Shown here one piece after another: positions 1 to 64,000 of a stretch of 64,000 bases of DNA. Source of the DNA: Nocardioides ferulae (GTDB taxonomy: Bacteria > Actinomycetota > Actinomycetes > Propionibacteriales > Nocardioidaceae); NCBI RefSeq assembly GCF_003660455.1, contig NZ_QZVR01000002.1, positions 248,001 through 312,000 on the forward strand, read 5' to 3'. The notes under the pieces were generated by a model that was given only the letters and a program-made list of their open reading frames with translations, did no database searches and was not told the DNA's origin. The first letter of the stretch is position 1. Every line of letters starts with the position of its first letter. A program made the translations under genes and the position numbers.

Positions 1-277
1 CGACCGCGTCGGCGACCGGATCGAGGGCGCCGGCCACCCGCACCCCCACCATCGCCTGGCGCGCGAAGCCCATCTCCATGGGGTCGGTCACCGCGACCAC
101 CTGCATCACGCCGCCCTCGATCAGCCGCTGCACCCGTTGCCGGACCGCCGCCTCGGAGAGGCCGACCACCTTGCCGATCGCCGCGTAGGAGCGGCGGCCG
201 TCCTGCTGCAGCTGGGCGATGATCGCCTTCGAGACCTCGTCGAGGTGCATCGACCCCCCGTTGGACTTGCGGCTCAT
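1..277 (-). CDS. Lrp/AsnC-family transcriptional regulator (C-terminus outside window)
   Basis: The first 92 codons are visible and the gene runs off the left edge. The N-terminal part reads as the AsnC-type helix-turn-helix: DEVSKAIIAQLQQDGRRSYA, then AIGKVVGLSEAAVRQRVQRL near residues 32-51, followed by the start of the ligand-sensing RAM domain (VVAVTDPMEMGFARQAMVG). Proteins of this family bind DNA as dimers or octamers and respond to amino acids or amines. The gene is divergent from the polyamine ABC operon, so it is the obvious candidate regulator of that island. I chose the ATG at 277; an in-frame ATG at 286 would add three residues. Confidence 0.9.
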   Translation of the reverse strand, partial: MSRKSNGGSMHLDEVSKAIIAQLQQDGRRSYAAIGKVVGLSEAAVRQRVQRLIEGGVMQVVAVTDPMEMGFARQAMVGVRVAGALDPVADAV

Positions 278-344
278 GGCCCGCATGCTCCCAGGCTGGA
301 CCAGGCCGGTCAACGTGGCCCAGGCGTGGGCGCAAGGGATTTCG

Positions 345-360
345 TTGCGAACATGTTTCG
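345..360. promoter_or_regulatory. Candidate AsnC/Lrp operator in the divergent regulator-potD gap
   Basis: TTGCGAACATGTTTCG contains the perfect dyad CGAA-N5-TTCG (348-360). The half-site TTGCGAA recurs at 10331-10337 in the second divergent promoter of the same island. Assignment to the adjacent AsnC-family protein is inference. Confidence 0.35.
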
Positions 361-385
361 TCTCGACGGGATCGCTTGTCGAGAC
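360..385. repeat. Inverted repeat upstream of potD
   Basis: GTCTCGAC (360-367) and GTCGAGAC (378-385) are perfect inverted copies separated by 10 nt. This could be an operator, an mRNA hairpin in the potD leader, or a copy of the GTCGAGAC-type intergenic repeat also seen near 51350. Confidence 0.4.
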
Positions 386-442
386 CGCCCATGCGTGCAA
401 CGATCCGTCGCACTGCTCGTAGGGTTCGGAGGGAGGTCGTGG

Positions 443-1630
443 ATGCCACCAGTCCAGCGGGGCGGCCGGGTGTCACGCCGGCGGCTGCTCAAGACCGCGG
501 GCGGTCTCGCCGTCGGCGGTCTCAGCATCGCCGCGCTCGACCTGCCGTTCTTCGACGTCGCGGGCGCCCAGCAGGACCCCACCGCCTGCCGGGCCGACGA
601 CGAGTCGGCCGGTGACCGTTCGTTGGTGATCTCGAACTGGCCGGCCTACATCGACCCGCGCAAGAAGGAGACCTCGACCCTCCAGGTCTTCCAGCAGCGC
701 ACCGGCATCACCGTCGACTACACCGACGACGTCAACGACAACGCCGAGTTCTACGCCAAGGTCCGCAACCAGTTGGGCTCGTGCGACCCGATCGACCGCG
801 ACCTGATGATGCTCACCGACTGGATGGCCGCCCGGATGGTCGGCCTGGGCTGGATCCAGCCGCTGCACGCCGACCGGGTGCCCAACCTGCACGCCAACCT
901 GATCGAGCCACTCCGGGGCCGGCAGTGGGACCCCGACCTGAGCTACCACGCGCCCTGGCAGTCCGGCCTCACCGGCATCGCCTACAACGCCGCCAAGACC
1001 GGCGAGATCAAGAGCTTCGAGGAGCTGCTGACCAGGTCCGACCTCAAGGGCCGCGTCACGCTGCTCTCGGAGATGCGCGACACGATGGCGTTCCTGCTGC
1101 GGGTCGTCGGCGCCGACCCCGACGACTTCACCCCCGAGCAGTGGAGCGCCGCGATCGAACGGCTCCGCGAGGTGGTGGCCTCGGGGCAGATCCGCGCCTT
1201 CACCGGCAACGAGTACATCCAGGACCTCGCCGCCGGCAACATCGTGGCCTGCGAGGCCTGGTCCGGCGACGTGATCCAGGCCCAGTTCGACAACCCCGAC
1301 ATCCGCTTCGTCGCGCCCGAGGAGGGCCTGTCGCTGTGGAGCGACAACATGCTGGTGCCGAACCTCGCCACCCACCAGGCGAACGCCGAGAAGTGGATCG
1401 ACTACTACTACGAGCCCGAGGTGGCGGCGAAGCTCGCGGCGTGGGTGAACTACATCTGTCCGGTCGAGGGCGCCCGGGAGGAGATGGAGAAGATCGACCC
1501 CTCGCTGGTCGACAACCAGCTCATCTTCCCCGACGCCGACTTCCTGGCCGACACCTTCGACTTCATGCCGCTCGACGACCGGCAGACCACCGAGTACGAG
1601 AGGGACTGGTCCGATGTCACAGGTGGCTGA
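443..1630 (+). CDS. potD: Polyamine ABC transporter substrate-binding protein, Tat-exported
   Basis: Extracellular binding protein of a spermidine/putrescine-type ABC importer, 395 aa. The ATG at 443 is preceded by GGGAGG (431-436) at good spacing and gives a twin-arginine signal SRRRLLK at residues 11-17, followed by a hydrophobic stretch and an Ala-Gly-Ala region. The open frame extends upstream to 137, but that part lacks a ribosome site and covers the divergent promoter. The mature part has the family pattern VISNWPAYIDP near the N-terminus and later residues typical of PotD/PotF (WSGDVIQAQ, EEGLSLWSDNM). It is the first gene of a tightly overlapping operon with potA, potB, potC and a FAD enzyme. 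The exact polyamine cannot be read from sequence. Confidence 0.88.
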   Translation: MPPVQRGGRVSRRRLLKTAGGLAVGGLSIAALDLPFFDVAGAQQDPTACRADDESAGDRSLVISNWPAYIDPRKKETSTLQVFQQRTGITVDYTDDVNDNAEFYAKVRNQLGSCDPIDRDLMMLTDWMAARMVGLGWIQPLHADRVPNLHANLIEPLRGRQWDPDLSYHAPWQSGLTGIAYNAAKTGEIKSFEELLTRSDLKGRVTLLSEMRDTMAFLLRVVGADPDDFTPEQWSAAIERLREVVASGQIRAFTGNEYIQDLAAGNIVACEAWSGDVIQAQFDNPDIRFVAPEEGLSLWSDNMLVPNLATHQANAEKWIDYYYEPEVAAKLAAWVNYICPVEGAREEMEKIDPSLVDNQLIFPDADFLADTFDFMPLDDRQTTEYERDWSDVTGG

Positions 1631-2795
1631 GCAGAGCCCAGGCGGCGGCGCCGTGCCCGCCGCGGGCGAGGAGACGGCGTACGACGGGCTGCGGCTGCGG
1701 CAGGTCACCAAGCGCTTCGGTGGGTTCACCGCCGTGGAGACGCTCGACCTCGACGTGCCGCGCGGCTCCTTCTTCGCGCTGCTGGGCCCCTCGGGGTGTG
1801 GCAAGACCACGACGCTGCGCATGGTCGCGGGCCTGGAGACGCCCACGTCGGGCGCGATCGAGCTGGCCGGCCACGACATCACCTATGCCAAGCCCTACCG
1901 GCGCCCGGTGAACACGGTGTTCCAGAACTACGCGCTCTTCCCGCACCTCGACATCTTCGAGAACGTCGCGTTCGGTCTGCGCCGCCGCAAGCGCAAGGAC
2001 GTCGCCGACGCCGTGCACCGGATGCTCGAGCTCGTCGAGCTCGAGAGCCAGGCGAAGAAGAAGCCCGCTCAGCTCTCGGGCGGCCAGCAGCAGCGGGTCG
2101 CACTCGCCCGGGCCCTGATCAACGAGCCCGAGGTGCTGCTGCTCGACGAGCCGCTCGGTGCCCTCGACCTCAAGCTGCGTCGCGCGATGCAGATCGAGAT
2201 CAAGCGGATCCAGGTCGAGGTCGGCCTCACGTTCGTGCACGTCACCCACGACCAGGAGGAGGCCATGACCATGGCCGACACCGTCGCGGTCATGAACGCC
2301 GGGGTGATCGAGCAGATGGGTGCGCCCGCCGAGCTCTACGAGAACCCGCGCTCCACCTTCGTGGCGAACTTCCTCGGCCAGTCCAACCTGATCGAGGGGC
2401 GCGTGCTGCGTCGCGACGCCGACGTCGTGTCCGTCGACATGCAGGGCATCACGGTCTCGGTGCCGGCAGCCCGGGCGCACACCGACGGCGACCGCGGGTG
2501 GGTGGGCATCCGGCCCGAGAAGGTGCTGATCGGCGAACCCGGCGAGGAGCTCGACGCGCCGGGCAACACGATCCCCGGTGGGGTGATCAGCGACGTCAGC
2601 TTCGTCGGGGTCAGCACGCAGTACCTCGTCCGGATGCCCTGGGGCCAGGAGCTCCAGGTCTTCTCCCAGAACACCGGGCGGCACCGGATCTTCCGGCACG
2701 GGGAGCCGGTGGAGCTCAGCTGGCGGCCGGAGTACGCCTTCCTGCTCGACATCAGCCAGGACGCCCACGCCGGCGCCGAGGAGGGCGAGGAGTGA
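1614..2795 (+). CDS. potA: Polyamine ABC transporter ATP-binding protein
   Basis: ATPase that powers the importer, 393 aa. Walker A is GPSGCGKTTT, the ABC signature is LSGGQQQRVALARAL, Walker B is VLLLDEPLGALD, and the switch histidine follows in HVTHDQEEA. The C-terminal third is a TOBE-type domain (WVGIRPEKV), as in PotA/FbpC transporters. Its ATG lies inside the end of potD (17-nt overlap), so translation is probably coupled. It is followed by potB through a GTGA overlap. Confidence 0.93.
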   Translation: MSQVAEQSPGGGAVPAAGEETAYDGLRLRQVTKRFGGFTAVETLDLDVPRGSFFALLGPSGCGKTTTLRMVAGLETPTSGAIELAGHDITYAKPYRRPVNTVFQNYALFPHLDIFENVAFGLRRRKRKDVADAVHRMLELVELESQAKKKPAQLSGGQQQRVALARALINEPEVLLLDEPLGALDLKLRRAMQIEIKRIQVEVGLTFVHVTHDQEEAMTMADTVAVMNAGVIEQMGAPAELYENPRSTFVANFLGQSNLIEGRVLRRDADVVSVDMQGITVSVPAARAHTDGDRGWVGIRPEKVLIGEPGEELDAPGNTIPGGVISDVSFVGVSTQYLVRMPWGQELQVFSQNTGRHRIFRHGEPVELSWRPEYAFLLDISQDAHAGAEEGEE

Positions 2796-3721
2796 CCAGC
2801 ACGGCGCAGCCGCCGCCGCTGGTGGACGCGCTGCCGACCGCCGAGGCCGAGCCCCCGGAGCAGGGAGGCTCGCGCCGGCGTGGGGGACTGACCGGCTACC
2901 TGCTCCTGCTGCCGGCGACGCTGTGGCTGCTGCTGTTCTTCGTGGTCCCGTTCTACTCGCTCGTCGCCACCAGCCTGTTCGACCCGAGCGGCTCGGACTT
3001 CCGCGGCTACGAGATGACCTGGGAGTTCGGCAACTACGTCGACGCGGTGCGCGACTACTGGCAGCCGCTGCTGCGCTCGCTGTGGTACGGCGGCCTCGCG
3101 ACCCTGTTCTGCCTGGTCCTGGGCTACGTGCTGGCCTACGCGATCGCGTTCAAGGCCGGGCGCTGGAAGAACCTGCTGCTGGTGCTGGTGGTCGCACCGT
3201 TCTTCACCAGCTTCCTGGTGCGCACGCTGTCGTGGAAGCTGATCCTCGCCGACGACGGCTTCGTCGTCGAGACGCTGCAGTTCCTGCACCTCCTCGGTGA
3301 CGACGGCCGGCTGCTGGCGACCCCGGTGGCCGTGGTCGCCGGCCTCACCTACAACTTCCTGCCGTTCATGGTGCTGCCGCTCTACGCCAGCCTCGAGAAG
3401 ATCGACCCACGGCTGATCGAAGCCTCCGGCGACCTCTACGCCAACCCGTTCGTGGGCTTCTTCAAGGTCACCTGGCCGCTCTCGCTGCCCGGCGTCGTCT
3501 CCGGCACCCTGCTCACGTTCATCCCGGCCGCCGGCGACTTCATCAACGCCCAGCTCCTCGGCAGCCCCAACCAGCGGATGGTCGGCGGTGTCGTGCAGAG
3601 CCTGTTCACCGATGCCAACGACTATCCGGCCGCCGGCGCGCTGTCGGTGATCATGATGGGCGGCATCTTGATGATGGTGCTGGTCTACGTCCGCCGCGCC
3701 GGCACCGAGGACCTGCTGTGA
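2792..3721 (+). CDS. potB: Polyamine ABC transporter permease, PotB type
   Basis: Inner-membrane permease subunit, 309 aa. I start at the GTG at 2792, which overlaps the potA stop by 4 nt; the longer open frame upstream is only the shadow of potA. About six hydrophobic segments are visible, the first around residues 33-53 (LLLLPATLWLLLFFVVPFYS). The cytoplasmic EAA-like loop is EASGDLYANPFVGFFKVTWP, which contacts the ATPase. The N-terminal 30 residues are Pro/Glu-rich and likely cytosolic. It pairs with PotC to form the channel. Confidence 0.92.
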   Translation: MTSTAQPPPLVDALPTAEAEPPEQGGSRRRGGLTGYLLLLPATLWLLLFFVVPFYSLVATSLFDPSGSDFRGYEMTWEFGNYVDAVRDYWQPLLRSLWYGGLATLFCLVLGYVLAYAIAFKAGRWKNLLLVLVVAPFFTSFLVRTLSWKLILADDGFVVETLQFLHLLGDDGRLLATPVAVVAGLTYNFLPFMVLPLYASLEKIDPRLIEASGDLYANPFVGFFKVTWPLSLPGVVSGTLLTFIPAAGDFINAQLLGSPNQRMVGGVVQSLFTDANDYPAAGALSVIMMGGILMMVLVYVRRAGTEDLL

Positions 3722-4533
3722 GCCGGCCCGCCGGGACGACCGGACGCTGGGTGCGCGAGCACCTGGTGCTGCTGCTGGGGCTGCTCGTGCTGGTCTACAC
3801 GTTCGTGCCGATCGCGGTCGTGGTCCTGATGAGCTTCAACGACCCCGACAGCCGCCTGATCTACCGCTTCGACGGGTTCACGATCGACAACTGGCTCAAC
3901 CCCTGTGCCGAGCCGAGCATGTGCGACGCCGTCGTACGCAGCGTCGAGATCGGCCTCCTCGCCACCGTGCTGGCGACCTTGCTCGGGACCCTGGCCGCGT
4001 TCGCGATGGTGCGGCACCGGTTCGTCGGCCGCTCGACCGCCAACCTGCTGGTCTTCCTGCCGATGGCGGCTCCCGAGATCGTGCTCGGCGCCTCGCTGCT
4101 GGCGCTGTTCGTCGCCTCGGGTCTGGGTGGCCAGCTCGGCTTCTGGACGATCCTGGTCGCCCACGTGATGTTCTGCCTCTCGTTCGTGATCGTCGCGGTG
4201 CGCGCCCGGCTGGCCGGGCTGGACGACACCCTCGAGCAGGCCGCGATGGACCTCTACGCCACTCCCGCGCAGACCTTCTGGCGGGTCACGTTCCCGCTGG
4301 TCTTCCCCGGCATCCTCGGCGCCGCGCTGCTGGCCTTCTCGCTGTCGTTCGACGACTTCATCATCACCAACCTCAACGCCGGCAACACCACCACGTTCCC
4401 CATGTACGTCTGGGGTGTGGCCCAGCGCGGGGTGCCGATGCAGGTCAACGTCGTCGGCACCGTGATGCTCGTCCTCTCGATCGCGATCGTGCTCGCCGGC
4501 GAGCTGCGCGCCCGGCGACGCGCGGGCCGGTGA
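3718..4533 (+). CDS. potC: Polyamine ABC transporter permease, PotC type
   Basis: Second permease subunit, 271 aa, GTG start overlapping the potB stop by 4 nt. Hydrophobic segments occur at about residues 17-37, 74-96, 110-135, 140-160, 190-215 and 240-262. The EAA loop reads EQAAMDLYATPAQTFWRVTF followed by PLVFPGI, the usual MetI-like contact site for the ATPase. A short loop around NPCAEPSMCD carries two cysteines. The next gene starts within its stop codon, which ties the transporter to the catabolic oxidoreductase. Confidence 0.93.
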   Translation: MSRPAGTTGRWVREHLVLLLGLLVLVYTFVPIAVVVLMSFNDPDSRLIYRFDGFTIDNWLNPCAEPSMCDAVVRSVEIGLLATVLATLLGTLAAFAMVRHRFVGRSTANLLVFLPMAAPEIVLGASLLALFVASGLGGQLGFWTILVAHVMFCLSFVIVAVRARLAGLDDTLEQAAMDLYATPAQTFWRVTFPLVFPGILGAALLAFSLSFDDFIITNLNAGNTTTFPMYVWGVAQRGVPMQVNVVGTVMLVLSIAIVLAGELRARRRAGR

Positions 4534-5966
4534 CCCGCACCGGTGCGGCTCCCGGGGCCGCAGCGGCGCGAACCGCCCTGGCGGACGCCGCGCCGGCCGT
4601 CTACTGGCTCGACGATCCCGCCCGACCCGAGGCGCTGCCGCCGCTGAGCGGCCACGCCGCGGCCGACCTGGTCGTCGTCGGCGGCGGCTACACCGGTCTG
4701 TGGACCGCGCTGCTCGCCCGGCAGCGCCACCCCGGCCGGTCGGTGCTGCTGCTCGAGGCCGACGTCTGCGGCAGCCAGGCCAGCGGCCGCAACGGCGGCT
4801 TCGCCGCGGCCAGCCTCACCCACGGGTTCTCCAACGGCATGGAGCGCTGGCCCGACGAGCTCGCCCGGCTCGACCGCCTCGGCGTCGAGAACCTGACCGA
4901 GATCGGGCGCACCGTCGCCGACCTCGGCATCGACTGCGGCTGGGAGCAGACCGGCGAGCTCACCGTCGCCACGGCCGCCCACCAGCTCACCGAGCTCACC
5001 GAGCTCGCCGGCGAGATGCGCTCCGCCGGGCACGACGTGGAGATGCTCGACGCCGAGGCCACCCGCGCCCGCCTCGACTCCCCGACGTACCTCGGTGCGC
5101 TGAGCGACCCGCACGGCACCGCGCTGGTCGAGCCGGCTCGGCTCGCCTGGGGGCTGCGCCGGGCCTGCCGCGACGCCGGTGTCACCGTGCACGAGGGCAC
5201 TCGGGTCACCGGTCTGTCGAAGGCGGGCGGCGGGGTGCGCCTGACCACCGACGGCGCCGACGGACCGGGCACGGTCACGGCCGGCCGCGTCGCGCTCGCC
5301 ACCAACGCGTTCCCGCCGCTGCTGCGACGGCTGCGGCTGATGACGGTGCCGGTCTACGACTACGTGCTGATGACCGAGCCGCTGAGCGCCGAGCAGCGCG
5401 CCGCGATCGGCTGGGCCGGCCGCGAGGGTGTCGGTGACGCCGCGAACCAGTTCCACTACTACCGGCTCACCCGGGACGGCCGAATCCTCTGGGGCGGCTA
5501 CGACGCCATCTACCACTACGGCAGCCGCATCGACCGCACCCTCGAGCAGCGCGACGCCACCCACCGGCTGCTCGCCGCGCACTTCTTCACGACGTTCCCG
5601 CAGCTCGAAGGGCTGCGGTTCACCCACCGCTGGGGCGGCGTGATCGACACCTGCACCCGGTTCTCCGCGTTCTTCGGCCGAGCCCTCGACGGGCGGGCCG
5701 CCTACGCGCTCGGCTACACCGGGCTGGGCGTCGCGGCCAGCAGGTTCGGCGCCCAGGTCATGCTCGACCACCTCGACGGCGCCGACACCGAGCGCACCCG
5801 GCTGCGGATGGTGCGCCAGCGCCCGCTGCCCTTCCCGCCCGAGCCGGCCCGGTCGGCGGGCGTCGCGCTGACCCGCTGGTCCCTGGACCGGGCCGACCGG
5901 CACGATGGTCGACGCAACGCCTGGCTGCGGATGCTGGACCGGCTGGGCATGGGGTTCGACTCCTGA
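4530..5966 (+). CDS. FAD-dependent amine oxidoreductase (DAO family, PuuB-like)
   Basis: Predicted FAD enzyme of the D-amino-acid-oxidase superfamily, 478 aa. The dinucleotide-binding motif VVVGGGYTGLWTALLARQ is near residues 50-67, preceded by the YWLDDPARPEALPPLSG type N-terminus seen in gamma-glutamylputrescine oxidase relatives. GRNGGF is near residues 88-93, and the C-terminal FAD contact is GYTGLGVAASRFGAQ. I use the GTG at 4530 because it overlaps the potC stop by 4 nt; the longer upstream frame is out of register with any function. Co-translation with the transporter suggests it oxidises the imported amine or a conjugate of it. No glutamylpolyamine synthetase is seen here, so the true substrate is open. 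Confidence 0.82.
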   Translation: MTRTGAAPGAAAARTALADAAPAVYWLDDPARPEALPPLSGHAAADLVVVGGGYTGLWTALLARQRHPGRSVLLLEADVCGSQASGRNGGFAAASLTHGFSNGMERWPDELARLDRLGVENLTEIGRTVADLGIDCGWEQTGELTVATAAHQLTELTELAGEMRSAGHDVEMLDAEATRARLDSPTYLGALSDPHGTALVEPARLAWGLRRACRDAGVTVHEGTRVTGLSKAGGGVRLTTDGADGPGTVTAGRVALATNAFPPLLRRLRLMTVPVYDYVLMTEPLSAEQRAAIGWAGREGVGDAANQFHYYRLTRDGRILWGGYDAIYHYGSRIDRTLEQRDATHRLLAAHFFTTFPQLEGLRFTHRWGGVIDTCTRFSAFFGRALDGRAAYALGYTGLGVAASRFGAQVMLDHLDGADTERTRLRMVRQRPLPFPPEPARSAGVALTRWSLDRADRHDGRRNAWLRMLDRLGMGFDS

Positions 5967-6028
5967 CCGGGTCGCCGCACCACAGCACGGATGACCCCCA
6001 CCCCCGACCCCCGACCGAGGAGAGCGCG

Positions 6029-7552
<1,524 letters not shown>

Positions 7553-7555
<3 letters not shown>

Positions 7556-7668
7556 CCTGCCGTTCGTGGTGGGTGGGGTGGCGCTGACCTGCCGTTCGTG
7601 GTGGGTGGGGTGGCGCTGACCTGCCGTTCGTGGTGGGTGGGGAGACGCTGACCTGCCGTTCGTGGTGA
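7553..7668 (+). repeat. 32-bp tandem repeat array A (3.6 copies)
   Basis: Copies begin at 7553, 7585, 7617 and 7649, exactly 32 bp apart; each begins TGACCTGCCGTTCGTGGT. The first three bases are the mmsA stop codon. The copies are nearly identical, pointing to recent expansion or conversion. Reverse-complemented, the unit aligns with array B at 8684-8907. Confidence 0.9.
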
Positions 7669-7739
7669 TCTCGACCACTTCGAGCTCGGCCCGACCGAGT
7701 TCGGGAGCCAGCAGGGGACTCCTGCGCCAGAGTGGTCGC

Positions 7740-8675
7740 GTGGCCGGACGACCCTGCTCCCGGGAGGCGCTGTTCGACTGGCTGCTCGAGGGCGACCCGG
7801 CCATCCGGTGGCAGGCCCTCGCGCATCTCGGCGCAGCGCCGTCCGAGATCGAGCAGGCGCGCCACGAGGTCGCGACATGCGGGTGGGGCGCCGAGCTGCT
7901 GAGCCGCCAGGACTCCGACGGCCGCTGGGCGGGCGCGATCTACAGCCCGAAGTGGACCTCCACGACGTACACGCTGCTGCTGTTGCGCAGGCTGGGGTTG
8001 CCGGCGGGGCACGACGGGGCGCTGGCCGGATGCCGAGTGCTGTGGGACGCGGCCCGGTTCTTCGACGGCGGCGGGTTGAACCTGGCCAAGACCGTGCGGG
8101 CGCCGGAGACCTGCATCACCGCGATGGTGGTGCTCCTCACCGACACCTTCGGGTACGCCGACCCGCGGGCGCAGGCGGCCGTCGACTGGCTGGTGGGCGA
8201 GCAGCTTCCCGACGGCGGGTGGAACTGCGAGACCGTCCGCGGCGCCCGGCACGGCTCCTTCCACACCACGATCAGCGTGCTCGAGTGCCTCCAGGAGCAG
8301 CACCGGTCACCGGACGATGCGGAGGTCGCCGCAGCGCTCGCGGCCGGCCGCGAGTTCCTGCTGCGGCACCGGATGTTCCGCTCGCACCGGACCGGCGAGG
8401 TCGTCGACCAGGCGTACCTGAGGTTCCCGTTCCCGCCGCAGTGGCACTACGACGTGCTGCGCGGCCTCGAGCATCTGGCCGATGCGCAGGTGGCCCCGGA
8501 CGAGCGGGCGGCCGAGGCCGTCGAGGCGGTCCGTGCCGCGCGGCGTACCGACGGCGCCTGGCCGCGACACCGGCCGTGGCCGGGTCGGCAGTGGCTCTCT
8601 CTCGAGGGCCCGGGCCCCAGCCGGTGGACCACGCTGCGGGCGCTCCGGGTCCTGGACTGGTGGGGCGAGGGCTGA
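7740..8675 (+). CDS. Prenyltransferase/squalene-oxidase repeat-like protein, function unknown
   Basis: A 311-residue protein with the alpha-toroid look of the terpene cyclase/prenyltransferase superfamily: repeats such as ELLSRQDSDGRWAGAIYSPK, WLVGEQLPDGGWNCETVRG and VRAARRTDGAWPRHRPWPG carry the QxxDGxW pattern. No DXDD or DCTAE cyclase motif is visible, so catalysis of squalene cyclisation is doubtful. The first in-frame codon after array A that avoids the repeat is GTG 7740; an ATG at 7662 lies inside the last repeat copy and is less likely. No clear ribosome site precedes it. It is an orphan in the polyamine island and is bounded by inverted 32-bp arrays. Confidence 0.72.
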   Translation: MAGRPCSREALFDWLLEGDPAIRWQALAHLGAAPSEIEQARHEVATCGWGAELLSRQDSDGRWAGAIYSPKWTSTTYTLLLLRRLGLPAGHDGALAGCRVLWDAARFFDGGGLNLAKTVRAPETCITAMVVLLTDTFGYADPRAQAAVDWLVGEQLPDGGWNCETVRGARHGSFHTTISVLECLQEQHRSPDDAEVAAALAAGREFLLRHRMFRSHRTGEVVDQAYLRFPFPPQWHYDVLRGLEHLADAQVAPDERAAEAVEAVRAARRTDGAWPRHRPWPGRQWLSLEGPGPSRWTTLRALRVLDWWGEG

Positions 8676-8683
8676 GCGAGCCG

Positions 8684-8907
8684 CCACGGGTGGCGGGTCA
8701 GGGCCGGGCCGCCGACCACGGGTGGCGGGTCGGCGTCGGGTCGCCGACCACGGGTGGCGGGTCGGCGTCGGGTCGCCGACCACGGGTGGCGGGTCGGCGC
8801 CGGATCACCCACCACGGCTGGCGGGTCGGCGTCGGGTCGCCGACCACGAGTGGCGGGTCGGCGCCGGATCACCCACCACGAGTGGCGGGTCAGCGTCAGA
8901 TCAACGA
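8684..8907 (-). repeat. 32-bp tandem repeat array B (7 copies), inverted relative to array A
   Basis: Copies start at 8684, 8716, 8748, 8780, 8812, 8844 and 8876 with no change of phase; the plus-strand core is CCACGGGTGGCGGGTCGGCG with variants CCACGAGTGG and CCACGGCTGG. The last copy contains the aminotransferase stop codon (8896-8898). On the minus strand the array runs away from that stop just as array A runs away from the mmsA stop. Confidence 0.9.
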
Positions 8908-10266
8908 CCCCGCCTTGTCGAGGACCACGCGGAGGATCTGCTCCATCTCGTCGAAGTGCTCGGGGCCGCAGATCAACGGCGGAGCCAGCTGCACGACCGG
9001 GTCGCCACGGTCGTCGGCGCGACAGTAGAGGCCCTCGGCGAAGAGCTGCTTGGAGACGAAGCCGTAGAGCAGCCGCTCGCACTCCTCGTCGGTGAAGGAC
9101 TCCTTCGTGGTCTTGTCCTTGACCAGCTCGATCCCGTAGAAGAAGCCGTCGCCGCGCACGTCGCCGACGATCGGCAGGTCCTTGAGCCGCTCCAGCGTGG
9201 CCCGGAAGGTGCCCTCGTTCTCGCGCACCCGCTCCAGCAGCCTCTCGTCCTCGAAGATCTGCAGGTTGCGCAGGCCGACCGCGGTCGAGACGGGGTGACC
9301 GCCGAACGTGTAGCCGTGCGCGAACATCTCCCGGCCGGTGCGGAAGGGCTCCATCAGCCGGTCGGAAGCGATCATCGCGCCGAGCGGCGAGTAGCCGGAG
9401 GTGATCCCCTTCGCGACGGTGATCATGTCGGGCTGGTAGTCGTAGCGGTCGGCGCCGAACATGTGCCCCAGCCGGCCGAACGCGCAGATCACCTCGTCGG
9501 AGACCAGCAGCACGTCGTGCTCGTCGCAGATCTCGCGCACCCGCTGGAAGTAGCCGGGCGGCGGCGGGAAGCAGCCGCCGGCGTTCTGCACCGGCTCGAG
9601 GAAGACCGCCGCGACCGTGTCGGGGCCCTCGTTCTCGATGGCGACGGCGATCTGGTCGGCGGCCCACCGGCCGAACGCCTCGAGGTCGTCGGTCCGCTCG
9701 GGCGCCCGGTAGAAGTTGGTGTTCGGCACCCGGAAGGTGGAGGGCACCAGCGGCTCGAACTGCTGCTTGAGCCCCGGCAGGCCGGTGATCGACAGCGCGC
9801 CCTGGGTGGTGCCGTGGTAGGCGATCGAACGGCTGATCACCTTGTGCTTGAGCGGCTTGCCGACCAGCTTGAAGTAGTTCTTGGCCAGCTTCCACGCGGT
9901 CTCGACGGCCTCGCCGCCCCCGCTGGTGAAGAACACCCGGTTGAGGTCCCCGGGCGCGTAGCCGGCGATCTTCTCGGCCAGCTCGATCGCGGTCGGGTGG
10001 GCGTAGGACCACAGCGGGTGGAAGGCCAGCTGCTTGGCCTGGGCGGCCGCGGTCTCGGCCAGCTCGGTGCGGCCGTGGCCGACCTGGGTCACGAACAGCC
10101 CGGCCAGCGCGTCGAGGTAGCGCTTGCCGTTGGCGTCCCAGATGTAGCTGCCCTCACCGCGCACGATCACGGGCACGTCCGCCTCGGCGTAGGACCCGTG
10201 CCGGGTGAAGTGCATCCACAGGTGGTCCTTGGCGGCGCGCTGCAGGTGGTCGTAGTCCGGGTGCAT
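8896..10266 (-). CDS. Class III aminotransferase, putrescine/polyamine-pyruvate type
   Basis: PLP-dependent aminotransferase, 456 aa, resembling SpuC-type putrescine:pyruvate aminotransferases. The PLP lysine is K286 in MITVAKGITSG; the cofactor-binding aspartate lies in LLVSDEVICAFGRLG and the phosphate contact in FTSGGGEAVETAWKLAKNY. I start at ATG 10266 (MHPDYDHLQRAAKDHLW), the typical family N-terminus, although the frame is open to 10347. It would convert putrescine to 4-aminobutanal, the substrate of the divergent dehydrogenase at 10441. Its stop codon lies in repeat array B. Confidence 0.87.
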   Translation of the reverse strand: MHPDYDHLQRAAKDHLWMHFTRHGSYAEADVPVIVRGEGSYIWDANGKRYLDALAGLFVTQVGHGRTELAETAAAQAKQLAFHPLWSYAHPTAIELAEKIAGYAPGDLNRVFFTSGGGEAVETAWKLAKNYFKLVGKPLKHKVISRSIAYHGTTQGALSITGLPGLKQQFEPLVPSTFRVPNTNFYRAPERTDDLEAFGRWAADQIAVAIENEGPDTVAAVFLEPVQNAGGCFPPPPGYFQRVREICDEHDVLLVSDEVICAFGRLGHMFGADRYDYQPDMITVAKGITSGYSPLGAMIASDRLMEPFRTGREMFAHGYTFGGHPVSTAVGLRNLQIFEDERLLERVRENEGTFRATLERLKDLPIVGDVRGDGFFYGIELVKDKTTKESFTDEECERLLYGFVSKQLFAEGLYCRADDRGDPVVQLAPPLICGPEHFDEMEQILRVVLDKAGSLI

Positions 10267-10330
10267 GGGTCCATGGTGACCGCCAGACGCACCCGAAGCA
10301 AGTGAATCAGTCGTGAAGGCTGGTTCTGTG

Positions 10331-10350
10331 TTGCGAAATCGAAACACGTC
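10331..10350. promoter_or_regulatory. Candidate operator between aminotransferase and aldehyde dehydrogenase
   Basis: TTGCGAAATCGAAACA repeats the TTGCGAA half-site found upstream of potD and sits in the 174-nt gap between two divergent polyamine genes. A related TCGCAAC (11973-11979) precedes the gene at 12013. Binding by the island's AsnC-type regulator is inference. Confidence 0.3.
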
Positions 10351-10395
10351 CGGCTATCCACGTCCGGATCCGTGGTCAGAACGCTGTCGACACCA

Positions 10396-10401
10396 CTAGG
10401 C
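10396..10401 (+). promoter_or_regulatory. Probable -10 hexamer for the aldehyde dehydrogenase gene
   Basis: TAGGCT lies 39 nt before the ATG at 10441, which leaves a short leader containing GGAGG (about 10426-10431). No good -35 is visible. Confidence 0.4.
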
Positions 10402-10440
10402 TCTCGCCACCCGACCACCACACCCGGAGGCAGACCGGCC

Positions 10441-11874
10441 ATGCCAGAGACCACCTTCCGCAACGTCGTCGACGGCCACCTCGTCGACGCCGCCTCGGGC
10501 GAGACCTACGACGTCGTCGACCCCACCACCGGCGAGACCTACGCGACCGCCCCCGTCTCCGACGACGTGGACGTCGATCGCGCGTACGCCGCCGCGGCCC
10601 GCGCCTTCGAGTCGTGGGGCAGCACCACCCCGCAGGAGCGCGCCGGGGCGCTGCTGAGGATCGCCGACGCCATCGAGGCCCGAGCCGACGAGATCAACGC
10701 CGTCGAGTGCCGCGACACGGGCAAGCCGCTGGGGGTCACCATGTCGGAGGAGATGCCCTACGCGTGGGACCACTTCCGGTTCTTCGCCGGCGCCGCGCGC
10801 GTCCTCGAGGGTCGCTCGGCGGGGGAGTACCTGGCCGACCACACCTCGTGGATCCGGCGCGAGCCGGTCGGCGTCGTCGGCCAGGTGACACCATGGAACT
10901 ACCCGCTGCTGATGATGATCTGGAAGATCGCGCCGGCACTGGCCGCCGGCAACACCGTTGTGCTCAAGCCCAGCGACACCACGCCCGCCAGCTCGACGCT
11001 GCTCGCCGAGCTGTGCCAGGAGTTCCTGCCCCCCGGCGTCCTCAACGTCGTGTGCGGAGACCGCGACACCGGCCGCCGCCTGGTGGCCCACCCGACGCCG
11101 CAGATGGTGGCGATCACCGGGTCGGTGCGCGCCGGCATGGAGGTGGCCGGCTCCGCGGCCGGCGACCTCAAGCGGGTGCACCTCGAGCTCGGTGGCAAGG
11201 CTCCGGTGATCGTCTTCGACGACGCCGACATCGAGAAGGCGGCCGAGGGCATCGCCGGCGCCGGCCTGTTCAACGCCGGCCAGGACTGCACCGCGGCCAC
11301 CCGGGTGCTCGTCGGGGCCGGCATCCACGACGAGTTCGTCGCCGCGCTCACCGAGGCCGCCAAGGGCATGCCGACCGGGGACCCGGCCGACGAGGCGACC
11401 TACTACGGCCCGCTCAACAACCAGAGCCAGCTCGAGCGGGTCAGCGGCATGGTCGACCGGCTTCCCGACCACGCCACCCTCCAGACCGGTGGTGCGCGGC
11501 ACGGCAGCGTCGGCTACTTCTACGAGCCCACCGTCGTCTCCGGCCTGCGGCAGGACGACGAGCAGATCCAGACCGAGATCTTCGGCCCCGTGATGACCGT
11601 GCAGAAGTTCACCGACGAGGCCGAGGCCCTGCGGTGGGCCAACGGCGTCGAGTACGGCCTGTCCTCGAGCGTCTGGACCAAGGACCACGCCCGCGCGATG
11701 CGGATGTCGCGCGGCCTCGACTTCGGAGTCGTCTGGATCAACACCCACATCCCGTTCATCTCCGAGATGCCCCACGGCGGGTTCAAGCACTCCGGCTACG
11801 GCAAGGACCTCTCCATGTACGGCCTCGAGGACTACACGCGCATCAAGCACGTCATGTCGTTCATCGGGGAGTAG
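10441..11874 (+). CDS. Gamma-aminobutyraldehyde dehydrogenase-like ALDH
   Basis: NAD(P)-dependent aldehyde dehydrogenase, 477 aa. General base Glu249 in LELGGKAPV and nucleophile Cys283 in FNAGQDCTAATR are present; the NAD-binding region includes GQVTPWNYPLLM and KPSDTTPAS. GQDC instead of GQRC is typical of the 4-aminobutanal/betaine aldehyde branch (PatD/PuuC-like). The ATG at 10441 follows a GGAGG at proper spacing. It would oxidise 4-aminobutanal from the neighbouring aminotransferase to GABA. The spermidine-derived 3-aminopropanal is another possible substrate. Confidence 0.88.
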   Translation: MPETTFRNVVDGHLVDAASGETYDVVDPTTGETYATAPVSDDVDVDRAYAAAARAFESWGSTTPQERAGALLRIADAIEARADEINAVECRDTGKPLGVTMSEEMPYAWDHFRFFAGAARVLEGRSAGEYLADHTSWIRREPVGVVGQVTPWNYPLLMMIWKIAPALAAGNTVVLKPSDTTPASSTLLAELCQEFLPPGVLNVVCGDRDTGRRLVAHPTPQMVAITGSVRAGMEVAGSAAGDLKRVHLELGGKAPVIVFDDADIEKAAEGIAGAGLFNAGQDCTAATRVLVGAGIHDEFVAALTEAAKGMPTGDPADEATYYGPLNNQSQLERVSGMVDRLPDHATLQTGGARHGSVGYFYEPTVVSGLRQDDEQIQTEIFGPVMTVQKFTDEAEALRWANGVEYGLSSSVWTKDHARAMRMSRGLDFGVVWINTHIPFISEMPHGGFKHSGYGKDLSMYGLEDYTRIKHVMSFIGE

Positions 11875-11906
11875 GCGCCGTGAAACGCGGCACCTGGCTG
11901 CGTTGT

Positions 11907-11939
11907 CGGCCCTCGACGGCCCGCTTCGCTTGAGGGCCG
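11907..11939. repeat. Hairpin-forming intergenic element
   Basis: CGGCCCTC (11907-11914) and GAGGGCCG (11932-11939) form a perfect stem with a 17-nt loop, 33 nt after the dehydrogenase stop. It may reduce read-through or be a dispersed palindromic repeat. Confidence 0.4.
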
Positions 11940-12012
11940 CCTTCGTGGCGCCGCCTTGGCAGCGCACCGATCTCGCAACGCTCAGACCGAGTAGGCAACA
12001 GAACGGAGACCC

Positions 12013-13227
12013 ATGCGCATCCTGCTCGTCGGCGCCGGCGGCGTCGGCGCCGCCTTCGCCGCCATCGCCGCCCGCCGCGACTTCTTCGAGGCGATCGTGG
12101 TCGCCGACCACGACCTCGCGAAGGCCGAGCGGGCCGCGGCCACCGACCCGCGGTACGCCGCCGCGCAGGTCGACGCGTCGTCCGCCGACGCCGTGGCGGC
12201 GCTGTGCCGCGAGCACCGCATCACCCACGTGCTGAACGCCGTCGACCCCGTCTTCGACATGCCGGTCTTCGACGGCGCCTTCGCCGCCGGCGCCGACTAC
12301 CTCGACATGGCGATGTCGCTGTCGAAGCCGCACCCCGAGGCGCCGTACGAGAGGACCGGGGTGAAGCTCGGCGACGAGCAGTTCGCCCGGGCGGAGGAGT
12401 GGGCGGCCGCGGGCCGGCTCGCGCTGGTCGGGATCGGCGTCGAGCCCGGCCTGTCCGACGTGTTCGCGCGGTACGCCGCCGACCACCTGTTCGCCGAGAT
12501 CGACGAGCTCGGCACCCGCGACGGCGCCAACCTCAAGGTCACCGACGAGGCGGGCAACGAGATCTTCGCGCCGTCGTTCTCGATGTGGACCACGATCGAG
12601 GAGTGCCTCAACCCGCCGGTGATCTGGGCCGACGGCGACTGGCACACCACCGCGCCGTTCTCCGAGCCCGAGGTCTTCGACTTCCCGGAGGGGATCGGGC
12701 CGGTCGAGTGCGTCAACGTGGAGCACGAGGAGGTGCTCCTCATGCCGCGGTGGATCGACTGCAAGCGGGCGACCTTCAAGTACGGCCTCGGGGAGGAGTT
12801 CATCAACGTCTTGAAGGTGCTGCACGCGCTCGGGCTCGACCGCACCGAGAAGGTGCGGGTGAAGGGGGTGGAGGTGAGCCCCCGTGACGTGGTCGCGGCC
12901 GTGCTGCCGGACCCCGCCACCGTCGGACCGCGGATGACCGGCAAGACCTGCGCGGGCCTGTGGGTCACCGGCACCGGCACGGACGGCGCGCCCCGCTCGA
13001 CGTACCTCTACCACGTCGTCGAGAACGAGTGGACGATGCGCGAGTACGGCCACCAGTGTGTGGTCTGGCAGACCGCGATCAACCCGGTCATCGCCCTCGA
13101 GCTCCTGGCCACCGGTGTCTGGTCCGGCACCGGCGTGCTCGGCCCCGAGGCGTTCGACGCCGTGCCGTTCCTCGACCTGCTCACCGCCTACGGCAGCCCC
13201 TGGGGCATGAAGGAGCTCGACGCATGA
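12013..13227 (+). CDS. Saccharopine dehydrogenase-family oxidoreductase
   Basis: A 404-residue NAD(P)-dependent enzyme. The Rossmann motif is ILLVGAGGVGAAFAAIAARR at residues 3-22; the middle shows VLNAVDPVFDMPVFDGAFAA and GIGVEPGLSDVFARYAADH, and the last half is the catalytic fold of the saccharopine dehydrogenase family. This family includes saccharopine reductase, carboxynorspermidine synthase and homospermidine-type enzymes, all of which join or split amines through an imine. ATG 12013 follows AACGGAGACCC. It ends in an ATGA overlap with the GabT-like gene, so it belongs to amine catabolism here, but the reaction is not identifiable. Confidence 0.78.
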   Translation: MRILLVGAGGVGAAFAAIAARRDFFEAIVVADHDLAKAERAAATDPRYAAAQVDASSADAVAALCREHRITHVLNAVDPVFDMPVFDGAFAAGADYLDMAMSLSKPHPEAPYERTGVKLGDEQFARAEEWAAAGRLALVGIGVEPGLSDVFARYAADHLFAEIDELGTRDGANLKVTDEAGNEIFAPSFSMWTTIEECLNPPVIWADGDWHTTAPFSEPEVFDFPEGIGPVECVNVEHEEVLLMPRWIDCKRATFKYGLGEEFINVLKVLHALGLDRTEKVRVKGVEVSPRDVVAAVLPDPATVGPRMTGKTCAGLWVTGTGTDGAPRSTYLYHVVENEWTMREYGHQCVVWQTAINPVIALELLATGVWSGTGVLGPEAFDAVPFLDLLTAYGSPWGMKELDA

Positions 13228-14573
13228 CCGCCTCACCGACCAGCCCCGGGGGACCGACCCTGCCGCAGCGCCGCCGGCTGGTCACCGACATCCCCGGCCC
13301 CGAGTCGCTCACGCGGCTGGAGCGCAAACGCACCCACGTCGCCGACGGCGTCGGCACGACGCTGCCGGTCTTCGTGGCGGCCGCGGGTGGCGGCGTGCTG
13401 GTCGACGTCGACGGCAACTCGCTGATCGACCTGGGTTCCGGCATCGCCGTGACCACCGTCGGCAACGCCGCGCCGGCCGTGGTCGAGCGGGTGCGCGAGC
13501 AGGCCGCGGCGTTCACCCACACCTGCTTCATGGTCACCCCGTACGACGGCTACGTCGACGTCTGCGAGCAGCTCGCCGAGCTCACCCCGGGCCACCACGC
13601 GAAGAAGTCGGCGCTGTTCAACTCGGGCGCCGAGGCGGTCGAGAACGCGGTGAAGATCGCCCGCGCCGCCACCGGCCGGGACGCAGTCGGGGTGTTCGAC
13701 CACGCCTACCACGGGCGCACCAACCTGACCATGGCGATGACCGCGAAGAGCATGCCCTACAAGAGCGGCTTCGGGCCGTTCGCCGCCGAGGTCTACCGGG
13801 CGCCGATGTCCTATCCACTGCGCGACGGGCTCTCCGGCGAGGAGGCCGCGGCCCGGGCCGTCGACGTCCTGGACAAGCAGGTCGGCGCGGCGAACCTCGC
13901 CTGTGTGGTGATCGAGCCGATCCAGGGCGAGGGCGGGTTCGTCGTGCCCGCGCCCGGCTTCCTGCCGGCGCTGGCCCGCTGGTGTGCCGAGCGCGACGTG
14001 CTGCTGGTGGCCGACGAGATCCAGTCCGGCTTCTGCCGCACCGGCGACTGGTTCGCCTGCGACCACGAGGCGGTCGTGCCTGACCTGGTGACCACCGCCA
14101 AGGGCATCGCCGGCGGGCTCCCGCTCGCGGCGGTCACCGGCCGGGCCGAGCTGATGGACGCGGTGCACGTCGGCGGGCTCGGCGGCACCTACGGCGGCAA
14201 CCCACTCGCCTGTGCCGCCGCGCTCGGCGCGATCGAGGAGATGCGCCGCCACGACCTCACGACGCGCGCCCGCGCCGTCGGCGAGGTGATGGCGGGACGG
14301 CTGCGACGGCTCGCCGAGGAGCACCCGGTCGTCGCCGCGGTCCGCGGCCGCGGCGCGATGATGGCCGTCGAGCTGTGCCATCCGGGCACGACCGACCCGG
14401 ACCCGGTGCGGGCCGGGGCGGTCTCGGCCTACTGCCACAGCCACGGCGTGGTGACGCTCACCTGCGGCACCTGGGGCAACGTGCTCCGCTTCCTGCCGCC
14501 GCTGTCGATCACCGACGAGCTGCTGCACGAGGCGTTCGACGTGGTCGCGGAGGCCTTCGCGGCGACCACCTGA
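13224..14573 (+). CDS. gabT: 4-aminobutyrate aminotransferase-like (GabT family)
   Basis: Class III PLP aminotransferase, 449 aa. PLP lysine is K293 in TTAKGIAGGLPLAA; other family motifs are LFNSGAEAVENAVKIAR, DHAYHGRTNLTMAMT, CVVIEPIQGEGGF and LLVADEIQSGFCRTG. These match bacterial GABA transaminases, which pass the amino group of GABA to 2-oxoglutarate giving succinate semialdehyde; many also use beta-alanine. The ATG overlaps the preceding stop (ATGA). With the genes upstream it completes a putrescine-to-succinate-semialdehyde route. No succinate-semialdehyde dehydrogenase other than the two ALDHs is in the window. Confidence 0.9.
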   Translation: MTASPTSPGGPTLPQRRRLVTDIPGPESLTRLERKRTHVADGVGTTLPVFVAAAGGGVLVDVDGNSLIDLGSGIAVTTVGNAAPAVVERVREQAAAFTHTCFMVTPYDGYVDVCEQLAELTPGHHAKKSALFNSGAEAVENAVKIARAATGRDAVGVFDHAYHGRTNLTMAMTAKSMPYKSGFGPFAAEVYRAPMSYPLRDGLSGEEAAARAVDVLDKQVGAANLACVVIEPIQGEGGFVVPAPGFLPALARWCAERDVLLVADEIQSGFCRTGDWFACDHEAVVPDLVTTAKGIAGGLPLAAVTGRAELMDAVHVGGLGGTYGGNPLACAAALGAIEEMRRHDLTTRARAVGEVMAGRLRRLAEEHPVVAAVRGRGAMMAVELCHPGTTDPDPVRAGAVSAYCHSHGVVTLTCGTWGNVLRFLPPLSITDELLHEAFDVVAEAFAATT

Positions 14574-14593
14574 CGCCAGCGGCCGAGGATCGC

Positions 14594-14599
14594 TACGCT
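14594..14599 (+). promoter_or_regulatory. -10 hexamer, leaderless promoter
   Basis: TACGCT ends 6 nt before the ATG at 14606, so the transcript would start at or next to the start codon. Confidence 0.5.
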
Positions 14600-14605
14600 G
14601 CCTCG

Positions 14606-14782
14606 ATGACGACCTCGCCGCAGGACGAGAGCGCCCGGGCCGGGCTGGCCGAGGGCAGGTTCACGGCGCTGCCCACCGGGCCGCGCGTGGAGCAGACGGT
14701 CGCGACGGTCGACCCCGAGGACCTCCCCGACCCGTTCGCCGGGCGCAACGTCGACCAGCACGCCGCGCTCAACGACGAGTAG
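14606..14782 (+). CDS. Small hypothetical protein (58 aa)
   Basis: Hydrophilic, acidic protein without a recognised domain; the conserved-looking middle is LPTGPRVEQTVATVDPEDLP and the tail is FAGRNVDQHAALNDE. It has no signal or membrane segment. The ATG has no ribosome site but sits 6 nt after a TACGCT -10 hexamer, as in other leaderless genes of this window, and codon use follows actinobacterial GC3 bias. It stops 6 nt before the next gene. Function unknown. Confidence 0.6.
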   Translation: MTTSPQDESARAGLAEGRFTALPTGPRVEQTVATVDPEDLPDPFAGRNVDQHAALNDE

Positions 14783-14788
14783 GCAATC

Positions 14789-15187
14789 GTGCCCGGCCTC
14801 GACGACGTACGCCGGCTGGCGCTGGCGCTGCCCGACACGGGCGAGAAGGTCTCCTGGGGCGCGGTGATGTGGACCGTGCAGGGCAAGGGGTTCGTCTGGG
14901 AGCGGCCGCTGCGCACGAGCGACGTCGCGGCCCTCGAGCGACTCGGCCGCGAGATCCCGGAGGGCGAGATCCTCGGTGTCCGGGTGGCGGGGGAGACCGA
15001 GAAGGCCGCGCTCCTGGCCAGCGATCCGGACGTGTTCTTCTCGATCCCGCACCTCGACGGCTACCCCGCGGTGCTGGTCCGGCTGGAGACCGTCGCCGCC
15101 GACGAGCTAGCCGAGCTGGTCACCGATGCCTGGCTCGACCGGGCGCCGAAGCGGCTCGCGCAGGCCTGGCTTGCCGAGCACCCCTGA
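14789..15187 (+). CDS. MmcQ/YjbR-family protein
   Basis: A 132-residue protein of the MmcQ/YjbR fold (double-wing, CyaY-like), with the family pattern VRRLALALPDTGEKVSWG at the N-terminus, KGFVWERPL in the middle and VFFSIPHLDGYPAVLVRL followed by ELVTDAWLDRAPKRLAQ at the end. The family is annotated as putative DNA-binding but has no firm biochemical role. GTG start; it directly follows the small protein gene with 6 nt between and may share its leaderless transcript. Confidence 0.8.
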   Translation: MPGLDDVRRLALALPDTGEKVSWGAVMWTVQGKGFVWERPLRTSDVAALERLGREIPEGEILGVRVAGETEKAALLASDPDVFFSIPHLDGYPAVLVRLETVAADELAELVTDAWLDRAPKRLAQAWLAEHP

Positions 15188-15234
15188 GTCACTCACTCCC
15201 GCTCACCGAGGAGCGGCCTGGGTACCGGGCGCCC

Positions 15235-16152
15235 ATGCGATCCCTCCGCGCCCGGCTCGAGCGGCTGCGCTCGCGCGTGCCCGAGCCGGTCGCGTGCCTG
15301 GTCCGGGAGATCCGGCGCGACCGGGCCCTCGGGCTGGCCTCCGAGATCGCGTTCTTCACCGTGCTCAGCGTCTTCCCGGGCCTGCTGGTCGTGGCCGGGC
15401 TCGCCAGCTACCTCGACGCGCTGGTGGGCGCCGACCTCGCCGACCGGATCCGGGAGCGGGTCATCAGCAGCCTCGAGCTGGTGCTCACCCAGCGTGCCGG
15501 TGGTGTGGTCGAGAGCGTCGAGGCGGTGCTGGCGGGGGAGTACGGCGGGCTGCTGACGTTCGCGACCCTCGGCGCGCTGCTCACGATCTCGGGCGCCTGG
15601 TCGGTGGTGATCGACGCCCTCAACCAGGCCTACGGCGTCTCGGAGCGGCGTACCTGGCTGCGCCGGCGGCTGCTCGGCCTGGGGCTGGGCCTGGCCACCG
15701 TCGTGGTGGTGGTCCTCACCCTCGCGGTCGTGGTCGTCGGCCCGTTGCTCGGCCGGGGTGAGCAGGTGGCCGACACGGTGGGTCTGGGCGATGCCTTCAC
15801 CACCGGCTGGTGGCTGTTGCGACTGCCCGTGCTCTTCGCGCTGGTCACGCTGTGGCTGGTGGTGGTGTTCCGGCAGGCGCCGAACCGGCGCGGAGCCTGG
15901 CGAGCCGAGCTGCCGGGTGCGGTCACCACGTCGACGCTGTGGCTGCTGGCGTCGGCCGGGTTCGCCCTCTACCTGCGCCTGGTCGGCGACCGCAACCCGG
16001 TCCTGGGCGCGTTCGGGGGAGGGATCATCGTCTTGATGTGGGTCTACCTGCTCAGCATCGCGCTGCTGGTCGGCGGCGAGCTGAACGCGGTGCTCCACGA
16101 ACGTCGGGCCGCCGCCCGTGGCGGCGGGGGCGGTGGCCGGCACCGCTCCTGA
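15235..16152 (+). CDS. YihY/BrkB-family inner-membrane protein
   Basis: Membrane protein of 305 aa with about six transmembrane segments. LASEIAFFTVLSVFPGLLVV opens the first one (about residues 36-62), and GAWSVVIDALNQAYGVSE is the most conserved family stretch. Later segments include LPGAVTTSTLWLLASAGFAL and a final GGGIIVLMWVYLLSIALLVG. The C-terminus is Arg/Gly-rich and cytosolic. The family was once misannotated as RNase BN; its function is unknown. ATG 15235 has only a distant GAGGAG, so the start is less certain than the identity. It lies 12 nt before dxr. Confidence 0.85.
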   Translation: MRSLRARLERLRSRVPEPVACLVREIRRDRALGLASEIAFFTVLSVFPGLLVVAGLASYLDALVGADLADRIRERVISSLELVLTQRAGGVVESVEAVLAGEYGGLLTFATLGALLTISGAWSVVIDALNQAYGVSERRTWLRRRLLGLGLGLATVVVVVLTLAVVVVGPLLGRGEQVADTVGLGDAFTTGWWLLRLPVLFALVTLWLVVVFRQAPNRRGAWRAELPGAVTTSTLWLLASAGFALYLRLVGDRNPVLGAFGGGIIVLMWVYLLSIALLVGGELNAVLHERRAAARGGGGGGRHRS

Positions 16153-16164
16153 GAGGATGCCGCG

Positions 16165-17331
16165 GTGAGCGAGCAACGCACCGACCGCCGCCGAGACGTC
16201 GTCGTCCTGGGCTCCACCGGCTCGATCGGCACCCAGGCCCTCGACCTGGTCCGCGCCAACCCCGATCGGTTCCGCGTGGTCGGCCTGACCGCCGGCGGCT
16301 CGAGCCCCGACCGGTTCCAGCGGCAGGTCGACGAGTTCGCCCCGGCCTTCTCCGGGCTCGGCGAGGAGGCATCGGTCGCGGCCGCGTCGATGGACTGCGA
16401 CGTGGTGCTCAACGGCATCACCGGGGCGGTCGGCCTGCGCCCCACCCTGGCCGCCCTGGACGCCGGCACGACCCTCGCGCTGGCCAACAAGGAGTCGCTG
16501 GTGATGGGCGGCCCGCTCGTCCTCGAGCGTGCCCGCCCCGGGCAGATCGTGCCGGTCGACTCCGAGCACAGCGCGATCGCGCAGTGCCTGCGCGGCGGAC
16601 GCCGCGACGAGGTACGCCGACTGGTGCTGACCGCGAGCGGCGGGCCGTTCCGGGGGCGCAGCCGGGCCGAGCTCGAGGAGGTCACCCCCGAGCAGGCGAT
16701 GGCGCACCCGACGTGGGACATGGGGCCGGTGATCACGATCAACTCCGCCACGCTGGTCAACAAGGGCCTGGAGGTGATCGAGGCGCACCTGCTCTTCGGG
16801 GTGCCGTTCGAGGCGATCGAGGTCGTGGTGCACCCGACCAGCGTCGTGCACTCGATGGTCGAGTTCGTCGACGGCTCCACGCTGGTGCAGGCCAGCCCGC
16901 CCACGATGCTGATCCCGATCGCTCTCGGCCTGGCCTGGCCCGACCGGGTGCCCGATGCGGCCCCGGCCGTCGACTGGACCCGGGCCGAGACGTGGGAGTT
17001 CCACCCCCTGGACGACGAGGCGTTCCCGGCGGTCGCCCTGGCGCGGGCGGCCGGTGAGCGTGGCGGCACCGCACCGGCGGTGTTCAACGCGGCGAACGAG
17101 GTCTGCGTGGAGGCCTTCCGCTCGGGCCGACTGCGCTTCACCGAGATCGTTGCGACAATTTCCCGGGTCCTGCGCAGCCACGACGTACCCTCGAAGGACA
17201 GCAGCGACGGCGCCGAGTCCGCGGTGGGCCTCACCGTGGACGACGTGCTGGCCGCCGACGCCTGGGCGCGCGAAGAGGCTGCGCGCCTGGTCACCACCAC
17301 CGAACCGCAGCAAGGGACCCCCACCGCATGA
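16165..17331 (+). CDS. dxr: 1-deoxy-D-xylulose 5-phosphate reductoisomerase
   Basis: Second enzyme of the MEP isoprenoid pathway, converting DXP to MEP with NADPH and a divalent metal; 388 aa, the usual size. The NADPH-binding motif is GSTGSIGTQ at residues 16-24, followed by [13 protein letters not shown], the metal/substrate region [13 protein letters not shown], the flexible-loop TASGGPFRG and [21 protein letters not shown] start at 16165. The gene overlaps the site-2 protease gene by ATGA, and ispG follows, a grouping conserved in actinobacteria. Confidence 0.96.
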
Positions 17332-18689
17332 CCGCCCTGTTCTACCTGCTCGGCGTGGTGATCTTCGTCGTCGCGATCCTGCTCTCGATCGGCCTCCACG
17401 AGCTCGGCCACATGATCCCCGCGAAGAAGTTCGGCGGAAAGGTCACCCAGTACTTCATCGGCTTCGGCCCCACCGTGTGGAGCAAGCAGGTCGGTGAGAC
17501 CGAGTACGGCGTCAAGGCGATCCCGCTCGGTGGCTACGTCAAGATCGTCGGCATGCTGCCGCCCGGGGCGGAGCAGCTGGCCGACGAGGTCACCGTCGAC
17601 GAGCACGGCAACCAGGTCGTGCGGGTCCGCAAGTCCAACACCGGCATGTTCACCCAGCTGATCTCCGACGCTCGCGCCGCGGAGTGGGAGCTGGTCGGCC
17701 CGGGCGACTCCGAGCGCCTCTTCTACAAGCTGTCGTCGTGGAAGAAGATCGTGGTGATGGCCGGCGGCCCGTCGGTGAACATCGCGATCGCGTTCTTCAT
17801 CTTCTGGGGCATCTTCGGCCTCTACGGCGAGCGCTCCCAGGAGCCGGACGCCGGGCGACCGGTCATCGACTCGGTGTCCAAGTGCGTGATCCCCTATGCC
17901 GAGCAGCGCACGGACTGCCAGACCGGCGACCCGGTCGCGCCGGCGTACCAGGCCGGGCTGCGCCCGGGCGACGAGATCCTCAGCTTCAACGGCACCGCGA
18001 TCACCGACTGGGAGCAGCTGCGCACGTTGATCCGGGAGAACGAGGACGGCGAGGCGGTCATCGGCTACGAGCGCGACGGCGCGCAGCTGACCGGCACCAC
18101 CAGCACCACCGTGGAGACGCGGCCGGTCGACGAGACCGGCGAGACGCTGCGCGAGGTGGGCTTCCTCGGGGTCACGCCGACCACGCACGTCGAGGTCACC
18201 ACCGGCGGTCCGTTGTTCACGCTCGACCGGATGGGCGACATGACGGTCGAGACGGTCAAGGCGCTCGGCACGCTGCCGGTCAAGGTCTGGGGTGTGGCGA
18301 AGGCGATCGTCGGGGTCGAGGAGCGCGCCCAGGACAGCCCGGTCAGCATCGTGGGTGGCGGCCGGCTGGCCGGCGAGACGGTCTCCCACGAGACGTTCCC
18401 GGTCGTGGAGAAGACCGTGTTCCTGCTGTCGCTGATCGCGGGGTTCAACTTCTTCATCGGCATGTTCAACTTCCTGCCGCTGCTGCCGCTGGACGGCGGT
18501 CACATCGCCAGCGCCTCGTGGGAGGCCGTCCGCCGCGGCCTGGCCCGGCTGCGCGGCCGTCCCGACCCCGGCTACGTCGACGCGGCCAAGCTGCTGCCGG
18601 TGGCCTACGTCGTGGCGAGCGCGATGATGGTGATGGGCGTCGTGCTCATCGTCGGCGACCTCGTGGTGCCGGTCAGCATCTACGGGTGA
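17328..18689 (+). CDS. rip1: Site-2 intramembrane zinc metalloprotease (RseP/Rip1-like)
   Basis: Membrane protease of 453 aa that cuts anti-sigma factors or other single-pass proteins within the bilayer. Active site HELGH has His24, Glu25 and His28 in the first transmembrane segment; the third metal ligand lies in the last part, [13 protein letters not shown]. Between them are a hydrophobic segment (about residues 138-166), a PDZ domain around [17 protein letters not shown], and two C-terminal membrane spans. In mycobacteria the homologue Rip1 sits in the same dxr-rip1-ispG order. ATG overlaps the dxr stop. Confidence 0.95.
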
Positions 18690-18750
18690 GCCGCCCGCCC
18701 GGGGGAGCCAGGTCACCCGCGCCGAGTCGGGTCTGCGCTGTCCCGGCCAG

Positions 18751-18756
18751 TAACCT
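18751..18756 (+). promoter_or_regulatory. -10 hexamer upstream of ispG
   Basis: TAACCT ends 7 nt before the ispG ATG, although a GGGGAG overlaps the same gap; the transcript may be leaderless or ispG may also be read from dxr. Confidence 0.45.
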
Positions 18757-18763
18757 GGGGAGC

Positions 18764-19915
18764 ATGACCGCCATCAGTCTCGGCATGCCCGCGGCCCCGC
18801 CGCCGGTGCTCGCCCCGCGCCGCCAGACCCGCCAGATCCAGGTCGGCAAGGTCGGGGTCGGCAGCGACCACCCGGTCTCGGTGCAGTCGATGACCACGAC
18901 GCTGACCGCCGACGTCAACGCGACGCTGCAGCAGATCGCCGAGCTGACCGCGTCCGGCTGCGACATCGTGCGGGTCGCCTGCCCCAGCCAGGACGACGCC
19001 GAGGCGCTGCCGGCGATCGCCTCGAAGTCGCAGATCCCGGTCATCGCCGACATCCACTTCCAGCCCAAGTACGTCTTCGCCGCGATCGAGGCGGGCTGTG
19101 CGGCGGTCCGGGTCAACCCGGGCAACATCCGCAAGTTCGACGACCAGGTCAAGGAGATCGCGCGCGCCGCCCAGGACCACGGCACCTCGATCCGGATCGG
19201 CGTCAACGCCGGCTCGCTCGACCCGCGGCTGCTGGAGAAGCACGGCAAGGCGACCCCCGAGGCTCTGGTGGAGTCGGCCAAGTGGGAGGCGAGCCTTTTC
19301 GAGGAGCACGGCTTCCGAGACTTCAAGATCTCGGTCAAGCACAACGACCCGGTCGTGATGGTGCGCGCCTACGAGCTGCTCGCGGCCGAGGGCGACTGGC
19401 CGCTGCACCTCGGCGTGACCGAGGCGGGGCCGGCGTTCCAGGGCACGATCAAGTCGGCCACCGCGTTCGGCGCGCTGCTCAGCCGCGGCATCGGTGACAC
19501 CATCCGAGTCTCGCTGTCCGCGCCGCCGGTCGAGGAGGTCAAGGTCGGCATCCAGATCCTGCAGTCGCTCAACCTGCGCCCCCGCAAGCTCGAGATCGTC
19601 TCCTGCCCCTCCTGCGGGCGGGCCCAGGTCGACGTCTACAAGCTGGCCGAGGAGGTCACCGCCGGGCTCGACGGGCTCGAGGTGCCGCTGCGGGTGGCCG
19701 TCATGGGCTGCGTCGTGAACGGCCCCGGCGAGGCCCGGGAGGCCGACCTCGGTGTCGCCTCCGGCAACGGCAAGGGGCAGATCTTCGTCAAGGGCGAGGT
19801 CATCAAGACCGTCCCCGAGTCGCAGATCGTGGAGACGCTGATCGAGGAGGCCATGCGCCTCGCCGAGGACATGGAGCCGGTCGACGGCGCCGAGGCCGCC
19901 GTCACGGTGTCGTAG
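18764..19915 (+). CDS. ispG: 4-hydroxy-3-methylbut-2-enyl diphosphate synthase (IspG/GcpE)
   Basis: Penultimate step of the MEP pathway: reductive ring opening of MEcPP to HMBPP by a [4Fe-4S] enzyme; 383 aa. The N-terminal TIM barrel shows [31 protein letters not shown] and [12 protein letters not shown]. The C-terminal cluster-binding half has CPSCGR and [15 protein letters not shown], giving the three cysteine ligands. ATG 18764 matches known N-termini. The gene follows rip1 by 74 nt and precedes an acetyltransferase, as in mycobacteria. Confidence 0.96.
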
Positions 19916-19967
19916 CGCGGGCGGGGCCCCGGTGGTCCGCCGGGGAACATGGTGTGGGCCCAGAGGT

Positions 19968-19973
19968 TAGAGT
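19968..19973 (+). promoter_or_regulatory. -10 hexamer, leaderless promoter
   Basis: TAGAGT ends 6 nt before the GTG start at 19980. Confidence 0.5.
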
Positions 19974-19979
19974 CCCCAC

Positions 19980-20825
19980 GTGCTCACGACCCGTCACGGC
20001 ATCCGGCCCCTCGGGGCGCCGGACCTCGACGCCTTCCTGGCCCTGGCCAGGCGGGATCCGGTCGTGAACGTGTTCAGCGACTACCGGGCGCGCACCACCA
20101 ACCTCGAGCCGCGCTGGCTCGGGGGAGAGGTCTGGGGCCGGTTCGCCGACGGCGAGCTGATCGCGGCCTGCCATGTCGGCGCCAACCTGGTCCCGGTCGA
20201 GGCGAGCGTCGACGACGCGCGCGCCTTCGCCGAGCGCGCCCTGACCCGGGGGCGCACCGTCTCGACCATCGTCGGCCCGCACGAGGCGGTCCGCACGTTC
20301 TGGAACGGCGTCGCCGCGTCGTGGGGGCGACCCCGAGCGATCCGCTGGCAGCAGCCGCACCTGCAGATCTCCGGGCCTCCGGCGGTCGAGCCGGACCCCC
20401 GCGTCCGGAGGACGACCCGGCACGACCTGGCGCAGCTCTACCCGGCGTGTGTGGCGATGTACACCGAGGAGGTCGGGGTCTCGCCCGAGGCGGGGGGCGG
20501 TGCCGACCTCTACCGGGCCCGGGTGCTGCAGCTGCTCAACCGGGGCTGGTCGTTCGCCCGGTTCGACGCCGGCCGGCTGGTCTTCAAGGCCGAGGTCGCG
20601 TGTGCCACGCCGTACGCCGCGCAGATCCAGGGCGTGTGGGTGCCGCCGGACCGCCGGGGCGAGGGGCTGGCGGTCGCCGGCATGGCGGCGGTGGTCGACC
20701 TGGTCCGCGCGGAGATCGCCCCGGTGGTCTCGCTCTACGTCAACGAGTGGAACGAGCCCGCCCGCCGTGCCTACGCCCGGGTCGGGTTCCAGGAGACCGC
20801 CCGGTTCTCCACCGTGATGTTCTGA
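19980..20825 (+). CDS. GNAT acetyltransferase with N-terminal DUF4081 domain
   Basis: A 281-residue protein. The N-terminal half (RPLGAPDLDAFLALARRDPV, then VNVFSDYRARTT) matches the DUF4081 region found in front of GNAT domains in actinobacteria. The C-terminal half is a GNAT fold with the acetyl-CoA loop VWVPPDRRGEGLAVAGMAA and YVNEWNEPARRAYARVGF. A homologue directly follows ispG in mycobacteria, so the link is old, but its substrate is not established to my knowledge. GTG start, leaderless. Confidence 0.87.
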   Translation: MLTTRHGIRPLGAPDLDAFLALARRDPVVNVFSDYRARTTNLEPRWLGGEVWGRFADGELIAACHVGANLVPVEASVDDARAFAERALTRGRTVSTIVGPHEAVRTFWNGVAASWGRPRAIRWQQPHLQISGPPAVEPDPRVRRTTRHDLAQLYPACVAMYTEEVGVSPEAGGGADLYRARVLQLLNRGWSFARFDAGRLVFKAEVACATPYAAQIQGVWVPPDRRGEGLAVAGMAAVVDLVRAEIAPVVSLYVNEWNEPARRAYARVGFQETARFSTVMF

Positions 20826-20831
20826 CCCGGC

Positions 20832-20837
20832 TACCGT
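20832..20837 (+). promoter_or_regulatory. -10 hexamer, leaderless promoter
   Basis: TACCGT ends 6 nt before the GTG start at 20844. Confidence 0.45.
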
Positions 20838-20843
20838 GACCCC

Positions 20844-21212
20844 GTGACGAAACCACGCGCCGGCGTCCTCGCCCTGGCCGCCCTGTTCACCACCAGCGGC
20901 ACCATCCACCTGGTCCGGCCCCAGGTCTTCGAGCCGCTGATGCCGGCCTGGGTCCCGGCACACCGGGAAGTCATCCTCGGCAGTGGCGTGGCCGAGCTGG
21001 CCTGCGCCGCAGGGCTCGCCGCCCCGCGCACCCGACGGGCCGCCGGCTGGGCGAGCGCGGCGCTGCTGCTGGCCGTCTATCCCGGCAACGTGAAGATGGC
21101 CGCCGATGCCAGCCGCACCCGCAGCACCCGGTTCAAGGCGATCGCCTACGGCCGGCTGCCGCTCCAGCTGCCGATGATCCGGGTGGCCCTCCGCGCGGCC
21201 CGAGAGGGCTGA
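20844..21212 (+). CDS. DoxX-like small membrane protein
   Basis: A 122-residue protein with about three or four hydrophobic segments: VLALAALFTTSGTIHLVRP, GSGVAELACAAGLAA, AAGWASAALLLAVYPGNVKM. The patterns SGTIHLVRPQVFEPLMPAWV and YPGNVKMA are typical of the DoxX-like family seen in actinobacteria. The function of this branch is unknown. GTG start with a TACCGT -10 hexamer 6 nt upstream. It converges on the next gene with a 5-nt gap. Confidence 0.72.
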   Translation: MTKPRAGVLALAALFTTSGTIHLVRPQVFEPLMPAWVPAHREVILGSGVAELACAAGLAAPRTRRAAGWASAALLLAVYPGNVKMAADASRTRSTRFKAIAYGRLPLQLPMIRVALRAAREG

Positions 21213-21217
21213 GGCGA

Positions 21218-22204
21218 TCAGCCCACCCTGGCGGGATGCGCCGGCTCGAGGTCCGAGGCACGTTCGCAGGTCTCGCCGTCGCAGCGCACGGTCGCGAAGC
21301 GGCGGTGGGCGTTGGCTCCCAGCAGCACGGTCTCGCCGTCCTCCCAGGCCAGGCTGCTGAACCAGCCGTCGACGGTGAACCGGGCCAGCCGGGCTCCGTC
21401 CGCCTCGCGCAGCGACACCTCCGACGGGCCGACGCCGTCGGTGAGCTTGTGCATGGTGAGCATGCGCGTGCCGTCCGGCGACCACGACTCGACCGCGTCG
21501 CGGCAGGAGCGCCACACCCGCTGCTCGGGATCGGTGACCTGCGCGACGATCGAGCAGCCGCCGGAGTAGGGGTCGCGGCCGAACCAGGCCACCCGGTCCA
21601 GGCCGAGGTCGCCGGCGTAGGCGGCCTTGCCCAGCACCCTGCGCAGCCGGTCCGGCCCGGTCCGCCACAGGTAGGTCTTGCGAGGCCGCCACGAGCTGAC
21701 CAGCACCTGCCCGCCGTCGGTGTCGAGGACGTCGGCGTAGCCGCGCACCCGGCGCTCGGCGCGCCGTTCGCCGCTGGTCGTGTCGAACACCTGGAGCCGG
21801 CTGCCGCCGTCCCCGGCCCTGCGGGCGAGCGCCAGCGTGGCGCCGTCCTCGGACAGGTGCACCCGGCCGAGCGGAGCACGCCGGACCAGCACCGTGGTGG
21901 TGCCGTCCGGGCGCACCCGCAGCGCCCGGGCGCCGCGCCACTGCTCGGAGCCGGAGGCCAGCACGACGTAGTCCTCCCCGGAGGTGCCGAGCAGGCCGAC
22001 GTACGGGGTGCCGACGTCGATGCGGAGGTCGCCGTCGACGATCGTGCTGCCCTCGACGTGCGGGACCGCGATGTCCTCGCCGCGCTCGAGCTGGGCGGGG
22101 CGGATCTCGACGGCGGTCGCCGCGGCGGCCGGGCCGAGCAGCCCCAGCGTGAGGGTCAGAGCGGCCAGCGGGGCGGCGGCCGCGCGGACGGGACGAGCTC
22201 GCAC
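21218..22204 (-). CDS. Secreted beta-propeller-like hypothetical protein
   Basis: A 328-residue protein with a signal peptide: [20 protein letters not shown] followed by LGPAAAATA, a plausible cleavage region. The mature part is made of repeated short beta-strand blocks with WD40/PD40-like sequence, for example [37 protein letters not shown] and [18 protein letters not shown], suggesting a six- or seven-bladed propeller. Cys pairs near the end ([10 protein letters not shown]) may form disulfides. I start at GTG 22204 because AGGAGA lies 5 nt upstream on the minus strand; the open frame goes to 22246. Function unknown. Confidence 0.75.
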
Positions 22205-22346
22205 GGTGTCTCCTGGTGCGTCGGGCCGGGCAGGTCCCGGCGTCACCTGGTTCGATGCGATCCGGCGGAGAAAGGTTGCGACGGCGGTGCCGCCCGGGCC
22301 TGCCGGATCCGGCGGAACTGGTTCGTCGGCTCGGGAGGTCGGCCAG

Positions 22347-22352
22347 TAGCCT
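22347..22352 (+). promoter_or_regulatory. -10 hexamer, leaderless promoter of proS
   Basis: TAGCCT ends 7 nt before the proS ATG. Confidence 0.5.
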
Positions 22353-22359
22353 GACCCGC

Positions 22360-24138
22360 ATGAGTCAGCCCCGGGTCCTGCGGATGTCGAGCCTCTTCGT
22401 GCGTACCCTGCGAGAGGACCCGGCCGACGCCGAGGTGCCCAGCCACCGGCTGCTGGTGCGGGCCGGCTACATCCGTCGTGCCGCGCCCGGCATCTACACC
22501 TGGCTGCCGCTCGGCCTGAAGGTGCTGCGCCGCATCGAGAGCATCATCCGCGAGGAGATGGACTCGATCGGCGCCCAGGAGCTCAGCTTCCCCGCGCTGC
22601 TGCCCCGCGAGCCCTACGAGTCGACCGGCCGCTGGACCGAGTACGGCGACAACATCTTCCGTCTCCAGGACCGCAAGGGCGGTGACTACCTGCTCGGGCC
22701 CACCCACGAGGAGATGTTCACCCTCGTGGTCAAGGACCTCTACTCCTCCTACAAGGACCTCCCGCTCTCGATCTACCAGATCCAGACCAAGTACCGCGAC
22801 GAGGCCCGGCCCCGCGCCGGTCTGCTGCGTGGCCGCGAGTTCGTGATGAAGGACTCCTACTCCTTCGACGTCGACGACGCCGGTCTCGAGGCCAGCTACG
22901 GCAAGCACCGCGACGCCTACATCCGGATCTTCGACCGGCTGGGCTTCGAGTACGTCATCGTCTCCGCGATGTCCGGCGCGATGGGTGGCTCGATGTCCGA
23001 GGAGTTCCTCGCCCGCGCCGACAACGGCGAGGACACCTACGTGCGCTGCTCCACCTGCGACTACGCCGCGAACGTCGAGGCCGTCCGAGTGCCCGCGCCC
23101 ACGCCGGTGGGGTACGACGACGCACCACCGGCCCACGCGGAGGCGACGCCCGACACGCCCACGATCGAGACGTTGGTCGACCACCTCAACGAGCGGTTTC
23201 CCCGTGACGATCGCCCGTGGACGGCGGCGGACACCCTCAAGAACGTCCTCGTCCTGCTGCACCACCCGGACGGCACCCGCGAACCGCTGGCCATCGGCGT
23301 CCCGGGCGATCGCGAGGTCGACCTCAAGCGACTGGACGCGCAGGTCTACCCGGCCGAGATCGAGGCGTTCGACGAGGCCCAGTTCAAGAAGCACCCGAGC
23401 CTCGCCAAGGGCTACATCGGCCCCGGCGTGCTGGGGGAGAAGAACGAGTCCGGCATCCGCTACCTCGTCGACCCGCGGGTCGTCGAGGGCACGCGTTGGG
23501 TCACCGGGGCCGACGTCGACGGCAGTCACGTGATCGATCTGGTCGCGGGCCGTGACTTCACTCCCGACGGCACCATCGAGGCGGCCGAGGTCCGTGAGGG
23601 TGACCCGTGTCCCAACGGTGACGGGACCCTGCACACCGCTCGTGGCATCGAGATGGGCCACATCTTCGCGCTCGGCCGCAAGTTCGCCGACGCGCTCGGC
23701 CTCCAGGTGCTCGACGAGAGCGGCAAGCTGGTCACGGTCACCATGGGCTCCTACGGCATCGGCGCCTCCCGCGCGGTGGCCGCCATCGCCGAGAACACCC
23801 ACGACGAGCTCGGCCTGGTCTGGCCTCGCGAGGTCGCCCCCGCCGACGTCCACCTGGTGGCGGCCGGCAAGGAGGAGGCGGTCTTCGCCGCCGCCGAGCG
23901 GATCGCCCGGGAGCTCGACGAGAAGGGCGTCACGGTCCTCTACGACGACCGCACCGGCAAGGTGAGCCCGGGCGTGAAGTTCAAGGACGCCGAGCTGATC
24001 GGCGTGCCGACGATCGTCGTGGTCGGCAAGGGCCTCGCCGACGGGGTCGTCGAGGTCAAGGACCGGCGCAGTGGACAGCGCGACAACGTCGCGGTCGACG
24101 AGGTGGTGGACCACCTGATGGGCGTGCTGCGTGGCTGA
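22360..24138 (+). CDS. proS: Prolyl-tRNA synthetase, bacterial type with YbaK insertion
   Basis: Class II aminoacyl-tRNA synthetase, 592 aa. Catalytic blocks include [20 protein letters not shown] (motif 1), [10 protein letters not shown] and [19 protein letters not shown] (motif 2), and [17 protein letters not shown] (motif 3). Between motifs 2 and 3 (about residues 230-400) lies the editing insertion that hydrolyses Ala-tRNAPro, and the C-terminal anticodon domain follows. ATG 22360 is 7 nt after a TAGCCT hexamer; an in-frame ATG at 22384 is possible but lacks support. It overlaps the HAD gene by 8 nt. Confidence 0.96.
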
Positions 24139-24850
24139 CCGCGCCGGCACGGGCATCGAGGCGGTCATCTTCGACTGGGGCGGCACCCTCACCCGCTGGC
24201 ACGACGTCGACTTCCACGCGGAGTCGCTGGCGCTGGCCCAGGCGGTCGTCGACGCCGACCACGACGTCGAGGTGTCGCGCACCCGGTTGCACGAGGCGGG
24301 GGCGACGGTCTGGGGCTGGTCCCGCGACCATCAGCGCAGCGCGACCGTCGCCGACCTGTTCGAGCAGGCGGGTCTCGACCACGACCCGGGGCTGCTCACC
24401 GCCTACTACGACTTCTGGGAGCCCCACACGCTCACCGACCCCGAGGCCGGGCCGCTGCTCGAGCGGCTGCGGGCCGACGGCGTGCGGGTCGGGGTGCTGT
24501 CGAACACGATCTGGCCGCGTGCCTGGCACGAGGGGTTCTTCGAGCGCGACGGGGTCCGTCACCTGATCGACGGCGACGTCTACACCAGCGAGATCCCCTG
24601 GACCAAGCCGTCTCCCCGGGCGTTCGCCGCGGCGATGGAGGCGGTCGGCGCCACCGATCCGCGACGGTGCGTCTACGTCGGGGACCGGCTCTTCGACGAC
24701 GTCTGGGGAGCGAGCAACGCCGGGATGCGGACCATCCACATCCCGCTGAGCACGATCCCCGACGAGCAGCGCGGCCACACCGAGGGCGAGCCGGACGCCG
24801 TGGTGCACCGTCTGGCCGAGGTGCTGCCGGTGGTCCGCGGCTGGGCCTGA
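24131..24850 (+). CDS. HAD-superfamily hydrolase
   Basis: Phosphatase-like protein of 239 aa. Motif I is [11 protein letters not shown]; the nucleophile position is DWG in place of the usual DxD, a variant seen in several HAD subfamilies (second acidic residue replaced by Gly). Motif II is VGVLSNT, motif III the Lys in WTKPSPRAF, and motif [21 protein letters not shown]. The GTG start lies within the last codons of proS, so the two are co-translated. Substrate unknown; the missing second Asp makes classical phosphomonoesterase activity uncertain. Confidence 0.83.
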
Positions 24851-24858
24851 CCGGCGTT

Positions 24859-24900
24859 GCAGATTTCTGCATTGCACAGACCTGAGGGCCGTTCCGGCTC
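24859..24900 (+). repeat. Dispersed ~40-bp intergenic element, copy 1
   Basis: Starts with the dyad GCAGATTTCTGC, followed by a TGCAC block, ACCTGAG and, after a variable stretch, GGCTC. It lies 8 nt after the HAD stop codon. A related copy lies at 49521-49560, again just downstream of a plus-strand gene. Confidence 0.6.
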
Positions 24901-24992
24901 GCAGAAGTACGCAGTTCGTTGCACAGTTGTGTTCGAGGGTCACCGCCGGTCCCCACATCGGGCGGAACCCTCAGGGCTCCGTGTCCAGGGCC

Positions 24993-25427
24993 TCAGCGGT
25001 CCGCGTGCTCGTCAGCTCCGGGGAACATCTCGGGAGTTCCCCGGAAGACGAGTTCGCGGACCGCTGCTCTGATCAGCGCCGACACCGCCTCCGCGCGCAG
25101 TGCGTCCTCGGTGCCGGCCACCACCCACCCCCAGGTGGACGAGCAGTCGCTCTCCAGCTGCGCGGCGACGCCGCGCACCACCGCCGGGCCGTCCAGCGGC
25201 TCCGGCACCTGGTAGGCGGGCTCGGCAGCCGCCGGCGCGGCACCCAGGTCGCGGATCGCCCGCACCAGCCGGTCCCGCTCGCCGCGGTGGGCGACGTACG
25301 CCGCCGTGAGGTCTGCGTGCAGCTCGGGCTGCGCCGACCGGGAGGTCCGGGCGCCCAGCACGCCGTACACGTAGACCGCGGCGTGCTCGGCGGCCAGTGC
25401 GGTCTGCAGCGCGGCCCGGGCGGTCAC
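24993..25427 (-). CDS. DUF4439 ferritin-like domain protein
   Basis: A 144-residue alpha-helical protein with ALQTALAAEHAAVYVYGVLG at the N-terminus and YVAHRGERDRLVRAIRDLG in the second helix, matching the DUF4439 ferritin-like four-helix fold. Glu and His residues in AEHAAVYVYG and HRGERDRL could be metal ligands, but function is not established. GTG 25427 is chosen because it overlaps the stop of the lipoprotein gene by 4 nt; the longer frame is not coding. A homologue sits beside proS/rimP in mycobacteria. Confidence 0.82.
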   Translation of the reverse strand: MTARAALQTALAAEHAAVYVYGVLGARTSRSAQPELHADLTAAYVAHRGERDRLVRAIRDLGAAPAAAEPAYQVPEPLDGPAVVRGVAAQLESDCSSTWGWVVAGTEDALRAEAVSALIRAAVRELVFRGTPEMFPGADEHADR

Positions 25428-25996
25428 GACCGCCCCCCGGCGCCGGAGGAGGGTGACGAGGCGGGCCACAGCGCGAGCCGCTGCGCCGTGGCGGCGGCCA
25501 TCGAGGCGAACAGCCGGGCCAGTCGCCCGCTGCCAGCGGCCGCGGCGGCCGCCACCAGGCGGTCCTGGTGGGCCTGTTCGCGCGCCCGGCCCGCTCGGAG
25601 CGCGGCCGCGGCCGCGGCCGGGACCCGGCCCGGCGCCGGGGTCCCGGGCGGGGCGGCGGGGTCGGCCTCGTCGGGGGTGAGCGCCGCCGCGTGCGCCTCG
25701 TGCATGGCGGCGAGCTGCGCCCAGTGCCTCCGGCTCCGTGGGTGACGGCGGGCGGCGGCCGCGGCCCACCCCGCGAGCGACCTCACGTCGGAGAGGACCT
25801 CCTCCACCAGCAGCGTGTCGGCGTCCACCTCGGCTTCGACGCTGCCCGGCTCCGGGTCGGCGCCGGGAGTCAGGTCGCCGGCGTCGCAGCCGCCCAGCAC
25901 ACCCGCCGCGGCCACGGTGGCCGACCCGCCGAGCAGGGCCCGACGGGTCGCCGTCCTGACCGGCGCGACCTGCGGGTCCTGGAGCTCCTCGGGCAC
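25424..25996 (-). CDS. Predicted lipoprotein, Ala-rich, partner of the DUF4439 protein
   Basis: A 190-residue exported protein. TRRALLGGSATVAAAGVLGG ends in Cys37, so it has a twin-arginine-like start and a VLGGC lipobox. The mature part is alpha-helical and Ala/Arg-rich (HWAQLAAMHEAHAAALTPDE, REQAHQDRLVAAAAAAG) and may itself be a ferritin-like helical bundle. GTG start at 25996. It overlaps the next gene by 4 nt, and the pair faces away from rimP. No assigned function. Confidence 0.75.
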   Translation of the reverse strand: MPEELQDPQVAPVRTATRRALLGGSATVAAAGVLGGCDAGDLTPGADPEPGSVEAEVDADTLLVEEVLSDVRSLAGWAAAAARRHPRSRRHWAQLAAMHEAHAAALTPDEADPAAPPGTPAPGRVPAAAAAALRAGRAREQAHQDRLVAAAAAAGSGRLARLFASMAAATAQRLALWPASSPSSGAGGRS

Positions 25997-26199
25997 GCCC
26001 GGACCCTATCCGTTCCCGACCGGGAGCCGGCCGTCGGCGAACCGCCGGGCAGCTCTCGGGCAGGTGACCGTGGCCGCGACGGCGGGGTGACTCGGCCCCG
26101 CCTCGAGCGGCTATCCTCGTCGACGAGCCGCCACCCGCGGCCCACGAGGTCCGGCCGCCGCGTCTGCGGGGCCACAACAGAACACCGGAGGCGCTACTC

Positions 26200-26700
26200 G
26201 TGAGCAGAGCCGACCAGGAGACCGTCCGGCGCCAGATCGCCGAGGAGCTGGCCGAGCCACTGGCCGCCCTGGGTCTGGACGTCGAAGCGGTCGAGACCAC
26301 GCCCGCAGGCAAGCGCCGCATCCTGCGGATCGCCGTCGACAAGGACGGCGGGGTGACCCTCGACGACGTCGCCGACGCCACCCGCGAGATCAACCGGGTG
26401 CTCGACGACAGCGACGTCATGGGGGAGCAGCCCTACACGCTCGAGGTGACCTCCCGCGGCGTCGACCGGCCGCTGACGCTGCCGCGCCACTGGCGGCGCA
26501 ACCACGACCGCCTGGTCAAGGTCACCCTGACCGACGGCGACACCGTCACCGGGCGGATCGTCGGCTCCGACGACGACAGCGCGGTCCTCGACGTCGAGGG
26601 CTCCCGGCGCACCGTCGCCCTCGCCGACGTCGCCAAGGCGCTCGTCCAGATCGAGTTCAACCGCAAGTCCGGCCCCGAGGCCGGGGAGAGTGACGCCTGA
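26200..26700 (+). CDS. rimP: Ribosome maturation factor RimP
   Basis: Assembly factor for the 30S subunit, 166 aa. The N-terminal alpha/beta domain has [20 protein letters not shown] and [20 protein letters not shown], and the linker to the Sm-like C-terminal domain is [23 protein letters not shown] 26200 follows GGAGG. It begins the rimP-nusA operon; its stop overlaps the nusA start by one base. The 203 nt upstream (25997-26199) carry a possible -10 TATCCT near 26111 and no gene. Confidence 0.94.
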
Positions 26701-27680
26701 TGGACATCGACCTGAGCATCCTGCGGATGCTGGAGCGGGAGAAGGAGATCTCCTTCGACGTGCTGGTGGAGGCCATCGAGCAGGCGCTGCTCACCGCCTA
26801 CCACAAGACCCCGGGCGCCCGGGAGCGTGCCCGGGTGCAGCTGGACCGCAAGAGCGGACACGTCACCGTGCTGGCCACCGAGCTCGACGACGAGGGCAAC
26901 GCCGTCGGCGAGTTCGACGACACCCCGGAGGGCTTCGGCCGGATCGCCGCCACGACGGCCAAGCAGATCATGCTGCAGCGGCTGCGCGACGCCGAGGACG
27001 ACATCCGCTTCGGCGAGTTCTCCGGCCGGGAGGGCGACATCGTCTCCGGCATCATCCAGCAGGGCCGCAACCCCGACGACGTGCTCGTCGACCTCGGCAA
27101 GCTCGAGGCGCTGCTCCCCGCGGGGGAGCGGGTGCCCGGCGAGAACTACAAGCACGGCACCCGCATCAAGTGCCTGGTGGTGTCGGTCCGCAAGGGCATG
27201 CGGGGTCCCCAGATCACGCTCTCCCGGTCCCATCCCAACCTGGTCAAGAAGCTGTTCGCGCTGGAGGTCCCCGAGATCGCCGACGGCACCGTCGAGATCG
27301 CCGCGATCGCGCGGGAGGCGGGCCACCGCACCAAGATCGCGGTCCGGTCCACCGCGCCGGGGGTCAACCCCAAGGGAGCCTGCATCGGCCCGATGGGGCA
27401 GCGGGTCCGCAACGTGATGTCGGAGCTGCACGGCGAGAAGATCGACATCGTCGACTGGTCCGACGACCCCGCCGAGCTGGTCGCGCATGCCCTGTCCCCG
27501 GCGCGGGTCACCTCGGTCGAGGTCGTCGACCCGGCGGCTCGGTCGGCGCGGGTCGTGGTGCCCGACTTCCAGCTCTCGCTGGCCATCGGCAAGGAGGGCC
27601 AGAATGCGCGGCTGGCGGCCAGGCTCACCGGCTGGCGCATCGACATCCGTTCCGATGATGAGCCGGGCAGCGACGCCTGA
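26700..27680 (+). CDS. nusA: Transcription termination/antitermination factor NusA
   Basis: RNA polymerase-associated factor of 326 aa, the short actinobacterial form without C-terminal acidic repeats. The N-terminal domain begins [20 protein letters not shown]; an S1 domain spans about residues 110-180; KH1 follows from [20 protein letters not shown], and KH2 carries [20 protein letters not shown] and [17 protein letters not shown]. The ATG overlaps the rimP stop (TGATG). Confidence 0.96.
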
Positions 27681-27800
27681 GGCACGAGGGCGGCGCGTGG
27701 ACCCGGTGAGGGGCGCAGGGCGGCGACCACGGGCGCGCCGCGCGCGGCGACCGCACGAGCGCCTCGAAAGCCCCGGTTCGGCGTACCAGCGGGCATTGGC

Positions 27801-27806
27801 TAGACT
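27801..27806 (+). promoter_or_regulatory. -10 hexamer for ylxR-infB
   Basis: TAGACT lies 9 nt before the GTG of ylxR, so the message would start about 2-4 nt before the start codon. Confidence 0.5.
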
Positions 27807-27815
27807 TGCTCAACG

Positions 27816-28121
27816 GTGGTCCAGCAACGCTTGCCTCATGCCCGTCCGGAGCCTGTCCGCACGTGCGTGGGGTGTCGTCAGCGGGCCCCGAAGAGCGAGT
27901 TGCTACGGGTGACCGTCGGCTCGGACATCCACGACCACCCGGTCGTGATGCCCGATCCACGCGGCACCGCACCCGGGCGGGGAGCACACCTGCACCCCAG
28001 CCCCGAGTGCTATGAGTTCGCGGTGCGCCGCAAGGCGTTCGGCAGGGCCCTCCGGGTCCCGGCCGGGCTCCCCAGCGCGCCGGTGGCCGACTACGTGGCA
28101 GCGCTCGCCGACCGACAGTGA
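27816..28121 (+). CDS. ylxR: YlxR-family RNA-binding protein
   Basis: A 101-residue protein between nusA and infB, its usual place. The signature is [18 protein letters not shown] near residues 15-32, then [20 protein letters not shown] and a basic stretch [13 protein letters not shown]. The family binds RNA and has been linked to expression control and RNase P in some bacteria. GTG 27816 has no ribosome site but follows a TAGACT -10 box, so a leaderless message is likely. It is separated from infB by a 124-nt leader holding three mini-ORFs. Confidence 0.88.
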
Positions 28122-28150
28122 CCGACCGACAGAAGCTGGAGCAGCAGCTC

Positions 28151-28196
28151 ATGAGCACTCGATGAGTACTTCCCGATGAGCGTGCACAACCACTAA
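28151..28196 (+). other. Chain of three overlapping mini-ORFs in the infB leader
   Basis: MSTR-stop (28151-28165), MSTSR-stop (28162-28179) and MSVHNH-stop (28176-28196) each start inside the stop of the previous one through ATGA. GATGAG recurs at both junctions. They end 49 nt before the infB GTG. They could be leader peptides or a chance result of a small duplication. Confidence 0.4.
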
Positions 28197-28245
28197 CGGT
28201 CTCACCCCGAGCTCGAGGAGCAGGGTCGAGGCCAGAAGGAGAAGC

Positions 28246-31083
28246 GTGGCCAAGACCCGAGTTCACGAGCTCGCCAAGCAGTACGGCGTCGAGAGCAAGT
28301 TCGTTCTCGAGAAGCTCAAGGAGATGGGGGAGTTCGTCAAGTCGGCGAGCTCGACGATCGAACCCCCCGTCGAGATGCGATTCAAGAAGCAGTTCGGCGA
28401 GCAGCTGAAGGCTGCCTCGTCGTCCGCTCCTGCTGCCGAGGCTCCGGCCCCGGCGGCCCCCAAGCCCCAGGCCAAGCCGGCCGCTCCCAAGCCGGCCGCC
28501 GCGGCCGCGGCCGAGGCTCCTGCCCCGGCGGCCGCTCCGTCGGCTCCGGAGCCCGCACCGGCGGCCGCCGAACCGGCTGCGCCCAGCGCACCGGCCCGCC
28601 CCGGCCCGCGCCCCGGTCCGGCGAAGGCCCCCGAGCCGCCCGCCGAGCCCGAGGCTCCGGCGGCGTCGGCTCCGGCCGCCCCGGAGGCGCCCAGCGCCCC
28701 CGCCGCGAAGTCCCCGGCTCCGCGCCCGCCGGCCCCTCGGCCGGTCGGGAAGCCGGGCGGCACCCCCCGCCCGGGCAACAACCCGTTCTCCTCCAGCCAG
28801 GGCATGGGCCGCCGTCCGGCTCCCTCCGCCGACCGCGGCCCCGCGGCTCCGGCGGCCGGCGCCGGCGCCGGCGATCAGCGCCCGCCGCGCCCCCCGGCCG
28901 GTGGCGCTCCGGGCCGCCCCGGCATGCCTCGTCCCAACCCGGCGATGATGCCGAAGTCCCCTGCGGCCTTCGGCCCCGGTCGCGCGGGTGGTCCCGGTCG
29001 TCCGGGCGCTCCCGGTCGCGGCGGCCCCGGTGCCGGTCGTCCCGGTGCGCCGGGTCGCCCGGGTGGCGCCGGTGCCGGTGCTCCGGGCCGCCCCGGCGGC
29101 TTCGGGCCCAGCGGCGGCGGTCGCCCCGGTGGCGGTCGCCCCGGCCAGCGTGGTCAGACCCAGGGCGCCTTCGGCCGCCCCGGCGGCCCCTCGCGGCGTG
29201 GCCGCAAGTCCAAGCGGGCCCGTCGTCAGGAGTTCGAGGCCATGGAGGCCCCGACCGTCGGCGATGTGAGGGTGCGCAAGGGCAACGGCGAGACCGTCCG
29301 GTTGCCCCGTGGTGCCTCGCTCACCGACTTCGCCGAGCGGATCAACGTCGACCCGGCCAAGCTGGTGCAGATGCTGTTCGGCCTCGGTGAGATGGTCACC
29401 GCGACCGAGTCGGTCAACGACGCCACACTCGAGCTGCTCGGCGAGGAGCTCAACTACGTCGTGCAGGTGGTCTCGCCCGAGGACGAGGACCGCGAGCTGC
29501 TGGAGTCCTTCGACATCGAGTTCGGCGAGGACGAGGGCGACGAGTCCGACCTGGTCGTCCGGCCGCCGGTCGTCACGGTCATGGGCCACGTCGACCACGG
29601 AAAGACCAAGCTGCTCGACGCGCTCCGCCACGCCAACGTCGTGGAGAAGGAGGCCGGTGGCATCACCCAGCACATCGGCGCCTACCAGGTGATGACCGAC
29701 GTCGACGGCGACGAGCGGCGGATCACCCTCATCGACACCCCCGGTCACGAGGCGTTCACCGCCATGCGTGCCCGTGGTGCGCAGGCCACCGACATCGCGA
29801 TCCTCGTGGTGGCGGCCGACGACGGCGTGATGCCGCAGACGGTCGAGGCGCTCAACCACGCCAAGGCCGCCGGCGTGCCGATCGTGGTCGCGGTCAACAA
29901 GATCGACAAGCCCGAGGCCGACCCGACCAAGGTGCGCGGCCAGCTCACCGAGTACGGCCTGATCCCCGAGGAGTACGGCGGCGACGCCATGTTTGTCGAC
30001 GTCTCGGCCAAGTCGCAGCTCAACCTCGACAAGCTGCTCGAGGCGGTCGTGCTGACCGCCGACGCGTCCCTGGACCTGCGGGCCAACCCCGGCCAGGACG
30101 CCCAGGGTCTCGTGGTCGAGGCGCACCTGGACCGCGGTCGCGGTCCGGTCGCCACGGTCCTGGTCCAGCGCGGCACGCTCCGGGTCGGCGACTCGATCGT
30201 CGCCGGTCCGGCCCACGGTCGGGTGCGGGCGATGCTCGACGAGCACGGCAACGAGCTCACCGAGGCCACCCCGGCGCGTCCGGCGATGGTCCTCGGTCTG
30301 AGCGCGGTGCCCGGCGCGGGCCAGAACTTCCTGGTCGTCGACGACGACCGGATGGCCCGCCAGATCGCCGAGAAGCGCGAGGCGCGCGAGCGGGCGGCCA
30401 TGCAGGCCAAGCGTCGCGTGCGCCGCACGCTCGAGGACTTCATGGCCTCCATGGAGAAGGGCGAGAGCCAGGAGCTCAACCTGATCCTCAAGGGCGACGT
30501 GTCCGGCTCGGTGGAGGCGCTCGAGGACTCGCTGTCGCAGATCGACGTCGGCGACGAGGTCACCCTGCGCGTCATCGACCGCGGCGTCGGTGCGATCACC
30601 GAGACCAACGTCGACCTGGCCGCGGCCTCCGACGCGATCATCATCGGCTTCAACGTCCGGCCCCAGGGCAAGGCGACCGAGATGGCCGACAAGGAGGGTG
30701 TCGAGATCCGCTACTACTCGGTCATCTACCAGGCGATCGAGGAGATCGAGGCGGCCCTCAAGGGCATGCTCAAGCCCGAGTTCGAGGAGTCCACGCTGGG
30801 CCAGGCGGAGATCCGCGCGATCTTCCGCTCGTCCAAGATCGGCAACATCGCCGGTTGCATGGTCACCTCGGGCCTCATCCGACGCAACGCCAAGGTGCGC
30901 GTGATCCGCGACGGCAAGGTGATGGCCGACAACCTCGACCTGGCCTCGCTGAAGCGCGAGAAGGACGACGCCTCCGAGGTCCGCGAGGGCTTCGAGTGCG
31001 GTCTGGTGCTGCGCAACTTCCAGGACATCAAGGAGGGCGACATCGTCGAGGCCTTCGAGATGCGGGAGATCCCCCGGGGCTGA
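28246..31083 (+). CDS. infB: Translation initiation factor IF-2
   Basis: GTPase that places fMet-tRNA on the 30S subunit, 945 aa. The N-terminus holds an IF2N domain ([19 protein letters not shown]), then about 290 residues of low-complexity Ala/Pro and Gly/Arg/Pro repeats (about 60-310), a basic [14 protein letters not shown] segment and a second IF2N domain. The G domain starts at G1 motif GHVDHGKT (447-454), with DTPGHE and NKID following, then domains II-IV. GTG 28246 is preceded by AGAAGGAG. The long disordered linker is usual in actinobacteria. Confidence 0.97.
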
Positions 31084-31103
31084 ACCCCGCCTGATCGATC
31101 CAC

Positions 31104-31140
31104 CACCGCTCCCCGGCGCCGTTGGCGCCGGGGAGCGGTG
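31104..31140. terminator. Perfect 17-bp hairpin after infB
   Basis: CACCGCTCCCCGGCGCC (31104-31120) and its exact complement (31124-31140) enclose a GTT loop. No T-tract follows, as is common in actinobacteria. It separates infB from rbfA and may be a terminator or partial attenuator. Confidence 0.85.
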
Positions 31141-31178
31141 TCCATGCCTGTGTGACAGCCTGTGTGAGAGTAGGAACC

Positions 31179-31655
31179 ATGAGCAACCCCCGGGTGCGCA
31201 AGATCGCCGACCGGATCCAGGTGATCGTCGCCGAGATGCTCGAGCGACGGATCAAGGACCCCCGGCTGGGCTTCGTCACCGTCACCGACGTCCGCGTCTC
31301 CGGTGACTCCCAGCAGGCGACGGTCTTCTACACGGTCCTCGACACCAGCGGCGACGACGAGGCCGCGCTCGCCGCGACCGCCGCGGCGCTCGAGTCGGCC
31401 AAGGGCGTGCTGCGCTCCGAGGTCGCCAAGCAGCTCGCGATGCGGCACGCGCCGTCGCTCACCTTCGTGGCCGACGCGCTGCCCGAGAGCGCTCGCCACC
31501 TCGACGAGGTCCTGGCCCGGGCCCGTGAGCTCGACGAACAGGTCGCGGCCCGTCGGGTCGAGGCCTACGCCGGCGAGCCCGACCCCTACAAGAAGCCACG
31601 CGACGCCGAGCGCGAGGACGAGCCGGACGAGAGCACCACCGACAGCGGTGAGTGA
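31179..31655 (+). CDS. rbfA: Ribosome-binding factor A
   Basis: Late 30S maturation factor of 158 aa with the KH-like fold: [20 protein letters not shown] near the start, [20 protein letters not shown] in the middle and the helix around [17 protein letters not shown]. The acidic C-terminal tail is longer than in E. coli. The ATG at 31179 ([11 protein letters not shown]) is the family start; the open frame reaches back into the infB terminator and is not coding there. A GCCTGTGTGA direct repeat (31146-31155 and 31158-31167) precedes it. It overlaps truB by 8 nt. Confidence 0.95.
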
Positions 31656-32538
31656 GGCCTCCGGGCTGGTCGTCGTCGACAAGCCGGCCGGCATCACCTC
31701 CCACGACGTGGTCTCCCGGGTGCGGCGGCTGGCCGGCACCCGCAAGGTCGGCCACGCCGGCACCCTCGACCCGATGGCCACCGGGGTGCTGGTGCTGGGC
31801 GTCGAGCGGGCCACCCGTCTCCTCGGCCACCTCACCCTCACCGAGAAGGCCTACGAGGCCACCGTCCGGCTCGGTGCGTCGACCACCACCGACGACGCCG
31901 AGGGAGAGGTGCAGGCCACCTCCTCGACCGCCGATCTCGACGAGGAGCAAGTGCGTGAGGTGCTGGCCGGCTTCGTGGGCGACATCGAGCAGGTCCCGAC
32001 GGCCGTGTCGGCGATCAAGGTCGACGGCAAGCGGGCCTACCAACGGGTGCGCGACGGCGAGCAGGTGGAGCTGAGGCCCCGGCCGGTCACCGTGCACGAG
32101 CTGACCGTCGGAGAGGTCCGTCGGGTCGTCGAGCACGGCCACCACTACCTCGACGTCGACATCTCGCTGCGCTGCTCCAGCGGCACCTACGTGCGGGCGA
32201 TCGCCCGCGACGCCGGAGCGGCCCTGAGCGTCGGCGGCCACCTCACGGCGCTGCGCCGTACCGCCGTCGGTCCCTACCGGCTCGACGTGGCCCACACGCT
32301 CGACGAGCTCGCCGACGCGTTCGCCGACGGCAGCGCGGTGCTGCCGCTGGCCGACGCCGCGCGCGCCGGCTTCCGCACGCTCGACCTGGAGCCCACCCAG
32401 GCCGCCGACGTCCGGTTCGGCCGGGCCCTCGGGGTGCCCCTCGACGGGCTCACGGCCCTGTTCGCCCCGACCGGGGAGTTCCTCGCTCTCTACGAGCCGC
32501 GTGGTGGCCAGGCGCGGGCCGTCGCCGTGTTCGTGTGA
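31648..32538 (+). CDS. truB: tRNA pseudouridine(55) synthase
   Basis: Enzyme that makes pseudouridine 55 in the T-loop of tRNAs, 296 aa. Catalytic Asp41 lies in [34 protein letters not shown] opens the protein and [16 protein letters not shown] is the other conserved block. A C-terminal domain of the actinobacterial TruB type follows. The GTG at 31648 overlaps the rbfA stop by 8 nt; the longer frame upstream is an rbfA shadow. Confidence 0.95.
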
Positions 32539-32548
32539 GGTTGCTCAG

Positions 32549-32554
32549 TAGGGT
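32549..32554 (+). promoter_or_regulatory. -10 hexamer, leaderless promoter deciding the ribF start
   Basis: TAGGGT ends 7 nt before GTG 32562 and favours it over the GTG at 32535. Confidence 0.5.
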
Positions 32555-32561
32555 GTGCGGC

Positions 32562-33503
32562 GTGCAGATCTGGCGTTCGCTCGACGACGTACCCGCCGAC
32601 CTCGGCCGCACCGCGGTGGTCGTCGGCAACTTCGACGGCGTCCACCTCGGCCACCGCCAGGTGCTGGCGCGGGCCCGCCGGGTCGCCGACCAGCGCGGCC
32701 TCCTGCTGGTCGCGGTGACGTTCGACCCGCACCCGATGGCGGTGCTGCGGCCCGAGCACGCCCCGACCACGCTCACCGGGCTCGAGCTGCGCGCCGAGCT
32801 GCTCGGCGAGGCCGGTGCCGACGCGGTGCTCGCGCTGCCCTTCGACCGGGACGTCGCCGGGTGGACGCCGCGGGAGTTCGTCGAGCGGGTGCTGGTCGAT
32901 CCGCTCCGCGCGGCGGCCGTCGTCGTCGGCGCCAACTTCCGGTTCGGGCATCGCGCGGCCGGTGACGTCGCAACGCTGCGCGAGGAGGGGGCGCGCGACG
33001 ACTTCACCGTCGACGGCATCGCCCTCGACGGCGGTCCCCAGGTGTGGTCCTCCACCTACGTCCGCACCTGCCTGGCCGCCGGTGACGTGGCCGGCGCCGC
33101 CGAGGCGCTCGGCCGCCCCTACTCCGTGCGGGGCGTCGTGGTCCGCGGCGACCAGCGGGGTCGCGAGCTCGGCTACCCGACCGCGAACGTGCCCACCGGG
33201 GGGCTGACCGCCGTCCCGCCCGACGGTGTGTACGCCGGGTGGCTGCGGCGGCTGGACACCGGCGAGAGGTTCCCGGCGGCGATCAGCGTCGGCACCAACC
33301 CCACCTTCGACGGCGTCCGCGAGCGACGCGTCGAGAGCTACGTGCTCGACCGGGACGACCTGGACCTCTACGGGGTGGAGGTGGAGGTCTCGTTCGTCGA
33401 CCGGCTGCGCGGCATGGTGGCGTTCGAGTCCGTGCCGAAGCTGGTCGAGCAGATGGACGACGACGTCCGCCGGGCCCGCGACCTGCTCGAGACGCCCACG
33501 TGA
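32562..33503 (+). CDS. ribF: Bifunctional riboflavin kinase/FAD synthetase
   Basis: Makes FMN and then FAD, 313 aa. The N-terminal adenylyltransferase domain has VVGNFDGVHLGHRQVL and VTFDPHPMAVLRPEHAP, with a SSTYVRTCLAAGDV segment; the C-terminal flavokinase domain has GRELGYPTANVPT and VGTNPTFDG. I choose GTG 32562 (VQIWRSLDDVP), which matches family N-termini and lies 7 nt after TAGGGT. A GTG at 32535 overlapping the truB stop would add nine residues. It ends in a GTGA overlap with the membrane protein. Confidence 0.94.
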   Translation: MQIWRSLDDVPADLGRTAVVVGNFDGVHLGHRQVLARARRVADQRGLLLVAVTFDPHPMAVLRPEHAPTTLTGLELRAELLGEAGADAVLALPFDRDVAGWTPREFVERVLVDPLRAAAVVVGANFRFGHRAAGDVATLREEGARDDFTVDGIALDGGPQVWSSTYVRTCLAAGDVAGAAEALGRPYSVRGVVVRGDQRGRELGYPTANVPTGGLTAVPPDGVYAGWLRRLDTGERFPAAISVGTNPTFDGVRERRVESYVLDRDDLDLYGVEVEVSFVDRLRGMVAFESVPKLVEQMDDDVRRARDLLETPT

Positions 33504-34546
33504 GCCTGACCCCCGACGACCGGGGTGTCGCGTCGGTCGTCGCCGCGACCGACGCGTGGTTCCTGCGCCACGGACTCTCCTACTTCGTGCCCGAGCAGAG
33601 GCGGGGGGCCCGCGAGGGGCTGCGTCCGCGCCGGGCCGTGCCGCTGCTCCTGGTGGTCGTGCTCGTGGCGGCTGCGGCCGGTGGGGCGCTGGCCTGGTCG
33701 GGCGACCAGGCGACGGTGGCGCCGGCGACGGTGGTGACCCTCGCCGTGCTCGCCGGCCTCTGGTACGCCCTCACCACGCTCAACGCGCGTCCGATCGTGC
33801 ACTGGGCGCTGGCCCGCACCTTCGGCAGCCTGCGCACCCTGCTGCCGATGATGACCCGGGCGCTGCCGCTGCTGCTGCTGTTCGTCACGTTCCTGTTCAT
33901 CAACGGGGAGGCCTGGCAGATGGCCGCCGACCTGAGCCCCGGCACGTTGTGGCTGGTCGCGCTGCTCTTCGGGCTGATGGCCGGCGCGTTCCTGCTCGTC
34001 CGGCTCCCCGAGGAGGTCGACCGCACCGACGACGCGGTCGACGACGACTTCCTGCTGCGGGCCTGCGCCGGCACCCCGCTGGAGCAGGTGTGTCGCGACC
34101 TGGTCGACGACCCCGGCGCCGACCCGGCCTCCTACGCGGAGGTGCGGGGCTTCGAGCGCTGGAACCTGGTGCTGGTGCTGGTGATCGTCCAGGCCGTCCA
34201 GGTGCTGCTGCTGGTGCTCTCCGTGCTGGTGTTCTTCCTGGTCTTCGGCGGGCTGGTGATGGACACCGAGCTGCAGTCGGGCTGGACCGGCATCCCCGAG
34301 GACGACATCCGCTCGCTCCCCTACCTCTCCCAGGTGTCGGTGCCGCTGTTCCAGGTCTCGCTGTTCCTCGCGGCGTTCTCGGCGCTCTACCTCACCGTGT
34401 CGACGGTCACCGACGAGACCTACCGAGCGCAGTTCTTCGGCAGCGTGGTGCGCGAGCTCGAGCGTGCCGTCGGCGTGCGCGCGGTCTACCTGTGCCTGCG
34501 CGACCGGCAGTCGCCGGAACCCTCCGGGCCCTCCGCTACACCCTGA
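33500..34546 (+). CDS. Hypothetical multi-pass membrane protein
   Basis: A 348-residue protein with six or seven hydrophobic stretches: [96 protein letters not shown] and [21 protein letters not shown] soluble loop with many Asp/Glu residues (about 175-215) separates the halves. No known family motif is apparent to me. The GTG start overlaps the ribF stop by 4 nt, so it is co-translated with ribF. Its 3' end overlaps the convergent response regulator by 11 nt. Confidence 0.75.
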
Positions 34547-35177
34547 GCCAGGCCAGCACGGCCCGCACCCGCCGGTGGTCGTCGGAGTCCAGCGGCAGGT
34601 CCAGCTTCGTGAAGATGCTGTTGATGTGCTTGGCCACGGCCTTCTCGGTCACCACCAGGTGGTGCGCGATCGCCGCGTTGGAGCGGCCCTCGGCCATCAG
34701 CGCCAGCACCTCACGCTCCCGGGGCGAGAGCCGGTCGAGCGGCTCCTCGCGGTGGTGCGCCATGATCGCGGCGACCACCTCCGGGTCGAGCACGGTGCCG
34801 CCGGCGAGCACCCGGCGTACCGCCTCGAGGAAGTCGCGGACGTCGGCGACCCGGTCCTTGAGCAGGTAGCCCACCGCCCCGGCACCGCTGGCCAGCAGCT
34901 CGCGGGCGTAGAGCCGCTCGACGTACTGGGAGAGCACCAGCACCGGGAACGCCGGGCGCTCCCGGCGGGCGGCCACGGCCGCGACCAGGCCCTCGTCGGT
35001 GTACGACGGGGGAAGCCGGACGTCGAGCACGGCACCGTCGAGGGTGGGGTCGGCGAGCGCGGCGGCGAGGTCGTCGGCGTGGTCGACGGCCCGCGCGACC
35101 TCGAAGCCGCCACCTTCCAGCAGTTGGGTCAGGCCGGCCCGGAGGAGTGCGTTGTCTTCGGCGAGGGCAAGGCGCAC
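34536..35177 (-). CDS. Two-component response regulator, NarL/FixJ (LuxR) type
   Basis: A 213-residue regulator. The receiver domain starts [16 protein letters not shown], with acidic residues E7/D8, phosphoacceptor Asp52 in [10 protein letters not shown] and the switch Lys in GYLLKDRV. The C-terminal LuxR domain reads [20 protein letters not shown] followed by [19 protein letters not shown] 35177 is used because the receiver fold begins there. The preceding kinase gene overlaps it by 49 nt, so expression is surely coupled. Confidence 0.92.
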
Positions 35178-36307
35178 GGGACCTCCAACGACACGACGGT
35201 CGGCCCGCCGCCGGGGCTCGACACCTCCATCCTGCCGTCGAAGGCGCCCAACCGGCGCGCGACTCCCCGCAGACCGGTGCCGCGGTCGGGGTCGGCGCCG
35301 CCGATGCCGTCGTCGGTGACCGTCGCCCGCAGCAGCCCGTCGCGGTGCTCCAGGTGCACCCCAGCCCGGGTGGGGCGGGCGTGCTTGGTGGCGTTGGCCA
35401 GGCACTCGGCCACCGCGAAGTAGAGCGCCGACTCGACCGGTGCGGGGGCCCGGCCCGGCACGCCGCCGGTGACGTCGACCGGGATCGTGAGGTCCAGCGC
35501 GAGCGCCCGCACCGCGCCGTCGAGGCCCCGATCGGCCAGGACCGGTGGGTGGATGCCCCGCACCAGCGACCTGAGGTCGCCGAGCGCGGCGGTGGTGGCC
35601 TGGCGTGCCTCGCCGACCCTGCGGCGGGCGGCCTCGGGGTCGTCGTCGAACATCTCCTCGGCCATGCCGAGGCTCATCGACAGGGCCACCAGCCGGGCCT
35701 GGGGTCCGTCGTGCAGGTCGCGCTCGAGGCGGCGCAGCTCCGCTGCCGAGTGGTCCACGACGTCGGCGCGGCTCTGTGCGAGCACCTGCACCCGGCGCTC
35801 GAGGAGCTCGGTGCTGCCGTAGGTGAGCAGGCCGCGGTCCACCAGCGCGCGGATGCGCAGCAGCGGGCCTGTCCCGAACCACCAGAGGAACCCGGTGACC
35901 ACGGCGAGCAGCAGCACCACGACCACCAGCGAGAGCACCCAGCCGTAGCTGATCGCCCACAGCAGCCACAGCAGGTCGCGCCAGGTCATCGGGTCGGCGG
36001 CCCGGGTGCGCAGCCGGGGGAGCACCCCGTGCGGGGGCAGCGGGCGGTACGGCGTGGGGACCGGCGAGCCGAGCACCCGGGCGGCGACCCGACGCTGACG
36101 CTGCGCGATCGCGCGCAGCGCGGCCAGCCCCGCGATCACCAGCGGGATGCCGATCCAGACCACGACGAGCAGCGCGCCGACCAGCACGAGCACCAGCGTG
36201 ACCAGCAGGGGGACCAGCAGCAGCAGCTGTTCGGCGGCGTAGCCGGTGAGCCGGAGCGGGCCGGGTCGGGAGGGCTCTCCTCCGGAGTCGTGCTCGCTGC
36301 CGGCCAT
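35129..36307 (-). CDS. Two-component sensor histidine kinase, NarL partner type (HisKA_3)
   Basis: A 392-residue membrane sensor. After a short cytosolic lead are two hydrophobic stretches near residues 22-55 ([20 protein letters not shown]) and more near 110-145 ([20 protein letters not shown]), with a basic loop between. The dimerisation helix with the phosphorylated His is [20 protein letters not shown]. The ATPase has the N box [12 protein letters not shown] and G boxes [18 protein letters not shown]. No large extracellular domain is seen, so it likely senses a membrane signal. ATG 36307; a GTG at 36316 is an alternative. Confidence 0.9.
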
Positions 36308-36349
36308 GCTGCTCACCGCTCCATCCTCGCGCACCAGGGCGGCCGGCGC

Positions 36350-36367
36350 GGTGGTGCCAGCACCACC
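36350..36367. promoter_or_regulatory. Inverted repeat between kinase and MMPL genes
   Basis: GGTGGTGC-CA-GCACCACC is a perfect 8-bp dyad in the 157-nt divergent gap. It could be the binding site of the adjacent response regulator; this is inference. Confidence 0.35.
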
Positions 36368-36464
36368 TCGTGCCGGGGGGTGCACGCCCCTGACGGCGGG
36401 CCCCGACGGCGGTTGGCTGGATCGTGCAGCCGGGACGCGCCCGGCAGTTCGAGAGGAGCCGTCG

Positions 36465-38660
36465 ATGTCCCGACCGCGATCGCTGTCCGCCGTTCCCTTG
36501 CGGGCGACCCGGTGGAGCGCCCAGCACCCGTGGCGGGCGATCCTGGGGTGGTTGGTGCTGGTGGTGGCCGCCGTCGCCGCGGGCTCGCTGGTCTCGACCC
36601 AGGAGGCGCAGGACGAGGACTGGCGGCACGGCGAGTCCGGCCGAGCCGAGGCGCTGGTCGCCGAGGCCGGCCTCGAGGAGCCGCCGTCGGAGAGCGTGCT
36701 GATCACCGCCCGCTCCGGCCCCCTGGACGTGGGCGAGGCCCGCAGGGCCGCCGCCGACCTCGCCGCGGCGATCGGCACGCTGGCCGGGGTGGACGCGGTG
36801 TCCGAACCGATGGTGGGCGGCGGCGGTGACGCACTGCTCGTCTCGGTCACGCTCGACCCGGACCTGGAGGACGCCGGCCCGATCGTCGCGGCGACCGAGG
36901 AGGTGGCCGCGGCCCATCCCGGACTGGTGGTCCGCCAGGCCGGAGAGCTCACCGTGGACGGTGCGATCGACGACCGGGTCGCCGACGACCTCCGGTCCGC
37001 GGAGCTGACCAGCGTGCCGGTCACGCTGCTGTTGATGCTGCTGGCCTTCGGGGCGCTGATCGCGGCGGGACTGCCGGTGCTGCTCGCGGCCACGAGCGTG
37101 GCCGCGACGATCGGGCTGATGGTGCCGATCTCGCACCTGGTGCCGAACGACCCCACCGTGACCAGCATGGTGGTCCTGGTGGGCATGGCCGTGGGCGTCG
37201 ACTACTCGCTGTTCTACCTCAAGCGGGAGCGGCAGGAGCGGGCCGCGGGCCGCACCCACCTCGACGCCGTCGAGATCGCGGCCGCCACCTCCGGGCACGC
37301 CATCCTGGTCTCGGGCGGTGCGGTGATCTGCTCGATGGCCGGGCTGTTCGTGCTCGGGGACGCGACGTTCAACTCGCTCGCGGTCGGCTCGATCCTGGTC
37401 GTGGCGATCGCCGTGCTCGGGTCGATCACGGTGCTGCCCGCACTGCTGGCCAGGCTGGGCCGCTGGGTCGACCGGCCGCGGGTGCCGCTGCTGTGGCGGC
37501 TGACCTCCCGGGTCCGTCGTGGCAGCGTCAGCGGCCGCCTGCTGACACCGGTGGTGCGGCACCCCGTGGCCGCCCTGGCCGTGTCCGTGCTGGCCGTGGG
37601 GGCCATGGCCTGGCCGGTGCTCGGCATGAAGACGCACAGCTCGAGCCTCGAGACGCTGCCCGGCTCGATCGGCGAGGTCCAGACCCTGCGCGCGATCACC
37701 ACGGCGTTCCCCTCCGAGGGGACCGTGGCCGAGGTCGTCGTCCACGCGCCTCGCGAGCAGCGTGCCGAGGTCGAGCAGGCGCTGCTCGGGCTCGAGGAGC
37801 GGGCGGCGGCCTCGCCGCTGCTGGACGGAGCCGAGGTGCCGGTGCGGGTCTCGGAGGACGGACAGACCTCGCTGCTGCTGCTCTCGATGCCGTACGACGA
37901 GTCCGACCCGCGCGTGGAACAGGCATTGGAGCTGCTGCGCACCGACCTCGCCCCCGCCGCGGTGGCCGGGGTGGCCGGTGCCGAGGTGGCCGTCGGCGGC
38001 GACGCTGCGTCCTCGGTCGACTTCGCCGGCCTGCTGCGCGAGCGGCTGCCGGTGGTGGTGGGCCTGGTGCTGTTGTTGACCCTGCTGGTGATGGGCACGA
38101 CGTTCCGCAGCGTGCCGATCGCCCTGGTCTCGGCGGCGCTGAACCTGGCCTCGGTCGGCGTGGCGTTCGGGCTGATGACGCTGGTGTTCCAGCACGGCCA
38201 CCTGGAGGGGCTGCTCGACTTCACCAGCCCGGGCTTCGTGATCAGCTGGCTGCCGGTGTTCGTGCTGGTGGTGCTGGTCGGGCTGTCGATGGACTACCAC
38301 GTGTTCGTGCTGAGCCGGGTCCGTGAGCTCGTCGACGCCGGGGTGCCGTCGCGGCTCGCGGTGCGCCGCGGCATCGCCGACACCGCCGGGGTCGTGACCA
38401 GCGCCGCCGCGGTCATGGTGTCGGTGTTCGCGATCTTCGCGACCCTGTCGATGCTCGAGATGAAGATGATGGGGGTGGCGCTGAGCGTCGCGATCCTGCT
38501 CGACGCGACCCTGGTGCGCCTGGTGATGCTGCCGGCGGTGCTGGTGCTGCTCGGCGACCGGGCCTGGTGGCCCGCCCGGCCGGCCCCAGCGGCCGTGGAT
38601 CGGACGACCTCAGGCGTCGAGGTCCTTCTCGACCAGCGCGGCGATCGCGTCGACGTCTGA
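36465..38660 (+). CDS. MMPL/RND-family transporter
   Basis: Export protein of 731 aa in the MMPL family. The fold shows a first membrane helix ([20 protein letters not shown]), an extracytoplasmic porter domain, five helices around [20 protein letters not shown] and [20 protein letters not shown], then a repeat of the same plan with [20 protein letters not shown] near residues 603-622. The GxDYxxFxxxR motifs carry the Asp-Tyr pairs used for proton coupling. ATG 36465 follows GAGAGGAG. Divergent to the two-component system, which may control it. The last 51 nt overlap the HPr gene on the other strand. Confidence 0.9.
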
Positions 38661-38867
38661 CTGGCTGTCGCCCGACACCTCGACGGTCGCCCCGAACCCG
38701 GCCCCCAGGGTCATGATCAGCAGCGCCGAGCTGGCGTCGACCGGCTCGTCACCGGGCAGGCCGATCAGCACCTCGGAGTCGAGCTCGCCGGCCGCCTCGG
38801 AGATGATCGAGGCAGGACGGGCGTGCAGGCCGACGGTGGAGCCGACGACGACGGTCTTGGTGGGCAT
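38610..38867 (-). CDS. ptsH: PTS phosphocarrier protein HPr
   Basis: An 85-residue phosphocarrier that takes phosphate from EI on His15 (GLHARPAS) and gives it to EIIA domains. Ser46 lies in DASSALLIM, but the surrounding kinase/phosphatase recognition sequence differs from Firmicutes. AAGGAG precedes the ATG. It is the last gene of the deoR-fruK-ptsH transcript, 64 nt after fruK. Its 3' end overlaps the convergent MMPL gene by 51 nt. Confidence 0.95.
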   Translation of the reverse strand: MPTKTVVVGSTVGLHARPASIISEAAGELDSEVLIGLPGDEPVDASSALLIMTLGAGFGATVEVSGDSQSDVDAIAALVEKDLDA

Positions 38868-38931
38868 GGGCTCTCCTTGGTGAGGGCGGCTGATGGTGCC
38901 TGGGGCGGTGCGACGGGTCGGGCAGGGGCAC

Positions 38932-39891
38932 TCAGACCCCGGTCAGGGACAGGTCGTGGACGGTCACGAGGTCGGGTCGGACCTGGTTGGGCCGGGGGAT
39001 GGTGGTGCCGGGCAGGCTGGCGGCGGCGCTGCCGTAGGCGACCGCGAGCGCCAGGCGCTCCGGCGCGGGGAGGCCGCGGATCTCGCCCAGCAGGTAGCCG
39101 AACAGGCTCGAGTCGCCGGCGCCGACGGTGCTCACGACCTCGACGGGCGGCGGCTCGGCGTGCCAGGCGCCCTGGGCGGTGACCAGCACCGCGCCCCGGG
39201 CCCCGAGGGTCGCCAGCACCACCGCCACGCCCCGATCGACCAGCGTGCCGGCCGCGGCCGCGGCCGCGGCCGGGTCGGCCTCCAGCCGGGCGGCCTCGGT
39301 GCCGGTGAACGAGGCGAGCTCCTCGGCGTTCGGCTTCATCAGGTGGGGGGCGCTCCGGGGCAGCCGCGAGACCAGGACGCGCAGCGGCTCGTCGCTGGTG
39401 TCGACGGCCACCGAGGCCCCGGTGTCGCGCAGGGCCTCGACCAGGTCGGCGTACCAGCCGTCGGGCGTGCCCGGGGGCAGCGACCCGGCCAGCACCACCC
39501 AGTCGGCCGCGCCCGCGCGGTGGTGCAGTGAGGTCGCGAGGTCGTCGAGGACCTCCTGGGTCGCCACCGGGCCCGGGCTGTTCAGCTTCGTGGTGGTGCC
39601 GTCGGGCTCGGAGATCGTGATGTTGACGCGGAGCCCTCCGGCGGCGGGCGGCACCGGCCGGCAGTCGATGCCGGCGGTGAGCAGCTCGACGACGAACGGG
39701 TCGTCGCGATCGGCCGGCACCACGGCGATGGTGGGGATGCCGGCGGCGACCGAGGCTCGCGAGATGTTCACGCCCTTGCCCCCGGCCTGGGAGACCACCG
39801 ACTCAGCGCGCTGCACAGCGCCGCGCTGGAGCGGCTCACCGAGCGTGACGGTGCGGTCGTGGCTCGGGTTGGGGGTGAGGGTGAGGATCAC
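38932..39891 (-). CDS. fruK: 1-phosphofructokinase
   Basis: PfkB-family sugar kinase of 319 aa that turns fructose 1-phosphate into fructose 1,6-bisphosphate. Family signatures: LTPNPSHDRTV at the N-terminus, AGGKGVNISRAS for sugar binding, KPNAEELASFTG and the C-terminal anion hole with catalytic Asp in STVGAGDSSLFGYLLG. An Ala run encoded by a GCC/GCG repeat (about 39250-39270) is a family-neutral insert. GTG start at 39891 overlaps the deoR stop by 4 nt. A fructose PTS permease is not in the window. Confidence 0.93.
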   Translation of the reverse strand: MILTLTPNPSHDRTVTLGEPLQRGAVQRAESVVSQAGGKGVNISRASVAAGIPTIAVVPADRDDPFVVELLTAGIDCRPVPPAAGGLRVNITISEPDGTTTKLNSPGPVATQEVLDDLATSLHHRAGAADWVVLAGSLPPGTPDGWYADLVEALRDTGASVAVDTSDEPLRVLVSRLPRSAPHLMKPNAEELASFTGTEAARLEADPAAAAAAAGTLVDRGVAVVLATLGARGAVLVTAQGAWHAEPPPVEVVSTVGAGDSSLFGYLLGEIRGLPAPERLALAVAYGSAAASLPGTTIPRPNQVRPDLVTVHDLSLTGV

Positions 39892-40655
39892 GCGATCACG
39901 ACCTCGACCCCGGCCTGGGCCAGCTCTGCCTGCTCCTCGGCGTCGACGCCGGAGTCGGTGACGAGCACGTCGATGTCGTCGATGCCGGCGAACCGGACCG
40001 TGGACTCCTGGCCGATCTTGCTCGCGTCGGCGAGCACCACGACCTGGCGGGCTCCCGCCACGAGGGCCCGCTTGGTCGCGGCCTCGTCCCGGTCGGGGGT
40101 GGAGAGGCCGTGCGCGACGGTGAGCCCGTTGGTGCCGAGGAACGCCACGTCGGCGCGCAGGTCGGCCAGCGCCGCGACGGTGTCGGTGCCGACGGCCGCG
40201 TGGGTGGTGCGGCGCACCCGGCCCGGGAGCAGGTGCAGCTCGACCTGCGGGTAGGTCGCCAGCCGGGCCGCGACGGGCACGGCGTGGGTGAAGACCACGA
40301 GCCGGTGGTCGCGGGGGAGCAGCATCGCCAGCCGGGCGGTGGTGGTGCCGGCGTCGATCAGCACCGTGGCCCCGGCCGGGGGGAGCAGGTCGAGGGCGGC
40401 CTTGGCGATCCGCTCCTTCTCGGCGGTGTTGGCGGCGTCCCGCTCGCCCAGCCCGGACTCGATGACGGCCAGGCTGTTCGCGGGCACCGCGCCGCCGTGG
40501 ACGCGCCGGACCAGACCCATCCGCTCCAGGGCGGAGAGGTCACGGCGCACGGTCTCGGTCGTCACGTCGTACTGCTCGGCGAGCACCGCGACCGAGAGCC
40601 GGCCCCGCGCAGCCACGAGCTGGGCCATCGCCTGCTGGCGCTCCTCGGCGTACAT
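39888..40655 (-). CDS. DeoR-family regulator of fructose/PTS genes
   Basis: A 255-residue repressor. The N-terminal helix-turn-helix is LSVAVLAEQYDVTTETVRRD followed by LSALERMGLVRRVHGGAV; the C-terminal DeoR sensor domain has IDAGTTTARLAMLL and VAFLGTNGLTVAHGLSTPD, which binds sugar phosphates such as fructose 1-phosphate in relatives. I start at ATG 40655 (MYAEERQQAMAQLV), preceded by GGGAGG; the frame is open upstream through the promoter. First gene of the deoR-fruK-ptsH unit and divergent to ptsI, which it likely also controls. Confidence 0.92.
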   Translation of the reverse strand: MYAEERQQAMAQLVAARGRLSVAVLAEQYDVTTETVRRDLSALERMGLVRRVHGGAVPANSLAVIESGLGERDAANTAEKERIAKAALDLLPPAGATVLIDAGTTTARLAMLLPRDHRLVVFTHAVPVAARLATYPQVELHLLPGRVRRTTHAAVGTDTVAALADLRADVAFLGTNGLTVAHGLSTPDRDEAATKRALVAGARQVVVLADASKIGQESTVRFAGIDDIDVLVTDSGVDAEEQAELAQAGVEVVIA

Positions 40656-40686
40656 CCACGTCCTCCCGGTGATCTGTGTATCTGTT

Positions 40687-40715
40687 GTTTTAGTCCCGTT
40701 TGTGTTGACTGTCAA
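40687..40715 (-). promoter_or_regulatory. Consensus-like promoter of deoR-fruK-ptsH
   Basis: On the minus strand TTGACA (40715-40710) is followed after exactly 17 nt by TAAAAC (40692-40687). The message would start about 25 nt before the ATG. Confidence 0.7.
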
Positions 40716-40733
40716 GGAACTTCGGCGTTAACT
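40705..40733 (+). promoter_or_regulatory. Divergent ptsI promoter sharing its -35 palindrome with deoR
   Basis: TTGACTGTCAA (40705-40715) is a perfect dyad that supplies TTGAC -35 elements to both strands. On the plus strand TTGACT is followed after 17 nt by TTAACT (40728-40733), a few bases before the ptsI start. A repressor on this dyad would block both promoters. Confidence 0.5.
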
Positions 40734-40734
40734 C

Positions 40735-42486
40735 GTGATCATGGTCACCGATACCACCCCCACCGGCTCCCCTGGCCCCCGTGGATCCACCGGGCGCGGG
40801 GGCGCCACCCTGAGCGGCACCCCGGTCGTCCCGGGCCTGGCCTACGCCCCCGCGCTGGTGGTGCGCCAGGAGGTCGCGGCCGAGGCCGTGGCGCGGCTGG
40901 AGGCGCAGGGCTTCCCCGACGCGGACGCCGCGCTCGCGGCCTACGACCAAGCCTCCCAGGCGGTCGCCGAGGGCTTCGAGGCCCGGGCGGGGGCGGCGTC
41001 CGGCGCGGCGACCGAGGTGCTCACCGCCAGCGCCGGGCTGGCGCGCGACCGCGGACTGCGCGGCGCCGTGCGCAAGCACCTGCGGGCCGGCACCGGGATC
41101 ACCGACGCCCTGCACTCGGCCGTCGAGCAGTTCGTCGGGGTCTTCGAGCAGATGGGCGGCCTGATGGCCGAGCGGGCCACCGACCTGCGCGACATCGAGC
41201 GGCGCACCCTGGCCCGGCTGGCGGGGGAGCCCGAGCCCGGCGTCCCCACTCCGGACCAGCCCTCCGTGCTGGTCGCCGAGGACCTCGCCCCCGCCGACAC
41301 CGCCGGGCTGGACCCGAACCTGGTGGTGGCGCTGGTCACCGAGCGGGGCGGGCCCACGAGCCACACCGCGATCATCGCCCGGCAACTGGGCATCCCGTGC
41401 GTGGTCGGCGTCGCCGGCGCGCTCGCGACCGTGCCGGGCACGCCGCTGCTCGTCGACGGCGCCACCGGCCGCATCGACACCACGGCCGACCCGGACCGGG
41501 CTCGCGAGCAGGTCGCCGCCGACCTGGCCGCCCGCGCCGCGACCGCCGGCTGGACCGGCCCGGGCGCGACCGCCGACGGTGCGCGGGTGAAGGTCCTCGC
41601 GAACGTGGCCGACGGCGACTCCGCCCGGTCGGCGGCCGGAGCCCCCGTGGAGGGCGTCGGTCTCTTCCGCACCGAGCTGTGCTTCCTCAACCGGGCCGAG
41701 GAGCCCTCGGTGGAGGAGCAGGCCGAGATCTATGCCGAGGTCCTCTCCGCGTTCGGTGGCGAGCGCCACGTCGTCGTCCGCACCCTCGACGCGGGCTCGG
41801 ACAAGCCGGTGGCGTTCGCGACCCACCCGGGCGAGGAGAACCCGGCGCTGGGCGTGCGCGGGCTCCGGCTGGCCTTCGACAACCCCGGCCTGCTCGACCG
41901 GCAGCTGGACGCGATCGCGCTGGCCGCCGAGCGCACCGGCACGCCCACGTGGGTGATGGCGCCGATGGTCGCGACCGTCGGCGAGGCCGCCGACTTCGCC
42001 GAGCGGGTCCACGGCCGTGGGCTCACCGCGGGCGTGATGGTCGAGATCCCGAGTGCGGCCCTGCTGGCGCACCGGATGTTGGAGGTCGTGGACTTCCTCT
42101 CGCTCGGCACCAACGACCTCACCCAGTACGCCATGGCCGCCGACCGGATGGCCAGCGACCTGGCCCACCTCACCGACCCCTGGCAGCCGGCCGTGCTGCA
42201 GCTGATCGCGATCACCGCCCACGCCGGCCGCGACGCCGGCAAGCCGGTCGGCGTCTGCGGCGAGGCCGCGGCGGACCCGGCCCTGGCGGCCGCGCTGGTC
42301 GGCATGGGGGTGACCTCGCTGTCGATGGCGGCCGCCGCGGTCCGTCCGGTCGGGGCGTTCTTGGGGTCGGTGTCGTCGGGACAGTGCGAGGAGGCCGCGG
42401 AGGCGGCGCTCGCCGCGGCCGACCCCCGCTGTGCGCGCGAGGCGGTCCGGGAGGTTCTCGGCGGCGGCGCGGACCGGATTGGGTGA
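40735..42486 (+). CDS. ptsI: PTS enzyme I (PEP-protein phosphotransferase)
   Basis: Transfers phosphate from PEP to HPr, 583 aa from GTG 40735 or 581 from ATG 40741. The phosphorylated histidine is His210 in GGPTSHTAIIARQLG. The PEP-binding barrel shows GVGLFRTELCFLN, EIPSAALLAHRM, SLGTNDLTQYAMAADR and the active-site Cys508 in VCGEAAADP. There is no ribosome site, and the predicted -10 is adjacent, so the transcript may be leaderless. Divergent to deoR-fruK-ptsH; it serves every PTS permease, including the one at 52854. Confidence 0.95.
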   Translation: MIMVTDTTPTGSPGPRGSTGRGGATLSGTPVVPGLAYAPALVVRQEVAAEAVARLEAQGFPDADAALAAYDQASQAVAEGFEARAGAASGAATEVLTASAGLARDRGLRGAVRKHLRAGTGITDALHSAVEQFVGVFEQMGGLMAERATDLRDIERRTLARLAGEPEPGVPTPDQPSVLVAEDLAPADTAGLDPNLVVALVTERGGPTSHTAIIARQLGIPCVVGVAGALATVPGTPLLVDGATGRIDTTADPDRAREQVAADLAARAATAGWTGPGATADGARVKVLANVADGDSARSAAGAPVEGVGLFRTELCFLNRAEEPSVEEQAEIYAEVLSAFGGERHVVVRTLDAGSDKPVAFATHPGEENPALGVRGLRLAFDNPGLLDRQLDAIALAAERTGTPTWVMAPMVATVGEAADFAERVHGRGLTAGVMVEIPSAALLAHRMLEVVDFLSLGTNDLTQYAMAADRMASDLAHLTDPWQPAVLQLIAITAHAGRDAGKPVGVCGEAAADPALAAALVGMGVTSLSMAAAAVRPVGAFLGSVSSGQCEEAAEAALAAADPRCAREAVREVLGGGADRIG

Positions 42487-42502
42487 TCCTCCGGCGCCGC
42501 GA

Positions 42503-42508
42503 TAGCCT
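42503..42508 (+). promoter_or_regulatory. Probable -10 hexamer for rpsO
   Basis: TAGCCT would give a leader of about 150 nt before rpsO, long enough for S15 autoregulation. The rest of 42487-42664 holds no gene. Confidence 0.4.
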
Positions 42509-42664
42509 TGGGCGGTTGTCCGCGTCCACCTCGGTCCACGAGCGAGGGCTGCGGGCGACTGTCACACCACTGCCGTCCAACGGCCGCGGATCCAGAGTGC
42601 CCGGGTGAACAGGCCCCGGCGCGCCGCGCAGCGAGAGAGCCCGCGAGGGCCGGAAGGAGCCCGC

Positions 42665-42940
42665 ATGTCGATCGGTACCGACGCGGAGACCAAGAAGAAG
42701 ATCATCGCCGAGTACGCCACGACCGAGGGCGACACCGGCTCGCCCGAGGTGCAGATCGCGCTGCTCAGCCACCGCATCGCCCACCTGACCGAGCACCTCA
42801 AGCAGCACAAGCACGACCACCACAGCCGTCGTGGTCTGCTGCTGCTGGTGGGCCAGCGTCGCCGGCTGCTGAACTACCTGCAGAAGACCGAGATCAACCG
42901 CTACCGCTCCATCGTCGAGCGGCTCGGCCTGCGTCGCTGA
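42665..42940 (+). CDS. rpsO: 30S ribosomal protein S15
   Basis: A 91-residue S15, near the usual 89. Conserved blocks: [20 protein letters not shown] and [20 protein letters not shown], then [20 protein letters not shown], the 16S rRNA-binding helices. ATG 42665 follows GGAAGGAG. It precedes pnp as in most bacteria, where the two genes are linked in processing. Confidence 0.97.
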
Positions 42941-42960
42941 GCGACCCAGCGCACGCCTGA

Positions 42961-42993
42961 CGCTGGACGTCGCGCTCGCCGCGGCGTCCAGCG
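42961..42993 (+). terminator. Hairpin after rpsO
   Basis: CGCTGGACG (42961-42969) pairs with CGTCCAGCG (42985-42993), with partly paired CGCG in between, followed by TTCGTCG. Likely terminator or processing hairpin between rpsO and pnp. Confidence 0.7.
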
Positions 42994-43019
42994 TTCGTCG
43001 CTCACCGGGACGGGACCGA

Positions 43020-43025
43020 TAGGCT
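43020..43025 (+). promoter_or_regulatory. Probable -10 hexamer for pnp
   Basis: TAGGCT would give a pnp leader of about 240 nt. The leader (to 43271) contains the perfect palindrome CCCCCACCGCGGTGGGGG at 43162-43179, which could fold in the mRNA and serve RNase-dependent autocontrol; no gene is seen in 42994-43263. Confidence 0.4.
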
Positions 43026-43263
43026 CGGACCGATCCAACTGAATGAAGACAACCAGGAGCGACCCGCACGTTCTGGCCCGGTCCTCGGTAGTGGCCCTCA
43101 GGGCGGCCGTCCACCTCAGGTGGGCGTCGACGTCGCTGCGGGCCTCGATCGAAGACCGGCCCCCCCACCGCGGTGGGGGAGTGCATCACCGGCGGGGGAT
43201 CCTCGAGGGACCACCCGCCACCACGAGCGGGACGCCGCGGATCGCTCCGCGAACAGAACAGGG

Positions 43264-43275
43264 ATGAACCCTTGA
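43264..43275 (+). other. Three-codon mini-ORF overlapping the pnp TTG start
   Basis: ATGAACCCTTGA encodes Met-Asn-Pro-stop; its stop TGA overlaps the TTG start codon of pnp at 43272. A ribosome ending here could restart at TTG. Confidence 0.4.
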
Positions 43276-45494
43276 CTGAACCCGTCATCTCCGCCGTCGA
43301 GACCGTGCTGGACAACGGCAACTTCGGAAAGCGGACCGTCAGGTTCGAGACCGGGCTGCTGGCCCGGCAGGCGGCCGGCTCCGTGACCGCCTACCTCGAC
43401 GACGACACCATGCTGCTCTCGGCGACCACCGCCGGCAAGCACCCCAAGGACCACTTCGACTTCTTCCCCCTGACGATCGACGTCGAGGAGCGGATGTACG
43501 CCGCGGGCAAGATCCCCGGCTCGTTCTTCCGCAGCGAGGGTCGCCCCGGCGAGGACGCGATCCTCACCTGCCGCCTCATCGACCGGCCGCTGCGCCCGAC
43601 CTTCAAGAAGGGCCTGCGCAACGAGGTCCAGGTCGTCATCACGGTGCTGGCGCTCGACCCCGACACCCCCTACGACGTGCTCGCGATCAACGCGGCCTCG
43701 ATCTCCACCCAGCTCTCCGGCCTGCCGTTCTCCGGTCCCGTCGGCGGCGTGCGCGTGGCCCTGATCGAGGGCCAGTGGGTGGCCTTCCCGACCCACAGCC
43801 AGCTCGAGAACGCCGTCTTCGACATGGTGGTCGCCGGCCGGGTCACCGAGACCGGCGACGTCGCGATCATGATGGTCGAGGCGGAGGCCACCGAGGTCGT
43901 CATCCCGCTGGTCGAGGGGGGCGCGCAGGCGCCGACCGAGGAGATCGTGGCCGAGGGCCTCGACGCCGCGAAGCCGTTCATCAAGCAGCTGTGCGAGGCG
44001 CAGGCCGAGCTCGCCAAGGAGGCCGCGAAGCCGGTCCAGGAGTTCCCGGTCTTCCTCGACTACGACGACGACGTCTACGCCGCCGTCGAGGCCGCGGCCA
44101 AGGACGAGACCGCCGCGGCGCTGGTCATCGCCGGCAAGCAGGAGCGCGAGGAGAAGCTGGACGCGGTCAAGTCCTCCCTGCTCGAGAAGATCGGCGGTGA
44201 CTTCGAGGGGCGCGAGAAGGAGATCGGCGCGGCCTTCCGCTCGCTGACCAAGTCGCTGATGCGCGAGCGCGTGCTGCGCGACAAGGTGCGCATGGACGGC
44301 CGCGGCCTGGCCGACATCCGTCCGCTGCACGCCGAGGTCGGCCTGATCCCGCGGGTCCACGGCTCGTCGCTGTTCGAGCGCGGCGAGACCCAGATCCTCG
44401 GCGTCACCACCCTCGACATGCTCAAGATGGAGCAGCAGCTCGACACGCTCTCCCCGGAGAAGCACCGCCGCTACATGCACAAGTACGTCTTCCCGCCCTT
44501 CTCCACCGGTGAGACCGGCCGGGTCGGCTCCCCCAAGCGGCGCGAGGTCGGCCACGGCGCCCTGGCCCGCCGGGCGCTGCTGCCGGTGCTCCCCACCCGC
44601 GAGGAGTTCCCCTACGCGATCCGTCAGCTCTCCGAGGCGATGGGCTCCAACGGCTCGACCTCGATGGGCTCGGTCTGCGCCTCGACGCTGTCGCTGCTGC
44701 AGGCCGGTGTCCCGCTGAAGGCGTCGGTCGCCGGCATCGCGATGGGCCTGATCTCGGGTGAGGTCGACGGCAAGACCGAGTACGTCGCGCTGACCGACAT
44801 CCTCGGCGCCGAGGACGCCATGGGCGACATGGACTTCAAGGTCGCCGGCACCCGCGACTTCGTGACCGCGCTGCAGCTCGACACCAAGCTCGACGGCATC
44901 CCCGCCGAGGTGCTCGGCGCGGCCCTCAAGCAGGCCCGCGACGCCCGGCACGCCATCCTCGACGTGATGGCCGAGGCCATCGACGAGCCCGAGGAGATGT
45001 CGCTGCACGCGCCGCGGATCATCACGATCAAGATCCCGGTCGACAAGATCGGCGAGGTCATCGGCCCCAAGGGCAAGGTGATCAACCAGATCCAGGACGA
45101 CACCGGCGCGTCGCTGTCCATCGAGGACGACGGCACGATCTACATCGGCGCCACCAGCGGCGAGGCGGCCGAGGCGGCCCGGGCGGCGGTCAACCAGATC
45201 GCCAACCCGACCATGCCCGAGGTCGGCGAGCGATACCTCGGCACCGTCGTGAAGACGACCAACTTCGGTGCGTTCGTCTCCTTGATGCCCGGCAAGGACG
45301 GCCTGCTGCACATCAGCAAGCTGCGCTCCCTGGCCGGCGGCAAGCGGGTCGACGCTGTCGAGGACGTCGTCTCGGTGGGCCAGAAGATCCAGGTCCAGAT
45401 CGCCGAGATCGACGACCGGGGCAAGCTCTCGCTCGTCCCGTTCGTCGAGGACGAGGGCTCGGCCGAGGCCACCGAGGCCACCGAGGAGGACTGA
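43272..45494 (+). CDS. pnp: Polyribonucleotide nucleotidyltransferase (PNPase)
   Basis: 3'-5' phosphorolytic exoribonuclease, 740 aa. Two RNase PH cores ([20 protein letters not shown] in the first; [20 protein letters not shown] in the second with the active centre), a KH domain with [19 protein letters not shown] and an S1 domain with [20 protein letters not shown]. The start is TTG 43272 ([19 protein letters not shown]), the family N-terminus; GGGA lies 8 nt upstream and no ATG or GTG is suitably placed. The longer frame runs back into a palindrome and is unlikely. Confidence 0.95.
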
Positions 45495-45501
45495 CCCACC
45501 C

Positions 45502-46896
45502 GTGGTCTCCCGACGCACCACCACGACCGGCCGGCAGGCTCCTGCCGGCCGGTCGCGGCTCTCCGCCGCGACTGCGGCCCAGGAGCCCGGCTCCACCCAC
45601 ACCCTGCAGACCGTCCACGACGGCGAGGGGCGGGTGACCTCGTGCGTGCGGCGTACGCTGCTGCCCGGCGGCCTGCGGGTCGTCACCGAGGAGATGGCCG
45701 GAGCCCGCTCGGCCAGCGTGGGGGTCTGGGTGGGGGTCGGCTCGCGCGACGAGACGGCCACGCTGCACGGCTGCTCGCACTTCCTGGAGCACCTGCTGTT
45801 CAAGGGCACCCGCGAGCGCTCCGCCCTCGACATCTCGGTGGCACTCGACGCTGTGGGCGGGGAGTTCAACGCCTTCACCGCGAAGGAGTACACCTGCTTC
45901 CACGCCCGGGTGCTCGACCAGGACCTCCCGCTGGCCGTCGACGTCCTCGGCGACATGATCACCAGCTCCACGCTGCTCGAGGTCGACGTGGAGGCCGAGC
46001 GTGACGTCATCCTCGACGAGATCGCCATGCACGACGACGACCCCGACGACGTGGTGCACAACCTCTTCGCCGCCCAGGCGTGGGGCGAGGAGTCTCCCCT
46101 GGGCCGCCCGATCGCGGGCACCGAGGCGAGCATCGAGGCGCTGACCCGGGCCCAGATCCGCCGCTTCTACCGGCGGCACTACCGCCCCGCCAACATGGTC
46201 GTCGCCGCGGCCGGCCACCTCGACCACGACACGGTGGTCGAGCAGGTGCGGACGGCCTTCGGGCGCAACGGCTTCCTCGAGGGCGACGAGCCCCCGGTGC
46301 CGCCGCGCGGCGGTGTCCGCGCCCGCACCGTGACGCCCGGTGCGGTGTTCGCCGAGCGCCCCTTCGAGCAGGTCAACGTCGTCCTCGGGATGCGCGGCGT
46401 GACCCGCAACGACGACCGCAGGTTCGCGCTCGGCGTGCTGAACACCGCCCTCGGCGGCGGCACCTCCAGCCGGCTCTTCCAGGAGGTCAGGGAGCGCCGC
46501 GGTCTGGCCTACTCCGTCTTCTCCTTCGCCAGCCACCACGCCGACTCAGGGTTGGTCGGGGTGTCGGTCGGCTGCCTGCCGAACAAGCTCGACGACGTGC
46601 TCGCCACGGTCCGCGCCGAGCTGGCCCGGGTGGCCACGGAGGGCATCACCGGAGACGAGCTGGTGCGCGGCCAGGGGATGCTCCGCGGCGGCCTGGTGCT
46701 CGGCCTCGAGGACTCCGGGTCCCGGATGTCGCGGCTCGGCAAGGCCGAGCTGGTCTACGACCAGCTGCTCGGCATCGACGAGGTGATCGCCCGCATCGAG
46801 GCGGTCACGCTCGACGACATCCGCAGCATCGCCCGGGACGTGTTCGGTCAGCCGGAGGTGCTGGCGGTCGTCGGCCCGGGGGCCGCCCACGCCTGA
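45502..46896 (+). CDS. M16-family zinc peptidase (processing protease type)
   Basis: Insulinase-family metallopeptidase of 464 aa. The inverted zinc motif HFLEH gives His93, Glu96 (catalytic) and His97; the third ligand is Glu173 in ILDEIAMHDDDP, exactly 76 residues on as the family requires. Later RPANMVVAAAGHLDHD and the second inactive-like half with GVLNTALGGGTSSRLFQEVR are typical. Located right after pnp as in Bacillus (YmxG/MlpA) and mycobacteria (PepR). GTG 45502 is 8 nt past the pnp stop; a start nearer GTG 45634 is possible. Confidence 0.92.
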   Translation: MVSRRTTTTGRQAPAGRSRLSAATAAQEPGSTHTLQTVHDGEGRVTSCVRRTLLPGGLRVVTEEMAGARSASVGVWVGVGSRDETATLHGCSHFLEHLLFKGTRERSALDISVALDAVGGEFNAFTAKEYTCFHARVLDQDLPLAVDVLGDMITSSTLLEVDVEAERDVILDEIAMHDDDPDDVVHNLFAAQAWGEESPLGRPIAGTEASIEALTRAQIRRFYRRHYRPANMVVAAAGHLDHDTVVEQVRTAFGRNGFLEGDEPPVPPRGGVRARTVTPGAVFAERPFEQVNVVLGMRGVTRNDDRRFALGVLNTALGGGTSSRLFQEVRERRGLAYSVFSFASHHADSGLVGVSVGCLPNKLDDVLATVRAELARVATEGITGDELVRGQGMLRGGLVLGLEDSGSRMSRLGKAELVYDQLLGIDEVIARIEAVTLDDIRSIARDVFGQPEVLAVVGPGAAHA

Positions 46897-46920
46897 CCGC
46901 GATCCCGCGCGGGCAAGGGG

Positions 46921-47463
46921 TCACAGGAGCAGGCGGACCAGGCCGGCGCACGCGGCAGCCCAGAGCACGCTGGTGAAGGTGCCGATGATGAAGCGCTCGG
47001 CCGCTCCGGTGTTCTCGCCACTGCGCAGCTCGGGGTAGCGGCCCAGGCCCTTGAGGCCGAGCACGACGGCGACGCCCTCGGGCCAGCCGGCCACCAGCGT
47101 CACGAACACCCCGGCGCGCTCCAGCGCACCGATCCACGCGCCACCGCGGAGCACGGTCTCGGACCGGCGGAGGTCGGGAGCGCCACGGTCCTGCCGGTCG
47201 ACCAGGCCGAACACCGTCGTGGTCACCGGTCCGCCGCCGAGGACGGCGAGCAGCGCGGCCGCGGTGACCAGTGCGGTGCGGGCGGTCGACCCGGACAGCA
47301 CGACGTCCTCCGGGGCCGCGGCCACCAGGGCCGCGGCACCCAGCAGGCACGCCGCGGCCGGCGTCCAGACCGCGGCGCCGGCGCGGGTCCAGGCGGCGCC
47401 CGCCGCGATCGTGGCGGCCGTGGCCAGCACGAGCACCAGGGCCCCGAGGTCCTCGGGGCTCAT
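46921..47463 (-). CDS. Hypothetical membrane protein paired with SatD
   Basis: A 180-residue protein with about five hydrophobic segments (LGALVLVLATAATIAAGAAW, TPAAACLLGAAALVAAA, ALVTAAALLAVLGGGPVTTT, RAGVFVTLVAGWPEGVAVVL, FIIGTFTSVLWAAACAGLVR). A conserved-looking cytosolic loop GLVDRQDRGAPDLRRSETV lies in the middle. ATG 47463 overlaps the SatD stop (ATGA), so the two are co-translated. In other phyla SatD genes also neighbour a small membrane protein (DUF3307), but I cannot say these are homologous. Function unknown; it may be the output partner of the SatD protein. Confidence 0.72.
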   Translation of the reverse strand: MSPEDLGALVLVLATAATIAAGAAWTRAGAAVWTPAAACLLGAAALVAAAPEDVVLSGSTARTALVTAAALLAVLGGGPVTTTVFGLVDRQDRGAPDLRRSETVLRGGAWIGALERAGVFVTLVAGWPEGVAVVLGLKGLGRYPELRSGENTGAAERFIIGTFTSVLWAAACAGLVRLLL

Positions 47464-48056
47464 CGGTCCGCCTCGTCGAGCAGCTGGCCGGCCAGGTAGC
47501 CGACCAGCTCGCGGGCTCGACGTCCTTCGACGATGCCGGCGGCCTGGGCGCGCTGGCTGACCGCGGACTGGCTGATCCCGAGGCGCCGGCCGGCCTCCTC
47601 GTAGGTCAGCCCCTCGTCGACCAGGTCGGCGACCTCCCAGCCGTTCTTCGTGCGGCGGGCCAGCACGGCCGCCCAGAGCCAGATCGCGCTCTCGAGGGGT
47701 CGCACGCCCGGCCGGTCACCGGCGAGCCGGAGGTGCCAGGGGCTGTTCTTGGCCGCGGTGACCGCTTCGCGGGCGGCCACGAACGCCGGCCCGCGGCCGG
47801 CCCGGGTGCTGTCGGGCAGTGGCCGCTCGACCTCGCCGAAGCCCAGCCCGACATGCCACCCCCCGTCGCGCAGCAACGGCTCGAGGACCAGGGGGAGCGA
47901 CGCGGGATCGGTGAGGACGGCCTGGAACTCGTCGCCGACCGTGCGCTGCAGCGGGCGGTCGAGCGGCACTCCCGCCATCCGGTCGATCATCTGCGGCACC
48001 CGGTCCGGCTCAGTGCGGCTCCGGCGCTGGTCGACGGTGAGCACGGCCACGGTCAT
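47460..48056 (-). CDS. SatD-family protein with C-terminal helix-turn-helix
   Basis: A 198-residue protein. Residues 3-100 follow the SatD pattern: VLTVDQRRSR (Asp9), VGDEFQAVL (GDEFQ 41-45), and GRGPAFVAAREAV (87-99). This Asp - GDEF - GPA..AR layout resembles nucleotide cyclase/GGDEF-fold catalytic cores, a comparison I make by eye. Residues 152-175 (YEEAGRRLGISQSAVSQRAQ and on) form a helix-turn-helix. ATG 48056 is preceded by GGAGG at 8 nt; GTG 48065 has no room for a ribosome site. The membrane protein gene overlaps its end. The family has no proven biochemical activity. Confidence 0.8.
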   Translation of the reverse strand: MTVAVLTVDQRRSRTEPDRVPQMIDRMAGVPLDRPLQRTVGDEFQAVLTDPASLPLVLEPLLRDGGWHVGLGFGEVERPLPDSTRAGRGPAFVAAREAVTAAKNSPWHLRLAGDRPGVRPLESAIWLWAAVLARRTKNGWEVADLVDEGLTYEEAGRRLGISQSAVSQRAQAAGIVEGRRARELVGYLAGQLLDEADR

Positions 48057-48077
48057 CCGGTCCACCTCCAGTGAAGC

Positions 48078-48083
48078 ACGGTA
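48078..48083 (-). promoter_or_regulatory. Probable -10 hexamer of the satD operon
   Basis: TACCGT on the minus strand (48083-48078) would start the message about 15 nt before the satD ATG, leaving room for the GGAGG. TTGAAC further upstream overlaps the palindromes; its spacing to the -10 is 20 nt, so the -35 is uncertain. Confidence 0.4.
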
Positions 48084-48095
48084 TCAGGTTCTGAT

Positions 48096-48124
48096 CTAAT
48101 GATGTTCAATCATTAGGTTATAGC

Positions 48125-48128
<4 letters not shown>
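48096..48128. promoter_or_regulatory. AT-rich double palindrome upstream of satD (candidate operator)
   Basis: CTAATGAT-GTTCA-ATCATTAG (48096-48116) is a perfect 8-bp dyad. It shares bases with TTAGG-TTATAG-CCTAA (48113-48128), a second perfect dyad. The block is far richer in A+T than its surroundings, lies just upstream of the satD promoter and includes the stop codon of the methyltransferase gene (48125-48127). Confidence 0.65.
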
Positions 48129-49494
<1,366 letters not shown>

Positions 49495-49520
49495 CCACAG
49501 CCCCGGCCGGTCGAAGTTCT

Positions 49521-49560
49521 GCAGGTATCTGCGCTGCACGAACCTGAGTCCCACCGGCTC
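49521..49560 (+). repeat. Dispersed ~40-bp intergenic element, copy 2
   Basis: GCAGGTATCTGC dyad, then TGCAC, ACCTGAG and GGCTC in the same order and spacing as at 24859-24900. It begins 26 nt after the dapB stop and 115 nt before the protease start. Confidence 0.6.
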
Positions 49561-49634
49561 TTCCCGCTGCGGGTGTGCTCCGCGATGCTCTGCCGCACGT
49601 TCGACTCGGGACGTCGTGACAGACAGGACAGCAC

Positions 49635-51242
49635 ATGCGCAGAACCCTCGCCCTCACCGCGGCCGCGGCGCTCGCCGCCGGCGCCCTCGGGGCGCAGTCC
49701 GCGGGAGCCGCCGGCAGCGAGCGACCGGCCGACCGGCGGCCGGAGGGCCGGACGGCCGTCCAGGCCCTCACCGACCACCCCGCCGCCGCCCACGCCAGCG
49801 CCGGAACCCGCTTCCGGCCCACCGCGACGCTGGCGGACCGGGACGGCACCACCCATACCCGCATCGACCGCCGCTACCGCGGGCTGGACGTGGTGGGCGG
49901 CGACCTGGTCGTGCACCGGGGCGCCGAGGGCCAGTGGCAGGGCGTCAGCCAGACCCTCGACACCGCGGTCCGCGTGGGCGTCACCCCCCGCATCGCCGCG
50001 GACCGGGCCGAGCGGCGGGCCCTCGCGCCGGCAGCGGAGACCCGCGACATCCGTCGGCAGCGGGCCGGCGGCGAGGCGGAGCTCGTGGTCGAGACGCTCA
50101 GCGGCCGGCCGCGGCTCGCCTGGGCGGTCGCCACCGCGGGACGCCGCACCGACGGCACACCGAGCCGGATGACCACCTTCGTCGACGCCCGCACCGGAGC
50201 GGTGCTGCGTCGCGAGGAGCACATCCGGACCGTCGACGGCACCGGGCACTCGCTCTACAGCGGCACGGTGCCCCTCCAGCTGACCCAGTCGGGGTCGACA
50301 TACACGATGAAGGACCCCACGCGCGGCGGCACCTACACGACCGACCTCGCGAACGGCACGGACTCGTTCTTCTGCCAGCTCTTCGGGGCCGGCTGCAAGA
50401 CCGGGGCGACCTACAGCGGCACCGACGCCGTGTTCGGCAACGGATCGACCAGCAGTCGCGAGTCCGCCGGCGTCGACGCCCAGTACGGCACCGACGTCAC
50501 CTGGGACTACTTCAAGAACGTGCACGGTCGCAACGGGATCTTCGGCGACGGCAGAGGGTCCTATAGCCGCACGCACTACGGCAACGACTACGTCAACGCG
50601 TTCTGGGACGGCACCAAGATGACCTACGGCGACGGTGACGGCGTCGAGTACGGCCCGCTGGTGTCCCTGGACGTCGCCGGACACGAGATGACCCACGGGG
50701 TCACCGAGAACACCGCCGACCTCACCTACTCCGGCGAGAGCGGCGGCCTCAACGAGGCGACCTCCGACATCTTCGGCACCCTCGTGGAGTTCCACGCCGC
50801 CAACGTCAACGACCCCGGTGACTACCTGATCGGCGAGGAGTTCGACCTCGCCGACCACACCGGCTTCCGGCGGATGGACAACCCGATCGCCGACGGAAGC
50901 TCCCCCAACTGCTGGAGCAGCAACACCAAGAACCTCGACGTGCACTACTCCTCGGGGGTCGGCAACCACTTCTTCTACCTGCTGGCCGAGGGGTCGGGCA
51001 CCAAGACGATCGGCGGGACCACGCACAGCTCGACCACCTGCAACGGATCGACGATCGCCGGGATCGGACGCGACGCGGCGGCGAAGATCTGGTTCCGTGC
51101 CCTGAACGTCTACATGACCTCCGGCACCAACTACGCCGGAGCCCGCACGGCGACGCTCAGCGCTGCCCGTGACCTGTACGGCGCCGGCAGCACCCAGGAG
51201 AGCGCGGTGGCTGCGGCCTGGAGTGCGGTCGGCGTCGGCTGA
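49635..51242 (+). CDS. Secreted thermolysin-like M4 metalloprotease
   Basis: Preproprotein of 535 aa. Signal peptide RRTLALTAAAALAAGALGAQ, then a FTP/PepSY-type propeptide (THTRIDRRYRGLDVVGGDLV, about residues 40-200). The catalytic domain has HEMTH (His350, Glu351, His354) and third zinc ligand Glu374 in GGLNEATSDIFG, 20 residues after His354 as in thermolysin. The transition-state His is His437 in DVHYSSGVGNHFFYL. The C-terminus ends with the M4 helical domain (ARTATLSAARDLYGAGS). ATG 49635 follows AGGACAG. It acts outside the cell after self-removal of the propeptide. Confidence 0.95.
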   Translation: MRRTLALTAAAALAAGALGAQSAGAAGSERPADRRPEGRTAVQALTDHPAAAHASAGTRFRPTATLADRDGTTHTRIDRRYRGLDVVGGDLVVHRGAEGQWQGVSQTLDTAVRVGVTPRIAADRAERRALAPAAETRDIRRQRAGGEAELVVETLSGRPRLAWAVATAGRRTDGTPSRMTTFVDARTGAVLRREEHIRTVDGTGHSLYSGTVPLQLTQSGSTYTMKDPTRGGTYTTDLANGTDSFFCQLFGAGCKTGATYSGTDAVFGNGSTSSRESAGVDAQYGTDVTWDYFKNVHGRNGIFGDGRGSYSRTHYGNDYVNAFWDGTKMTYGDGDGVEYGPLVSLDVAGHEMTHGVTENTADLTYSGESGGLNEATSDIFGTLVEFHAANVNDPGDYLIGEEFDLADHTGFRRMDNPIADGSSPNCWSSNTKNLDVHYSSGVGNHFFYLLAEGSGTKTIGGTTHSSTTCNGSTIAGIGRDAAAKIWFRALNVYMTSGTNYAGARTATLSAARDLYGAGSTQESAVAAAWSAVGVG

Positions 51243-51279
51243 CCCGGGGGCTCGCTCCGGGCCGCACCAGGGGACCCGA

Positions 51280-51309
51280 CAGGGCGGTGACCGGATGGTC
51301 ACCGCCCTG
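51280..51309 (+). terminator. Perfect 13-bp hairpin after the M4 protease
   Basis: CAGGGCGGTGACC (51280-51292) and its exact complement (51297-51309) enclose a GGAT loop, 38 nt after the stop codon, followed by TTCGGG. Confidence 0.85.
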
Positions 51310-51315
51310 TTCGGG

Positions 51316-51353
51316 TGCTCGGCGGTCGAGCTTGTGCTCGGCGGTCGAGCTTG
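51316..51353. repeat. 19-bp tandem duplication in a repeat-rich intergenic block
   Basis: TGCTCGGCGGTCGAGCTTG occurs twice in a row (51316-51334, 51335-51353), and GGTCGAGCTTG recurs near 51374. The 335-nt gap 51243-51577 has no gene; it also holds GCCGGCTTCGCCGGC and other palindromes. Confidence 0.75.
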
Positions 51354-51557
51354 TCGAGACCCTCGCTCGCCCGGTGGTCGAGCTTGCCGAGCCCCCCCTC
51401 GTCTGGGTCGTCGTCGGCGGGCACCTCACCGGGTCTCGAGACGCGTCGCGCACTCCCTCGCTTCGCTCGGGTGTGCGCCGACGCTCCTCGACCTTCGCCG
51501 TTGACGCCGGCTTCGCCGGCTCAGCCGGCTACGGCTCGCTCAACCTCCCGGTCGGAC

Positions 51558-51584
51558 GCCGTAGCCGACTCCGTCGGCTACGGC
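51558..51584. terminator. Hairpin spanning the stop codon of the polyol dehydrogenase gene
   Basis: GCCGTAGCCGA (51558-51568) and TCGGCTACGGC (51574-51584) form a perfect 11-bp stem with a CTCCG loop. The dehydrogenase stop codon (51578-51580) lies in the stem. Confidence 0.7.
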
Positions 51585-52636
51585 TCGACCGTGACCTTGA
51601 TGGCGGCGCCGTTCTGGACGATCGAGAACGCGTCGAGCACGCGCTCGAGCGGGATGTGCTCGGTGATCAGGTCCTTGACCGGCACCTGGCCGGAGGCGAT
51701 GTACTCCAGCGCCCGCTTGTTGTGCTCGGGCGCGGAGCCGTTGGCGCCGTGGATGTGCAGCTGGCGGTAGTGCACGACGTTGGAGTCGCAGGTGATCGTC
51801 GGGTTGGTCTTGGGCAGGCCGCCGAAGAACGAGATGCGCCCGTTGCGTGCGGCCATCGCGATCGCCTGCTCCTGGGTGACGTTCGCGGCGGTGGCGGTGA
51901 TGATGACGTCCGCGCCCCGCCCACCGGTCAGCTCCATGACCCGCTCGACCACGTCCACCTCGGCGCCGTTGATGACCTCGTCCGGGTGTACGGCGTCGGC
52001 CGACATCCTCAACCGGTCCGCGTTGACGTCGATCAGGTAGACCGGTCCTGCCTTGTGCACGCCTCGGGCGATGCGGATGTGCATGCAGCCGATCGGGCCG
52101 GCGCCGAAGACCACGACCGTGTCGCCCTCCTCGATGCCGAGCAGCTCCTGGGCGTTGATCGCGCAGGCGAACGGCTCCGCGGCCGAGGCCTCGTCGTAGC
52201 CGACGCCGTCCGGGATGCGGTTCAGACCGTCGACCTTGAGCACCTGGCGCGGCACGATCATGTACTCGGCGAACCCGCCGTCGTACTGGTAGCCGACCGA
52301 GGTCTGGTTCTGGCAGACCGCCATCCAGCCCTTGCGGCACTCGTGACAGTCACCGCACGGCACCGCCGCGATCACCTGGGCCCGGTCGCCGGCCTGCCAG
52401 TCGCTGCCGTAGGTGGAGTTCACCTCGGCGCCCACCTCGACGACCTCGCCGGCGATCTCGTGGCCGATGATGCGCGGCGGAGTGAGGTTCTGGTGGCCGT
52501 TGTGCAGGATCTTGACGTCGGTGCCGCACGTCGAGCAGTTGCGGACCTTGAGCTTGACCTCGTCCGGTCCGCAGACGGGCTCGGGCACGTCCTCGAGGCG
52601 CACATCCTCGGGTGCATAGAAGCGCAGGGCCTTCAT
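51578..52636 (-). CDS. Zinc-dependent alcohol/polyol dehydrogenase (MDR family)
   Basis: A 352-residue medium-chain dehydrogenase. Catalytic zinc ligands are in CSTCGTDVKILH and PRIIGHEIAGEV; a partly kept structural zinc site shows CGDCHECRKGWMAVC. The Rossmann motif is VVVFGAGPIGCMH, followed by an acidic residue (YLIDVNADR) that favours NAD. Relatives oxidise sorbitol, threonine or sugar-alcohol phosphates. I start at ATG 52636, preceded by GAGGAG. Divergent from a mannitol-type PTS permease, so mannitol 1-phosphate or a similar polyol phosphate is a reasonable substrate, but this is inference. Confidence 0.85.
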   Translation of the reverse strand: MKALRFYAPEDVRLEDVPEPVCGPDEVKLKVRNCSTCGTDVKILHNGHQNLTPPRIIGHEIAGEVVEVGAEVNSTYGSDWQAGDRAQVIAAVPCGDCHECRKGWMAVCQNQTSVGYQYDGGFAEYMIVPRQVLKVDGLNRIPDGVGYDEASAAEPFACAINAQELLGIEEGDTVVVFGAGPIGCMHIRIARGVHKAGPVYLIDVNADRLRMSADAVHPDEVINGAEVDVVERVMELTGGRGADVIITATAANVTQEQAIAMAARNGRISFFGGLPKTNPTITCDSNVVHYRQLHIHGANGSAPEHNKRALEYIASGQVPVKDLITEHIPLERVLDAFSIVQNGAAIKVTVEP

Positions 52637-52727
52637 GGGTCTCCTCAGTTGCTCGGATCGGGTCGGCTGCCCGACGACGGTAGCACCGTTTCTCTGCATT
52701 TATCTTCGATCATGTTGGGAACCTCCC

Positions 52728-52757
52728 TTGACATGCCCGATTCTGTGGGAATATACA
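52728..52757 (+). promoter_or_regulatory. Strong consensus promoter of the mannitol-type PTS gene
   Basis: TTGACA (52728-52733), an 18-nt spacer and TATACA (52752-52757), giving a leader of about 90 nt. Confidence 0.75.
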
Positions 52758-52769
52758 GGCAATCACAGA
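52742..52769. promoter_or_regulatory. Candidate operator over the PTS -10 region
   Basis: TCTGTG (52742-52747) and CACAGA (52764-52769) are inverted and flank the -10 hexamer. A repressor here would block the PTS promoter; no regulator gene is adjacent. Confidence 0.4.
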
Positions 52770-52853
52770 TTCGCATGACAGGCGTCACAGCCGGGAGATG
52801 GCGCGGTCGGCGACACCACGACCAGCGCGCGCTGGAAGTCCTGAGGAGAGAGC

Positions 52854-54845
52854 ATGGCGACAGCCACGCAGACACCGACGTCGCGGACGTCGACCAGAGT
52901 GCACGTGCAGCGGTTCGGCACGTTCCTGTCCAACATGGTCATGCCGAACATCGGTGCCTTCATCGCCTGGGGCCTGATCACGGCCCTGTTCATCGAGAAG
53001 GGGTGGATCACCGGGCTCACCGACGCCTGGGACGGCGCGGACAGCTGGGTCGCCGAGATCGGCGGCTGGGGTGACTACGCGGGCGGCGGCATCGTCGGCC
53101 CGATGATCACCTACCTGCTGCCGATCCTGATCGGCTACACCGGCGGCAAGATGATCTACGAGACCCGCGGCGGCGTCGTCGGCGCGCTCGCGACGTTCGG
53201 CGTCATCGCCGGCACCGAGATCCCGATGTTCATGGGCGCGATGATCATGGGCCCGCTCGGTGGTTGGTCGATGAAGAAGATCGACGCCATCTGGGACGGC
53301 AAGATCAAGCCCGGCTTCGAGATGCTCGTCAACAACTTCGCCGCCGGCATCTGGGGTCTGCTGCTCGCGACCTTCGGGTTCTTCGCGATGAGCCCGATCC
53401 TCACCCGCATCAGCAACGGTGCGGGTGACGCGGTGAAGTGGCTGGTCGAGAACGACCTGCTGCCGTTCACCTCGGTGCTCATCGAGCCGGCCAAGGTCCT
53501 CTTCCTCAACAACGCCATCAACCATGGCGTGCTGACTCCGCTCGGCACCAACGAGGCTTTCGAGAACGGCAAGTCGATCCTGTTCCTGCTCGAGGCCAAC
53601 CCGGCGGCCGGTCTCGGCCTGCTGCTGGCCTACTCCCTGTTCGGCAAGGGCCTGGCGAAGGCGTCGGCCCCGGGCGCGGCCCTCATCCACGCCATCGGTG
53701 GCATCCACGAGATCTACTTCCCCTACGTGCTGATGAAGCCCAAGCTGATCGTCGCGATGATCGCGGGCGGCATGACCCAGGTCTTCGTCAACGTGGTCTT
53801 CGACAGCGGCCTGCGCGCCCCTGCGGCACCGGGTTCGGTCATCGCCGTCTACGCCCAGACGCCGGGCAACAGCGTGCTGGGGGTGACGCTGTCGATGCTC
53901 GCCGGCGCCGCCGTGACCTTCGTGGTCGCCGCGTTCCTGCTCAAGATCGACAAGACCGAGGAGGCGGACGACGAGCTGGTCGGTGCCACCGCCCACATGG
54001 AGGCGCTCAAGGGCAAGTCGTCGGTCGCCACCGCGGCCCTGCTCGGGACCGCCGGCCAGCAGGGTGCGATCACCAACATCGTCTTCGCCTGCGACGCCGG
54101 CATGGGCTCCTCGGCGATGGGCGCCTCGGTGCTGCGCAAGAAGATCCGCGACGCGGGCTACGCCGACGTGAGCGTGGTCAACAAGGCGATCGCGAACCTG
54201 ACCTCCGACGCCGACCTGGTCGTCAGCCACCAGGACCTCACCGACCGGGCCCGGCTCAAGACGCCCGACGCGGTGCACGTCTCGGTCGACAACTTCATGG
54301 CCAGCCCGCGCTACGACGAGATCGTCGAGCTGCTCGGGCGGACCAACGGCCGCGCCGGCGCGGCGGTCGCCGAGGAGGAGGCAGCAGGGTCCGGCACCCT
54401 GCTGGCGGAGGAGTCCGTGGTGCTGTCCGGCCGCGCGGCGACCCGCGACGAGGCGATCACCGAGGCCGGCCGGCTGCTGGTCGACGTCGGGGCCGTCAGC
54501 GACGCCTACGTGGACGCGATGCACGAGCGCGAGCGGTCGGTGTCGACCGCGATGGGCAACCTGCTGGCGATCCCGCACGGCACCAACGAGGCCAAGGGAT
54601 CCATCCACCGCACCGCGCTCTCGTTCGTCCGCTACGGCGCGCCGCTGGACTGGAACGGCAAGGAGGTCCGCTTCGTGATCGGCATCGCGGGCACCGGCAA
54701 CGACCACCTGGCCCTGCTCGGCCGGATCGCCCGGGTCTTCGCCGACCCCGAGCGGGTCGCCGAGCTCGAGGCCGCCCGGTCCGCCGCCGACGTACGCCGG
54801 GTGCTGGGCGAGGTCAGCCCGTCCCCGGCGGGCGCCGGAGCCTGA
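52854..54845 (+). CDS. mtlA: Mannitol-type PTS permease EIICBA
   Basis: Membrane transporter that imports and phosphorylates a polyol, 663 aa with domains in the order IIC-IIB-IIA. IIC (about 18-370) has MPNIGAFIAWGLITALFIEK, GAMIMGPLGGWSMKKIDAIW and GGIHEIYFPYVLMKPKLIVA, the MtlA pattern. IIB carries phosphorylated Cys413 in VFACDAGMGSSAMGAS; IIA carries His575 in LLAIPHGTNEAKGS. ATG 52854 follows GAGGAGAGAG. It needs EI (40735) and HPr (38610). The product would be mannitol 1-phosphate if mannitol is the substrate. Confidence 0.93.
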   Translation: MATATQTPTSRTSTRVHVQRFGTFLSNMVMPNIGAFIAWGLITALFIEKGWITGLTDAWDGADSWVAEIGGWGDYAGGGIVGPMITYLLPILIGYTGGKMIYETRGGVVGALATFGVIAGTEIPMFMGAMIMGPLGGWSMKKIDAIWDGKIKPGFEMLVNNFAAGIWGLLLATFGFFAMSPILTRISNGAGDAVKWLVENDLLPFTSVLIEPAKVLFLNNAINHGVLTPLGTNEAFENGKSILFLLEANPAAGLGLLLAYSLFGKGLAKASAPGAALIHAIGGIHEIYFPYVLMKPKLIVAMIAGGMTQVFVNVVFDSGLRAPAAPGSVIAVYAQTPGNSVLGVTLSMLAGAAVTFVVAAFLLKIDKTEEADDELVGATAHMEALKGKSSVATAALLGTAGQQGAITNIVFACDAGMGSSAMGASVLRKKIRDAGYADVSVVNKAIANLTSDADLVVSHQDLTDRARLKTPDAVHVSVDNFMASPRYDEIVELLGRTNGRAGAAVAEEEAAGSGTLLAEESVVLSGRAATRDEAITEAGRLLVDVGAVSDAYVDAMHERERSVSTAMGNLLAIPHGTNEAKGSIHRTALSFVRYGAPLDWNGKEVRFVIGIAGTGNDHLALLGRIARVFADPERVAELEAARSAADVRRVLGEVSPSPAGAGA

Positions 54846-54861
54846 CCCCGGCCACTCTCCG

Positions 54862-54895
54862 CGAGGGCCCCGCACCGATCGGTGCGGGGCCCTCG
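54862..54895 (+). terminator. Perfect hairpin after the PTS gene
   Basis: CGAGGGCCCCGCACC (54862-54876) and its exact complement (54881-54895) enclose GATC. It lies between the PTS gene and the convergent azlD and could serve both. Confidence 0.88.
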
Positions 54896-54921
54896 TGCGT
54901 CGACTGGACCGAGACTCGGTC

Positions 54922-55242
54922 TCACAGGAGGCGGACGAGGGCCGCCGCCAACGCCGCCCCGCCGACGACGGCCAGGAACGGCGCCCGGAGCAGCAGCAGC
55001 CCGGCGGCCACGGCGAGGCCGGCCAGCCGGGCGTCGAGTGTGAGCGAGGAGTCCCGCTCGAGCACCTGGACCGCGACCAGGGCGGAGAGCAGCGCGACCG
55101 GCAGCAGGCTCGCCACGCGGGCGACGGCCGGTCGGTCGAGCACCGCGGCCGGCACCGAGAGGCCGGCCAGCTTGAGCAGGTAGCAGCCGGCGCCGGCCAG
55201 CAGCACCAGCGTCCACACCGTCGACGGCGACAGGTCGCTCAT
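54922..55242 (-). CDS. azlD: AzlD-family branched-chain amino acid transport protein
   Basis: Small membrane subunit of an AzlCD-type exporter, 106 aa with three or four transmembrane segments: WTLVLLAGAGCYLLKLAGLS, ASLLPVALLSALVAVQVLE, LAGLAVAAGLLLLRAPFLAV. The family pattern around LLPVALLSALV is clear. ATG 55242 overlaps the azlC stop by 4 nt. Works with AzlC to export branched-chain amino acids or analogues. Confidence 0.88.
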   Translation of the reverse strand: MSDLSPSTVWTLVLLAGAGCYLLKLAGLSVPAAVLDRPAVARVASLLPVALLSALVAVQVLERDSSLTLDARLAGLAVAAGLLLLRAPFLAVVGGAALAAALVRLL

Positions 55243-55934
55243 CGGCGCAGCACCCCCACCAGCAGTGCTACCGCGCCGGCGGCGAGCACCGGCACGCCGG
55301 ACGGCACGAGGGGGACCGCAGCCAGGGCGACCGCCGCCGCACCGACGGCGACCACCCGCTCCTGCCCCGCAGCGCGCCCCTGCAGGCGGGGCCACAGCAG
55401 GGCCAGGAAGGCTGCGCCGACCGCCGCGTCGAGGCCGTAGGTGCGTGGGTCGCCCAGGGCGTTGCCGGCCACCGCCCCGAGCAGGGTGGCCGCGTTCCAG
55501 AGCACGAAGACGGCCAGGCCGGTGCTCAGGAACCCCAGCCGGGCGGTCGGCGACGATCGCCGGTTCACCGACATGGCCGTGGACTCGTCGATCAACAGGT
55601 GCGCGGCCGCGGCACGCCGCCAGCCGCTCCACGCCAGCAGCGGAGCGAGCCGGAGCCCGTAGAGCGTGTTGCGGGTGCCCAGCAGCAGTGCGGTGGCAGC
55701 GGCCGACGGGGCGCTCCCACCCGAGGCCAGGACCCCGACCAGAGCGAACTGGGAGGCTCCGGTGAACATCACCAGGGACAGCACGCAGGTCTGCCAGACG
55801 TCGAGGCCGGCGGCGACCGACACGGCGCCGAAGGACACCCCGTAGGCGCCGGTCGCGACGCCGACGCCGAGACCGTCGCGGACGATGCCCGCCCGCTCCT
55901 CAGGTGGGATGGACGGGCCGGGATCCTCGAGCAC
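55239..55934 (-). CDS. azlC: AzlC-family branched-chain amino acid permease
   Basis: Large subunit of the exporter, 231 aa with about seven or eight hydrophobic segments. Signatures: GVATGAYGVSFGAVSVAAGL, MFTGASQFALVGVLASGGS, and LLIDESTAMS, the usual AzlC block after the third helix. GTG 55934 (VLEDPGPSIPPEERAG) is my choice; a GTG at 55958 would add eight residues and cannot be excluded. The azlD gene starts inside its stop. No regulator is adjacent. Confidence 0.88.
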   Translation of the reverse strand: MLEDPGPSIPPEERAGIVRDGLGVGVATGAYGVSFGAVSVAAGLDVWQTCVLSLVMFTGASQFALVGVLASGGSAPSAAATALLLGTRNTLYGLRLAPLLAWSGWRRAAAAHLLIDESTAMSVNRRSSPTARLGFLSTGLAVFVLWNAATLLGAVAGNALGDPRTYGLDAAVGAAFLALLWPRLQGRAAGQERVVAVGAAAVALAAVPLVPSGVPVLAAGAVALLVGVLRR

Positions 55935-56006
55935 CCGGCGACGATAGCCAGCCGTCACCGTCCCGCACCGATCCGGGGCGGGACGGGGGCCGCAGATCGC
56001 TGGGCG

Positions 56007-56264
56007 TCAGCGGCGGCGTGCGGAGCGCACGGTGTGGGGCTGCAGGTCGCGGTGCGACTCGTGGACGACGGCGTAGGCCACCAGAGCAGCCGCGGCGGCG
56101 CCCAGCCAGGCACCCACCGAGGCGGCTACGGGCAGGGCGGTCATGTAGGCGACCCAGGCGCCGGCGGCGACCCCGAGGGCCACGATCGTGACCACGATCA
56201 GCGAGCGGTAGAGACGGGGAAGCGGACCGAGCATCTGACGCCACCAGTTCTTTCCGGGCTCCAT
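56007..56264 (-). CDS. Small membrane protein (85 aa), unknown
   Basis: Hypothetical protein with two hydrophobic segments (SLIVVTIVALGVAAGAWVAY and ASVGAWLGAAAAALVAYAVV), an amphipathic start MEPGKNWWRQMLG and a basic tail VRSARRR. ATG 56264 gives the shorter, better form; the frame is open to 56339. No family recognised. It is about 70 nt downstream of azlC's start on the same strand order but has its own leader. Confidence 0.6.
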   Translation of the reverse strand: MEPGKNWWRQMLGPLPRLYRSLIVVTIVALGVAAGAWVAYMTALPVAASVGAWLGAAAAALVAYAVVHESHRDLQPHTVRSARRR

Positions 56265-56373
56265 GCCGCCCGAGTCTCGGGGGCATGCCAGCCCACCCAT
56301 CGTCGCCGAACGCGGCCACAAATCAAGTGAACGATCCAAACCCGCCGGCCGAGCGGGTGCAGGGAAGGTGGCC

Positions 56374-56925
56374 CTACAGGACCGTGTGCAGCCGCACCTG
56401 CTTGACCCGCACCTGGCCCGAACCGTCGAGGTCGAGCTCGCGGTGCGCGGTGTCCGGGGCCCATCCGGCCCCGGTCAGGAAGGCGCGCAGCGCGTCGTCG
56501 GAGGCCACGCTCCACAGCACCGCCCGCTGGAAGCGGTCGGCGCGCATCGTGTCGACCGCGGCCTGGAGCAACCGCGACCCGTGGCCGCGGCGCTGCTCGT
56601 CGGGGTCGACCGCCAACTCGGCGAGTTCGGCGTCGGCGACCGGGTCGCAGTCGGGGTCGCCGGCCGGGCCGGTGACCGCCAGACCGACCACCCGGTTGCG
56701 CTCCAGCGCCACCAGCGCGCGATGCCGGGCGTCGGAGGGCCGGGCCAGGGAGCCGCGCCAGGCCTCGGTCACCGCCTCGACGTCCGGCAGCGCGTCGGCC
56801 GGCAGCACCCCGGCGTACGTCCGCTGCCAGGTGCGCAGCTGCAGGTCGGCGATCGCGGGCGCGTCGTCGGCCCAGGCGACGCGCACGGAGACATCGGCGG
56901 TGGGGGAGGAGGTCACCGGGCCCAT
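56374..56925 (-). CDS. GNAT-family N-acetyltransferase
   Basis: A 183-residue acetyltransferase. IADLQLRTWQRTYAGVLP is the substrate-side pattern of the RimI/YobR-like GNATs; the acetyl-CoA loop is LAVDPDEQRRGHGSRLLQAA and the last strand VLWSVASDDALRAFLTGAGW. Substrate unknown. ATG 56925 is used; the N-terminal MGPVTSSPTAD is flexible. Divergent from the aldo/keto reductase. Confidence 0.87.
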   Translation of the reverse strand: MGPVTSSPTADVSVRVAWADDAPAIADLQLRTWQRTYAGVLPADALPDVEAVTEAWRGSLARPSDARHRALVALERNRVVGLAVTGPAGDPDCDPVADAELAELAVDPDEQRRGHGSRLLQAAVDTMRADRFQRAVLWSVASDDALRAFLTGAGWAPDTAHRELDLDGSGQVRVKQVRLHTVL

Positions 56926-56995
56926 TGTGGCCCATCGTCTCGAGCCCGGCGCATCACGCCCGCGGGGTGCCCGGCCGACCCGACCCCCGCGTGGC

Positions 56996-57001
56996 TACTC
57001 T
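56996..57001 (+). promoter_or_regulatory. -10 hexamer, leaderless promoter
   Basis: TACTCT ends 7 nt before the ATG at 57009. Confidence 0.5.
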
Positions 57002-57008
57002 CGCCGGT

Positions 57009-58013
57009 ATGGAGATTCGCAACCTGGGAGCCAGCGGCCTGAAGATCTCGGCGATCGCCTACGGCAACTGGCTGACACACGGTTCGCAGGTCGAGGAGGA
57101 CGCCGCTCTGGCCTGCGTGCGCCGCGCCCTCGACGAGGGCATCACGACGTTCGACACCGCCGACGTCTACGCGAACACCGCCGCGGAGACGGTGCTCGGC
57201 AAGGCGCTCGAGGGCGAACGCCGCGAGGGGTTGGAGATCTTCACGAAGGTCTACTGGCCCACCGGGCCAGGCCGGCACAACGACCACGGCCTGTCGCGCA
57301 AGCACATCATGGAGTCGATCGACGGCTCGCTGCGTCGGCTCGGCACCGACTACGTCGACCTCTACCAGGCCCACCGCTTCGACCACGAGACGCCGCTGGA
57401 GGAGACGATGGAGGCCTTCGCCGACGTCGTCCGCCAAGGCAAGGCGCTCTACATCGGCGTCTCGGAGTGGCGCGCGGAGGAGATCCGCGCCGCCCACGCG
57501 CTGGCCCGCGAGTTGCGCATCCCGCTGGTCTCCAACCAGCCGCAGTACAGCATGCTCTGGCGGGTCATCGAGGCCGAGGTGGTGCCCACCAGCGACGAGC
57601 TCGGCATCGGCCAGGTCGTGTGGTCGCCGATCGCCCAGGGAGTCCTCACCGGCAAGTACCTCCCCGGTCAGCCGCCGCCCGCCGGCTCCCGGGCGACCGA
57701 CGAGAAGGGCGGCGCGGGGATGATCGGCCGCTGGATGCGCGACGACGTCCTCGAGCGGGTGCAGCAGCTGCGCCCGGTGGCCGAGGACGCCGGGCTGACG
57801 ATGGCGCAGCTGGCCGTGGCCTGGGTGCTGCAGAACCCGTCGGTGTCGACAGCGATCATCGGCGCGAGCCGTCCCGAGCAGGTCACCGACAACGTCGCGG
57901 CGGCGGGGGTGCGGCTCGAGCCCGAGCTGATGGCCCGCATCGACGAGGTGCTGGACCCGGTCGTCGAGCGCGACCCGGCCCGCACCCAGTCACCGGCCTC
58001 GCGCGACTTCTAG
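57009..58013 (+). CDS. Aldo/keto reductase (Kv-beta-like group)
   Basis: NADPH-dependent reductase of 334 aa with a TIM barrel. The catalytic tetrad is Asp49 and Tyr54 (FDTADVYANTAAE), Lys80 (IFTKVYW) and His122 (YQAHRFD). NADPH contacts are in VVWSPIAQGVLTGKY and AIIGASRPEQVTDN. The sequence type MEIRNLGASGLKISAIAYGN is that of the bacterial relatives of the potassium-channel beta subunit, often called general stress protein 69-like. Leaderless from TACTCT. It converges on the DUF3043 gene with 33 nt between. Confidence 0.93.
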   Translation: MEIRNLGASGLKISAIAYGNWLTHGSQVEEDAALACVRRALDEGITTFDTADVYANTAAETVLGKALEGERREGLEIFTKVYWPTGPGRHNDHGLSRKHIMESIDGSLRRLGTDYVDLYQAHRFDHETPLEETMEAFADVVRQGKALYIGVSEWRAEEIRAAHALARELRIPLVSNQPQYSMLWRVIEAEVVPTSDELGIGQVVWSPIAQGVLTGKYLPGQPPPAGSRATDEKGGAGMIGRWMRDDVLERVQQLRPVAEDAGLTMAQLAVAWVLQNPSVSTAIIGASRPEQVTDNVAAAGVRLEPELMARIDEVLDPVVERDPARTQSPASRDF

Positions 58014-58046
58014 GAGGCGTCGAGCCCGGGCACTGCTGCGCGGGGG

Positions 58047-58649
58047 TCAGCGGTAGTGCTCGGGCAGCTCCTGGCCGATCTTCACCTGGGCCTTCGGCAG
58101 CCGCATGAACTTCATCTGCAGCGCACGCGTGATCGCGTAGTAGGTGGTGCCCTTCGGGCTCTCGCCGGGGAAGCGGCGCGCCAGCTGGCGGCGCAAGCGG
58201 AACCGGATCACCACCATGTCGATGACGATCAGCAGGATCGTGCCCATCAGCACCGTGTTGCCGATGCCGGCCAGCCGGGCGTTGCCGGAGTAGCCGAGGA
58301 TCATCGTCACGACCAGCAGCGGGATCATCAGCTCGATGAACGAGAAGCGGCTGTCGACGAAGTCGCGCACGAAGCGGCGCATCGGGCCCTTGTCGCGGGG
58401 CAGGAAGTAGCGCTCGTCGCCGGCCTTCATCGCCGCCCGGGCCTTCTGGGACTGCTCGGCCCGGGCCGCGCGCTGCGCGCGGGCCAGCTCCTTGCGGGTG
58501 CGGGGTGCCTTGGCGCGGGCCCGGGCGGCCGCCTCGGCCTCCTTGCGGGTCGGCGTCGGGCGCCCCTTGGCTCCCGGTCGGGCCAGGGCCTGCTGCTCGG
58601 CGGGGGCGGGGGTCTCGGTCTTGCTGCGACGGAACACGGGGGCCTTCAC
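58047..58649 (-). CDS. DUF3043 membrane protein
   Basis: A 200-residue actinobacterial protein. The first 90 residues are basic and Ala/Arg-rich (RPTPTRKEAEAAARARAKA), a typical DUF3043 N-terminus. Then DKGPMRRFVRDFVDSRFSFI and two membrane helices (LMIPLLVVTMILGYSG, NTVLMGTILLIVIDMVVIRF). The C-terminus MKFMRLPKAQVKIGQELPEH is cytosolic. GTG 58649 start. Function unknown. Confidence 0.86.
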   Translation of the reverse strand: MKAPVFRRSKTETPAPAEQQALARPGAKGRPTPTRKEAEAAARARAKAPRTRKELARAQRAARAEQSQKARAAMKAGDERYFLPRDKGPMRRFVRDFVDSRFSFIELMIPLLVVTMILGYSGNARLAGIGNTVLMGTILLIVIDMVVIRFRLRRQLARRFPGESPKGTTYYAITRALQMKFMRLPKAQVKIGQELPEHYR

Positions 58650-58906
58650 GGGACGGACGGGCGGGTCGGTCCCAGCCTATCCGCCGGCCCGGCCCGCCGC
58701 GGCCACTGCGTGAGAGCTGCGGCGGGGTCTGCGGTGGGGGTCGATACTCCAGGGCGCCCACGACCGCACCGTCCGGACCGCTGCGCCCGTGCTTGCCCCA
58801 TGCTTGGCGATTGGGCCTAGGGTTGGCTCTGGCTGCAGCCATGCACCATCGGACGCGCCGTGCCGGTGCCTGCGATCGATCACGTCTGTGAGAGGGACCC
58901 CCAGCG

Positions 58907-59698
58907 ATGAGCATGTGGAAGCGGATCAAGCTGATCTTCTCGTCGAAGGCCAACAAGGCCCTCGACCGCGCGGAGGATCCCCGCGAGACGCTGGACTACA
59001 GCTACCAGAAGCAGCTCGACCTGCTCTCGAAGGTACGCCGCGGCGTGGCCGACGTGGCCACCAGCCGCAAGCGCGTCGAGCTCCAGGTCAACCAGCTCGA
59101 GCAGCAGGCCGCGAAGCTGCAGGGCCAGGCCGAGAAGGCGATCTCGGTGGGACGCGAGGACCTCGCCCGCGAGGCGCTGACCCGCAAGTCCGCGCTCGCC
59201 GGGCAGATCCAGGGGCTCCAGGCTCAGCACGCCCAGCTCCAGGGCGAGGAGGAGAAGCTGGTCCTCGCCCAGCAGCGGCTGCAGGCCAAGGTCGAGGCGT
59301 TCCGCACCCGCAAGGAGACCATCAAGGCCACCTACACCGCCGCCGAGGCTCAGACCCGCATCAACGAGGCGGTCTCCGGCATCGGCGAGGAGATGGGCGA
59401 CGTCGGCCTGGCGGTCCAGCGCGCGGAGGACAAGACGGCGCAGATGCAGGCCCGGGCCGGCGCGATCGACGAGCTGATCGCCACCGGTGCCCTCGACGAC
59501 ATGACCGCGGTGAGCGCCGGCGACGACATCTCCCGCGAGCTGGAGTCGATGAGCTCGCAGGCCGACGTCGAGGCCGAGCTGGCGCGGCTCAAGGGGCTCT
59601 CGGCGCCCAAGGCACCGGAGGCGATCGAAGGATCCGGTGAGATCCTCAGCGAGGAGCCGGTGGCCGAGCCCCGCTCCACCGAGGACGGTGCCCGGTGA
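58907..59698 (+). CDS. pspA: PspA/IM30-family envelope-stress protein
   Basis: Membrane-binding ESCRT-III-like protein, 263 aa. The amphipathic N-terminal helix is MSMWKRIKLIFSSKANKALD, followed by a long coiled coil (about 25-190) rich in Gln/Glu/Lys (NQLEQQAAKLQGQAEKAISV). The C-terminal tail (about 210-263) is acidic and likely flexible. It polymerises on damaged membranes. ATG 58907 follows GAGAGGGA. First gene of a pspA-pspAA-htpX-pspAB group; pspAA overlaps it by 4 nt. Confidence 0.93.
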   Translation: MSMWKRIKLIFSSKANKALDRAEDPRETLDYSYQKQLDLLSKVRRGVADVATSRKRVELQVNQLEQQAAKLQGQAEKAISVGREDLAREALTRKSALAGQIQGLQAQHAQLQGEEEKLVLAQQRLQAKVEAFRTRKETIKATYTAAEAQTRINEAVSGIGEEMGDVGLAVQRAEDKTAQMQARAGAIDELIATGALDDMTAVSAGDDISRELESMSSQADVEAELARLKGLSAPKAPEAIEGSGEILSEEPVAEPRSTEDGAR

Positions 59699-59973
59699 TC
59701 ATCCGCATCCTGGGCGAGGGGCAGTTCGACGTGCCCGACACCCTCCTGGACCGGCTCAACGAGCTCGACGCGGCGGTCGAGTCGGCCGTCGAGGCCGGCG
59801 ACGAGACCGCGTTCGCGGCCGCGCTCGGCGAGCTCCTCACCGAGGTGCGCGGCGTCGCCTCGCCGCACGCGATCGACAGCCTCGACGAGTCCGACCTGAT
59901 CCTTCCCCCGGCCGACGCCACCCTGGACGAGGTGCGCGACATGATGCGCGACGACGGGTTGATCCCCGGCTGA
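59695..59973 (+). CDS. pspAA: PspA-associated protein PspAA
   Basis: A 92-residue protein with the PspAA pattern: MIIRILGEGQFDVPDTLLDR then LNELDAAVESAVEAGDETAF, ending LPPADATLDEVRDMMRDDGL. The GTG start overlaps the pspA stop by 4 nt, so it is made together with PspA. Comparative genomics has named this domain as a frequent PspA partner in actinobacteria; its biochemical role is not known. Confidence 0.87.
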   Translation: MIIRILGEGQFDVPDTLLDRLNELDAAVESAVEAGDETAFAAALGELLTEVRGVASPHAIDSLDESDLILPPADATLDEVRDMMRDDGLIPG

Positions 59974-60060
59974 TCCCCGGCTGATCCCACCGGTGCCCGG
60001 CCGGCCGCTCGTCGCGGGGGCCGGTCGCGACTGCTTGTGCGGACCCGGGAGACTGATGGC

Positions 60061-60990
60061 ATGGCACGCACCCGCTTCCTCCCCGACCGTGGTCTGACCG
60101 CCCGGATGACGCTGGTGATGTTCCTGCTCGGGCTGCTGCTGGTCGTGCTCGTGGTCGGCCTGATGCTCGTGGCCGGCAGCAGCGGCTACGGCGCCTTGGT
60201 GCCGTTCATCGGGCTCGCCGGCATCGGCATCGCGTTCTACCAGTGGTACTCCTCCGACAAGGTGGCGATGCGTGCCATGCGGGCCCGCGAGGTCTCCCCG
60301 CAGGAGGCTCCGGAGCTGCACGGCATGATCGACCGGCTGTGTGCGATGGCCGACATGCCCAAGCCCCGCGTCGGGATCGCCGACATGGCCATCCCCAACG
60401 CGTTCGCCACCGGCCGCTCGCCCGACCGCTCGGTCGTCTGCGTGACCACCGGCATCCTGCGCACGCTCAGCGCCGAGGAGCTGGAGGGGGTCCTCGCCCA
60501 CGAGCTGTCCCACGTCGCGCACCGCGACGTGCTGGTGATGACGGTCGCCTCCTCCGCCGGCATCGTGGCCGGCATGCTCGCCCAGGGTTCGCGCTACGGC
60601 GCGTTCCTCGGCGGCAACCGCCGGGGCAACAACAACAGCGCGCTCCCGGTGTGGCTGGTCGTGCTGCTGATCAGCGTGGTCACCTACGTGATCAGCTTCC
60701 TGCTGCTCAAGCTGCTCTCGCGCTACCGCGAGCTCTCGGCGGACCGGGCCGGCGCCTACCTGACGATGAAGCCGCAGGCCCTGGCGTCGGCGCTGCAGAA
60801 GATCACCGGCGAGATGAACACGATCCCCCAGCGCGACCTGCGCGCGACCAAGTCGATGAACGCCTTCTTCTTCGCCCCGGCCATCAGCGGCGTCTCGCTG
60901 CGCACGCTGACCTCCACCCACCCCAGCCTCGAGCAGCGACTCGAGCAGCTCGCCCGGATCCAGGCCGAGCTCGGCCGGCCGACGGCCTGA
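60061..60990 (+). CDS. htpX: HtpX-like M48 membrane metalloprotease
   Basis: Membrane protease of 309 aa for quality control of membrane proteins. Two N-terminal helices (MTLVMFLLGLLLVVLVVGLM, LVPFIGLAGIGIAFYQWYSS), zinc motif HELSH with His147, Glu148 and His151, then two more hydrophobic segments (VASSAGIVAGMLAQ, LPVWLVVLLISVVTYVISFL) and the downstream third ligand in RYRELSADRAGA. ATG 60061 (MARTRFLPDRGL) follows GGGAG. Its place between pspAA and pspAB ties it to the envelope-stress response. Confidence 0.93.
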   Translation: MARTRFLPDRGLTARMTLVMFLLGLLLVVLVVGLMLVAGSSGYGALVPFIGLAGIGIAFYQWYSSDKVAMRAMRAREVSPQEAPELHGMIDRLCAMADMPKPRVGIADMAIPNAFATGRSPDRSVVCVTTGILRTLSAEELEGVLAHELSHVAHRDVLVMTVASSAGIVAGMLAQGSRYGAFLGGNRRGNNNSALPVWLVVLLISVVTYVISFLLLKLLSRYRELSADRAGAYLTMKPQALASALQKITGEMNTIPQRDLRATKSMNAFFFAPAISGVSLRTLTSTHPSLEQRLEQLARIQAELGRPTA

Positions 60991-61006
60991 GGCCCGGAGC
61001 GACGAC

Positions 61007-61600
61007 ATGGGATTCTGGCAGTCGGTCCTCGGGCGCTCCCGCCCCAAGCAGGCCAACCTCGATGCGCTGTTCCTGGTGCCGAGTGCGGCGGTGACGCTGG
61101 AGACCACCCTGGGCCTGCGGCCCACCGGCGAGGGAGCCGTCTGCTTCCGCGCGGCCGGCGGGGCCGCGTTCAGCAACACCCAGGACGACGTACTCCGGCT
61201 GCTGCGGTCGGCGCCGGACGCCCCCGAGGTGAGCGTGAGCCAGGACGACTTCGGCTACACGTGGCTGGTCGTCGACCGCACCGAGGCGGAGCCGGCCGCC
61301 GGCCCCGTCGACGTGGGCGGACTGGTCACCGACCTGCACGCGGTCAACACCTCGCTCGAGGCCGAGGGCTTCGGGCCCGGGCTGCTCTGCTCGCTGGTGC
61401 CGTTCGCCGACACCACCGGACGCCGGGTGGGCCTGGTCTACCTCTACAAGCAGGGCACGTTCTACCCCTTCGCCCCGGCCGGGCGGCAGCAGCGGGACAA
61501 CCTCACCGAGATCCAGGTCCGCGACGCGCTGGCCGGGGAGCTGCCGGTCGAGCGGGAGCTCTCCCGGTGGCTGGCGATCTGGGGTGCGCCGGGGCTGTGA
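61007..61600 (+). CDS. pspAB: PspA-associated protein PspAB
   Basis: A 197-residue soluble protein that fits the PspAB family: MGFWQSVLGRSRPKQANLDA at the N-terminus, FSNTQDDVLRLLRSAPDAPE in the middle and YLYKQGTFYPFAPAGRQQRD near the end. No catalytic motif is visible. It follows htpX by 16 nt, completing the pspA-pspAA-htpX-pspAB cluster. Role unknown beyond the association. Confidence 0.87.
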   Translation: MGFWQSVLGRSRPKQANLDALFLVPSAAVTLETTLGLRPTGEGAVCFRAAGGAAFSNTQDDVLRLLRSAPDAPEVSVSQDDFGYTWLVVDRTEAEPAAGPVDVGGLVTDLHAVNTSLEAEGFGPGLLCSLVPFADTTGRRVGLVYLYKQGTFYPFAPAGRQQRDNLTEIQVRDALAGELPVERELSRWLAIWGAPGL

Positions 61601-61619
61601 GCCCCGGGGGCCGCCGGCA

Positions 61620-62780
61620 CTAGCGACCGGGCAGCGCCAGCATCCGCTCCAGCGCGACCAGCGCCCACCTCTGCGTCTCGGGGTCGACCTCGATGCGGTT
61701 CACGACGGTGCCCTGCGCCAGCGACTCGAGCGCCCACACGAGGTGCGGCAGGTCGATCCGGTTCATCGTCGAGCAGTAGCACACGGTCTTGTCGAGGAAG
61801 ACGATCTGCTTGTCGGGGTGCGCGTCGGCGAGCCGCTTGACCAGGTTCAGCTCGGTGCCGATCGCCCAGCTCGAACCGGCCGGTGCCGCCTCGATGGTCT
61901 TGATGATGAACTCGGTCGACCCCACCAGGTCGGCCTTGGTGACCACCTCGTGGCGGCACTCGGGGTGCACCAGGATGTTGATGCCCGGCACGGAGGCGCG
62001 CAGCTCGTCGACGACGTCGGGGGAGAACCGCCCGTGCACCGAGCAGTGGCCCTGCCACAGGATCATCTTCGCCGCGCGCAGCTGCTCGGGGGTCAGCCCG
62101 CCGTGGGGGCGCAGCGGGTTCCAGACGACGCAGTCGTCGAGGGAGAGGCCCAGCTGGAGCACGGCGGTGTTGCGGCCGAGGTGCTGGTCGGGGAAGAACA
62201 GCACCTTCGCGTCGGGCTTCTGCTCGAACGCCCACTCCAGGGCGACCTCCGCGTTCGAGGAGGTGCACACCACCCCGCCGTTGCGCCCGCAGAACGCCTT
62301 GATGTCGGCCGAGGAGTTCATGTAGGTCACCGGGACCACCGAGTCGACCACTCCGGCGTCGGCGAGCGCGTCCCAGGCGTCCTCGACCTGCGCCAGCCGC
62401 GCCATGTCGGCCATCGAGCAGCCGGCGGCCAGGTCGGGCAGCACGACCTGCTGCTCGGGGGTGGTCAGGATGTCGGCGGACTCGGCCATGAAGTGCACGC
62501 CGCAGAACACGATGTACTCGGCCTGGGGGCGGGCGGCCGCCTCGCGGGCCAGCTTGAACGAGTCGCCGGTGACGTCGGCGAACGCGATGACCTCGTCGCG
62601 CTGGTAGTGGTGACCCAGCACGAACACCCGCTCGCCGAGCGCGTCCTTGGCGGCCCGGGCGCGCGCCACCAGGGCCGGGTCGGAGGCGGGCGGCAGGTCG
62701 CCGGGACACTCGACGCCCCGCTCGGAGAGCGGATCGGCGCCGCGTCCCAGCGGCAGCAGCGGCAGGTCCACGGTCGTCAT
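61620..62780 (-). CDS. nadA: Quinolinate synthase
   Basis: [4Fe-4S] enzyme of NAD synthesis that joins iminoaspartate and dihydroxyacetone phosphate, 386 aa. Cluster cysteines occur in VFCGVHFMAES, HPECRHEV and VCYCSTMNRID. Other conserved blocks: LGHHYQRDEVIAFADVTGDS and VPVTYMNSSADIKAFCG. ATG 62780 (MTTVDLPLLPLG) is 6 nt after a TACGAT hexamer; the frame is open 45 nt further. nadB and nadC are not adjacent in the window. Confidence 0.95.
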   Translation of the reverse strand: MTTVDLPLLPLGRGADPLSERGVECPGDLPPASDPALVARARAAKDALGERVFVLGHHYQRDEVIAFADVTGDSFKLAREAAARPQAEYIVFCGVHFMAESADILTTPEQQVVLPDLAAGCSMADMARLAQVEDAWDALADAGVVDSVVPVTYMNSSADIKAFCGRNGGVVCTSSNAEVALEWAFEQKPDAKVLFFPDQHLGRNTAVLQLGLSLDDCVVWNPLRPHGGLTPEQLRAAKMILWQGHCSVHGRFSPDVVDELRASVPGINILVHPECRHEVVTKADLVGSTEFIIKTIEAAPAGSSWAIGTELNLVKRLADAHPDKQIVFLDKTVCYCSTMNRIDLPHLVWALESLAQGTVVNRIEVDPETQRWALVALERMLALPGR

Positions 62781-62786
62781 GGCGTC

Positions 62787-62792
62787 ATCGTA
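62787..62792 (-). promoter_or_regulatory. -10 hexamer, leaderless promoter of nadA
   Basis: TACGAT on the minus strand ends 6 nt before the nadA ATG. Confidence 0.5.
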
Positions 62793-62849
62793 TGCCGCGT
62801 CGACGCGCTCGGCTCGGCGTCCCACCCCCGCGACATGCGACGCGGAGGC

Positions 62850-63749
62850 TCACAGGAGGGCGCCGCTGTGCAGGTACGGCGCGGGCGGCGCCATGTTGCG
62901 CACCGCCAGGTAGCCGTCGGCGTGCAGCTCGAGGCGGGCCGCCATCCCGACGTCGATCGCCCACTGGTTGGCGGCGGTGACGTGCCGGATCGACACCTGC
63001 TCGCCCGCGTCGGCCAACGTGGCCCACAGCAGACGGGTGGCCGTACGCCGGTTGGTGGCGGCGAGCACCGCGACGTTGCCGGTGACGTCGACGTAGGCAT
63101 ACCCGGAGCCGGTGCTCGAGTCGGAGACGAGCAGTCGCCAGCTCTCCAGCATCACGGGGTGGTCGGGTCCGTGGGCCGCGCCGCGGGTGCGCCGGTCGAC
63201 CGAGTCCATCAGCTCGAAGTCGGCCATCGAGCCCTCGCGGACCTTCTCGACCACGGGGATCGCCGACCGGTCGACCGTGCCCTCCAGGAACATCTGCGGG
63301 TGCAGGTCGAACCCGGCCAGCCGGTAGCGGCGCGCGGCCTTCGGGTCGGCCGACGCCGAGAGCATCCCGCGCAGCGAACCCCGGCCGTGATGCAGCGCGG
63401 CCTCGAGCAGTTGTCGGCCCACGCCCCGGCCCTGCAGCCCCGGGCGCACGACGTAGGTGGCCAGGCACCACAGCAGCTCCCGGTTGAACGAGGTGGCGAA
63501 GCCCAGCAGCCCCGAGCCGTCCTCGGCCGCCCAGCAGCCCCCGGGGTCGGTGCGGACGAGGTGTCTGGTGCGGCGCTCCCAGGTGCGGGCGCCCTCGGCG
63601 GAGCGGGGCTGCGGCGCCGGCCACGACGGCCGAGCCATCCGGGTGTCGAGCTCGAAGAAGCCCTCGGCACTGATCCGCTCGGCGGCGGGCACGTCGGCCT
63701 CGGTCATCGGCCGGATCGTCGGGGCCGGTCCGTCGTCGGTCGAGCTCAT
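62850..63749 (-). CDS. GNAT acetyltransferase, two-domain type
   Basis: A 299-residue protein with an N-terminal GNAT core: TIRPMTEADVPAAERISAEG, then the acetyl-CoA loop YVVRPGLQGRGVGRQLLEAA and MLSASADPKAARRYRLAGFD. The C-terminal half (YAYVDVTGNVAVLAATNRRT) is a second GNAT-like fold without the loop. ATG 63749 (MSSTDDGPAP) is the best start; the frame extends to 63944 without support. Substrate unknown. Divergent from the glycerate kinase gene. Confidence 0.87.
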   Translation of the reverse strand: MSSTDDGPAPTIRPMTEADVPAAERISAEGFFELDTRMARPSWPAPQPRSAEGARTWERRTRHLVRTDPGGCWAAEDGSGLLGFATSFNRELLWCLATYVVRPGLQGRGVGRQLLEAALHHGRGSLRGMLSASADPKAARRYRLAGFDLHPQMFLEGTVDRSAIPVVEKVREGSMADFELMDSVDRRTRGAAHGPDHPVMLESWRLLVSDSSTGSGYAYVDVTGNVAVLAATNRRTATRLLWATLADAGEQVSIRHVTAANQWAIDVGMAARLELHADGYLAVRNMAPPAPYLHSGALL

Positions 63750-63757
63750 CGTGGAGA

Positions 63758-63763
63758 AGCCTA
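63758..63763 (-). promoter_or_regulatory. -10 hexamer of the acetyltransferase gene
   Basis: TAGGCT on the minus strand ends 8 nt before the ATG at 63749, so the leader would be nearly absent. Confidence 0.4.
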
Positions 63764-63876
63764 CCGAGCCCGGTCCGCCCGCCGAGGCGTCGATCCTTCC
63801 CCGCGACACGGCGTGTCTGCGGGAATCAGTGACGGGTCGGCGTCGAGGCAATGTGTGGGACGGGCAGGATGTGCGC

Positions 63877-64000
63877 ATGCGGATCCTGGTCGCCCCGGAC
63901 AAGTTCGCCGGCACCCTCACCGCGGTGGAGGCGGCCGAGGCCATCGCGACCGGGTGGCGCCGACAGGCGCCGGCCGACGAGCTCGACCTGGCGCCGATGG
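63877..64000 (+). CDS. Glycerate kinase, N-terminal part (cut by window end)
   Basis: Forty-one codons are visible: MRILVAPDKFAGTLTAVEAA then EAIATGWRRQAPADELDLAP. The APDKFAGTLTAVEAAEAI pattern is the N-terminal signature of the GlxK/GarK glycerate kinase family, which makes 2- or 3-phosphoglycerate from glycerate. The ATG at 63877 is the natural start. The rest lies outside the window. Confidence 0.85.
   Translation, partial: MRILVAPDKFAGTLTAVEAAEAIATGWRRQAPADELDLAPM

Follow-up and report, generated by a model that had tools for sequence, protein, structure and literature searches.

Tandem arrays of a dispersed 32-bp unit past stop codons in Nocardioides ferulae and their putative role at transcript ends

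On an even balance of judgement, we regard the two inverted tandem arrays described here as dispersed, lineage-specific tandem repeats, which form the 3' ends of genes, chiefly convergent ones, and have a putative role at transcript ends. Such a role is probably the best-supported function, as read from the sequence. The arrays lie in the window, i.e., the whole analysed stretch of 64,000 nucleotides, which corresponds to G000:C2:248001-312000 in a genome of 4.75 Mb and 68 contigs.

The initial annotation had described two inverted arrays of four and seven copies with an exact 32-bp period, and this was confirmed by Tandem Repeats Finder (TRF) as well as by a profile of the unit (Table 1). TRF placed array A at 7552-7667 (period 32, 3.6 copies, 97% matches) and array B at 8680-8897 (period 32, 6.8 copies, 88% matches). 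The profile had no further matches in the window beyond the four units on the + strand and the seven on the - strand, and none in base-shuffled versions of the 28 fetched loci (172,916 bases). The units of array A scored 38.6, 38.6, 39.4 and 16.1 bits, and those of array B 14.2-38.8 bits. Two units are degenerate, namely the fourth of A (16.1 bits), in which the match is limited to approximately the first 17 nt, and the seventh of B (14.2 bits), which overlaps the 3' end of the gene between the arrays; the remaining nine reach 28-39 bits. Read in sense orientation, A and B units at this locus (L046) are 68% alike, which agrees with the resemblance previously seen between the reverse-complemented A unit and the B unit. 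Both arrays run away from the stop codon, as had been stated. That both begin at a stop codon holds for array A, where the stop TGA overlaps the first core, and does not hold strictly for array B, which starts 5 nt past the stop.

Table 1. Positions of the arrays, the adjoining genes and further repeats; entries without a locus or genome handle refer to the window.
Feature	Position	Strand	Description	Basis or score
Array A	7552..7682	+	four 32-bp units; core ACCTGCCGTTCGTGGTGGGT	TRF, profile search
Array A units	7555-7586, 7587-7618, 7619-7650, 7651-7682	+		unit starts 7555, 7587, 7619, 7651 (profile of unit)
Array B	8667..8890	-	seven 32-bp units; core ACCCGCCACYCGTGGTSGG	TRF, profile search, RNA fold
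Array B units	8859-8890, 8827-8858, 8795-8826, 8763-8794, 8731-8762, 8699-8730, degenerate 8667-8698	-		unit starts 8667, 8699, 8731, 8763, 8795, 8827, 8859 (profile of unit)
Stop codon TGA, aldehyde dehydrogenase gene	7553..7555	+	its A is base 1 of first A core; distance -1	sequence, ORF list
Stop codon TGA, aminotransferase gene	8896..8898	-	5 nt ahead of first B core	sequence, ORF list
Gene before array A	6029..7555	+	CoA-acylating methylmalonate-semialdehyde dehydrogenase family (mmsA-like)	Aldedh 457.9 bits; TIGR01722 671.8 bits, cut-off 448.5
Gene before array B	8896..10347	-	class-III aminotransferase	Aminotran_3 311.2 bits; NF005102 823.8 bits, cut-off 574
Middle gene	7740..8675	+	311 aa, weakly like squalene-hopene cyclase N-terminal domain	PF13249 23.3 bits, cut-off 26.2
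~271-bp element	L052:2800-3075 and 3170-3440; also L039, L043, L045, L047, L048, L050, L051, L053, L056, L061, L063, L140			
Further tandem families	G064 L142:5283-5419, L149:10873-10933, L151:10500-10594; G055 L152:11412-11513; G091 L221			

When array A with its flanks (7500-7740) was searched by BLAST, 41 matches were obtained in this genome, nearly all inside the repeat. A covariance model of the core, built from 70 distinct units, gave 162 matches at E <= 1, 150 of which were listed. Among the matches listed, 41 arrays of at least two copies were present at 27 fetched loci, with sizes from 2 to 10 copies; these counts exclude L045, which has a single unit, and L059, where a single weak unit lies inside a gene. 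Gene calls came from an in-house script based on codon usage in the window, and some contexts, mainly in relatives, may be wrong. Again among the matches listed, a same-strand gene precedes the array in 35 of the 41 cases, and 26 of these 35 arrays begin no more than 30 nt past the stop codon, which confirms the suspected preference of the copies for stop codons. The exceptions among the matches listed are the six arrays with no preceding same-strand gene and the nine of 35 that start more than 30 nt past the stop. Seven arrays of the same set keep one fixed register, in which the core opens with the final A of the stop TGA, and the gene on the far side is convergent in 34 of 38. The idea of an expandable 3'-end element, one of several raised in the initial annotation, is supported in that the unit is dispersed in the genome and the arrays prefer the ground just past stops. 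A search for RNA genes before arrays without a near stop (ARAGORN, 28 loci) returned three tRNA-like genes (L047, L051), none of them beside an array.

Eleven loci among the matches listed carry two facing arrays, each of at least two copies. Nine of these pairs are separated by gaps of 0 to ~165 bp without a gene, and two by ~1 kb (the window locus and L042). By rough estimate, 29 convergent pairs per 200-kb sample correspond to ~690 in the genome, and if the 41 arrays were scattered among 1,380 convergent ends, fewer than one facing pair would be expected, again roughly, as against the 11 found. Tandem repeats were seen in none of the 26 convergent stop segments of a 200-kb sample of this genome; the family is thus limited to a small part of gene ends and is no general terminator. 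The end of contig C5 (C5:319414-319505, L057) and the start of contig C6 (C6:1-205, L058) carry arrays of a nearly identical unit. Since both contig ends lie inside arrays, the assembly was probably broken at a longer array, and L057 and L058 may represent one junction. Next to the 32-bp arrays, a second dispersed element of ~271 bp is present at 13 loci; it is rich in G+C and contains a long but imperfect hairpin (fold z -2.84). This element is matched 14 times in this genome, and across 98 genus genomes G037 and G016 gave further matches, which are shorter and diverged.

The core of the unit is ACCYGYCRYTCGTGGTNGGT, with GCTG or GGTG ahead of it in most cases and ~12 more variable nt behind it; the core is kept between arrays, while the spacer has diverged. 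Positions C7 and G14 are invariant in 160 of 160 units. The core can be drawn as an imperfect hairpin, in which pair 4-17, like the outer pairs, frequently fails to form. No change was found at pairs 5-16 (G-T) and 7-14 (C-G) in 147 units, whereas the C-G of pair 6-15 becomes T-G in 50 and the A-T of pair 8-13 becomes G-T in 52 of them. With such changes at positions 6 (C/T opposite G) and 8 (A/G opposite T), the pairs are kept in coding-strand RNA alone. In 34 of the 41 arrays, RNA of the coding strand was predicted to be stabler than that of the opposite strand (Wilcoxon p ~1e-6; mean z -1.82 vs -0.69), and among single cores the coding strand was the stabler in 110 of 152, with 10 equal and 32 opposite. 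Compensatory double changes were absent from all stem pairs, and the covariation score was reached by 494 of 500 shuffles; consequently, the pairing is not proven. In the window, the fold of array A was no better than shuffles (z -1.14), and that of array B reached z = -5.73 on the coding strand. The arrays are not followed by a T-tract, T making up 17% of the 40 nt past the last core. Terminator-like sites were not found at 7400-9100 of the window, nor were matches to Rfam covariance models at 7200-9300 up to E = 1. Beside another locus there is a sub-threshold mraW match (30.2 bits, gathering score 50).

Within the arrays of facing pairs, units are 87% identical, while similarity between both arms of a locus is 65%, which indicates internal homogenisation and facing arms that are not recent copies of each other. 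Indeed, own-locus arms are 0.648 alike, as compared with 0.677 for arms shuffled between loci, and only ~0.4% of 2,000 permutations were lower. Core positions 4, 8, 9 and 17 distinguish the two arms of a pair. At the facing pairs L038, L040-L042, L044, L046, L054 and L058, one arm tends to T4/G17 and the other to C4/C17, the T4/G17-type arm being mostly on the + strand of the contig. Strand skew was considered as the cause of the difference between arms and was rejected, the overall GC skew of the sampled contigs being within ~0.02.

Convergent gene ends free of arrays have hairpins of their own. For 14 convergent spacers without arrays, all from this genome, the mean of the best hairpin was -26.9 kcal/mol, compared to -16.5 kcal/mol in shuffled sequences. 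The corresponding values for eight gaps between facing arrays were -15.7 and -11.8 kcal/mol, a mean which leaves out three of the 11 facing pairs (one gap too short, two of ~1 kb). A wider comparison gave -17.0 vs -10.5 for array-free convergent 3' segments (n = 50) and -14.9 vs -12.9 for array segments (n = 42). A T-tail seldom followed the hairpin in either set (4 of 50 and 4 of 42, respectively). These values, which are based on small numbers, are consistent with arrays taking the place of the strong hairpin that is usually present.

As a mechanism, each unit would fold as a small hairpin on the coding strand, and 2-10 units would give a row of hairpins. The array may then act in the transcript as a 3'-end structure, either in hairpin-assisted or Rho-assisted termination, or in protection against 3' exonucleases, or both. 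It would replace the single strong hairpin typical of array-free convergent ends, and so separate the converging transcripts; copy number could shift by slippage or unequal exchange.

The main rival to a transcript-end role, and a serious one, is a tolerated selfish or neutral repeat, the units of which are copied around, expanded by slippage, and survive where insertions harm least, the folding being incidental or serving the spreading. We hold this to be a real possibility, somewhat short of an even chance. Its favour comes partly from the arrays being present at a small part of gene ends, and partly from the hairpin-rich ~271-bp element beside them at 13 loci, which indicates that such spacers collect repeats. 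The conservation of the core between arrays while the spacer diverges argues against it, as do the bias in folding towards the coding strand and, in small numbers, the weakness of the usual strong hairpin where arrays stand. A Y1 (RAYT/TnpA-REP) transposase is a feature of REP sequences, though not of every REP set. The Y1 model PF01797 had no matches in this genome (the control was positive in 5 of 14 genomes), so that a REP family with its own transposase was rejected, and the missing REP-type transposase counts against a selfish repeat as well.

The distribution of the 32-bp family, being species-specific and sporadic, agrees well with a selfish repeat. With the core model, the family was found in one of 147 genus genomes, i.e., this one, and the other 146 had 0-3 weak matches each among the matches listed; the filters were stricter in this search, under which the 162 matches in this genome fell to 84. 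The expectation that the unit would be met in other genomes of the group was accordingly not borne out in these 146 genomes among the matches listed. At nine places with weak matches in other genus genomes (L067-L075), an array of the 32-bp unit was absent. BLAST against 39 genomes gave strong matches confined to this genome and weak ones in 14 others (E 0.003-0.01). The exact core pattern, searched in one genome per species for 84,980 species, had two lone matches, in a search from which records very near the window may be excluded. It had no matches in viral contigs, and a phage origin was rejected. No description of such repeats in this group was found in the open-access literature by title and abstract start.

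Relatives have different repeats at comparable positions. The aminotransferase gene has an array just past its stop here, and in 9 of 29 relatives a tandem array starts within 70 nt of the stop of the homologue, in which the unit is 16, 22, 32 or 45 bp long and of a different sequence; the 32-bp unit of the window followed the stop in none of the 29. As these arrays have other units in relatives, array identity and copy number can be compared with mRNA 3' ends. The 45-bp unit after the aminotransferase gene of G010 was rejected as a family and is local, since it matched four times, at two places, in G010 and not at all in 10 other genomes. In samples of 200 kb, tandem repeats were found in 14 of 34 convergent stop segments of G064, as compared with 5 of 105 start segments, and in 7 of 34 of G055, as compared with 6 of 105; often they were two facing arrays with a 22-bp period. 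G013 showed no such contrast (2 of 14 vs 11 of 112). Here and in the genus-wide survey below, the counts are of segments and not of independent arrays, facing arrays and short spacers being counted from both sides. Additional tandem families with periods of 12, 21 or 22 bp were observed, several of them as facing inverted pairs (Table 1). Post-stop tandem repeats as a property of the whole genus were considered and rejected, convergent stop segments having 7 of 56 in 22 genus genomes (20 kb each) vs 7 of 58 in nine genomes from other families (sampled as two stretches of 20 kb each). The values for all post-stop segments were 14 of 160 vs 13 of 164, and for start segments 13 of 236 vs 14 of 222. 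The sole distinction of the genus in this survey was a lag of 21-22 bp, seen in 6 of 160 post-stop segments (four spacers, three genomes) vs 0 of 164.

The 22-bp family, searched with the pattern GACCCGGCSCANATCTCGC at up to two mismatches, had 227 matches in G064, 129 in G013 and 166 in G096, and at most seven in each of 11 other genomes. We examined 32 of its arrays, from 20 loci picked among the matches listed and six loci fetched before. A same-strand gene preceded 28 of them. In 16 of these, the gene stops exactly at the TGA of the first unit, and in one case it reaches into the second unit and ends there. Any open reading frame that enters such an array must end at the TGA of some unit, but by chance the ends would be distributed among the first three units. 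Beyond the array, the next gene was convergent in only 17 of 32, i.e., the 22-bp family is less tied to convergent genes. For the selfish explanation, these relatives cut both ways: that their units are unrelated speaks for it, and the fixed stop-codon register of the 22-bp family in 16 of 28 arrays against it.

A broader and rather doubtful proposal is that of fast-changing gene-end elements, where some lineages of the genus would each have their own TGA-containing tandem unit, the first TGA of which can be the stop codon. The repeated hairpins would then serve as modular 3' ends separating convergent transcripts, with the sequence replaced between species and the position and build kept.

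The units could instead work at the level of DNA, as binding sites for a nucleoid protein, a topoisomerase or a protein specific to the repeat, and might help to manage supercoiling where genes converge; we find this unlikely. The near-palindromic core with its invariant C7 and G14 (160 of 160 units) would suit such a site. So would the periods, 32 bp here being three helical turns and 22 bp in relatives approximately two, which would place the units on one face of the DNA. REP elements have been reported to bind gyrase, Pol I and IHF, according to PMC1525189. Against this, periods of 12, 16 and 45 bp occur among relatives too, and the strand bias in folding and in stem changes points to RNA.

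The gene between the arrays appears to be a bystander, independent of them. The cyclase fold assigned to it earlier stands as far as a weak similarity to cyclases, and falls short beyond that, its PF13249 score being below the cut-off (Table 1) and its NCBIfam cyclase matches, at 18.7 and 18.6 bits, far under theirs. Relatives of the gene are present in 15 of 146 other genus genomes (35-58% identity across matched parts), and none of the 13 neighbourhoods looked at had a 32-bp tandem repeat. The polyamine setting proposed for the locus fits the genes at 4530-11874. An aminobutyraldehyde dehydrogenase gene (10441-11874) is above the cut-off of NF010000, and an FAD oxidoreductase gene (4530-5966) is below cut-off. 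A mobile cassette bounded by the inverted arrays and carrying the middle gene, or a large cruciform formed by them, was among the first suggestions. The arrays do flank one gene, whose relatives are sporadic, and the facing pair L042 shares the ~1-kb gap; we consider this reading highly improbable, given that the other nine facing pairs have short gaps without a gene, that own-pair arms, ~1 kb apart here, are less alike than arms of different loci, that the gene has an ordinary base composition near that of its neighbours (GC3 0.94), and that, among the matches listed, arrays of at least two copies stand at 26 other fetched loci and the array family in none of the 15 genomes with a relative of the gene. 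Arrays without the gene, and relatives of the gene without arrays, leave no insertion module.

Dispersed extragenic repeats at gene ends are known from REP and MIRU. A family that starts from the stop codon, stands in mirror-image arrays between convergent genes and is replaced in relatives would be a good test system for selfish versus working repeats. REP/BIME units often occur as inverted pairs. MIRU repeats sit inside operons and reportedly overlap with stop codons, an observation said to go back to Supply et al. in 1997. The present arrays share with intrinsic (Rho-independent) terminators the coding-strand hairpins soon after stop codons, and differ from them in being tandemly repeated hairpins without a T-tract. 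In PMC4679880, TAACTGA direct repeats of Beggiatoaceae and cyanobacteria are presented as abundant short intergenic repeats with a suspected post-transcriptional action. The likeness lies in short intergenic direct repeats suspected of such action; however, those are heptamers mostly just upstream of start codons, whereas here 32-mers lie past stops. MIRU have units of 46-101 bp at 41 loci, as given in PMC3914561. Similar to these mycobacterial repeats, tandem repeats occur here at dozens of loci (41 arrays at 27 loci among the matches listed), but the unit of 32 (or 22) bp falls outside 46-101 bp and is not a multiple of 3, and the arrays face each other in pairs where convergent genes end, not within operons. 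PMC1525189 describes REP sequences as short imperfect palindromes dispersed in extragenic space and frequent between convergent genes, and as proposed mRNA stabilisers and attenuators. The present family resembles REP/BIMEs in its short palindromic extragenic units with 162 core matches in this genome, and REP in its preference for convergent spacers (far gene convergent in 34 of 38 arrays among the matches listed). Unlike REP/BIMEs, it forms exact 32-bp head-to-tail arrays of 2-10 units, which run from the stop codon and are homogenised within arrays. The family is closest in kind to REP and MIRU repeats, with a build of its own.
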